DNA from: an uncultured bacterium
Lineage (GTDB): Bacteria > Verrucomicrobiota > Kiritimatiellia > RFP12 > UBA1067
Length of the DNA: 36,993 nt
Reading direction: 5' to 3'
Assembly: GCA_902770045.1 (NCBI GenBank)
Contig: CACXRO010000009.1
Span: 1 to 36,993, forward strand
The notes beneath the pieces are model-generated. The model ran no database searches, was not told the DNA's origin, and was given only the letters and a program-made list of their open reading frames with translations. Shown here piece by piece: positions 1-36,993 of this stretch. Each line of letters opens with the position of its first letter. Within the stretch, counting starts at the first letter, position 1. Position numbers and translations under genes: made by a program.

Positions 1-1
1 G

Positions 2-487
2 ATCAAGGGGTGGCTGAAGGACAACATCCCCGCGCTCTACCTCAGGTACACGGCGGTGATGCGCTACAAGGCCGCGGCGAAGAAGTTCCGGCAGATCGCC
101 GGGCTCGTCGACCCGACGCCGGTTTCGGCGGCGGTGCCGGGTCCGAAGCCGAGCGGCGAAGCGACGGCGAGACGGAACAGCCGGGCACCGAAAGTCAAGG
201 ATGGCTCGCGCTGGCGGACGCCGGAGGCCGAGGTCGTGAGGGCGGCGGCGATATGGCGGGAGGTGTCGGATTCGGCGGGGAAAAGCGCGACGGCGCTCAT
301 CGCGAGGATCGACGCGCTGGTCGACCCGGAGGCGGTTGAGGACGCGAACATGCTGCGGGAATGGAGGGAGAGGTACGAGCGTGAGATTACGGTGCGGACG
401 AAATCGCGGTGGTGGCGGAGGCTGATGAAAATGCTGGGCGAAAAAGGCGGGGGAGAAGAGACGTGCGCGGCCAAGGGAGCAGGGTAG
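2..487 (+). CDS. Unrecognised protein, 3' part only (runs off left edge)
   Basis: The frame is open from the first complete codon of the window to the TAG at 485-487, so this is the C-terminal part of a longer gene. A GTG and an ATG at 56-61 lie inside the frame, but there is no reason to prefer them as starts. The visible part (about 161 residues) begins with a helical, basic and aromatic stretch (IKGWLKDN, LYLRYTAVMRYKAAAKKFRQ). A Pro/Ser/Arg-rich linker follows, then a second helical segment ending in KSRWWRRLMKMLG and a short low-complexity tail. I see no signal peptide, membrane span or catalytic motif. The highly charged helical make-up is like DNA-binding or phage/plasmid-type proteins, but I do not recognise a family. 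It is transcribed toward kdsB, which has its own promoter, so the two need not be linked. Confidence 0.55.
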   Translation: MKGWLKDNIPALYLRYTAVMRYKAAAKKFRQIAGLVDPTPVSAAVPGPKPSGEATARRNSRAPKVKDGSRWRTPEAEVVRAAAIWREVSDSAGKSATALIARIDALVDPEAVEDANMLREWRERYEREITVRTKSRWWRRLMKMLGEKGGGEETCAAKGAG

Positions 488-496
488 GCGTGGATC

Positions 497-540
497 GCTT
501 GCCCGCCGGAGCCTCGGGGTAGGCTTGCCCGCCGGAGCCT
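497..540. repeat. Two copies of an 18-bp GC-rich direct repeat
   Basis: GCTTGCCCGCCGGAGCCT occurs at 497-514 and again at 523-540, a 26-bp period. A degenerate third start follows (TGGCGTAGGTGGG). It lies directly after the stop of the left-edge gene and before the kdsB promoter. It looks like a short intergenic REP-type repeat rather than coding sequence. No T-run follows it, so it is not an obvious terminator. Confidence 0.5.
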
Positions 541-577
541 TGGCGTAGGTGGGTGGTCCGTGGGTCGTGGGCGCGGG

Positions 578-590
578 GATTTGGTATAAT
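578..590 (+). promoter_or_regulatory. Extended -10 promoter of kdsB operon
   Basis: ATTTGGTATAAT contains a TGN extended -10 and a perfect TATAAT at 585-590. The kdsB ATG begins only 8 nt after the hexamer, so the predicted transcript start falls on or within a base or two of the start codon (leaderless mRNA). No good -35 hexamer is visible, as expected for an extended -10 promoter. Confidence 0.75.
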
Positions 591-598
591 ACACACAT

Positions 599-1360
599 AT
601 GAAGACATACGGAATCATACCCAGCCGGTACGGCTCGAGCCGCTTCCCCGGGAAGCCGCTCGCCGTCATCGCCGGCAAACCGCTCGTCGCCTGGGTGGTC
701 GACGCGGTCAAGCGCGCGAAAGGACTCGACGCGGTGCTCGTCGCGACCGACGACGAGCGCATCGTCAAGGCGGTCGAGGACTGCGGCGGCACTGCGGTGA
801 TGACCCCGAGCGAGCTGCCGAGCGGCACCGACCGCATCGCCTGCGCCGCGCGAGCGTTCCTCGGCGGCGACTTCGACGACGACGACATCCTCGTCAACAT
901 CCAGGGTGACGAGCCGCTCATCGACCCGAAGCTGATCGAAAGCCTCGCCGCGAAGCTGAAGGACGACGCGCGCTGGTCGATGGCGACCGCCGTGACGCCG
1001 ATCAAGTCCGCGGCAGACCTCGCGGCGAAGACGGTGGTCAAGGTCGTCCTCGACCGCGACGGCGGCGCGCTCTACTTCTCGCGCTCGCCGATCCCCTGCA
1101 CCCGCGACGGCGAAAGCGACCTCGCGAGCGGGCTCTTTGTCCGGCACCTCGGCATCTACGCCTACCGCGGCGGCTTCCTCAAGCGCTACATCGCCGAGCC
1201 GCCGTGCCCGCTCGAGTCGACCGAGAAGCTCGAGCAGCTGCGCGCGCTCTGGATGGGCGAGAGGATCGCGGTGGTGGAGACGAGCGACGAAGGCGTCGGC
1301 GTCGACACGCCCGAGGACGCGGTGCGCGTCGGAAAGCTCCTCGAAGCGCGCAATGCGTGA
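599..1360 (+). CDS. kdsB: 3-deoxy-manno-octulosonate cytidylyltransferase (CMP-KDO synthetase)
   Basis: This enzyme activates KDO with CTP to CMP-KDO for lipid A inner-core assembly, in the cytosol. The 253-residue product is the usual length. It opens with the nucleotide-binding signature IIPSRYGSSRFPGKPL at residues 6-21, followed by ATDDERI, LPSGTDRIA and the VNIQGDEPLI motif near residues 98-107. YFSRSPIP and a C-terminal EGVGVDTPED segment are also typical. The ATG at 599 is fixed by the family N-terminus and lies 8 nt from a perfect -10, with no room for a Shine-Dalgarno, so it is probably translated from a leaderless transcript. It is the first gene of kdsB-azlC-azlD-ligA and overlaps azlC by 8 bp. 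Its presence implies an LPS-bearing outer membrane. Confidence 0.95.
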   Translation: MKTYGIIPSRYGSSRFPGKPLAVIAGKPLVAWVVDAVKRAKGLDAVLVATDDERIVKAVEDCGGTAVMTPSELPSGTDRIACAARAFLGGDFDDDDILVNIQGDEPLIDPKLIESLAAKLKDDARWSMATAVTPIKSAADLAAKTVVKVVLDRDGGALYFSRSPIPCTRDGESDLASGLFVRHLGIYAYRGGFLKRYIAEPPCPLESTEKLEQLRALWMGERIAVVETSDEGVGVDTPEDAVRVGKLLEARNA

Positions 1361-1962
1361 GTTCGCCGCCATCCCCGCCGCCGAGCGCCGCCGCATCCGC
1401 CGCGCGGCGTTCGTCGCCTCGCTGCCGGTGCTGATGGGCTACGTCACCATGGGATTTGCGGCCGGGGTGCTGATGGCGGTCAAGGGCGGCCTTGTCCATC
1501 CGGCGGCGTGGTCCGCCCTGCTCGCCGCGAGCACCGTCTCGGGCACGCTCTCCTTTGCCATCGTGCCGCTCGTGGCCGACGGCGCCTCGCTCGCCGCGGT
1601 GGCGGCGCTCACCCTCGGCATCAACTTCCGCTACGCCTTCTACGGCTTCTCGATGCTCGGGCGCTGGCGCGGCATCCCACGCCTACAGAAGTGGTTCCTC
1701 GTCCATTCGCTGGCGGACGAGATCTACGCCCTCGACCTCGCCTGCCGCGAGACCGACCCGCTCAAGCACCGCCTCTACTGCCTCTGGAACCACGCGCTCA
1801 ACGTCTCCTACTGGATCGTCGGCACCACCTCGGGCGCGCTCGCCGGCGCGGCGCTGCCGATTCCCTCGAAGGGCATCGAGTTCGCGATGGTGGCGCTCTT
1901 CATCGTCATCCTGACCGACCAGGTCGTGGATTTCGCCGCCAGGGCGAAGGAAAGGAAAGCCA

Positions 1963-1973
<11 letters not shown>
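1353..1973 (+). CDS. azlC: AzlC-family branched-chain amino acid permease, large subunit
   Basis: This is an integral inner-membrane protein of 206 residues, related to the large subunit of the AzlCD/YgaZH exporter for branched-chain amino acids. AzlC hallmarks visible are LPVLMGYVTMGFAAGVL near the N-terminus, a hydrophobic VSGTLSFAIVPL segment, LGINFRYAFYGFSML and the family's HSLADEIYALD region. Several hydrophobic segments follow. The ATG at 1353 overlaps the kdsB stop by 8 bp, which suggests translational coupling. The 3' end overlaps azlD by 11 bp, which fits the two-subunit exporter. It is slightly shorter than the usual 220-240 residues because the C-terminal end is trimmed. The transported substrate cannot be read from the sequence. 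Confidence 0.88.
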
Positions 1974-4745
<2,772 letters not shown>

Positions 4746-4762
4746 ACAAAGCCGCCGCGCCG

Positions 4763-7700
4763 TCACTCCATCATCGAGGAAGGGATGAAGCACGAGGCGA
4801 GGGCGTGGTCGCGCACGATGCGCACAGAGACGCCGATGTCGCGGCCGCGGAAGACCTTGAACGCCTCGGCCCAGGCGCCCTCCAGCCGCACGGTGACGAC
4901 GCCGGCGTCGGGCTGGAAGCGGGTCACCACCATCTCGCGCGGCGAGTAGCGGATGCCGGTGCCGAGCGCCTTGGATACCGCCTCCTTCGCGCACCAGAAC
5001 CGTACGAGCGCCCGCGAGGAGCTGGCGGCCTTGGCGGCGAGCTCGAGCTCGTCGGGGGTGAAGACGCCGACGGCGAACTCCTCCGAGAGGTCGCGCGAGA
5101 CCGACTCCACGTCCACCCCCACCCGCGCGTTCGCCGCGGCGACGGCGACCACGAACTGCGAGGTGTGGGCGATGGCGATGTCGAGCTTGGTGGTGAGGAA
5201 CTCGTTCCAGTCGCCGAGCGCATGGGGCTTGCCGGAGTCGTCGGCCCAGATCTGGATGTCGGCGTCGGACCAGCGGGCCTGGTAGAAGTCCTTGAGGAAC
5301 CTCCTTACCGCCTCCTTGGCCGCGATGCGCCCGAAGAGCCACTCCGTCCGCCGCGACACCGAGCCGGTCATCTCCTGGAAGTCCTTGCGCTCGGAGCCGC
5401 AGAGCACCAGCCGCGATACCATGCGCAGCCAGAGCTCCTCGTTGCGCTCGAAGATCTGGTAGGGAACGTCGGTCACGAACGCGGAGGCGACGTCGGTCGC
5501 GGGCGAGCCGAGCTGGTCGGGGTCGAGCGGGGCGGAGAGGTAGGTCATCGCCGGCTGCAGCACCAGCTCGCGGTATTCGCGCGGGATGCGCTCGGTGAGC
5601 TCCTCCCAGCCGGAGAACGCCGCGAGCTCATTGCCGTTGCCGTCCGTCATCGTGATGTCGCAGAGCTGGCTCTTCGGCGTCACTCCGGTGAGGCGCAGGT
5701 AGCAGTTGAGGCGCGAGCCCTCCTTGGGAAGTCCGCCGGAGAACACCAGCCGCCGCAGGCGGAACGGGAAGGAGAACGCGCCGGAGAGCCGCTCGTGGCT
5801 GCGCCATAGCGCGAAGCCGCTGACCACGGTCTGCATCAGGAGCGGATCCACCATCCACAGCGGGAAGCGGGTGAAGACGACGTTGTCCGCGACCGGCGGC
5901 ACGACGACCTCGTAGTCGATGCCGGACTCGCTCCAGGCGGAGACGAAGGCGATGCCGCGCAGGCGGCGGCCGCAGCTGAGTCGCTGGGGGTAGATGTCGC
6001 GACCAGACCAGTGCACCGAGCGCGGACGCGACAGCGGCGGCGGCGAGGCGGGGCGCGCCTCCGGCGGCGCGTCGGCGAGGACGACCGTCGCCTCCATCAC
6101 CGGCCAGGTGTAGGCGGAGTTCGGCTTGTCGTCGCGGATCTGCACCTTCACCGCGAACTCGCCGGGGTCGGCGGAGGATATCCGCTCGGCGCGGACGAAG
6201 AGCCTGAGCTCCCCCTTCTCGAAGGACACCATGCGCCGGCAGGTGAAGTCCTCGATCCGCCGCAGCGTGCGGTTGGGGGCGACGAGGCTGGCGGTCTCGG
6301 CCATCACCTCCGCCCCGACCGGCAGCGTCAGCAGCACCAGCCCCTTGAGGTTGGGGTCGGAATAGCTCAGCTGGCTCGTGCCCAGGGCGAAGTCGCCGAG
6401 GAACGGCAGCTCGGAGAGGCGGAACACCTTGGTGATCTCGACGGAGACTCCGGGGCTTGCGTCCACGGTGTCGGCGTCGGAGACGAGCGGGTTCATCGCG
6501 CCGAAGTCGAACTGGCGCTGGCGCCGCGCCTGCTGGGCGATCGCCGCGGCGCGCTGCGCGGCCTTGGCGCCGCGCCCCTTTGGCTCGGCGAGGAACGACG
6601 ACCCCGCGAGCGCCGCGCCGTCGGTGAGCAGCGTCAGCCGCGGGAAGAGGCGCGAAAGGCGCATCTCGGACGCGTGACGCACCTCGAGCGAAAGCGCGGA
6701 GTCGAAGTCGAGCTTCTTCGCGTGGCGGCGCTCGAAGAGCCGGGTGAGGTCCATCTCCGCGCCCAGCGACGCGAGGTAGCCGAGCGCGTGCTGCAGCTGC
6801 ATGGTGCCGGTGCGGTGGATGGAGTCGAGCGCGACCGCCGCGTGCTCCTCGCCGCGCAGCGTGTCGGCGACGGCGGCGGACATCAGCCCGCGCGGGCCGA
6901 CCTCAAGGAAGACGCGGTAGCCGTCGGCGTGCATGCGGCGGACGGTCTCCGCGAACCTCACCGGCTGCGCCCAGCGGGAAGCCGCCTCCTCGCGGGCGCG
7001 CCGGAGGCGCGACGGCGCGCGGTCGGCGGTGGCGCAGGAGTAGACCTCGAGCTGGGCGTCGTGGCGCATGCGGCGGTCGGTGAACTTGCGGATCGCCGGC
7101 ACCAGCCGCGAGCAGAGCGGGGTGTTGAACGGGCGGTTCAGCTCCAGCGCCACCGCCCTCACGCCGGCGGCGGCGAAGGCGGCGAGCGCCTCGTCCTTGA
7201 AGTCAAGCGCCACCGCGTAAGTCTTCTGGCGCGGCGAGAAGTCCACTACCAGCGCAAATCGCGCCGGCGGGAAGTTCGCCACGATGGGGTCGATCTCGCC
7301 GGGGTGGCGCATCAGCACGGTCACCATCGCCACTTCCGGGAGGCCGCCGTGGTTGACCGCGCGGTCGACGATCGAGTAGATGTCGCGGATCATCTCCACC
7401 CTGTCGGCGCGGGACGGATTCGCGCCCGCGTAGCCGGCGCGCGTCATCGCCGCCAGGTCGCCGCCGGCGAAGCCGACGACCCCGTCGGGCGTGACGCCGA
7501 CGATCTTCATCAGCCGGGTGAGCGCGTCGCAGCCGGCGTAGGTGGAGACGAGCGCCTGCGCATAGGCGCCGGACGAGAAGATGTCCGCGTCGTGGCGGTA
7601 GTACGGCGCAGGCGGGAAGATGAAGGACGAGGGGGTGAACTCGTTGTTGCCGGAAAGCGCCTCCTCCAGCTCGTCGAACGCCTGCCTGCACTCGGGGTAC

Positions 7701-8062
7701 CTGACCGCGATGTCGCGGAGCATGTCGGGGTAGAACGAGAGGACCCCGGGGTAGACGAAGGCGAGCTTGCCGCAGCCCTCCCCGAGCATCCGGTCGCGCG
7801 AGAAGTAGGTGCCGCTCTTGTCCCGGATCCGCCGCGTCGCGCCGGAGGCGATCCGGCTGCGGGCCGAGACGAGCCGCGCGCGGAGCGAGGCGACGTCCGC
7901 GGCGATTACCGCGAGCCGCGCCGGTCCGCGGGTGAGCGAGCAGGTATAGGCGACGTCGAGGAACGGGACGTCGGGGACGCGGTCGAGGAACGCGACCAGC
8001 CGGGCGATCTCCGCCAGCAGCGCCGCCTCGTCGGCGGCAGAGACTACCACCAGCTCCGTCAT
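4763..8062 (-). CDS. PKS/PUFA-synthase-like AT-DH-DH protein with C-terminal phosphopantetheinyl transferase; AT and DH sites substituted
   Basis: 1099 residues. Residues 1-98 are the KS-AT linker. An acyltransferase fold spans about 99-420 (KLAFVYPG; VFLEVGPRGLM near 384-394), but its GHSxGE motif reads GFAGGD at 197-202, with nucleophile Ser changed to Ala199 and His to Phe198. The second catalytic His position (AFHSP) reads PFNTP, Asn313. A double-hotdog dehydratase pair follows (about 540-870). Its HxxxGxxxxP motif is replaced by FALGTSQLSY (Phe558), and the second half keeps a DP motif (VDPLLMQ). The C-terminal phosphopantetheinyl transferase (about 930-1070) keeps GVDVE near 982 and FWCAKEAVSK near 1022, so it should be able to prime carrier proteins. 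No carrier protein or ketoreductase is present. The ATG at 8062 overlaps the KS stop (ATGA). Likely an accessory or scaffold subunit of a PfaC/PksE-like synthase; the product is unknown. Confidence 0.85.
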   Translation of the reverse strand: MTELVVVSAADEAALLAEIARLVAFLDRVPDVPFLDVAYTCSLTRGPARLAVIAADVASLRARLVSARSRIASGATRRIRDKSGTYFSRDRMLGEGCGKLAFVYPGVLSFYPDMLRDIAVRYPECRQAFDELEEALSGNNEFTPSSFIFPPAPYYRHDADIFSSGAYAQALVSTYAGCDALTRLMKIVGVTPDGVVGFAGGDLAAMTRAGYAGANPSRADRVEMIRDIYSIVDRAVNHGGLPEVAMVTVLMRHPGEIDPIVANFPPARFALVVDFSPRQKTYAVALDFKDEALAAFAAAGVRAVALELNRPFNTPLCSRLVPAIRKFTDRRMRHDAQLEVYSCATADRAPSRLRRAREEAASRWAQPVRFAETVRRMHADGYRVFLEVGPRGLMSAAVADTLRGEEHAAVALDSIHRTGTMQLQHALGYLASLGAEMDLTRLFERRHAKKLDFDSALSLEVRHASEMRLSRLFPRLTLLTDGAALAGSSFLAEPKGRGAKAAQRAAAIAQQARRQRQFDFGAMNPLVSDADTVDASPGVSVEITKVFRLSELPFLGDFALGTSQLSYSDPNLKGLVLLTLPVGAEVMAETASLVAPNRTLRRIEDFTCRRMVSFEKGELRLFVRAERISSADPGEFAVKVQIRDDKPNSAYTWPVMEATVVLADAPPEARPASPPPLSRPRSVHWSGRDIYPQRLSCGRRLRGIAFVSAWSESGIDYEVVVPPVADNVVFTRFPLWMVDPLLMQTVVSGFALWRSHERLSGAFSFPFRLRRLVFSGGLPKEGSRLNCYLRLTGVTPKSQLCDITMTDGNGNELAAFSGWEELTERIPREYRELVLQPAMTYLSAPLDPDQLGSPATDVASAFVTDVPYQIFERNEELWLRMVSRLVLCGSERKDFQEMTGSVSRRTEWLFGRIAAKEAVRRFLKDFYQARWSDADIQIWADDSGKPHALGDWNEFLTTKLDIAIAHTSQFVVAVAAANARVGVDVESVSRDLSEEFAVGVFTPDELELAAKAASSSRALVRFWCAKEAVSKALGTGIRYSPREMVVTRFQPDAGVVTVRLEGAWAEAFKVFRGRDIGVSVRIVRDHALASCFIPSSMME

Positions 8063-9480
8063 GCGCGGTCCTCCGGCTCCTCCTCGAGCACCACCACGGC
8101 GGAACGCCCGGCCACGGACGTGGTCCCCACCGGATTGAGCGCGTCGAAGTTCGCGCCCATCACCACCGCGCGGCGCGGCGACGAGCTGTCGCCGGTGATC
8201 CACGGCCGCACCGCGTCGAGCAGGTACGCGCTCGAGGCGAGGCTCGAGACCGACTCCGCCGGACGCTCCGGCGGCACCTGCGGCGGCAGCACGCGGTGAC
8301 GGAGCGCCAGCACCGCCTTGGCGACGCCGGCGGACATCGCCGCGCGCAGCGTGTGGCCGATGTTGCCCTTCACCGAGCCGACGCCGACGAGCGCGCCGCC
8401 GGGACGGTGCTCGCCCCAGACCCTGGCAATCGCATCGAGCTCGCGCGCCTCCGCCGCGGCGACGCCGGAGCCATCCGCCTCCACGAGCCCGATCGAGCGC
8501 GGCGGAATGCCGGCGCCCTCGGTCGCCTCCCGGAGAAGCGCCGACGGGTCGTCTTCGGGACAGTGTCCCAGCGCCACCGACCTGACGAGCGCGTAGATGC
8601 GGTCGCGGTCGCGCAGCGCGTCGGAGCGGCGCTTGAGGACGAAGAACGCACCGCCTTCGCCGGGCAGGGTGCCGTCTGGATCGCGCGAAAAAGGCGTAAG
8701 TTCAGTCCGCCGCGAAAAGTCGACCTCGCCCGAGAGACCCTCGATGTAGGCGCATGAGAGCGGCGGCGTGAGCGCGCCGGCAAGCGCGACGTCCGCCCGG
8801 CCGGAAGCGAGGTCGTCCATCGCGTCGGCGATCGTCGCCGCGCCGGAGAGCAGGCCTGCGTCCATGATCGTCGCCGAGCCGGCGAACGAGCATTCGCGAG
8901 CGATCCAGGAGACGAAGCGGTAGCCGGTGCCGAGCAGGAACGAGGCGGCGTCGGGAAGCGGCAGCGACTCCACGAGCTTCTCCTTCACCGCGTCCATAGC
9001 CTCCTCGGGCGCGCTCGGGAAGAACCGCCTGATCACCTCCATCGTCTGGTCGAGGAACGAGGTGTGCTGGAGCCAGTTGACCGTCGAGGCGTTGAACGGC
9101 GGCGCGTAGCCGAGACGCACGGTGCCGCGGACGGGGTCGGGCGAATGCGGCTTCATCGAGGCGTCGCAGAGCGCGTCGAAGGCGAGCTGGGTGGCGAAGT
9201 ACAGGTCCTGGTTCTCGCCGATGTTCACCTGGCGCGGGAAGTTCTGCATCGCCGGGACGCACGAGAAGAGGTCGCCGAGCTGCCCGATGCGCTGCGGGTA
9301 CGGCCGGTCGAAGAAGTTCTTCCTGCCGACCGGCAGCTCCGCCTCTGGTCCGGGCTGGGTGAGCATCACGCGCTGGCCGAGGATCGCGTTCCAGAACGCG
9401 CCGGGGCCGGGGCATCCCGCGAAGCGGCAGGACATCCCGACAATCGCGATCGGATCGCTATGGCTTTGCACCGCGGCCAC
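8059..9480 (-). CDS. Beta-ketoacyl synthase-like protein lacking the active-site cysteine (chain-length-factor-like)
   Basis: 473 residues with a complete thiolase-fold KS outline: DPIAIVGMSCRFAGCPGP at the N-terminus, LTPFSRDPDGTLPGEGGAFFVLKR in the middle, and GSVKGNIGHTLRAA near 370-381. The active-site loop that should read DTACSSS reads MDAGLLS, which puts Gly209 where the nucleophilic Cys belongs. The first catalytic His (VEAHGTGT) is Asp336 in VEADGSGV. Only the second His (His376) remains. Condensation is therefore not expected. This is how chain-length factors and KS-like partners in type II PKS and PUFA synthases look, though those usually carry Gln at the Cys site. The start is GTG at 9480, 7 nt after the esterase stop, with no strong Shine-Dalgarno. 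The next gene begins at its stop codon (ATGA), so the two products probably form one complex. Confidence 0.85.
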   Translation of the reverse strand: MAAVQSHSDPIAIVGMSCRFAGCPGPGAFWNAILGQRVMLTQPGPEAELPVGRKNFFDRPYPQRIGQLGDLFSCVPAMQNFPRQVNIGENQDLYFATQLAFDALCDASMKPHSPDPVRGTVRLGYAPPFNASTVNWLQHTSFLDQTMEVIRRFFPSAPEEAMDAVKEKLVESLPLPDAASFLLGTGYRFVSWIARECSFAGSATIMDAGLLSGAATIADAMDDLASGRADVALAGALTPPLSCAYIEGLSGEVDFSRRTELTPFSRDPDGTLPGEGGAFFVLKRRSDALRDRDRIYALVRSVALGHCPEDDPSALLREATEGAGIPPRSIGLVEADGSGVAAAEARELDAIARVWGEHRPGGALVGVGSVKGNIGHTLRAAMSAGVAKAVLALRHRVLPPQVPPERPAESVSSLASSAYLLDAVRPWITGDSSSPRRAVVMGANFDALNPVGTTSVAGRSAVVVLEEEPEDRA

Positions 9481-9487
9481 AGGCAGC

Positions 9488-11068
9488 CTACTTGAGGGAA
9501 ATCGTGAACGGGCCGAGCGGGAGCGACGCCTGGTTGTACATGACGCCCATGGTGCGGTCCTTGCCGAGGTATCGCGCCATGACCGGCTCCTTCACCTTCT
9601 CGCTCCTGAGGCTGAGCTGCGGGTGGTCGACGAGACCGAGCGTCTGCCAGGGCTTGAACGACTTGCCGCAGTCGACGAGCTCAGCCGCCTCCCAGACGCC
9701 GTTGGTGCCGGCCACCTCGAACGGCGCGCCGAGCGACATGTCGCGGTTGTAGACGTACCAGGTCTGGACATGGTCGAAAGTGACCGTCGCCACGTCGCCG
9801 GAGACGGAGAGCGACTTCGCCGTCGGAGAGCAGTCCTCGGGGATGTCGAAGCCGTAGTCGCGCTTGAGCGCGTGGATGAGGAGGCGCCGCGCCACGGTCT
9901 CCTTGTCGTTGGGGTGGATGTCGTCGAAGTTGCCGACGTCCGCCGTCACCGCGATCGCCGCGTTCGGCTCCTCGGCCGCGAACTTGTCCTGCGCCATGCA
10001 CATGCCCATCCAGTTCGTCTTCCACGGCGCGAGCTGGGCGAAGTAGAGCTTGAGCCCGGGGTTCTCGAACACCCGCGACCAGCCGTTGTATAGCGCGTGC
10101 ATCTTGGCGCAGTAGAGCTCGCTCTCGGAGTTGTTGTGGCAGCCCTGGTACCAGATCATGCCGCGCATCGCCATCGGCGCGTAGTCCCACACCATCGCGT
10201 TGAAGAGCGCGGTGGGCTGCTGGAACTGGGAGCCGATGACCCCCTTGGCACAGTCCTTGGTCCAGTCCTTGCCGAACTTCGGCACCCATTCCGCCGTCGC
10301 CTTGATCGACGGGTCGCAGCCTTCGTAGCCCTCGCGCGGCGTCCACGCGTCGATGTTGGTGCCGCCGATCGAGGAGTCGATTATGCCGACCGGCACCCCG
10401 AGCGCGACGTGGAGCTCGCGCGCGTAGTACCATGCCACCGCCGAAGGGAGCTGCCAATGGCAGTCGTCCACCTTCAACTGGAAGGACTCCGGCTCGAACC
10501 TGAGCCACTTCGCCTGGAGCGGATTGCGCCCAGGCGTGCCGTAGACGCGCGGCGTCTTCACGAAGCGGACGAGCGGCATGTGGGTCATCGCGGTCATCAT
10601 CGCGCCCTTGCCGTCGCGGTAGCGGCTGTTGCCGGGGTGCCAGATCGGGCACTCCATGTTGCTCTGGCCCGAGGCGAACCACACCTCGCCGACGAGGACG
10701 TCCTTCACCTCCACCGAGTCCACTGTCGAATCGAACAGGAAGCCTTTATTGAACTCGGTCACCTTCATCGTGCGGCTTTCCGACGATGCCTCCATCGGGT
10801 CGAGGTCAACCCGCCACTTGCCGTCAAGACCAACATCGACGACCTTCGTCTGACCGGCGAACTCAACCTTGACCTTCTTTGGCGTAATAGAGCCCTTCGG
10901 CTTAATGAAAACCAGCGGTCCCGGGACCACCTTGCCCCAGACCGGCACCTTCATGCCGCGCTGCAGCACTGCGCCGTGGGTGAACGGCGCGCCCATTTCG
11001 ACTGCCGCCAGGGCGGACCCTGCGCAGACGGCGGCAACCGCCGCCAGAAGATTTTTCTTATTCATCAT
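9488..11068 (-). CDS. Secreted sialate O-acetylesterase family protein (SGNH/SASA)
   Basis: A 526-residue exported esterase, expected to remove O-acetyl groups from sialic acids or other acetylated glycans. A signal peptide is clear (basic MMNKKN, then a hydrophobic stretch ending in SALA). The catalytic Ser block is WFASGQSNMECPI. The central VGIIDSSIGGTNIDAW block is typical of the family, and the Asp-His end of the triad is in DDIHPNDKE. The conserved WYQGE block reads WYQGC here, a substitution near the active site whose effect I cannot judge. The Shine-Dalgarno AAGGAG sits 5 nt before the first of two ATGs. It lies 7 nt upstream of the KS-like gene and could be cotranscribed with it, although the functions have no obvious link. 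GH20 nearby supports a mucin-glycan diet. Confidence 0.9.
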   Translation of the reverse strand: MMNKKNLLAAVAAVCAGSALAAVEMGAPFTHGAVLQRGMKVPVWGKVVPGPLVFIKPKGSITPKKVKVEFAGQTKVVDVGLDGKWRVDLDPMEASSESRTMKVTEFNKGFLFDSTVDSVEVKDVLVGEVWFASGQSNMECPIWHPGNSRYRDGKGAMMTAMTHMPLVRFVKTPRVYGTPGRNPLQAKWLRFEPESFQLKVDDCHWQLPSAVAWYYARELHVALGVPVGIIDSSIGGTNIDAWTPREGYEGCDPSIKATAEWVPKFGKDWTKDCAKGVIGSQFQQPTALFNAMVWDYAPMAMRGMIWYQGCHNNSESELYCAKMHALYNGWSRVFENPGLKLYFAQLAPWKTNWMGMCMAQDKFAAEEPNAAIAVTADVGNFDDIHPNDKETVARRLLIHALKRDYGFDIPEDCSPTAKSLSVSGDVATVTFDHVQTWYVYNRDMSLGAPFEVAGTNGVWEAAELVDCGKSFKPWQTLGLVDHPQLSLRSEKVKEPVMARYLGKDRTMGVMYNQASLPLGPFTISLK

Positions 11069-11147
11069 GATTACTCCTTATTCACTTATCTATTAATTCC
11101 AGTCTACACGCATGAAATATCCTTCTACGCCGAAGAATGCATACGGA

Positions 11148-11549
11148 TTAGACCGTTTCGCCCGCACGCAAAGAACTTGCGGGCGATTGGTCGGACGTCG
11201 CAAGAAACTCGACAGACTTGGACCATGCATCGGTTTCTGAGAACCGCACATACGCATTGTCGCCCGCTTCAAGGCGCACATACGGCGCAGCGATGGCAGT
11301 GGTTCCATCATTGGAATACGTCACAGTAGCCGTTCGCGACACCCCAGCCGCCCCGGCAGGAACATCAATCCAATACTGGAACACCGGATATGCCGTCATT
11401 GACGCGAATAACGTCGCTGAAAAAAGCAGTCGCCTGAGACTAACCCGAAGACTCGGCTTCATGGTTGCAGCGACTTCCTCATCAAGCCGAACTGCCGAAC
11501 ACCCTGTAAGTTTAATTATTTTCATTCCTGTAGTCCCCTTGTTTTCCAT
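11148..11549 (-). pseudogene. Secreted beta-domain fragment, probably remnant of a larger surface protein
   Basis: This frame encodes a signal-peptide-like start (MKPSLRVSLRRLLFS, ATG at 11462; other ATGs at 11525 and 11549). One beta-rich domain follows (VFQYWIDVPAG, ATVTYSNDGTTAIAAPYVRLEA, SLRAGET). This motif order is one I associate with repeated Ig-like modules of very large PVC secreted proteins, where the segment would continue after AGE. Here it stops at once (TAA at 11148). A different frame just downstream reads AFFGVEGYFMRVDWN before its own stop, which could be the original C-terminus, so a frameshift plus deletion is possible. A stand-alone one-domain secreted protein is the alternative. 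Base composition is less GC-rich than in neighbouring operons. The start is uncertain. Confidence 0.45.
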
Positions 11550-11588
11550 CTCCACCAGCCAATAGCCGGCGCAACGCCAGTTGCGTAG

Positions 11589-11617
11589 CGTGGGCAATAG
11601 CGTTGACTATGCCCACG
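11589..11617. terminator. Strong intergenic hairpin between lpoB and the fragment gene
   Basis: CGTGGGCAATAG and CTATGCCCACG pair with one bulged A across a 6-nt loop. TTT follows on the + strand and AAA precedes it on the - strand. A second, smaller hairpin (CGCAA/TTGCG) lies alongside at about 11571-11586. It sits downstream of lpoB, so it may end that operon, but the U-tract is short and on the less useful side. Confidence 0.4.
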
Positions 11618-11661
11618 TTTAGCTATCCGCCTACGTACGGGAGCAGGTTGATGACGAAAAA

Positions 11662-12261
11662 TCAGAGCAGCGGCCTTTTGGTGCGCTTCTGGATCTCTTT
11701 TTCGTCCGCCCAGACGATCTCGCCCGTGCGCAGGTCCTTGAGGATCATGGAGAACTTGTAGTAGCGATCCGTGACCCTGCCGACCTGCTGGGACATTTCG
11801 GTGAGCTCGCCGGTCAGGTACATCTGCGCGGCGCTCTGCCGGCCGGCCCGGACCGCCTTGCGGGAGTCGGTGAGGCCAAGCTGCTGCTGCTCGTCCATGA
11901 TGGCGATGTCGGCGCCGGCAGTCGAACGGTCCACGAACCGGAACTGCCGCGAGCGGATGAGCCGCATGCGCACCGAATCCGTGATGCTCTTCATGTCCAC
12001 GATCATCTGCGACTTGTTCTTCATGAGTTCGATGTCGAGAACCGGCCTCTCGCCATTGGTCGCGTCCAGGACCCCAGGATCGGCGAGGAGCGATTCGGTC
12101 ATGTGCTCAACGGTCTCGCGGATGTCCTGCGGCTCTATCTTCGTCGACAGCCGACCGAAGTCGTCGGAGCCGCCGACCGTTACCGGGCCAGGGCCGGAGA
12201 CGCAGCCAGTGAACATTGCGACCATAGCCAGGCCGGCGAAATACTTGAGGTTTGCTTTCAT
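11662..12261 (-). CDS. lpoB: LpoB-like outer-membrane lipoprotein (penicillin-binding protein activator)
   Basis: In enterobacteria LpoB is an outer-membrane lipoprotein that reaches through the periplasm to activate PBP1B. This 199-residue protein has a lipoprotein signal with lipobox FTGC (lipidated Cys20) and a short Gly/Pro/Ser linker. The LpoB fold follows: MTESLLADPGV, PVLDIELMKNKSQ, DSVRMRLIRSRQFRFVD, then an E-x-QQQLGLTD-type segment, AQMYLTGELTEM and a final YYKFSMILKDLRTGEIVWADEKEI strand pair. The ATG at 12261 follows a ycfL homologue, the same pairing as in E. coli (ycfL-lpoB). Which glycosyltransferase-transpeptidase it regulates is not visible here. Confidence 0.88.
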   Translation of the reverse strand: MKANLKYFAGLAMVAMFTGCVSGPGPVTVGGSDDFGRLSTKIEPQDIRETVEHMTESLLADPGVLDATNGERPVLDIELMKNKSQMIVDMKSITDSVRMRLIRSRQFRFVDRSTAGADIAIMDEQQQLGLTDSRKAVRAGRQSAAQMYLTGELTEMSQQVGRVTDRYYKFSMILKDLRTGEIVWADEKEIQKRTKRPLL

Positions 12262-12311
12262 CTGTTTTCTCCGTGATTTTTAGATATGATTGGTTGGTTG
12301 TCGGGTGGTTG

Positions 12312-12728
12312 TCAGTAAAGCGACCGCACTTCGCGCACGCGCAGGCGGGACTTCACCGCCGCCGGGTTGTTGGCTACGCCCGTCACCGTAACAGAGTCCT
12401 GGCCGTGCAGGATGAGCGAGCGGTACGTGCGCGTGCCGGCGTCGATCTCCATTCCCTCGGAGTTGTACCACGAGATGCGGTACTGAAGGTGCTGATCCTT
12501 CTGCACGAGGGACGTCAGCTGGATGTTGACGCGGTTGAGTCCGTTGGGGACCTTGTCGTAGGTGACGCCGGTTACCGCAAGATTGTTCTGCAGGCGCGTA
12601 TTGCCCTCGCAAATCAGGGACTGGCCGTTGTCGTGGTTGAGGACGACCGTGGTCCCCGCCGTCGTGTGGCATCCGGTGAGGACGGTTCCGGCGAGCGCGA
12701 ATGCGAAAACTGCTGCTATCGTTTTCAT
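12312..12728 (-). CDS. ycfL: YcfL-like lipoprotein (DUF1425 family)
   Basis: A 138-residue lipoprotein with lipobox LTGC (Cys20). The mature part has the DUF1425/YcfL pattern: a strand ending in NNLAVTGVTYDKVPNGLNRVNIQL, then a central YRISWYNSEGMEID, then LILHGQDSVTVTGVANNPAAVKSRLRVRE. The 'YR-x-x-W-[FY]-[DN]-x-[ED]-G' block is the family hallmark. The family's biochemical role is unknown, but its steady partner is LpoB, which follows here after 50 bp. This conserved pairing supports a job in outer-membrane control of peptidoglycan synthesis. Start ATG 12728 is preceded by AAGGAA on the coding strand. Confidence 0.85.
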   Translation of the reverse strand: MKTIAAVFAFALAGTVLTGCHTTAGTTVVLNHDNGQSLICEGNTRLQNNLAVTGVTYDKVPNGLNRVNIQLTSLVQKDQHLQYRISWYNSEGMEIDAGTRTYRSLILHGQDSVTVTGVANNPAAVKSRLRVREVRSLY

Positions 12729-12765
12729 TTGACTGTTCCTTTCCTTGTTCCGGGTTTCGCTTGAG

Positions 12766-14103
12766 TTATTCGGCCTGGGCCTCCGGCGTCTGCACGGTCG
12801 GAGCGGACGGCGTTACGACCGTCGTCGGCTGTACGATAGTGGAGGACGACACCGACGTGGCGGCAGAGCCCGGCGCCCAGGTGACGGCCTGCCAGTTCTC
12901 GGTGTCGAAGTTGATGCGGCAGCCGCGGCGGAAAGCCGCCTCGGCGTAGGCAAGCGCCAGCTCCGCGCGCAGCGCCTCCTTGTTCTTGTAGTGCCTGAAG
13001 CCCTCGTCGGACATCTCCAGCGCGACATTGAACACGGCACCGGACTGGATGTTGACCGTACCGGTCCACGGCGTCATCCACTGGCGCGTCACGCGCAGCT
13101 GGTGAAGGCCGGGACGCGCCTGGAACGTGCCGCCCGACGAGCCGACGGTCGCGCCGTCGACCTCGACGGTGACCCCGCCCGCGACGACGCGCAGCTCTTC
13201 CTTGACGGGCTTGGTGGCGTCAACCGTCGCAGCCAACGGCGCAATCATGGCGTCGATGGTCGTGGTGACCGAAAAGGGAACCATCGCGCCGCCTGCCGTG
13301 GGAGCGCGCCAGCGAGGACGCGACTCGGCAAGGTCGCGTCCGGTGTCCTGCACCCACAGGTCGATTAGGTCGTCGTAGATTGCCATCGCGTCGTCGCTGT
13401 TGCCCATCGGGACAGGGCGCTTTTCCGCCCAGTTCTTGCCGTAGACGCTGCCGCCGGTTGTGGCGTCCAGCACCTTCGTCGCCATGCGGAGCGTGTAGAT
13501 CGTCACGTCACGACCGTTTACCGAACGTCTCATCTGCGAAGCGCCCACGATCGAGGCGGTGAGGATGTAGTCCGCGCCGAGCATCTGCGCCACGCGAGTC
13601 GCGCTGCCGCCGGTAAACAGGCCGGCGACAAGGCCTGCGCGCTCCTCGGCGGTAGTGATCTTGTAGCGGTTGAACGCGGCGCCGATCTCGGCCGAATCCA
13701 TGATGACAAAGTCCATGCCCGAGACCTCCGCCGCAAGGCGGTCGCGAATGCCGTCCACCTGGTCGTCCATGATGGGCGCGGTGGAGTTGGCGTCACGGTA
13801 CGCGTTGGAATGGTCGTCCTTAGACGCCGTCTTCGTGTTGTTCTTCACGAAGATCGCCATAACCGGCGTCTTGGTCGGCGGCGGCGGGGGCGGCGCCAGC
13901 ACCGCGCGGCGCACCACGTCCTCCTCGACCTTGACGACGTCCAGCCCCGGATGCGAAGCCGCGACGCGCGCCTTGAACGCCTCGAGGTCGGTCGAGGTCT
14001 TGCGGGACTCGACCTCGGAGACCGTCTGGACGCCGGCCGCCTGGCCGAAGACCGCCGCGCAAAGCATCGCCGCGAGCGCAAACACCATCTGCTTCTGCTT
14101 CAT
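12766..14103 (-). CDS. Exported protein with CsgG/LpoB-like N-terminal domain and PEGA-like domain
   Basis: 445 residues, exported (MKQKQMVFALAAMLCAAVFGQAAG signal, no lipobox). Residues about 25-80 are charged and end in a run of six prolines. Residues about 85-260 look like the anticodon-like alpha/beta fold of CsgG/LpoB proteins: TPVMAIFVKNN opens it, then a helix with IRDRLAAEVSGMDFVIMD, then VAQMLGADYILTASIVG, and TLRMATKVLDATTGGSVYG, as in the paralogue-like lpoB two genes on. Residues about 325-375 form a PEGA-like beta module (GGVTVEVDGATVGSSGGTF, LHQLRVTR). The C-terminus is a Thr/Val/Pro-rich tail. Start ATG 14103 has AAAGGA upstream; an in-frame ATG at 14127 is less likely because it would put a charged segment before the signal. 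I do not know a named family. Confidence 0.7.
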   Translation of the reverse strand: MKQKQMVFALAAMLCAAVFGQAAGVQTVSEVESRKTSTDLEAFKARVAASHPGLDVVKVEEDVVRRAVLAPPPPPPTKTPVMAIFVKNNTKTASKDDHSNAYRDANSTAPIMDDQVDGIRDRLAAEVSGMDFVIMDSAEIGAAFNRYKITTAEERAGLVAGLFTGGSATRVAQMLGADYILTASIVGASQMRRSVNGRDVTIYTLRMATKVLDATTGGSVYGKNWAEKRPVPMGNSDDAMAIYDDLIDLWVQDTGRDLAESRPRWRAPTAGGAMVPFSVTTTIDAMIAPLAATVDATKPVKEELRVVAGGVTVEVDGATVGSSGGTFQARPGLHQLRVTRQWMTPWTGTVNIQSGAVFNVALEMSDEGFRHYKNKEALRAELALAYAEAAFRRGCRINFDTENWQAVTWAPGSAATSVSSSTIVQPTTVVTPSAPTVQTPEAQAE

Positions 14104-14153
14104 TTTCGTTTTCCTTTCGTTTTCCATGTCCTGGTTTTAAGCCGCCCGACTGG

Positions 14154-14801
14154 TCAGAAGTACCCGTTGATGATCGGGAAGAACGACAAGTCGGAGTTCG
14201 AGATGACGTTCACGAGGCCGATCTGGAGCCCCTGCATCTTGTCTGCGGTGTTGATGACTCCGATCTGGAGCCCCTGCACATTGTATCCGCCGTTGTAGAC
14301 GCCGACCTGGAAAATGTCGCCGGAGTCGATCCAGTTGACGAGGCCGATCTGCAACCCCTTGAAGTCGCCGCCGAAGTAGTTGACTGCGCCTGTATGCAGG
14401 CCAACGCCGTCGCCGGCGGCATAGTTCACGAGCCAGTTCGCGAGCCAGCCGTTGGCGTGGTTGTCCGCCACGCCGACGACGCCGATGTCGAGGCCGTCTA
14501 AGTTGCAGCAACGCCCGTAGATGATGTTGATCCGCAGGCCGCCGACGTCGAAGTCGTGGCTCGGAACCTGAACCGGGTCGATGAAGCTCAGCATCACCGG
14601 CGAGAATCCGATGCCCTGCAGACTGTCTTTCGCAAGCTGGCGATTGGCCTTGGGCATTGCCTCCTGCGCGCCCGCCGGCATTACGCCGGTGCCGGAATTG
14701 TACACCGGCCGGACGGCCGGCCCTACCTGCTGGACCGTGGCCACCGCGGCATGCGCGGCGAACGCGGCCTGCAGCGCTATCAATGTCATCAGTTTTTTCA
14801 T
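14154..14801 (-). CDS. Exported GLQIGLVN-repeat surface protein
   Basis: 215 residues with a signal peptide (MKKLMTLIALQAAFAAHA). The C-terminal half is built of imperfect repeats whose core is G-L-[QD]-I-G-[LV]-[VI]-N: GLDIGVVG, GLHTGAVN, GLQIGLVNW, VGVYNGG, GLQIGVIN, GLQIGLVN. The spacing suits short antiparallel beta hairpins or a beta-solenoid. Similar repeats occur in spirochaete and PVC surface proteins (the LA_2272-type repeat), which I cite from memory; their function is not established. It is preceded by AAAAAGGAG. Its place between the COG3014-like gene and the CsgG/PEGA gene suggests it is part of the same envelope system. Confidence 0.7.
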   Translation of the reverse strand: MKKLMTLIALQAAFAAHAAVATVQQVGPAVRPVYNSGTGVMPAGAQEAMPKANRQLAKDSLQGIGFSPVMLSFIDPVQVPSHDFDVGGLRINIIYGRCCNLDGLDIGVVGVADNHANGWLANWLVNYAAGDGVGLHTGAVNYFGGDFKGLQIGLVNWIDSGDIFQVGVYNGGYNVQGLQIGVINTADKMQGLQIGLVNVISNSDLSFFPIINGYF

Positions 14802-14867
14802 TTCGTTTTTCTCCTTTTTCTGTATGTGTTTAAGAAATCTCCATGTGCTGGCGGACGGCGGGAAGCG

Positions 14868-16253
14868 TCATCTGAAAAGCAGCGACGGGATCTGCGCCCA
14901 TGTCGGGACCCCGTTGGCGCCGACGGTCAGGACCGTGGCCGTGGCCCAGCCCCGGACATCCGATATCCACACGATCTTGGTGCCGCCGTCATGCGGCACC
15001 ATCACCTCGCACGAGCGACCGGTATTCGCGTTTCGCACCGTCAGGCTGGACTTGCCCTGCGGCAGCGGCAGCCTCGCGATCTGGACGTACTCAGGCACCG
15101 TCTGCCAAGCCCGGGTATCGGCCTCGGTGACCACTGTGCTGGTCAAATTGTAGGCCAACACACCCAGCATAATCGCAAGATTGGCATAGGAATTGCCGGT
15201 GTTGATGTGGTTGGCCACCTGCTGGGCGGCGATCTTCACGGCCGCCCGCGCAACATTGCGCGCGGCTATGCCGGGGATCCTGTCCTTGAGGTCGCGATAT
15301 GCAAGAGCCTGCACGTTGACGACCGGCACGCATGTCGCCGCCAGCGCCCCGCCCACCTCCACCGTCATCGGAGACGGAGCATACGCAGGCGCCCTGTAGA
15401 CGGGGAAGTCAATCGACCAGATTGTGCCGCCAAAGGGGAGCGGTATCTTGATCGGCTCGCGCAGGTCAACCAGGTCCTCCTCGTATACGACGATCACATC
15501 CTGGCCGCCTGCCGGCGCACTCGCCAACGGCAAGATCGCAGGGCAGATGCGCCCCGCCTCGCGGTATGCAATCGCCGCGTTGGAGGAATCGCCTTCGCTC
15601 GAGAGGAAAAGCCCCATCAGATACCAGACGAGCGCGTTCTCGTACGATGCGCGCACCAGATCCGCCACGGGCGCAATCGTTGACGTGATTTGATTCACGG
15701 CCGTGTCCGCGTTGTTTGCGTTCTCCGCCGATTGCTGCGGACCCCCTTCCAGCATCCCGCCGTATTCATCCTTCAGCTGCTCCTGGACAGCCGTCGCGCG
15801 ACGCAGGTAGACACGCGCGTTGTCCTGCTGGCTCAACGCGAGCGAGTTTACGGCCTGATACTGCAGCCCGAACAGCAGCTCGAACGCCGGCAACTCGTAC
15901 GGTATGGCGCGGTCGTCGCCCAAAGTGCTGGCAAGAATGTTGCCGGCAATCTGCCCTTTCTTCAGAACCGGACCCTCGCTCGTCTCGTCGAAAAGCTCCT
16001 CGAGCATCGGCCCCAGCACTGACGAGCTGCCGGCAAAATCACCCTGCAGCATCTTCAGCCGTGCAAGCTCAACGCTCCCGAGTTTCCTGTTCAAGGAGCT
16101 GTTCGCCAATGACGTCGCCCTTTCCATGGCAATAGCGCCAGTGCCGTATACAACGTCCCGGCGAGCGGCAACGGCCCTCTGATAAGACGTGCTGCATCCG
16201 CAGAGCGCCGATATCAGAACGGTCGAGATGAAAGCATGGAGACCACTATGCAT
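14868..16253 (-). CDS. COG3014-like lipoprotein, first gene of the lpoB cassette
   Basis: 461 residues. The N-terminus MHSGLHAFISTVLISALCGC is a lipoprotein signal with Cys20 as the likely lipidated residue. The N-terminal half is alpha-helical and TPR-like (YQAVNSLALSQQDNARVYLRRA, ALVWYLMGLFLSSEGDSSNAAIAYREA). The C-terminal half holds GGQDVIVVYEEDLVDLREPIKIPLP, IDFPVYRAPAY, a segment starting RIPGIAARNVARAAVK, and TEADTRAWQTVPEYVQIARLPLP. These are the features of COG3014 proteins, which I recall sitting beside ycfL and lpoB in Vibrio and Shewanella. The ATG at 16253 is chosen because a perfect extended -10 ends 12 nt upstream, which rules out the longer frame start at 16322. Function unknown. 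Confidence 0.8.
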   Translation of the reverse strand: MHSGLHAFISTVLISALCGCSTSYQRAVAARRDVVYGTGAIAMERATSLANSSLNRKLGSVELARLKMLQGDFAGSSSVLGPMLEELFDETSEGPVLKKGQIAGNILASTLGDDRAIPYELPAFELLFGLQYQAVNSLALSQQDNARVYLRRATAVQEQLKDEYGGMLEGGPQQSAENANNADTAVNQITSTIAPVADLVRASYENALVWYLMGLFLSSEGDSSNAAIAYREAGRICPAILPLASAPAGGQDVIVVYEEDLVDLREPIKIPLPFGGTIWSIDFPVYRAPAYAPSPMTVEVGGALAATCVPVVNVQALAYRDLKDRIPGIAARNVARAAVKIAAQQVANHINTGNSYANLAIMLGVLAYNLTSTVVTEADTRAWQTVPEYVQIARLPLPQGKSSLTVRNANTGRSCEVMVPHDGGTKIVWISDVRGWATATVLTVGANGVPTWAQIPSLLFR

Positions 16254-16265
16254 GGAGTGGTCTGT

Positions 16266-16274
16266 ATTATACCA
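16266..16274 (-). promoter_or_regulatory. Extended -10 promoter of the COG3014-ycfL-lpoB cassette
   Basis: On the minus strand TGGTATAAT lies 12 nt before the ATG at 16253. The predicted leader is about 5 nt, too short for a Shine-Dalgarno. No -35 consensus is seen. Confidence 0.72.
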
Positions 16275-16343
16275 TAAAACTCCGAAGATATGCGGAAAAG
16301 TTTCTTCCGGTTTTGCTTTCACCGGCTTTCACCGCGACAGTGT

Positions 16344-16358
16344 AGGTTGAAGCAACCT
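16344..16358 (-). terminator. Small hairpin after GH20 gene
   Basis: AGGTTG, loop of 3, CAACCT: a perfect inverted repeat 6 nt after the GH20 stop. There is no U-tract on the minus strand, so termination is doubtful, but its position fits a 3'-end stem. Confidence 0.3.
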
Positions 16359-16364
16359 GCCGCG

Positions 16365-17894
16365 CTATTCGAGCGGGGCGCAGTTGACGCCGTGGCGGAT
16401 GAGCCAGTCCCTCTGGACCGCGGCGCGGCTCTTGAAGTCCGCGAAGCCGGGCTTAGCCTCCCCGAGCCAGAACACCTCGGAAAGCGCGAGCATGCGCGGC
16501 CACACCTTCCACGCAAGGTCGTATTCGTTCCAGGTGTACTCGGTCCAGTTGTTGCCCTGGCCGCCGAGGATGTGCGCCTTGGCTTCGTCGGGAACGCCCG
16601 CGCACGGATCGAACGAATAGCACCGCTCCAGCGTCACCTTGCCGCCGATGTAGAGGAACGGATCTTCTTCTATCCCCTGCCTGTAGTCGAGGTAGCAGTA
16701 GCTGCACGGCGTCATCACGACGTCATGCCCCCGCGTCGCGGCCGCCGCGCCCGAGACGAGCTCGTGCCCCGCGCCGGTGCGGCTCTCGCGCCAGCTCATG
16801 CCGATGGCGCTCTTCGGGATGTCGCCGAGAAGGTACTCGTCCCAGCCAAGCGTACGCTTGCCCCTGTCGGCGAGGAACTTGACGAAATGACGCGTGACCC
16901 ACGGCTGGAGCCCATTGTGGTCGCCAAGCCCTTCCTTCTTTATCCTCTCCTGGCACTTGGGGCATGACTGCCAGCGAATCTGCGGGCACTCGTCGCCGCC
17001 GATGTGGACGACGTCGCCGGGGAACACCTTGCACACCCAGTCAAGGACGTTTTCCATGAACTTAATCGCCTCGTCGTTGCCAAGGCAGAGGACGTCCTTC
17101 TCGATGCCCCACACGAGACGCGGATCGCGGGCGGCGAGGTTCTCGGGACGGCAGGCGAACTGCGGATACGCCGCGAGCGCGGCGTAGACGTGGCCCGGAA
17201 GCTCGATTTCGGGCACGACCTGGATATGCCTCGCCGCGGCGTAGGCGACGATCTCCCTGAGGTCGGCCTCGGTGTAGTAGTACGGCCCGTACTTTACGCC
17301 GTTGAGCTTGGCGGCGTCCTCCTTGGTGCCGGTGTACGCCCGCTCGCCGTGCCTGACGCTCGCCGAACGCACGGCGCCGTACTTCACGAGCTCGGGATAG
17401 CCGGGAACGTCCACCCGCCAGCCCTGGTCTTCGGTGAGATGCCAGTGGAAGCGGTTGAGCTTGTAGCGCGCCATCAGGTCGAGAACGGACTTGACCGTCT
17501 CCTTGCCGAAGAAGTGGCGGCACTCGTCGAGGTGGAATCCGCGCCAGCTGTAGCGCGGCGAGTCCTCGATCTCGACGCATGGAACCTTCGTGCCGTCCTT
17601 GCCCTCCTTCGAGGACAGCTGCTTCAGCGTCTCAAGCGCGTAGAAGCGGCCGGCGTCGTCGGAAGCGGCGACCTTGATCCCGTCCTTCGCGACGGAAAGG
17701 CGGTAGCCCTCCTTCGGCATCGCGGCGTCAGACTCAAACTTCACCTGCGCGGCGACATCGCCGTTGCAGACGAACGAACCATCGCCCTCCACGGCCTTGC
17801 GCGGCGCAGGCACGATCTGCAGCGCCGCCGAGGCGGATGCCGCCGCCAGCGCGGCTTCAATCATCACAGCCAACTTCCTGTAGAGTTTCGTCAT
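16365..17894 (-). CDS. Exported beta-N-acetylhexosaminidase, GH20
   Basis: 509 residues, exported (MTKLYRKLAVMIEAALAAASASA). It would remove terminal GlcNAc/GalNAc from glycans. A GH20b-type N-terminal alpha/beta domain (about 24-110: LQIVPAPRKAVEGDGSF, GRFYALETLKQL) precedes the barrel, which begins at SPRYSWRGFHLDECRHFFG. Substrate-assisted catalysis residues are in HIGGDE at 297-302 (Asp301, Glu302). NRFHWHLTEDQGWRVD and PEIELPGH are further GH20 signatures. The end of the barrel carries WGGE-like residues replaced by LGGQGNNWTEYTWNEYDLAWKVWPRM. GGAGAA sits 7 nt before the ATG. Together with the sialate O-acetylesterase it points to degradation of host mucin-type glycans. Confidence 0.94.
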   Translation of the reverse strand: MTKLYRKLAVMIEAALAAASASAALQIVPAPRKAVEGDGSFVCNGDVAAQVKFESDAAMPKEGYRLSVAKDGIKVAASDDAGRFYALETLKQLSSKEGKDGTKVPCVEIEDSPRYSWRGFHLDECRHFFGKETVKSVLDLMARYKLNRFHWHLTEDQGWRVDVPGYPELVKYGAVRSASVRHGERAYTGTKEDAAKLNGVKYGPYYYTEADLREIVAYAAARHIQVVPEIELPGHVYAALAAYPQFACRPENLAARDPRLVWGIEKDVLCLGNDEAIKFMENVLDWVCKVFPGDVVHIGGDECPQIRWQSCPKCQERIKKEGLGDHNGLQPWVTRHFVKFLADRGKRTLGWDEYLLGDIPKSAIGMSWRESRTGAGHELVSGAAAATRGHDVVMTPCSYCYLDYRQGIEEDPFLYIGGKVTLERCYSFDPCAGVPDEAKAHILGGQGNNWTEYTWNEYDLAWKVWPRMLALSEVFWLGEAKPGFADFKSRAAVQRDWLIRHGVNCAPLE

Positions 17895-17918
17895 CGCTTG
17901 TTTCTCCTTTCTTTGTTT

Positions 17919-19094
17919 TTACATGTTGTTGCCGATAATTTTTTGGGCAGACTCCACTTCCCCTGGAGGCAGCAGAATAGCGCGAGCGAAAAATGGATCG
18001 CCTATGTGATATCCCGATTCGTCAGACTCGACGATTCCTGCGTCGACAAGACGCAAAAGAGCAGTATGCACCGTCGACGACACGCCAAGCGAATGACGCT
18101 CTCGATATTCAGCCGGAAACTCGCGCACTGGCTCTGCGGCGAGCGCCCTCGCCAAAACCCGCTGCGACGGAGGGAGCGCCTTGAACTGCTCAAAATACCA
18201 GTCTGCGTTCTCCGCAAGCAGATTCCCGACCGCAGCGCCAACGTCCGCCGGTTCGACCCAGTCCCTTCCTGCAGACATGACTTCGTCAAACACCTGCGAC
18301 GAAAGCTCCTGAAGATAGTACGGGATGTTCTCGGATACCTCCACGATGCGGGAGACTTCCGCCGCATCAACGCCGATTCCGCAGGAAGCAAACCTCTCGG
18401 CGACAAATGCACGGCTCTGATCCTCCGGTGGCTTCCCCAGCCTTATGGTGGCGGCAGACTTGTAAAATGGACGGGACTTCTCGCCGAACATGCGCTTAAG
18501 CATGTGGGTCTTCGAGCCGAAAAACACATATCGGACGTTCTGCTGCTCTTGAATTACCCCTCGGAAGATTCCTTCAAGCGGAAGATCGGGGGACAGACCC
18601 CTTATCTCCTGGAACTCGTCGAACGCGACTATTATGGATCCATGAACATGCTCGACGGCGATCTTCTCCGCCAAGCCAAGAACCTCGGCAAGTGACGTTG
18701 AGCTCATCTTCGCACCATAGTCGAACTTGACGGAAACCGGAAACTCTCCGCCAAACGAGAATGTCGGATGCAGATGCGACAGATATTCCGCAAGAGTGTG
18801 GGCAATGCCCTTCGCGCCTCCGACAAGCGAATAGAGCGCAGAGGCATAAGCCTCGCAAAACCGTTCGAGAGATTCTACCCTGTTCAAGTCGAAATATACG
18901 CATGGAACGCCTTCTCCCGAAAAGCGAGCGAGCACCTTCTTGACGAGCGAGGTCTTGCCATATCGTCGCGGCGCATACATCACCACATTGGCCGAGCCGC
19001 CAGCAAGTTTTGAATATAGGCTATCAAATGCCTCCTGACGATCATAAAACTGACGTCCAGAGACCTCACGCCCATATTTAAACGGATTCACCAT
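17919..19094 (-). CDS. Orphan P-loop ATPase (archaeal-type/STAND-like) with C-terminal winged helix
   Basis: 391 residues. NPFKYGREVSGRQFYDRQ opens it, as in the archaeal ATPase family. Walker A is APRRYGKTS at 41-49 and Walker B is IIVAFDEFQEI with Asp159/Glu160. FGSKTHMLKRMF near 202-213 and RPFYKSAATIRLGKP follow, as in this family. The C-terminal 100 residues look like a winged-helix domain (SLGVSSTVHTALLRLVDAGIVE, YHIGDPFFARAIL). Members are often single, mobile-looking genes with unknown targets; a DNA- or signalling-related role is usual speculation. The gene is clearly less GC-rich than its neighbours, a sign of transfer. The start has GGAGAAG a few nt upstream, and a TTGCAT-17-TATAAT promoter with an 18-bp palindrome behind it. 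Confidence 0.85.
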   Translation of the reverse strand: MVNPFKYGREVSGRQFYDRQEAFDSLYSKLAGGSANVVMYAPRRYGKTSLVKKVLARFSGEGVPCVYFDLNRVESLERFCEAYASALYSLVGGAKGIAHTLAEYLSHLHPTFSFGGEFPVSVKFDYGAKMSSTSLAEVLGLAEKIAVEHVHGSIIVAFDEFQEIRGLSPDLPLEGIFRGVIQEQQNVRYVFFGSKTHMLKRMFGEKSRPFYKSAATIRLGKPPEDQSRAFVAERFASCGIGVDAAEVSRIVEVSENIPYYLQELSSQVFDEVMSAGRDWVEPADVGAAVGNLLAENADWYFEQFKALPPSQRVLARALAAEPVREFPAEYRERHSLGVSSTVHTALLRLVDAGIVESDESGYHIGDPFFARAILLPPGEVESAQKIIGNNM

Positions 19095-19121
19095 CTTGCT
19101 TCTCCACGTTTATTTGAGCGT

Positions 19122-19150
19122 ATTATAGCAAAACCATCGCACTAATGCAA
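19122..19150 (-). promoter_or_regulatory. Promoter of the orphan ATPase
   Basis: On the minus strand the -35 TTGCAT (19150-19145) is 17 nt from TATAAT (19127-19122), and TGC gives an extended -10. Unlike other starts in the window it has a leader of about 20 nt with a proper Shine-Dalgarno (GGAGAAG). Confidence 0.7.
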
Positions 19151-19158
19151 TATGGAGC

Positions 19159-19176
19159 TTACGCAAATTTGCGTAA
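19159..19176. promoter_or_regulatory. Perfect 18-bp palindrome TTACGCAAATTTGCGTAA
   Basis: The palindrome is perfect over 18 bp, and a further half-site (CGCAAACTT) follows at once. It begins 9 bp upstream of the ATPase -35. Its place and symmetry are those of a dimeric regulator's operator. The divergent side (dapL 3' end) carries no gene start, so the ATPase is the only obvious target. Confidence 0.65.
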
Positions 19177-19268
19177 CGCAAACTTGGGCAATTGTCATTG
19201 CACAAACCACTCGCGAACCAGCGTCACACCTAATTACTCTTCGCGTTCGGGAAGGAAGCGCGCCGCGG

Positions 19269-20462
19269 TCAGAGCGCCTTCGAGATGCGGTCGATGGCCT
19301 CGAGCACGTTCTCGCGCGAGTTGAAGGCGGAGATGCGGATGAATCCCTCGCCGGCGCGGCCGAAGCCGGCGCCCGGGGTGGTCACCACGTTAGCCTCGGC
19401 GAGCAGGTGGTCGAAGAACTTCCAGCTGTCGCCCTTCACGTCCACCCAGACATACGGCGAGTCGACGCCGCCGGCGACGTCGTAGCCGGCCTTGGCAAGC
19501 GCCGCGGAGACAAGCCGCGCGTTCTCGAGGTAGAAGTCGATCTGCGCCTTCGTCTGGGCGAGGCCCTCGGGCGAGTAGACCGCCTCGGCGCCGCGCTGGG
19601 TGATGTAGCTCGCGCCGTTGAACTTCGTGGTCTGGCGGCGCGTCCACATCGGCTTGAGCGGCACTGCCGCGCCGTCCGCGGCGTAGGCGACGAGCTCGGA
19701 CGGGACGACGGTGTAGCCGCAGCGCACGCCGGTGAAGCCGGCGGTCTTGGAGAACGAGCGCATCTCCACCGCGCAGGTGCGCGCGCCCTTGCACTCGAAG
19801 ATCGAGTGCGGCACTCCCGGCGTGCGGATGAACGCCTCGTAGGCGGCGTCGAAGAGGATGAGCCGGCGGCCGGCGTTGGCCCAGTCGACCCACGCCTGCA
19901 GCTGCTCCAGGCTCGCGGTGGCGCCGGTCGGGTTGTTGGGGTAGCAGAGATAGACGACGTCCGCGTCGCAGCCGTCGGGCGAGGGCACGAACGAGTTGGC
20001 CTTGGTGCAGGGGAGAAGCTGGATGTCGTGGCGGCCGGCCATTACGTTGGTGTCGACGTAGACCGGGTAGACCGGGTCGCCGACCGCGACCTTGGCGTCG
20101 GCGGCGAGCAGCTCCTGGAAGTTGCCGCAGTCGCACTTCGCGCCGTCGGAGACGAAGATCTCGTCCGCCTTGACGTCGACGCCGCGGGCGTGGAAGTCGA
20201 CCTCGGCGATCCTGTCGCGCAGGAAGGCGTAGCCCTGCTCGGGGCCGTAGCCGTGGAAGGTGCCGCGCGCGGCCTCGTCGTCCACCGCCCGGTGCATCGC
20301 CGCGATCACCGCCGGGGCGAGCGGCTCGGTGACGTCGCCGATGCCGAGGCGGATCACCTTCGCGTCAGGGTGCGCCTTCTGGTGCGCGGCGACGCGCGCA
20401 GCGATCTCCGCGAAGAGATAGGTTGGCTTGATGCGGGAGTAGTTCTCGTTGACGCGGATCAT
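19269..20462 (-). CDS. dapL: LL-diaminopimelate aminotransferase
   Basis: A PLP enzyme that converts tetrahydrodipicolinate directly to LL-diaminopimelate, for lysine and peptidoglycan. 397 residues, the normal length. Visible: YLFAEIAARVAAHQKAHPDAKVIRLGIGDVTEPL at the N-terminus, GYGPEQGYAFLRDRIAE, the DapL-typical SDGAKCDCGNFQELL, YPVYVDTNVMAG, CYPNNPTGA, and the PLP-lysine motif SFSKTAGFTGVRCGY. This aminotransferase route is characteristic of Chlamydiae/Verrucomicrobia relatives, cyanobacteria and plants, which supports the taxonomic placement. ATG overlaps the ligase stop (ATGA at 20459-20462), with AAAGGAGGG inside the upstream gene. Last gene of the dxr operon. Confidence 0.95.
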   Translation of the reverse strand: MIRVNENYSRIKPTYLFAEIAARVAAHQKAHPDAKVIRLGIGDVTEPLAPAVIAAMHRAVDDEAARGTFHGYGPEQGYAFLRDRIAEVDFHARGVDVKADEIFVSDGAKCDCGNFQELLAADAKVAVGDPVYPVYVDTNVMAGRHDIQLLPCTKANSFVPSPDGCDADVVYLCYPNNPTGATASLEQLQAWVDWANAGRRLILFDAAYEAFIRTPGVPHSIFECKGARTCAVEMRSFSKTAGFTGVRCGYTVVPSELVAYAADGAAVPLKPMWTRRQTTKFNGASYITQRGAEAVYSPEGLAQTKAQIDFYLENARLVSAALAKAGYDVAGGVDSPYVWVDVKGDSWKFFDHLLAEANVVTTPGAGFGRAGEGFIRISAFNSRENVLEAIDRISKAL

Positions 20463-22069
20463 TTCCTTCCCTCCTTTGACGAATGCTCGTGTGAAGAATG
20501 CTCGTGCTCATCGTCCTCGCCGTCGCCGACGCGTAGCCCCAGGTTGCGCGAACTGCGCGGGAGGAACCCCGGCACCGCGGCGAGCGAGACGAAGAGGAGC
20601 GAGAGGACGGCCGGGGAGCGCAGCGGGCAGTCGCCGAAGGCGTGCACCCCCACCGCCACCGCGCCGGCGAGGATCGAGAACGCCGGCGCCGGCAGCACGA
20701 AGAGGACCACCGGCTTCGCCGGCAGCTTCGAGGTCTTGGCGAAGCGCACGAGCTGGTAGAGGTAGCGCCAGGACTTCCAGACCGGGATCAGCAGCATCAG
20801 GACGGCGCCGAGGAGGAGCGCCAGCCCCACGCACCCGTGCTCGGCGAGCGCCTGGACATAGTCGTTGTGGACGTTCGCGCTGCCGCTGTGCCAGTCGGGG
20901 TGCTCGATGAAGCGCTTGCGCGCAGCCGACGACATCTTGGCGACGCAGAAGTGGCGGAAGCCCCAGCCGCCGCAGCCGAAGGTCGGGTGGTCGCGCCAGA
21001 CCGCCATCGCCGCCGGGACGTTGAAGTCACGCTTGCCGGTGACGCGGTCGAGCACGGCGCGCGTGTCGGTGGTGTCGAACTCGCGCTGCACCTTGTCTGG
21101 GATGGAGACGACGGCGAAGAACGCCACCACGCCGCCAACCACCAGCGCGATGGTGCCGCGCTTCACCCGCGCCGGGCGCGGCAGCTTGCGGGTGAAGGAG
21201 ATGAATGCGTGGGCGAAGAACACGAGCGCAAGCGTCGTAGACAGCAGGATCGCGGCGCGCGACATGGTGTTGATCGCCGCGAAGAAGCAGACCGCCGCCG
21301 GGATGAGGTAGTGGTGGCGGCGCCAGAAGGCGCGGTGGCGCGAGACCGACTCGGTGCCGACCTCGAGGTCCGCCGCGGCGCGCTCGCGGTCGGCGTCGTC
21401 GCACCCGCGCCGCCACATCGCCGCCGAAAGCGCGAACATGAGCGTGAAGTAGCAGCCGGCCATGTTCGGATAGCCCCAGGTCGCGAAGTAGCCGCCGGGG
21501 GCGTGGTTGGGCACGTAGTCCCACAGCGGGCCTGGCGCGCCGGACGCCGCCTGCACGAACCCGAGGATGGCGACCGCGAACCCGTTCCACACCAACAGCT
21601 TCACCAGGAGCCGCTTGCCGCAGCCGCGCAGGCTGTGGCGCACCGCCAGGGCGGACATGAGCGCCAGGGCGATCCAGAGGAGCACGCTCAGGTGCTCGCG
21701 GCGATTCACGCAGAACGGCAGGAACGAGACGCGCGGCGACGGGTCGACGCCCTGGGCGATGAGCGCCGCGTCGCAGTCCGGGCAGAGGCCGTTGTTGGCG
21801 AGCGGGATCAGCAGCAGGAAGAGCGTGAGCGCCACGATCCAGGCGAAGGGATCGTGCTTCATCGCGTCCCACACCCGGTCGCGCGCGTCGTAGATCGACT
21901 CCTTGTCGTGCCGCTGCGGCAGGAAGAAGACGATCTCGGCGAGCACCAGGAGGAGCCACGGCGCGACCGCGACGATCAGCGGACCCCGCGTGCCGCCGAA
22001 CATCCATGCAAGCGAAGATACCACGAAGGCGATGAGGATCACCTGGATGTTATTGTAGAGATAGCGCAT
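20459..22069 (-). CDS. O-antigen ligase/polymerase family membrane protein (Wzy_C)
   Basis: 536 residues with about a dozen hydrophobic segments. The periplasmic loop contains HNDYVQALAEHGCVGLALLLGA, the core signature of WaaL/Wzy_C proteins, after FGCGGWGFRHF. It would join or polymerise a lipid-linked glycan on the outer face of the inner membrane. An unusual feature is a first periplasmic loop with CPDCD, perhaps a disulfide. The ATG at 22069 is preferred over an upstream TTG because AAAGGTGG is 7 nt before it. It overlaps ispG by 20 bp and dapL by 4 bp. Whether it acts on lipid A-core or on another polymer cannot be read from the sequence. Confidence 0.85.
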   Translation of the reverse strand: MRYLYNNIQVILIAFVVSSLAWMFGGTRGPLIVAVAPWLLLVLAEIVFFLPQRHDKESIYDARDRVWDAMKHDPFAWIVALTLFLLLIPLANNGLCPDCDAALIAQGVDPSPRVSFLPFCVNRREHLSVLLWIALALMSALAVRHSLRGCGKRLLVKLLVWNGFAVAILGFVQAASGAPGPLWDYVPNHAPGGYFATWGYPNMAGCYFTLMFALSAAMWRRGCDDADRERAAADLEVGTESVSRHRAFWRRHHYLIPAAVCFFAAINTMSRAAILLSTTLALVFFAHAFISFTRKLPRPARVKRGTIALVVGGVVAFFAVVSIPDKVQREFDTTDTRAVLDRVTGKRDFNVPAAMAVWRDHPTFGCGGWGFRHFCVAKMSSAARKRFIEHPDWHSGSANVHNDYVQALAEHGCVGLALLLGAVLMLLIPVWKSWRYLYQLVRFAKTSKLPAKPVVLFVLPAPAFSILAGAVAVGVHAFGDCPLRSPAVLSLLFVSLAAVPGFLPRSSRNLGLRVGDGEDDEHEHSSHEHSSKEGRK

Positions 22070-23120
22070 GTTCAACCACCTTTGCTGCTGCTTCTTCCTG
22101 TGAGACGCGGCCGACCGGACGGCCGCGCACGTAAAGTACGAAATCCCCGTCTCCGCCGCAGAGCGCGACGTCCGCCCCGGCGGCCTCGCCGGGACCGTTC
22201 ACCGCGCAGCCCATCACGGCCACCTTCGGGAACGGCGCGGGACGGCGCTCGGGGTCGCGGGAAAGTATCTCGAGCGCGTCCTCCACCTGGGTCGCGACAC
22301 GCACCAGGTCCACCCGCGTGCGCCCGCAGGTCGGGCAGCTCGTCACTGCCGGGCCAGGCTCGCGCAGCCCCAGCGCGCGCAGGATCTCGAGCCCGACGCG
22401 CACCTCCTTCTCCGGCTTCGCGGTGAGCGAGACGCGGATGGTGTCGCCGATCCCCTCCGAAAGCAGGATGCCGAGCGCGACGGAGTTGCGCACCGCGCCG
22501 GGGACGAGCGTCCCGGCCTCGGTGACCCCGAGGTGGAGCGGACAGTCGGTGCGCTCCGCGAGGATGCGGTAGACGGCCAGGGTGTCTGCGACGTTCGACG
22601 CCTTCGCGCTCAGCACCACGTCGCGGAAGCTCTCGTCCTCCAACAGCTTCAGGTGGCGCAGCGCCGACTCGGCGAGCCGCTCGGGGAGCGGGCGCGGGTC
22701 GTCCCTAAGGTCCTTTTCGAGCGAGCCCGCGTTCACGCCGACGCGGATCGGAGCGCCAGCCGCCTTCGCCGCGCGCGCGACCGCCTGCACGCGCTCGCGG
22801 GAGCCGATGTTGCCGGGGTTGATCCTCAGCGCGTCCGCCCCCGCCTCGAGCGCCGCCAGCGCGCAGAGGTAGTCGAAGTGGATGTCGGCGACGAGCGGCA
22901 TTGCGACCGACTTCTTCACCTCGGCAAGCGTCTTCGCCGCCTCGAGGTCGGGCACGGTGAGCCGGAAGATGTCGCAGCCGCGCTCGGCGCAGGCGTTCGC
23001 CTGCTCGACGATCGCCTTCGCGTCGTGCGGGTCGACGTTCGCCATCGACTGCACGCTCACCGGCGCCCCGCCGCCGACGGACACGGATCCGACCTTAGTC
23101 TCGCGCGTTGTCCGCCGCAT
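22050..23120 (-). CDS. ispG: 4-hydroxy-3-methylbut-2-en-1-yl diphosphate synthase (IspG/GcpE)
   Basis: The [4Fe-4S] enzyme of the MEP isoprenoid pathway. 356 residues, the short bacterial form without the plant-type insert. Visible: TRETKVGSVSVGGGAPVSVQSM at the N-terminus, DIFRLTVPD, PLVADIHFDY, DALRINPGNIG, HLGVTEAG, the cluster-ligating SCPTCGRTRVDL, and GCAVNGPGEA with the third Cys. It overlaps rseP by 26 bp and ligase by 20 bp, a very compact arrangement. It sits in one operon with dxr, so two MEP steps are controlled together. Confidence 0.96.
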   Translation of the reverse strand: MRRTTRETKVGSVSVGGGAPVSVQSMANVDPHDAKAIVEQANACAERGCDIFRLTVPDLEAAKTLAEVKKSVAMPLVADIHFDYLCALAALEAGADALRINPGNIGSRERVQAVARAAKAAGAPIRVGVNAGSLEKDLRDDPRPLPERLAESALRHLKLLEDESFRDVVLSAKASNVADTLAVYRILAERTDCPLHLGVTEAGTLVPGAVRNSVALGILLSEGIGDTIRVSLTAKPEKEVRVGLEILRALGLREPGPAVTSCPTCGRTRVDLVRVATQVEDALEILSRDPERRPAPFPKVAVMGCAVNGPGEAAGADVALCGGDGDFVLYVRGRPVGRVSQEEAAAKVVEHALSLQ

Positions 23121-24255
23121 TCGTCGACGCCTCCTGGATGTCCTCGACCACCTCCGCGATCTTCGCCTTCCGAGTGTGGATGCGCCAGCTGCGCATGGAG
23201 TCCTTCACCACCAAAAGCCCCATCAGCGCGATGAGCAGGTACATGAAGAACATCGACACCATCCTTACCACCGGCTCCGGCACGCGACGGCGGAAGACGA
23301 GCGCAATCAGGGAGAAGAGGATGAGCCCGCCGTCCAGCACCGGTATCGGCAGCAGGTTGAGGACGGCGAGGTTGACGTTGAGGAAGCGGAGGAAGCCCAC
23401 GCCGTCCCAGGTGCTGTGGCGGAGCGAGCGGTAGATGCCCTCGGCGATCATCACCGGGCCGCCCAGCGCGCCGGCGGTCGCCTTCGCCTCCTTCGGCGTC
23501 GTCAGGCCCTTGAGCACGCGGAAGATCGCCCCGGCGTCCCAGGCGAGCTGGCGGACCGGGTTCCGCGCCGGCATCCACGCCGTCGCGCCGCAGGAGTTGG
23601 TGTTGACCGCTCCGATGAACAGCGCGCCCGTCACCTGGTCGCGCTCCGGCGTCGTCGGCAGCGCCACCATCGCCTCTCCGCGCTCCACCATGAACACCGC
23701 CTCCTTGCCGCCGGTGATCTGCACCTCGGTCTGCAGGTCGGTCCAGGTGTTCACCTCGCGCCCGTTCACCGAGACCACGCGGTCGCCGGGCATGAAGCCC
23801 GCCTTCGCCGCCGGCGTCCCGTCGGGGACAATGTCCACCACCGGCTCGGTCGTCCCGAACTTCGCGCCCGGTGCGAGCGAAAGCACCACCGCCAGCACCA
23901 CCGCCAGCACCACGTTCATCGCCGGACCCGCCACCGCGACAGCGATCTCCTTCCACGGCGGAATCGGCGCCGACTTGGCCGCCGCGCCGCCGGACTCCCC
24001 TTCCAGCGCCTTGGTGCCCTCGGGGTCGACATCCGGTATCGACACGTACCCGCCGAGCGGCAGGCAGCTCAGCCGGTACTCGACGCCGCGGATGCGCTTC
24101 TTCCAGATCGCCTTGCCAAAGCCGATCGAGAACGCCTCGACCCGAAGGCCGAGCGACAGCGCCACGACGAAGTGGCCGAATTCGTGGACGAGTATCGCCA
24201 GCGCGAACAAGAGCACGCAGACGACGATGTAGAAGACGGTTGCGATGATTCCCAT
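23095..24255 (-). CDS. rseP: RseP/site-2 protease family zinc metalloprotease
   Basis: An intramembrane protease of the inner membrane, usually releasing envelope-stress sigma factors from their anti-sigma factors. 386 residues. The zinc motif HEFGH is at 24-28 in the first membrane span, followed by GFGKAIWKKRIRGVEYRLSCLPLGGYV. One PDZ domain covers about 135-205 (GTPAAKAGFMPGDRVVSVNGREV), and E. coli RseP has two. The third-ligand motif NLLPIPVLDGG lies near residue 310. A C-terminal membrane span and charged tail follow. It is between dxr and ispG, the classical dxr-rseP neighbourhood. No rseA-like substrate is in the window. Confidence 0.94.
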   Translation of the reverse strand: MGIIATVFYIVVCVLLFALAILVHEFGHFVVALSLGLRVEAFSIGFGKAIWKKRIRGVEYRLSCLPLGGYVSIPDVDPEGTKALEGESGGAAAKSAPIPPWKEIAVAVAGPAMNVVLAVVLAVVLSLAPGAKFGTTEPVVDIVPDGTPAAKAGFMPGDRVVSVNGREVNTWTDLQTEVQITGGKEAVFMVERGEAMVALPTTPERDQVTGALFIGAVNTNSCGATAWMPARNPVRQLAWDAGAIFRVLKGLTTPKEAKATAGALGGPVMIAEGIYRSLRHSTWDGVGFLRFLNVNLAVLNLLPIPVLDGGLILFSLIALVFRRRVPEPVVRMVSMFFMYLLIALMGLLVVKDSMRSWRIHTRKAKIAEVVEDIQEASTNAADNARD

Positions 24256-24264
24256 TTCAGGCTC

Positions 24265-25359
24265 TCATTTGGTTGAAGTTGGCGTACTGGCGGAGGCGAA
24301 GGCCCGCTCGGCCGCGCCGACGGCGGCGTGGACGGCCTCCTCGGAGTCGCACGCGCCCGGCGGCACCACCCCGAGCGCGCGCTCGACGAGGCGCGGGATG
24401 TCCATGAAGCCGATGCGCCCGGCGAGGAACGCCGCGACCGCGAGCTCGTCCGCCGCGGCCAGCGTCGCCGGCGCGAGGCCGCCCGCGGCGATCGCCGCGC
24501 GGGCGAGGGCGAGGCACGGGAAGCGCCGCTCGTCGGGCGCGCGGAAGGTAAGCGCGCCGAACGAGGCGAGGTCGAGCCTGGCGCGCTCGGACTCGAGCCG
24601 CCGCGGCCACGAAAGCGCGTACTGGATCGCGACGCGCATGTCGGGAGGCGAAAGCTGCGCGAGCGTCGCGCCGTCCGCCATCGTGACGAGAGAGTGGACG
24701 ACCGACTCGGGATGCACCACGACGTCGATGCGGCCGGCCGGGACGCCGAAGAACCAGCTCGCCTCGACGATTTCGAAGCCCTTGTTCATCATCGTCGCCG
24801 AGTCGACCGTCACCTTCGGGCCCATCCGCCAGCGCGGATGGTGGAGCGCCTGCTCCACCGTCACCGCCGAGAGGTCGGCGGGTTCGTCGAGGAACGGACC
24901 GCCGGAAGCGGTGAGCGTGATGCGGTCGACTTCGTCCGCTTTGCAGCCCTGGATGCACTGGAAGACGGCGGAGTGCTCGGAGTCGACCGGCAGGATCCTC
25001 ACGCCGCGCGCCTCGGCGCGGCGACGGACCAGCTCGCCCGCCATCACCAGCACCTCCTTGGTGGCAAGCGCGACGTCCATCCCCTTCTCGATCGCCGCGA
25101 GCGTCGGCTTAAGTCCGGAGAGCCCGACGGTGGCGACGAGGCAGACGTCGGCGTCGTTCTCCTCGACCGCCCGGAGCGCCGCGTCCTCGCCAATATATGC
25201 CTTAGCGCCGAGGCGCTTCGCGACCGCCTCGCACTCCTCGCGGCGACGCAGCGCCGACACCGCGGCGACCTGGAATTCGCCGGGATGCGACAGGACGACG
25301 TCAACCGCGTTGCCGCCGATTGAGCCGGTCACTCCGAGGATTATAACACGCTTCGACAT
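24265..25359 (-). CDS. dxr: 1-deoxy-D-xylulose 5-phosphate reductoisomerase
   Basis: The committed NADPH-dependent step of the MEP pathway. 364 residues, slightly short of the usual 390 or so. Visible: the nucleotide-binding ILGVTGSIG at 7-15, ALATKEVLVMAG, the metal site PVDSEHSAVFQC, LTASGGPF, GPKVTVDSATMMNKGFE with FE at the substrate loop, DVVVHPESVVHSLV, and DMRVAIQYALSWP. First gene of the five-gene operon. The ATG at 25359 is only 10 nt after a perfect extended -10, so its leader is about 3 nt (leaderless). Confidence 0.96.
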   Translation of the reverse strand: MSKRVIILGVTGSIGGNAVDVVLSHPGEFQVAAVSALRRREECEAVAKRLGAKAYIGEDAALRAVEENDADVCLVATVGLSGLKPTLAAIEKGMDVALATKEVLVMAGELVRRRAEARGVRILPVDSEHSAVFQCIQGCKADEVDRITLTASGGPFLDEPADLSAVTVEQALHHPRWRMGPKVTVDSATMMNKGFEIVEASWFFGVPAGRIDVVVHPESVVHSLVTMADGATLAQLSPPDMRVAIQYALSWPRRLESERARLDLASFGALTFRAPDERRFPCLALARAAIAAGGLAPATLAAADELAVAAFLAGRIGFMDIPRLVERALGVVPPGACDSEEAVHAAVGAAERAFASASTPTSTK

Positions 25360-25369
25360 TTGAATGCGT

Positions 25370-25378
25370 ATTATACCA
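25370..25378 (-). promoter_or_regulatory. Extended -10 promoter of the dxr operon
   Basis: TGGTATAAT on the minus strand, then ACGCATTCAA and the dxr ATG. It matches the window's recurrent motif. The expected leader is about 3 nt. Confidence 0.75.
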
Positions 25379-25401
25379 TTTTTCGCGGCTCGCGGACGGC
25401 A

Positions 25402-25474
25402 AACACACGGATTGGCTCAGGTCTACGACCTTCGCCATCGGTGAGCGACGTAGTCGCGAACAAATCCGTGTGTT
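25402..25474. repeat. 73-bp structured inverted-repeat element between dxr and the MATE gene
   Basis: AACACACGGATT at 25402-25413 is repeated inverted at 25463-25474 (12 of 12 bases). Inside it lie smaller hairpins, GGTC-TAC-GACC and GCGAC-GTA-GTCGC, and a GCTCA/TGAGC pair, so a branched fold is possible. It starts about 25 bp upstream of the dxr -10. No target-site duplication or transposase is seen. Confidence 0.5.
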
Positions 25475-25662
25475 ACTTCCTACCGCAGGTAATAGACCGA
25501 GTCCGGGAGCTGGGTCATCGTCGCCCGCGCCGCCGCGTCCGTAGTATGGGGACATCTCGCCGTCGGCGTTCGCAGTCGGTGCCTTGGCGGAGAATCCGCC
25601 GCCGTCACCGCCGCCGTATGCTTAAGTGTAGTTTTCGAGCGGGCGGGAAAAAGGGCTTAGGG
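25475..25662. other. Gene-free remainder between dxr operon promoter and MATE gene
   Basis: No convincing gene. The minus strand has a short frame ending in TMTQLPDSVYYLR before a stop at about 25486, which could be a decayed C-terminus. There is a small perfect hairpin (GGCGGA-GAA-TCCGCC) at 25586-25600. No promoter or T-rich terminator was found. Confidence 0.35.
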
Positions 25663-27027
25663 CTACAAGGATTGGACCGAGATGCCGGTCAGGCGGCTGG
25701 CCCAGCTGCCGCGGCGCCAGCGGACAAACGAGCCGATGCAGATGACGACCACGTAGACGACCATCGTCCCCCACAGGGCCGGCATGGTGTTGTGCCAGTG
25801 GCGCACGGCGAAGACGAGCGGCAGCCAGAAGAGGAACGCCGTCACTAGCATCCAGGTCATCACGAAGTGCGTGTCGCCCGCGCCCTTGAGCGCACCGGAG
25901 ACGATCACGTCCGCCGCGTCGAACACCTGCCAGGCCGCCATGATGAGGAGCAGCACGAACCCGAGGCGCATGAACTCCTCCGTCCGCTCGCCGGCCTGCG
26001 AGGCGAAGATGGAGAGGATCGGGCCGGAGCAGACCACCACCGCGAGCGAAAGCGCCGCGACAAGCCCCACGCCGAGGAGAATCGTCCGCCGCGCGTCCGC
26101 GCGCGCCGCCGCGAGGTCGCCGCGGCCGATCGCCTGCGCGACCAGGGTGGAGGCGCCGATCGAGAACCCCTCCATCGGCGCGAAGAGGAGGTAGTTCACC
26201 GTGAAGCAGGCGTTGGACGCGGCGAGCTCCAGCTCGCCCACGCCGCCGGTCACGAACACGAAGATGGTGAACGAGAGGATGTTGAGCACCGTGTAGGCGC
26301 CGGAAGGAACCCCGAACCGAAGCATCCGCCCGACCTGGCGGCGCACGCCGGCGAAGGAGGTGGGGTCCCCTTCCCGGCGCATCTCCCGCTCGGCGGCGAA
26401 GCCGAGCGCGACCGCCTGGGCGAGCATGGACGCGACCGTCGCCGCCGCCGCGCCGGCGATCCCCCAGCCGCAAACGAAGATGAGCACCGGGTCGAGCACG
26501 ACGTTGAGCGCGTTGCCGGCGAGGTTCACCCAGAAGACAAGCCGGGTGCGGCCGCGGCCGGTGAAGTACGACGCCGCCGCCATCTGCAGGTAGACCGCGA
26601 ACGAGCCCGCCATCGTGATCGTGAAGTAGTCCCGCTCCAGCGCCAGCGCCTGCGGACCCGGCGCGGCCAGCGCAAGCAGATGCCGGCCGAGCGGCACAAG
26701 CGGCAGCGAGAGGAGCGCGGAGGCGAACGCGACGAACTTCGCCGCGCGGTAGACGTCGCGGCACTGCTCGTGGTCGCTCGCGCCGTGGCCGACGCCGACC
26801 AGCACCGAGGAGTAGCCGACGACGGACTGGAAGAAGCCCGCGAAGATCCACATCAGCATCCCGGCCGGCAGCACCGCCTCGAGCGCAGCGAGCGAACTGT
26901 GCGCGAGATAGGCGCGGTCGACGAACTGCATGACCGCGTTGTTCACCATCCCGAGCGCCAGCGGCCACACGAGACGGACTATCTCCGCATACGGCTTGGC
27001 GCCGCCCCTGGTACCGTCCGATTCCAT
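25663..27027 (-). CDS. MATE-family multidrug/organic exporter
   Basis: 454 residues, twelve likely membrane spans, the normal MATE length. Start ATG 27027 gives MESDGTRGGAKPYAEIVRLVWPLALGMVNNAVMQFVDRAYLAH, which matches the MATE N-terminal block (P-x-x-x-x-x-x-x-x-V-D-x-x-x-x-x). Other family marks: the mirrored second half begins with RMLRFGVPSGAYTVLNILSF, with a GASTLVAQAIGRGD segment before it. It should be a cation-coupled antiporter in the inner membrane; the substrate is unknown. An upstream in-frame ATG at 27141 is rejected because the intervening codons are promoter sequence. The -10 lies 12 nt before the ATG, so the leader is about 5 nt. It diverges from the ComEC-like gene. Confidence 0.9.
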   Translation of the reverse strand: MESDGTRGGAKPYAEIVRLVWPLALGMVNNAVMQFVDRAYLAHSSLAALEAVLPAGMLMWIFAGFFQSVVGYSSVLVGVGHGASDHEQCRDVYRAAKFVAFASALLSLPLVPLGRHLLALAAPGPQALALERDYFTITMAGSFAVYLQMAAASYFTGRGRTRLVFWVNLAGNALNVVLDPVLIFVCGWGIAGAAAATVASMLAQAVALGFAAEREMRREGDPTSFAGVRRQVGRMLRFGVPSGAYTVLNILSFTIFVFVTGGVGELELAASNACFTVNYLLFAPMEGFSIGASTLVAQAIGRGDLAAARADARRTILLGVGLVAALSLAVVVCSGPILSIFASQAGERTEEFMRLGFVLLLIMAAWQVFDAADVIVSGALKGAGDTHFVMTWMLVTAFLFWLPLVFAVRHWHNTMPALWGTMVVYVVVICIGSFVRWRRGSWASRLTGISVQSL

Positions 27028-27039
27028 GTTGAAATGCGC

Positions 27040-27048
27040 ATTATACCA
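27040..27048 (-). promoter_or_regulatory. Extended -10 promoter of the MATE gene
   Basis: TGGTATAAT, then GCGCATTTCAAC and the ATG at 27027. Same motif as kdsB, dxr and tRNA-Ile2. Confidence 0.74.
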
Positions 27049-27061
27049 AATTCCGCCGCGC

Positions 27062-27111
27062 GCGAATCTAAATTCGTCTTTAGATTCGCTTAAGGTTCGC
27101 TTAAGGTTCGC
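27062..27111. repeat. Hairpin plus three tandem 11-bp iterons in divergent promoter region
   Basis: GCGAATCTAAA (27062-27072), a 6-nt loop, and TTTAGATTCGC (27079-27089) form a perfect 11-bp stem. The right arm is also the first of three adjacent 11-bp units: TTTAGATTCGC, TTAAGGTTCGC (27090-27100) and TTAAGGTTCGC (27101-27111). The 11-bp period puts each copy on the same face of the helix. The last unit overlaps the -35 region of the ComEC-like gene, so regulator binding here could control both divergent genes. Confidence 0.55.
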
Positions 27112-27123
27112 AAACGGCGGAAA

Positions 27124-27132
27124 TGCTATGAT
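27124..27132 (+). promoter_or_regulatory. Extended -10 promoter of the ComEC-like gene
   Basis: TGCTATGAT, then ACGCGCCA and the ATG at 27141. Only 8 nt separate the hexamer and the start codon, so the mRNA is predicted leaderless. Confidence 0.65.
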
Positions 27133-27140
27133 ACGCGCCA

Positions 27141-28316
27141 ATGAACCTGCTTTACATCTGCGCGGCGCTGTTCGCCGGCGAGTGGTTCGCGTCGCTGCGG
27201 CCCGCCGCGTGCGGCTCGTGGCCGCTCTTCGCCATCGCCGCGGCGCTTGCCGCGCTCCTCGGCCACGGCTTCCGGCTGCCCGGCTGGCGCCTGGTCGCCA
27301 CGGCGTTCGCCGGCGCGGCGCTCTTCTTCCTCGCGGTCGCGCCGCAGGAGGAGGAGCTCAAACACTCGCCGTGGCTGCGGGACAGTCCCCGCCGCGCCCG
27401 CTCCTCCGCCGCCGCGGCGCCGCTCCGCCGCGCCTTCTCGCGCCAGGCGGCGGTCGGGATCGAGCGGGACGCCGAGGCGTGCGCCGTCAACCGCGCGATC
27501 CTGCTCGGCGAGCGCTGGCGGCTGAAGCCGGAGCTGAGGCGCGCCTTCGTGGAGTCGGGGTCGATCCACGTCTTCGCGATCTCGGGGCTCCACGTGATGA
27601 TCGTCGCCAGGACCCTGATGGTGCTGCTGATGCTCGCGTTCGTGCCCCAGCGGCTCGCCGGCGCCGCGGCGCTGCCGCCGCTCTGGCTCTACGTCTACAT
27701 GATCGGCGCGCCGCCGAGCGCGGTGCGGGCGGCGGCGATGGCGAGCCTCTACCTGCTCGCGCCGGTGTTCTGGCGGCGGCCGGACGCGCTCCGCGCCTGG
27801 TCGCTCACCTTCCTCGCGGTGCATCTCGCCGACCCGCGGATGGTCGCGGACGTCGGCTGCCGGCTCTCGTTCACGGTGATGCTCGCGCTGATCCTCGCCG
27901 TGCGCCCGGCGGAGCGGCTCGGCAGCCTCTGGGCGAAGGCGCTCTTCTTCTCCTTCGCCGCCTGGGCGGCGGGAGCGCCGATTGCCGCAAACGCGTTCGG
28001 CCGCTTCACCCCCGGCGGCATCGTCGCCAACCTCGCGCTCCTGCCCGCGGCGACGCTCTCGGTGGCGACTGGCGTCGTCGGCGCGCTCGCGGGCTTCGTC
28101 TCCGAAACCGCCGCGGCGCACCTCAACAACCTCGCCGCGCTCGTGACGAAGGCGATGACCGGCGTCTCGCGGGCGGTCTCCGGCCTCGGCTGGGCGAACT
28201 TCGAGGTGGAAGAATGGGGGCTCGGCGCGTGCGCCGCGTGGTACGCCGCGCTCTTGCTGACGCGCGCCTGGATTTGCTATAATTCGCACACGAAGCAAAA
28301 TGAACTGGGGTGGTGA
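27141..28316 (+). CDS. Short ComEC/Rec2-like membrane protein (competence domain only)
   Basis: 391 residues. The recognisable part is the ComEC channel domain: FVESGSIHVFAISGLHVMIVA near residue 138, MIGAPPSAVRAAAMASLYLLA, VADVGCRLSFTVMLALIL and the later membrane spans. Full ComEC proteins are about 700-800 residues, with an N-terminal OB-type domain and a C-terminal metallo-beta-lactamase-like domain. Both are absent or reduced here: only two spans and a short linker precede the core, and the protein stops after it. DNA uptake is the inferred role. No other competence gene is nearby. It diverges from MATE, and its 3' end carries the promoter of the next gene. The start is set by the leaderless -10. 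Confidence 0.82.
   Translation: MNLLYICAALFAGEWFASLRPAACGSWPLFAIAAALAALLGHGFRLPGWRLVATAFAGAALFFLAVAPQEEELKHSPWLRDSPRRARSSAAAAPLRRAFSRQAAVGIERDAEACAVNRAILLGERWRLKPELRRAFVESGSIHVFAISGLHVMIVARTLMVLLMLAFVPQRLAGAAALPPLWLYVYMIGAPPSAVRAAAMASLYLLAPVFWRRPDALRAWSLTFLAVHLADPRMVADVGCRLSFTVMLALILAVRPAERLGSLWAKALFFSFAAWAAGAPIAANAFGRFTPGGIVANLALLPAATLSVATGVVGALAGFVSETAAAHLNNLAALVTKAMTGVSRAVSGLGWANFEVEEWGLGACAAWYAALLLTRAWICYNSHTKQNELGW
28275..28283 (+). promoter_or_regulatory. Extended -10 promoter of the NSS symporter, inside the end of comEC
   Basis: TGCTATAAT lies in the last codons of the ComEC-like gene, 27-36 nt before the candidate starts of the symporter. TCGCACAC follows, as in the recurrent motif. 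The leader is about 20-30 nt with a GGGGTGG Shine-Dalgarno-like run. Confidence 0.68.
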
Positions 28317-29629
28317 AATTGAGCAATGACGGCACGAGGGCGCGGCTGAAGTCGCGGCTGGGGTTCCTGATGCTGGCGGCGGGATGCGCCGTCGGGCTGG
28401 GCAACGTGTGGAGATTTCCGTTCATGGTCGGCCAGAACGGCGGTGCCGCGTTCGTGCTCGTCTACCTCGTGTTCCTCGTCCTGCTCGGGTTCCCGCTCCT
28501 CACCGCCGAGCTCGCCATCGGCCGCGCGGCGAGGATGGGCATCTCAGGCGCGATGGGGGCGCTCGCCGCGGAGCGCCGCCGCCGGCTCTGGTCCTTCGTC
28601 GGCAAGGTGATCTTCGCCGGCAACTTCCTCCTGATGATCTACTACACCGACGTCGCCGGCTGGCTGCTCAAGTACTCCGCCGACTACCTCCGCGGCGGCG
28701 GCCCGGTGGAGTTCTCCGCGCTGCTCGGCGACCACGCCGTGTGCTTCGCGAGCCTCTCCGTCGTCGTCGCCGTCGCCGCCGCGATCTGCATCGCCGGCGT
28801 GCGCAACGGCGTCGAGCGCGCCACCAAGTTCATGATGATCGCGCTTTTGGCCATCCTCGGCGTCCTGGCCGCCAAGGCGCTCACCCTTCCCGGCGCGCGC
28901 GACGGGCTCAGGTTCTACCTCTCGCCCGACTGGGCGGCGTTTGCCGCGCATCCCTGGCGGGCGGTCTTCGGCGCCATGGGCCAGGCGTTCTTCACCCTCT
29001 CGGTCGGCGTCGGCTGCATGGCCATCTTCGGCAGCTACGTGGGCCGCGAGCGCTCGCTGGCGTCGGAAACTGCCTGGATCATCGCGATCGACACCTTCGT
29101 CGCCGTCCTCTCGGGAATGGTGGTCTTCCCGGCGTGCGCGAGCTACGGGGTCGACGTCACCTCCGGCCCGGGGCTAATCTTCGTCGCCCTGCCCAAGGTG
29201 TTCGCCAGCATGGCGGGCGGACGGGTCTGGGGGTTCTTCTTCTTCCTCTTCCTCACCCTGGCCGCGCTTACCACCATCGTGGCCGTGTTCGAGTGCATCA
29301 TCGGCGGACTCGTGGACGAGCTCCGGCGCAAGCGGACGTGGATCGCCGTCGCGGTCGCGGTCGCCGTCGCGGCGCTTTCGCTGCCGACCGTGTTCTTCGG
29401 CCCGGTCCTGGGGTGGGAGGACTTCGTCTTCGGGCAGTTCTGGCTGCCGCTCGGGGCGCTGCTCATCTGCGTCTTCGCAGTTTCCGGCCAGGGCTGGGGA
29501 TACGGCAAGTTCGAGCGCGAGGCGTCGGCTGGCGCGGGCATGCGCTTCCCGGCCGTCTTCGGCTTCCTCATGAAGTACTTCGTGCCGATCCTCATCCTCG
29601 CCACGATGGCGGCCGGGTTCGCGGGATGA
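28310..29629 (+). CDS. Neurotransmitter:sodium symporter (NSS) family transporter
   Basis: 439 residues with eleven or so membrane spans, as in prokaryotic NSS proteins such as LeuT/MhsT-type amino acid transporters. The unwound TM1 signature GFLMLAAGCAVGLGNVWRFPFMVGQNGGAAFVLVYL is intact. TM6 (GQAFFTLSVGVGCMAIFGSYVG) has the usual FxTLS sodium/substrate site. It imports an amino acid-like substrate with sodium; the substrate cannot be told. The start is GTG 28310, GTG 28313 or TTG 28319; the TTG has the best Shine-Dalgarno spacing. It overlaps the ComEC stop by 7 bp if the first is used. Confidence 0.9.
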   Translation: MVKLSNDGTRARLKSRLGFLMLAAGCAVGLGNVWRFPFMVGQNGGAAFVLVYLVFLVLLGFPLLTAELAIGRAARMGISGAMGALAAERRRRLWSFVGKVIFAGNFLLMIYYTDVAGWLLKYSADYLRGGGPVEFSALLGDHAVCFASLSVVVAVAAAICIAGVRNGVERATKFMMIALLAILGVLAAKALTLPGARDGLRFYLSPDWAAFAAHPWRAVFGAMGQAFFTLSVGVGCMAIFGSYVGRERSLASETAWIIAIDTFVAVLSGMVVFPACASYGVDVTSGPGLIFVALPKVFASMAGGRVWGFFFFLFLTLAALTTIVAVFECIIGGLVDELRRKRTWIAVAVAVAVAALSLPTVFFGPVLGWEDFVFGQFWLPLGALLICVFAVSGQGWGYGKFEREASAGAGMRFPAVFGFLMKYFVPILILATMAAGFAG

Positions 29630-29657
29630 CGCGGTCTGTGCCGCGGTCCGCGAATTT

Positions 29658-29666
29658 TGGTATAAT
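29658..29666 (+). promoter_or_regulatory. Extended -10 promoter of tRNA-Ile2 (and perhaps panB)
   Basis: TGGTATAAT, then ACGCACCTACAC and the first base of the mature tRNA at 29679. The predicted 5' leader is about 5 nt. Confidence 0.75.
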
Positions 29667-29678
29667 ACGCACCTACAC

Positions 29679-29755
29679 GGACCCTTAGCTCAGTCGGTCA
29701 GAGCGGGGGACTCATAATCCCTTGGTCGTGGGTTCAAGTCCCGCAGGGTCCACCA
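29679..29755 (+). tRNA. tRNA-Ile2 (CAU anticodon, lysidine-modified type)
   Basis: A 77-nt cloverleaf with CCA encoded. The 7-bp acceptor stem is GGACCCT/AGGGTCC, and the T-arm contains GTGGG-TTCAAGT-CCCGC. The anticodon loop is CTCATAA (anticodon CAU). A CAU tRNA could be initiator Met, elongator Met or Ile2. The backbone matches the E. coli Ile2 tRNA (ileX type) far better: CTTAGCTCAG, GACTCATAATC, CTTGGTCG and GGTTCAAGTCC are all as in Ile2. Ile2 reads AUA after TilS converts C34 to lysidine. A TTTT directly after CCA might weakly end transcription. Confidence 0.88.
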
Positions 29756-29785
29756 GTTTTCCTTTGCTTCGGAGGAGCGCAAGAG

Positions 29786-30565
29786 ATGAAGAAGTGGAAC
29801 GTCGACCGCATCAGGAAGTCTAAGGGCGTGGAGAAGCTCGGCTGCTGCACCGCCTACGACGCCTGCTTTGCCCGCCTCGCGGACGAGGCGGGCGTGCCGA
29901 TCATCCTCGTCGGCGACTCGCTGGGGATGAACGCCCTCGGCTACGAGACGACGCTGCCGGTGGAGATGTCCGACACGCTGGCCGCGGTCGGCGCGGTCGC
30001 GCGGGCGGCCAAGGAGGCGCTGGTGGTCGGCGACATGCCGTTCGGCTCCTACCAGTGCGGAGAGGACGACGCCATGCGCAACGCCGTCGCGGTAATCAAG
30101 GCCGGCGCAGACGCGGTCAAGCTCGAGGGCGGCGCGTCCGTCGCCCCGCTCATCCGCCGGCTGACCACCGCCGGGATCCCGGTGCTGGCGCACGTCGGGA
30201 TGACGCCGCAGAGCGTCAACTCCTACGGCGGCTTCAAGAAGCAGGGCAAGACCCGCGAGGCGGCAGACCAGGTGCTGGCGGACGCGAAGGCGGTCGAGGC
30301 GGCCGGGGCGTTTGCGGTGACGCTCGAGTGCATTCCCTCGGAGCTGGCGGCGGAGATAACCGCGGCGCTGAAGATCGTCACCGTCGGCATCGGCGCCGGC
30401 CCAGTCTGCGACGCGCAGTGGCTGGTGATGCACGACCTCCTCGGGCTCAACGAGAAGGTCCCGTCGTTCGTGAAGAAGTACGCCGACCTCGCCGCGGTGG
30501 TGCGCGGCGCATTCGCGTCCTACGTCCGCGAAGTCTCCGCCGGGACCTTCCCGCCGGCCGAGTAG
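29786..30565 (+). CDS. panB: 3-methyl-2-oxobutanoate hydroxymethyltransferase
   Basis: First step of pantothenate synthesis: it adds a hydroxymethyl group from methylene-THF to alpha-ketoisovalerate. 259 residues, normal size. Visible: LGCCTAYDACFARLADEAGVPIILVGDSLGM, GYETTLPV, the metal-binding VGDMPFGSYQ, AVKLEGG, HVGMTPQSVNSYGGFKKQGK, LECIPSELA, and GIGAGPVCDAQWLVMHDLLGL. GGAGGA lies 9 nt before the ATG. It starts 30 nt after tRNA-Ile2 with no separate promoter seen, so it may be read from the tRNA promoter and freed by tRNA processing. No other pan gene is in the window. Pantothenate is the precursor of the phosphopantetheine used by the nearby PPTase. Confidence 0.96.
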   Translation: MKKWNVDRIRKSKGVEKLGCCTAYDACFARLADEAGVPIILVGDSLGMNALGYETTLPVEMSDTLAAVGAVARAAKEALVVGDMPFGSYQCGEDDAMRNAVAVIKAGADAVKLEGGASVAPLIRRLTTAGIPVLAHVGMTPQSVNSYGGFKKQGKTREAADQVLADAKAVEAAGAFAVTLECIPSELAAEITAALKIVTVGIGAGPVCDAQWLVMHDLLGLNEKVPSFVKKYADLAAVVRGAFASYVREVSAGTFPPAE

Positions 30566-30584
30566 GCCGGCGCCGGGAGGAGGC

Positions 30585-32759
30585 TCAGAACCTGCCGCGG
30601 AGGCCGATCTCGAAGGTGCGCGGCTCGCCCGCGAAGCACTCGTAGTAGTGGCGCGAGGTGTCGAAGTACTTCTCGCCGAAGATGTTCCTGACGCCCAGGG
30701 TGAGGAACCAGTCGTCGCGCCAGCCGAACTTCGAGAGCGGTATCGACAAGTTGACGTCGAAGACGTGGCTCGGGTCGAAGCGCAGGTTCTCGTTCACGAA
30801 CGCGCCGCGCATCGTGGCGTAGCTCATCGACCGGAAGCGGTAGCCCATGCCCACTACCACGTCCTCAATCCAGTCGAAGCCGTGCAGGCGGTAGGACGTG
30901 TTGAAGGTCGCGGCGTGGCGCGGGATGCGCTCGAACTCGCCGGCCATGCCGGACTTGGTGCAGTCCTCGTAGAGCGTGTAGGCGTACATCGCCATCACCG
31001 ACCAGTTCTCGGTCACGTCGCCGGAGAGCGACAGCTCCACGCCCTTCGAGCGGTTGTGCCCGTCGAACCAGTAGTACGTCTGGCCGCCCGAGGTCTCGGC
31101 GACGGGAGTGTTCTCCTGCTCGATGTTGAAGTAGGACGCGCTGAACCACAGCTTCTCGAGCGGCCGCACCCGGAAGCCAGCCTCCCACTGCGTCGCGGTC
31201 CAGGGGTCGTCGGGGCGGGTGCCGTCGGAGTTGCGGTAGCCGAGCGTCGGGGTCTGGGTCTGCGAGACGTTGCCGAAGAAGACCAGCCAGTCGAGCGGCT
31301 GCACCGTGAGCCCGCCGCGCGGAGAGAACGCGAAGGCGCGCGCCTCGTCGTAGTGGGTGGTGGTGACGGCACCGGTCCTGGTGTTGCGCATGGACTGGGT
31401 ATTGTCGTTCTCCACGAAGTAGTCGTAGCGGATGCCGGCGAGGAGCGTGATCCACCCCCAGCCGAGCGAGTCCTGCACCATCGCGCCGTAGCGCGAGACC
31501 GGGCCGCCGAAGCCGCCGGCGCCGTGGTAGTAGAAGTCCGGCTGGACGACGAACGTGTTCCTGAAGCCGAACGGCAGCTCCTCGAGCGTGTAGATGGAGC
31601 GCGTGTAGGCGGTGTAGCTCTGCTGGAACATGCGGCTTTCGGAGAAGCCGGAGGTCATGTACTTCTCGCCGCTGGGCCACCAGCCGGTGTTGCAGTAGTT
31701 GAGGAACGCGCCGGTCGGGTTGCCGTTCGCGTCAACTGAATACGAAGTGTACGGCTCGCGGGTGGTCTGCTCCATGTGCGAGTACATGAACGAGCCGCCG
31801 AACTTGAGCAGCCACTCGTCCGTCACCTGCCAGTCGACCCAGGGGTTCACCATCACGCCCTTGTAGGTCGAGCGGTCGGTCTTGCGGCACGACGACTCGT
31901 ACCAGCCGTAGCCCGCCGCGGGCGCGCCGCGCCAGACCGGGATGCCGATGTAGCTGGGCGAGTCGGAGTAGACGAACATCGACTTGACGCCGAACGAGAC
32001 GGCGTCGGACGGCTTCGCGACGAACGACGGAGCCAGGGTGTACTGCTGGCGCGGGCGCGCACCGTCCTGCGACCCGGCGGCGGTGTAGGCAGGCGAGTAG
32101 AAGTCGAGCGACAGCGGCAGGCGGATCGCCAGGGCGTCTTCGACGAGCACTTCGTTCGCGTCCACCATGCCGCGCTGGCGCCAGGTGTTGCGGCCGATCG
32201 AAGTGTTCTCCTGGAAGTTGACCTCGCTGCGGTCGAAGTGCGCGCCCTTGAGGTACATGTTCACGGACCCTCCCGCGCCGTTGTTGTTCTGCTGCGCGCC
32301 GGCGCCGCCGGTGAGCGACGCGATCGGACCTTTCACCACCTCGACGCGGTCCATCATGAACGGGTCCATGAAGAGCCCGGCGCCGCGGCCGATCGGAACC
32401 ACCCCGTCAAACGTCGGCTCGGTGCCGCCCATGCCGCGGATGGTGAAGAGCCCGGGCTGCCGCACCAGGAGCGAGGTGCCGCCAGTCTCGATGCCCGGCA
32501 CCCAACGGAGAAGGTCGTTGAGGTCGGTCGGGTTGCGCTCGCGGATGAAGTCGGAGGTGAGCGTGTCGACGACAGTCGGCAGCCGCTCGGGTGGCTCGGC
32601 GGTAAAGGTCGCGCCGGACACCGCATCGGGCCGGTACTTCGAGAGCGCGCTCGCCTCGACGGTCACGGTGCCCAGGTCGGCGACGGCATTGGTGGACGCG
32701 CCGTCCGCGAGGGCGAGCCCGGCGGCGGCGACGGAAACGACTAGTATCTCTGCTTTCAT
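30585..32759 (-). CDS. TonB-dependent outer-membrane receptor, siderophore type
   Basis: 724 residues. A signal peptide (MKAEILVVSVAAAGLALADG) precedes a TonB-box-like stretch (LGTVTVEASAL). The plug domain (PTVVDTLTSDFIRERNPTDLNDLLRWVPGIETGG, TIRGMGGTEPTFDGV, RVEVVKGPIASLTGG) and a 22-strand barrel with aromatic girdles follow. The C-terminal NIFGEKYFDTSRHYY and the final Phe are typical of barrel assembly. It resembles ferric-siderophore receptors, but the ligand is unknown. ATG 32759 is preferred to the in-frame ATG at 32795 because it begins the signal peptide. It follows holB by 32 bp in the same direction, with a GC-rich stem between. ExbB/TonB genes are absent here, but the AzlD fusion has an ExbD-like domain. 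Confidence 0.93.
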   Translation of the reverse strand: MKAEILVVSVAAAGLALADGASTNAVADLGTVTVEASALSKYRPDAVSGATFTAEPPERLPTVVDTLTSDFIRERNPTDLNDLLRWVPGIETGGTSLLVRQPGLFTIRGMGGTEPTFDGVVPIGRGAGLFMDPFMMDRVEVVKGPIASLTGGAGAQQNNNGAGGSVNMYLKGAHFDRSEVNFQENTSIGRNTWRQRGMVDANEVLVEDALAIRLPLSLDFYSPAYTAAGSQDGARPRQQYTLAPSFVAKPSDAVSFGVKSMFVYSDSPSYIGIPVWRGAPAAGYGWYESSCRKTDRSTYKGVMVNPWVDWQVTDEWLLKFGGSFMYSHMEQTTREPYTSYSVDANGNPTGAFLNYCNTGWWPSGEKYMTSGFSESRMFQQSYTAYTRSIYTLEELPFGFRNTFVVQPDFYYHGAGGFGGPVSRYGAMVQDSLGWGWITLLAGIRYDYFVENDNTQSMRNTRTGAVTTTHYDEARAFAFSPRGGLTVQPLDWLVFFGNVSQTQTPTLGYRNSDGTRPDDPWTATQWEAGFRVRPLEKLWFSASYFNIEQENTPVAETSGGQTYYWFDGHNRSKGVELSLSGDVTENWSVMAMYAYTLYEDCTKSGMAGEFERIPRHAATFNTSYRLHGFDWIEDVVVGMGYRFRSMSYATMRGAFVNENLRFDPSHVFDVNLSIPLSKFGWRDDWFLTLGVRNIFGEKYFDTSRHYYECFAGEPRTFEIGLRGRF

Positions 32760-32764
32760 GCCCC

Positions 32765-32790
32765 TATAAACGCCGCGGAATCCGCCGCGG
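32765..32790 (-). terminator. GC-rich hairpin between holB and the TonB receptor
   Basis: CCGCGG, a 6-nt loop and CCGCGG follow the holB stop on the minus strand, then CGTTTAT. A weak terminator or a leader stem for the receptor mRNA. Only three Ts follow, so termination is uncertain. Confidence 0.35.
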
Positions 32791-32791
32791 T

Positions 32792-33556
32792 TCAAAAGGC
32801 GAAGCGGTCGAGGAGGTAGGAGAGGACCGGCTCCGCCTTCATGGACTTCTCGCAGCGGCGGTATGCCTCCTCTACGAACTCGACGTTGCGGAACGCCTGG
32901 TGGCGCGGGAGCTTGCCGGAAAGGACCATCGAGCGCGCGAACGAGAGGAGCGTGCGGAAGAACCGGCGCCGCACGAGCGCGGCGTCCGCCTCCGGCGCCT
33001 CCTCGACGAGCGAGTCGAGGATCTCCGCAAGGCGGGCGGCGTCCTTCGCCGCGAACGCCTCCGCGACCGCCTCGTACTCCTCGCCTTCGAGCAGACCCGG
33101 AGGCAGCTTGAGGTCGATGCGCTGGGTACGCGAGACGATGGTGGGCAGAATCGCGTCCGGCTGGTCGGTCAGGAGGAAGTACATCGTCTTCGGCGGCGGC
33201 TCCTCGAGCGACTTCAGGAAGGCGTTCGCGCTTTCGTTGTTTAGCCGGTCGGCGCCGGAGACGATGCCGACCTTCCAGCCGCCGGAAAAAGAGGTGGAGG
33301 CCATCGGCTCGACGATGCGCTCGCGCATCGAGTCGATGGTGATGATGCGCTTCTTGCCCTCGGGCTCAAGGGTCACCACGTCGGGGTGGACGCCAGCGGC
33401 GATCTGGTCGCGCTCGTCGGGGAAAAGCTTCTCGAGCACCCTCCTCACCAGCTCCGCTGCGTTGCCGCGCACGTCGCCGACGACGAGGTAGCCGTGGGCG
33501 GCGGAGCCCGAGTCGATCGCGCGCGCGATCAGCCGAAACGCCTCAACTCCATCCAT
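32792..33556 (-). CDS. holB: DNA polymerase III delta-prime-like subunit
   Basis: 254 residues, shorter than E. coli HolB. The clamp-loader pattern is visible: an N-terminal AAA+ fold whose P-loop is degenerate (GDVRGNAAELV in place of GxxxxGKT). ITIDSMRERIVEPM, WKVGIVSGADRLNNESANAFLKSLEEPPPKTMYFLLTDQPDAILPTIVSRTQRIDL is the delta-prime/gamma signature with the SRT motif. No zinc-binding cysteines are present. The lack of an ATP-binding loop fits delta-prime, which does not hydrolyse ATP. It overlaps tmk by 28 bp, the common tmk-holB pair, and this fixes the start at ATG 33556. Confidence 0.9.
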   Translation of the reverse strand: MDGVEAFRLIARAIDSGSAAHGYLVVGDVRGNAAELVRRVLEKLFPDERDQIAAGVHPDVVTLEPEGKKRIITIDSMRERIVEPMASTSFSGGWKVGIVSGADRLNNESANAFLKSLEEPPPKTMYFLLTDQPDAILPTIVSRTQRIDLKLPPGLLEGEEYEAVAEAFAAKDAARLAEILDSLVEEAPEADAALVRRRFFRTLLSFARSMVLSGKLPRHQAFRNVEFVEEAYRRCEKSMKAEPVLSYLLDRFAF

Positions 33557-34164
33557 ATCCTCTCCGCAATCTCTTCTCTGGACGCCGCGGCGTCCAGGAC
33601 CACAAACCGCTCCGGCTCCGCCGCCGCCATCGCCAGGAACCCGCGGCGGATGCGCTCGTGGAAGTCGGCCGCCTCGCGCTCGATGCGGTCGGCGCTGGCG
33701 TTCTCGCGGACCTCGCGCTCGCGCATGCGCCGCTCCGCCTCCGCCGGCGGCAGGTCGAAGAGGAAGGTCAGGTCGGGCTTCAGACCGCGGCAGGCGAAGC
33801 CGTTCGCCTCGGCTAGCAGGTCGAGCGGCAGGCCGCGCCCATGCCCCTGGTAGGCGAGGGTGGAGTCGCTGAAGCGGTCGGAGACCACCCATTCGCCGCG
33901 CTCGAGCGCTGGCAGGATCACCCTTTCCACCAGCTGCGCGCGCGCCGCGAGGAACAGGAGCGTCTCCGCGCGATCGCACGGCGGGTCTTCGGCCTGGTCC
34001 TTGAGGAGCGCGCGGATCTCCTCCGAAAGCCAGGTGCCGCCGGGCTCGCGGGTGAGCAGCACCTTCCGCCCCGAGCGCTCAAGCGCGTCCTTGAGGATTG
34101 CCGCCTGCGTCGACTTGCCGCAGCCCTCGCCGCCCTCGAAGGTGATGAAAACGCCGCGCGCCAT
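33529..34164 (-). CDS. tmk: Thymidylate kinase
   Basis: dTMP to dTDP phosphorylation. 211 residues. P-loop FEGGEGCGKST at 9-19, LLTREPGGT at the dTMP-binding site, VVSDRFSDSTLAYQGHGRG (DR motif), DLTFLFDLP, and a LID segment (RENASADRIE). The start ATG 34164 is 5 nt after the stop of the upstream glycosidase-like gene, and no strong Shine-Dalgarno is seen, so coupling is likely. holB overlaps its 3' end. Confidence 0.95.
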   Translation of the reverse strand: MARGVFITFEGGEGCGKSTQAAILKDALERSGRKVLLTREPGGTWLSEEIRALLKDQAEDPPCDRAETLLFLAARAQLVERVILPALERGEWVVSDRFSDSTLAYQGHGRGLPLDLLAEANGFACRGLKPDLTFLFDLPPAEAERRMREREVRENASADRIEREAADFHERIRRGFLAMAAAEPERFVVLDAAASREEIAERIWMELRRFG

Positions 34165-34169
34165 TGCCG

Positions 34170-35471
34170 TCAGTAGCCAGCTTGGTTGTGCTTCTTGTCG
34201 GTGAGGATCAGGGTCACGGTCTCCACCGCGTCCGGCTCGACGTAGGAGGTGTAGGGGAGCCCGGGCTGGCCGTAGCCGCCGAACGCCTCGCGCTTCACCT
34301 TCTTCGTCTCGGGATCCAAGAACATGCGGCGGATGGTGCAGTTGCCGGTCTTCTTGCCCTTGGTCTCGACCGTGTACTTGGTGCGCCGCCCGGAGGTGTT
34401 GACCATCACCAGGCAAAGGCGGTCGGAGCCGTTCGCGAGCGCAAGATACTCGACATCGCCATTCTTGCCGTCGGCGAGGTTGGCGCAGGCCTTGGGCGAG
34501 GCGATGATCTTCATGTTGTCCTCGCCGCCGAAGCCGCCGGTGAGGTCGTCGAAGTCCTGCTCGAGATCGGGCGAGCTGGTCTTCGACTTCGCCGCGTCCG
34601 CCGACGCGGACTCGCCGTGCATGAGCACGACGCCGTGGTCGCGGAAGGCCTGGCCGAGGTAGCGCAGGGTGTAACCGAACTCGTCCGGCCGCATCGGCTG
34701 GTTGAAGAGCACCGCGTCCACCGCCTCCACCGCGTAGGCAGACATCATCCAGTGGATCTTCCAGCTGGTGGTCTTGAAATCGGAGCGGGCGGACTCGTCG
34801 CTCCCCGGCATCCGGTCGGGTGCGATCACCCAGAGGCGCATGCGCTTCAGGTCCTTGTTGCCGCCGAAGGTGATCGACTTGGTGATCTCCTTGAGCTTCT
34901 TGTAGGGCGCGGGGACCTTGGAGAAGTCGTAGACGAGCTTGGAGACGTCGCGCATCCGGTCCGCCAGCATCTTCGCCATCGGCGGCTTGGCGTCCGCCGC
35001 CGGGATGGCGATGGGGGTGTCCTTGAACCTGCGCCGGATCGACGCCACCGCCGCGCGCCACTTCTCGGCGTCGGCGTCGCCGTCGGGCCGGTCGCCGAGC
35101 TGGAAGCCGGCGATTGCGGCGCCGTACTTGCCGTCGGCGATGCGCTTCAGATCGGCGTTGATCTTCTCGCGGGTGCCGTCCAGCACCAGCAGGATCGAGA
35201 TGCGGTTGCGCACGAGGAACTCGAGCGTCTTGTCGTCGCAGACCTTGGTCTTGAGCGCCCAAGCGCCGGAATGACGGTACTCGAGCACAGTCTCCTCGCC
35301 GCCGACCTTGGGGTCGCAGACGTAGCCGAAGCCGGGGAACTTCTTCGGCACCCGCGCCAGCGGCTGCGCCGGGGCGAGGTCGATCGTGGTGGAGAAGTCC
35401 TTCGCCGCCGCCGCCGCCGCGACGAGGCAGAGCGCCGCCGCCGCGGCCGTCCTGAAGACATTGGTTTTCAT
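34170..35471 (-). CDS. Exported pseudo-glycosidase, paralogue of the next GH with both catalytic acids lost
   Basis: 433 residues with a signal peptide (MKTNVFRTAAAAALCLVAAAAAA). It shares the architecture of the gene upstream of it: a TIM-barrel-type N-terminal region, a middle region and a C-terminal beta domain. Aligning landmarks, the acid/base motif ELGNEP of the neighbour is QLGDRP here (residues 124-129, Glu changed to Arg128). The nucleophile motif WITEW is WVIAP (214-218, Glu changed to Ala217). Hydrolysis is therefore not expected; binding or regulation of glycans would be the remaining role. The C-terminal segment reads GDVEYLALANGSDRLCLVMVNTSGR, a beta sandwich. It sits between the active GH and tmk, 34 bp from the former. 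Family assignment is by resemblance only. Confidence 0.7.
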   Translation of the reverse strand: MKTNVFRTAAAAALCLVAAAAAAKDFSTTIDLAPAQPLARVPKKFPGFGYVCDPKVGGEETVLEYRHSGAWALKTKVCDDKTLEFLVRNRISILLVLDGTREKINADLKRIADGKYGAAIAGFQLGDRPDGDADAEKWRAAVASIRRRFKDTPIAIPAADAKPPMAKMLADRMRDVSKLVYDFSKVPAPYKKLKEITKSITFGGNKDLKRMRLWVIAPDRMPGSDESARSDFKTTSWKIHWMMSAYAVEAVDAVLFNQPMRPDEFGYTLRYLGQAFRDHGVVLMHGESASADAAKSKTSSPDLEQDFDDLTGGFGGEDNMKIIASPKACANLADGKNGDVEYLALANGSDRLCLVMVNTSGRRTKYTVETKGKKTGNCTIRRMFLDPETKKVKREAFGGYGQPGLPYTSYVEPDAVETVTLILTDKKHNQAGY

Positions 35472-35505
35472 CGTTGGTCCTTTCGTTTAGGCGCTGGCAA
35501 TGCCG

Positions 35506-36993
35506 TCACTTGACGACGGGGATGGTGATGGTGGCGATAGTGTAGGCGGGCACCACCAGGCTCGCCGCGTCGCCGTCGTACTCGGCCTCGATCGTCGGCT
35601 TCGGCTCGCCGGGGATCTGGTGCACGAAGATCCGCTTCTCGTCGGGGCAGCTGAAGGTGCGGTAGTGCGCGCGGCCGGGCTTGGCGCCGGTCATCGCCAG
35701 CGTCGGCTTCCAGTCGAAGTCGAGGGAGTTGCAGACGAGGATGGCGATCGAGGTGCGGTCGGGGTTGGTCGCGAGCACCCATTCCGCGTTGCCCTTGTTC
35801 TTCGGCTTGCTCTTGGGATCCGCCCCATAGGTGAGCCAGCCGACCATCGCATGGTGGAAGCCATAGAAGACGTTGGCGCTCCAGTAGCTCGAGTTGGTGA
35901 TCGAGCCGCCGCCGCCGGTGCCGTGGTCCATGATGAGCGGGTGGGCGATGAGCGCCTGGTTGTACATGCTGAAAACCGGGCCCACCGGACCGGTCTCGAT
36001 GCGCGGACGGCCGGTGAAGTCCGGGTCGGTGAAGTCGCGCCCGGCGGGATCCCACTGGACGTACCACGAGCCGTCGCCGGTGGCGATGTTGAACCCGCCG
36101 GCGAGCGAGTTGCAGCTGTGGAGGTTGATCGAGTCGATGTTCGGCTGGCAGATGCAGGCAAGCGCGTAGTGGGCCTTGAAGATCGACGACGAGTGCATCT
36201 GCTGGCAGCGGCAGTCCTCGTCGGAGCGCTCGCGCCATTCGGTGATCCACACCCGCTTGTCCTTCACCTCGGGGAACGCCTTCGCGAAGTTGCGGATGCG
36301 CGCGAAGCCGCTCGCGCCACAGCCGTAGGCGGCGTCGCCGCCGTAGAAGTGGTAGATGACGTGCGAGCAGAGGTCGAGGCAGTTGGAGAAGGCGACGATG
36401 AAGCGCCCCGACCACTGGTTGATCTTGTTGAAGCCGAACTCTGAGCCACCCTCGAACCACTTGTCCACCGCGGTGGAGCGCGCGCGGACCGCCGCTACGT
36501 CGGGGTCGCCGTCGCGGTACTCGGCGATGGAGAAGCCGATCTCGGCCTCGGGGAAGATGCGCTTCATCTCGGGGACGATCTCGGACCAGCGCGCGGCGAA
36601 CTTCTCCGGCTCGCTGCCGAAGTACGGCTCGTTGCCGAGCTCGAAGCCGATCACCTGGTCCTGGAAGCCGTTGTCGACGATCCACTGGACCATCTCGAGG
36701 ATCTTCTCCTTGACGACAGTGATGTCGTCGGTGCGCGCAAACGGCAGGTAGTTGGTGGTGACGCCGTAGTTCTCGAGGCAGAGGAGGATCCTGATGCCGT
36801 GGTCCTTGCGCCACTGCCAGATCTTATCTGGCGCGACGAACGTGGTGTTCGGGTACTTCCTGCGGAACTCCTCGCGCTCGGCGTCGGTCTTCAGCCGCTG
36901 GTAGGCCATCGACTGGTTCCAGTCCTCGTTGGCGCTCCACTGCTTTACCACGTAGGCGCCGGACTTCTGGAACTGCTCCCAGAGCGCGTCGGG
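35506..36993 (-). CDS. Clan-A-like glycoside hydrolase, partial (runs off right edge)
   Basis: The frame is open from the right edge to the TGA at 35506. The visible 495 residues (including 14 before the in-frame GTG at 36951) lack the N-terminus and signal peptide. It has the clan GH-A pattern: QDQVIGFELGNEPYFGSEPEK with the acid/base NEP, and VWITEWRERSDEDCRC with the nucleophile Glu in ITEW. A beta-sandwich-like C-terminus (EWVLATNPDRTSIAILVCNSLDF, YTIATITIPVVK) follows. It may be a GH39/GH51/GH79-like exo-enzyme acting on arabinosyl, xylosyl or glucuronosyl residues; the family cannot be set from here. It is paired with a dead paralogue downstream. Confidence 0.82.
   Translation of the reverse strand, partial: PDALWEQFQKSGAYVVKQWSANEDWNQSMAYQRLKTDAEREEFRRKYPNTTFVAPDKIWQWRKDHGIRILLCLENYGVTTNYLPFARTDDITVVKEKILEMVQWIVDNGFQDQVIGFELGNEPYFGSEPEKFAARWSEIVPEMKRIFPEAEIGFSIAEYRDGDPDVAAVRARSTAVDKWFEGGSEFGFNKINQWSGRFIVAFSNCLDLCSHVIYHFYGGDAAYGCGASGFARIRNFAKAFPEVKDKRVWITEWRERSDEDCRCQQMHSSSIFKAHYALACICQPNIDSINLHSCNSLAGGFNIATGDGSWYVQWDPAGRDFTDPDFTGRPRIETGPVGPVFSMYNQALIAHPLIMDHGTGGGGSITNSSYWSANVFYGFHHAMVGWLTYGADPKSKPKNKGNAEWVLATNPDRTSIAILVCNSLDFDWKPTLAMTGAKPGRAHYRTFSCPDEKRIFVHQIPGEPKPTIEAEYDGDAASLVVPAYTIATITIPVVK

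Follow-up and report, generated by a model that had tools for sequence, protein, structure and literature searches.

The KS and AT-DH-PPTase gene pair described here probably encodes the housekeeping holo-ACP synthase of its lineage, derived from a polyketide synthase (PKS) subunit pair that lost its synthase activities. The pair was found in a window of 36,993 nt (the whole stretch of DNA analysed) from an uncultured bacterium of the Kiritimatiellia. Its assignment as a holo-ACP synthase is strongly suggested by exclusivity, as judged from sequence comparison.

Gene organization and domain content

The features of the locus are listed in Table 1. The stop codon of the KS gene and the ATG of the fusion gene overlap by 4 nt in the window, and the same overlap was found in most relatives. 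The start of the fusion gene is this ATG at 8062, not the longer GTG at 8203. The fusion protein consists of a linker (approximately residues 1-95), a pseudo-AT (96-450), a pseudo-DH (515-850), and a phosphopantetheinyl transferase (PPTase, 851-1099). The esterase-like gene (PF03629) lies on the same strand as the KS gene, and the two may be co-transcribed; panB occupies its place in other genera.

Table 1. Features of the gene pair and neighbouring genes in the window
Feature	Position	Strand	Remarks
KS-like pseudo-ketosynthase gene	8059..9480	(-)	473 aa, GTG start
Linker-AT-DH-PPTase fusion gene	4763..8062	(-)	1099 aa, ATG start
Sfp-type PPTase domain	4766..5512	(-)	residues 851-1099 of fusion, PF01648
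panB, ketopantoate hydroxymethyltransferase (CoA precursor pathway)	29786..30565	(+)	
Sialate/carbohydrate esterase-like gene (PF03629)	9488-11068	(-)	7 nt upstream of KS gene

A profile search of each domain was run with Pfam. The KS protein matched the KS N and C domains with 65 and 79 bits (8062-9480). The fusion protein (4766-8062) matched the KS-AT linker, AT (37 bits), and ACPS (63 bits); PS-DH scored 21 bits, just under the cut-off. The PF01648 match of the PPTase reached 62.6 bits against a cut-off of 25, and its score with the AcpS equivalog TIGR00516 was 46.7 bits, under the curated cut-off of 59.8. No ACP or KR domain, as expected in the system of a type I PKS or PUFA synthase, was found by Pfam in either protein. 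The NCBIfam models nearest to the KS and AT are PfaA and PKS_plus_SDR. The KS was modelled by AlphaFold with high confidence (pLDDT 91.4, pTM 0.92), and the model matches structures of type I PKS ketosynthases and KS-AT regions. In the model of the fusion protein, the domains are confident (pLDDT 87.5) and their mutual packing is uncertain (pTM 0.56).

Active-site residues and selection

To locate the substituted columns, the proteins were aligned with family members and with intact homologues from PKS clusters of the class. In the KS of the window, the Cys column is Gly209 and the first His column is Asp336, which leaves no active Cys-His-His triad; Lys371 and the second His, His376, are kept. 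The GHSxGE motif of the AT reads G-F198-A199-G-G-D and the second His is Asn313, so that the Ser-His pair is lost. The DH has Phe558 in place of its His and keeps Asp739, and the His-Asp pair is incomplete. The PPTase is intact at H966 (motif IAHT), at D984 and E986 (GVDVE), and at W1023, K1026, E1027, and K1031 (FWCAKEAVSK). An earlier note on this DNA had reported the KS nucleophile, the AT Ser, both AT His residues, and the DH His to be replaced next to intact PPTase motifs. The alignment to intact homologues bears out each of these residues, and the columns had been correctly placed, with no misalignment.

Conservation was counted over 76 fusion sequences and 58 KS sequences of the f1 set (f1-f6 are anonymous working labels for the families of the window's order, and G numbers likewise label genomes). 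The seven PPTase motif residues are invariant (76/76). No KS sequence has the Cys (0/58), and no fusion sequence has the second His of the AT or the His of the DH (0/76 each). The AT Ser occurs in 17 of the 76 sequences and the DH Asp in only 11, with the window copy among the keepers. The KS Lys and second His are kept in 56/58 and 57/58 sequences, respectively.

Compared with the two closest relatives, dN/dS was 0.05-0.14 in the KS, AT, and DH and 0.12-0.17 in the PPTase, with the highest value (0.22) in the linker; the estimates rest on the closest relatives, synonymous divergence being saturated for several others. Selection is strong on dead and live domains alike, in agreement with the well-kept folds and lack of decay described earlier, and the relatives are also substituted while under strong selection. 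A single in-frame TGA was seen inside the KS or AT-DH-PPTase matches of G122, G124, G023, and G128, which may be a sequencing error, a match extending past the stop, or a real lesion.

Distribution within the order

The fusion protein is present in 107 of the 115 genomes of the window's family, across all 19 genera, and in 29/29 of its high-quality genomes. Within the order, the pair occurs in nearly all f1-f5 genomes and in none of f6. Among genomes of at least 85% completeness, the KS was found in 74/76 of f1-f5 and 0/12 of f6. The KS and fusion genes are linked at 56 of the 68 loci with enough upstream sequence and not linked at the other 12. The pseudo-KS lies apart from the AT-DH-PPTase gene in G064 (contig C13), G053 (C117), and G100 (C75), where it is 66-69% identical to that of the window. 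Its retention despite this separation indicates that the KS is kept independently of operon linkage. The KS was not found in G028 (90% complete), although the fusion is present there.

The lost residues differ between the families. Both KS and AT residues are lost in f1 and f3. In f2 and f5, the AT GHSxGE motif and His are kept and the KS Cys is Gly. The f4 members G130 and G131 retain the KS Cys and both His residues, and their AT Ser is Gly. At the sequence level, different activities seem to have been lost independently while a single one was retained; partial activity may persist in part of f4 (KS triad) and in f2 and f5 (AT residues). The upstream genes in f3-f5 were checked for an ACP or KR partner, and glycosyltransferases, an SDR in one f5 genome, and nothing consistent were found.

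The KS gene is immediately preceded by panB in eight f1 genera (in one only as a fragment at the contig start), in both f2 genomes (one genus), and in one f5 genome, which makes ten genera overall. In the window, panB is about 20 kb from the pair, and the window's genus has lost the linkage. The adjacency fits a unit for CoA-dependent ACP activation; it may also be a simple ancestral neighbourhood.

PPTase complement and fatty-acid synthesis

The fused PPTase is the sole PF01648 protein found in the window's genome and in 40 of the 42 family genomes with a match, a result that rests on draft MAGs and on PF01648, so that an unrelated or very divergent PPTase would escape. Across the order, nearly every genome has a single PF01648 protein, fused in f1-f5 and stand-alone in f6 (208-334 aa). 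In the rest of the class, the one PPTase of a genome is almost always a stand-alone protein. The f6 proteins carry a W(S/A/T)xKE motif and fall into a separate group with long branches. Extra PF01648 matches were found in G011, G104, and G115. Family or order members that depart from the one-PPTase rule also have PKS genes beyond the pair, one of them a 2527-aa frame, as well as their additional PPTases (G011:C15; C87 and C176 of G115).

An ACP is present in 32/32 high-completeness genomes of the family, the window's genome included, whose AcpP is standard and carries the DSL site. FabF is present in relatives and absent from the window's 85%-complete genome, because the contig ends before it. 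The 99%-identical G046 has FabF about 37 kb past the contig end, and a genome devoid of fatty-acid synthesis, as the single KS found might indicate, was rejected. The fused PPTase is the sole PPTase found in a cell with type II fatty-acid synthesis, as expected of a housekeeping holo-ACP synthase. Since it stands alone in the genome, the ordinary AcpP can, as far as seen, only be activated by it. From this sole-PPTase status and the presence of AcpP, we infer that the fused PPTase transfers phosphopantetheine to the carrier protein.

Evolutionary origin

Intact homologues of the pair occur in PKS clusters. In G235, which belongs to another order of the Kiritimatiellia, the KS, AT, DH, and PPTase residues are all intact in a KS and an AT-DH-PPTase protein, which lie near a 2535-aa NMO-KS-AT-ACP-KR protein (contig C14). 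This genome also has a separate stand-alone PPTase. This PKS cluster, whose KS-AT-ACP-KR protein carries the NMO domain at its N-terminus, likely makes an uncharacterised lipid or polyketide. G174 carries an intact KS with an AT-DH protein without PPTase. In the phylum sample outside the order, the matches were only PKS-cluster-like. In the PPTase tree, the f1-f5 fused PPTases group together, with those of PKS clusters as neighbours (support 89/68, long branches), which lends moderate support to a PKS origin of the fused PPTase. The new fusion of an ancestral stand-alone PPTase is disfavoured, since the fused PPTases group with the PKS-cluster ones and not with the stand-alone ones of f6 (moderate support).

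The ancestor of f1-f5 would have retained a KS plus AT-DH-PPTase two-gene subunit of a type I, PUFA-like polyketide synthase. Its C-terminal Sfp-type PPTase would have become the sole PPTase and would load 4'-phosphopantetheine, taken from CoA, onto the AcpP used in type II fatty-acid synthesis. The catalytic residues of the KS, AT, and DH would then have been lost piecemeal, differently in different families. The KS and AT-DH would remain together as a folded complex, which may serve to present or recognise the carrier protein, to hold the PPTase active, or both. Docking of the carrier protein by the dead domains is a reasonable guess from the part that KS and AT domains play in synthases, where they handled the ACP of the PKS itself; they might also have a gating role. 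Both the activity on AcpP and the direction of evolution are inferred from the comparisons above.

Alternative explanations

The earlier note had regarded the pair as a chain-length-factor-like, non-catalytic module of a PUFA or PKS megasynthase with an active partner elsewhere in the genome. Chain-length factors are indeed dead KSs, and the intact pair of G235 lies near a large PKS protein. However, KS genes beyond FabF and the pseudo-KS were not found in G046, G064, G068, G094, G033, and others, several of which are 88-97% complete, and a single ACP was detectable in G059 and G068. A hidden active partner was rejected on these grounds: the dead KS of several near-complete genomes has no active KS of the same system to pair with. 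Being part of the core genes of f1-f5, the pair also differs from a secondary-metabolite cluster. Since no further KS was found in genomes as much as 97% complete, such a module is largely refuted already and most improbable. The other suggestion of that note, a repurposed acyl-binding complex, came closer; the key fact, which was out of its view, is that the PPTase is the sole one found in the genome and would thus have to serve the ordinary AcpP. Synthase chemistry might instead persist via relocated residues, with an acyl product made together with stand-alone FAS enzymes. The retained KS Lys and second His, the AT Ser in 17/76 sequences, and the intact AT motifs of f2 and f5 and KS motifs of part of f4 speak for it, but no sequence of the f1 set has the KS nucleophile, the second AT His, or the DH His, and the pair has no ACP or KR domain, which makes this very unlikely. 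A decaying pseudogene, for which only the loss of catalytic residues speaks, is already refuted and has next to no probability: there are no stops, the length is near-constant, dN/dS is about 0.05-0.17, and nearly the whole family (107/115) carries the fusion.

A further possibility refines the holo-ACP synthase reading. The dead KS, AT, and DH might bind acyl-ACP, malonyl-CoA, or another acyl-CoA and act as a gate on the PPTase; ACP activation would then follow fatty-acid or CoA supply, and the panB linkage would reflect this control. This is consistent with the strong purifying selection on the dead domains, the KS kept as a separate gene, the panB operon in several families, and the KS Lys and second His, conserved in 56 and 57 of 58 sequences. 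However, plain scaffolding explains the conservation equally well, and panB is no longer linked in the window's genus; gating of this kind is conceivable but rather unlikely. It is an equally tentative proposal that AcpS was replaced in most families of the order by a pseudo-PKS complex whose dead KS, AT, and DH domains sense acyl-ACP or acyl-CoA and control ACP activation, which would link CoA synthesis (panB operon) to fatty-acid synthesis.

Significance and comparison with known systems

If the pair is the housekeeping holo-ACP synthase, a secondary-metabolite megasynthase would have lost its chemistry and been retained as a core enzyme of housekeeping, and the lineages would show this loss at different stages. 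A group of uncultured gut bacteria would then have an unusual, probably essential route to holo-ACP, in a pair found across gut and environmental members of the Kiritimatiellae. The reason for strong selection on large dead catalytic domains also becomes testable.

A description of such a unit was not found in the open-access literature searched, and the known systems resemble it in part. The enediyne PKSE synthases are iterative type I PKSs with a KS-AT-ACP-KR-DH-PPTase arrangement. They share the C-terminal PPTase fused after the DH; unlike them, the pair has no ACP or KR, its KS is a gene of its own, the catalytic residues are lost, and it belongs to the core set of several families. The chain-length factors of type II PKSs and PUFA synthases have a KS fold without the nucleophilic Cys, as does the KS of the pair, whereas here an active KS partner of the same system is missing and the pseudo-KS goes with the PPTase protein. 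Fungal type I FAS (PDB 4v58, 7q5s) is among the best PDB sequence matches of the window's PPTase domain and likewise has a PPTase fused C-terminally to a synthase subunit. The fungal enzyme, however, is an active synthase whose PPTase acts on the ACP of the synthase itself, whereas in the pair everything but the PPTase is dead and free AcpP is the presumed target. The PUFA and secondary-lipid synthases PfaA-E (Shulse and Allen 2011, PMC3098273) are similar in that the KS and AT are nearest to the PfaA and PKS_plus_SDR models and the intact homologue lies near an NMO-KS-AT-ACP-KR protein; they differ in that the pair has no complete synthase active site and no partner in the genome. The Sfp-type PPTase of Synechocystis was described as its only known PPTase gene (PMC5605751). 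As with such stand-alone sole Sfp-type PPTases, one enzyme apparently takes the place of AcpS in primary metabolism; unlike these free PPTases, it forms here the C-terminus of a dead PKS subunit of 1100 aa, whose KS partner is dead as well.
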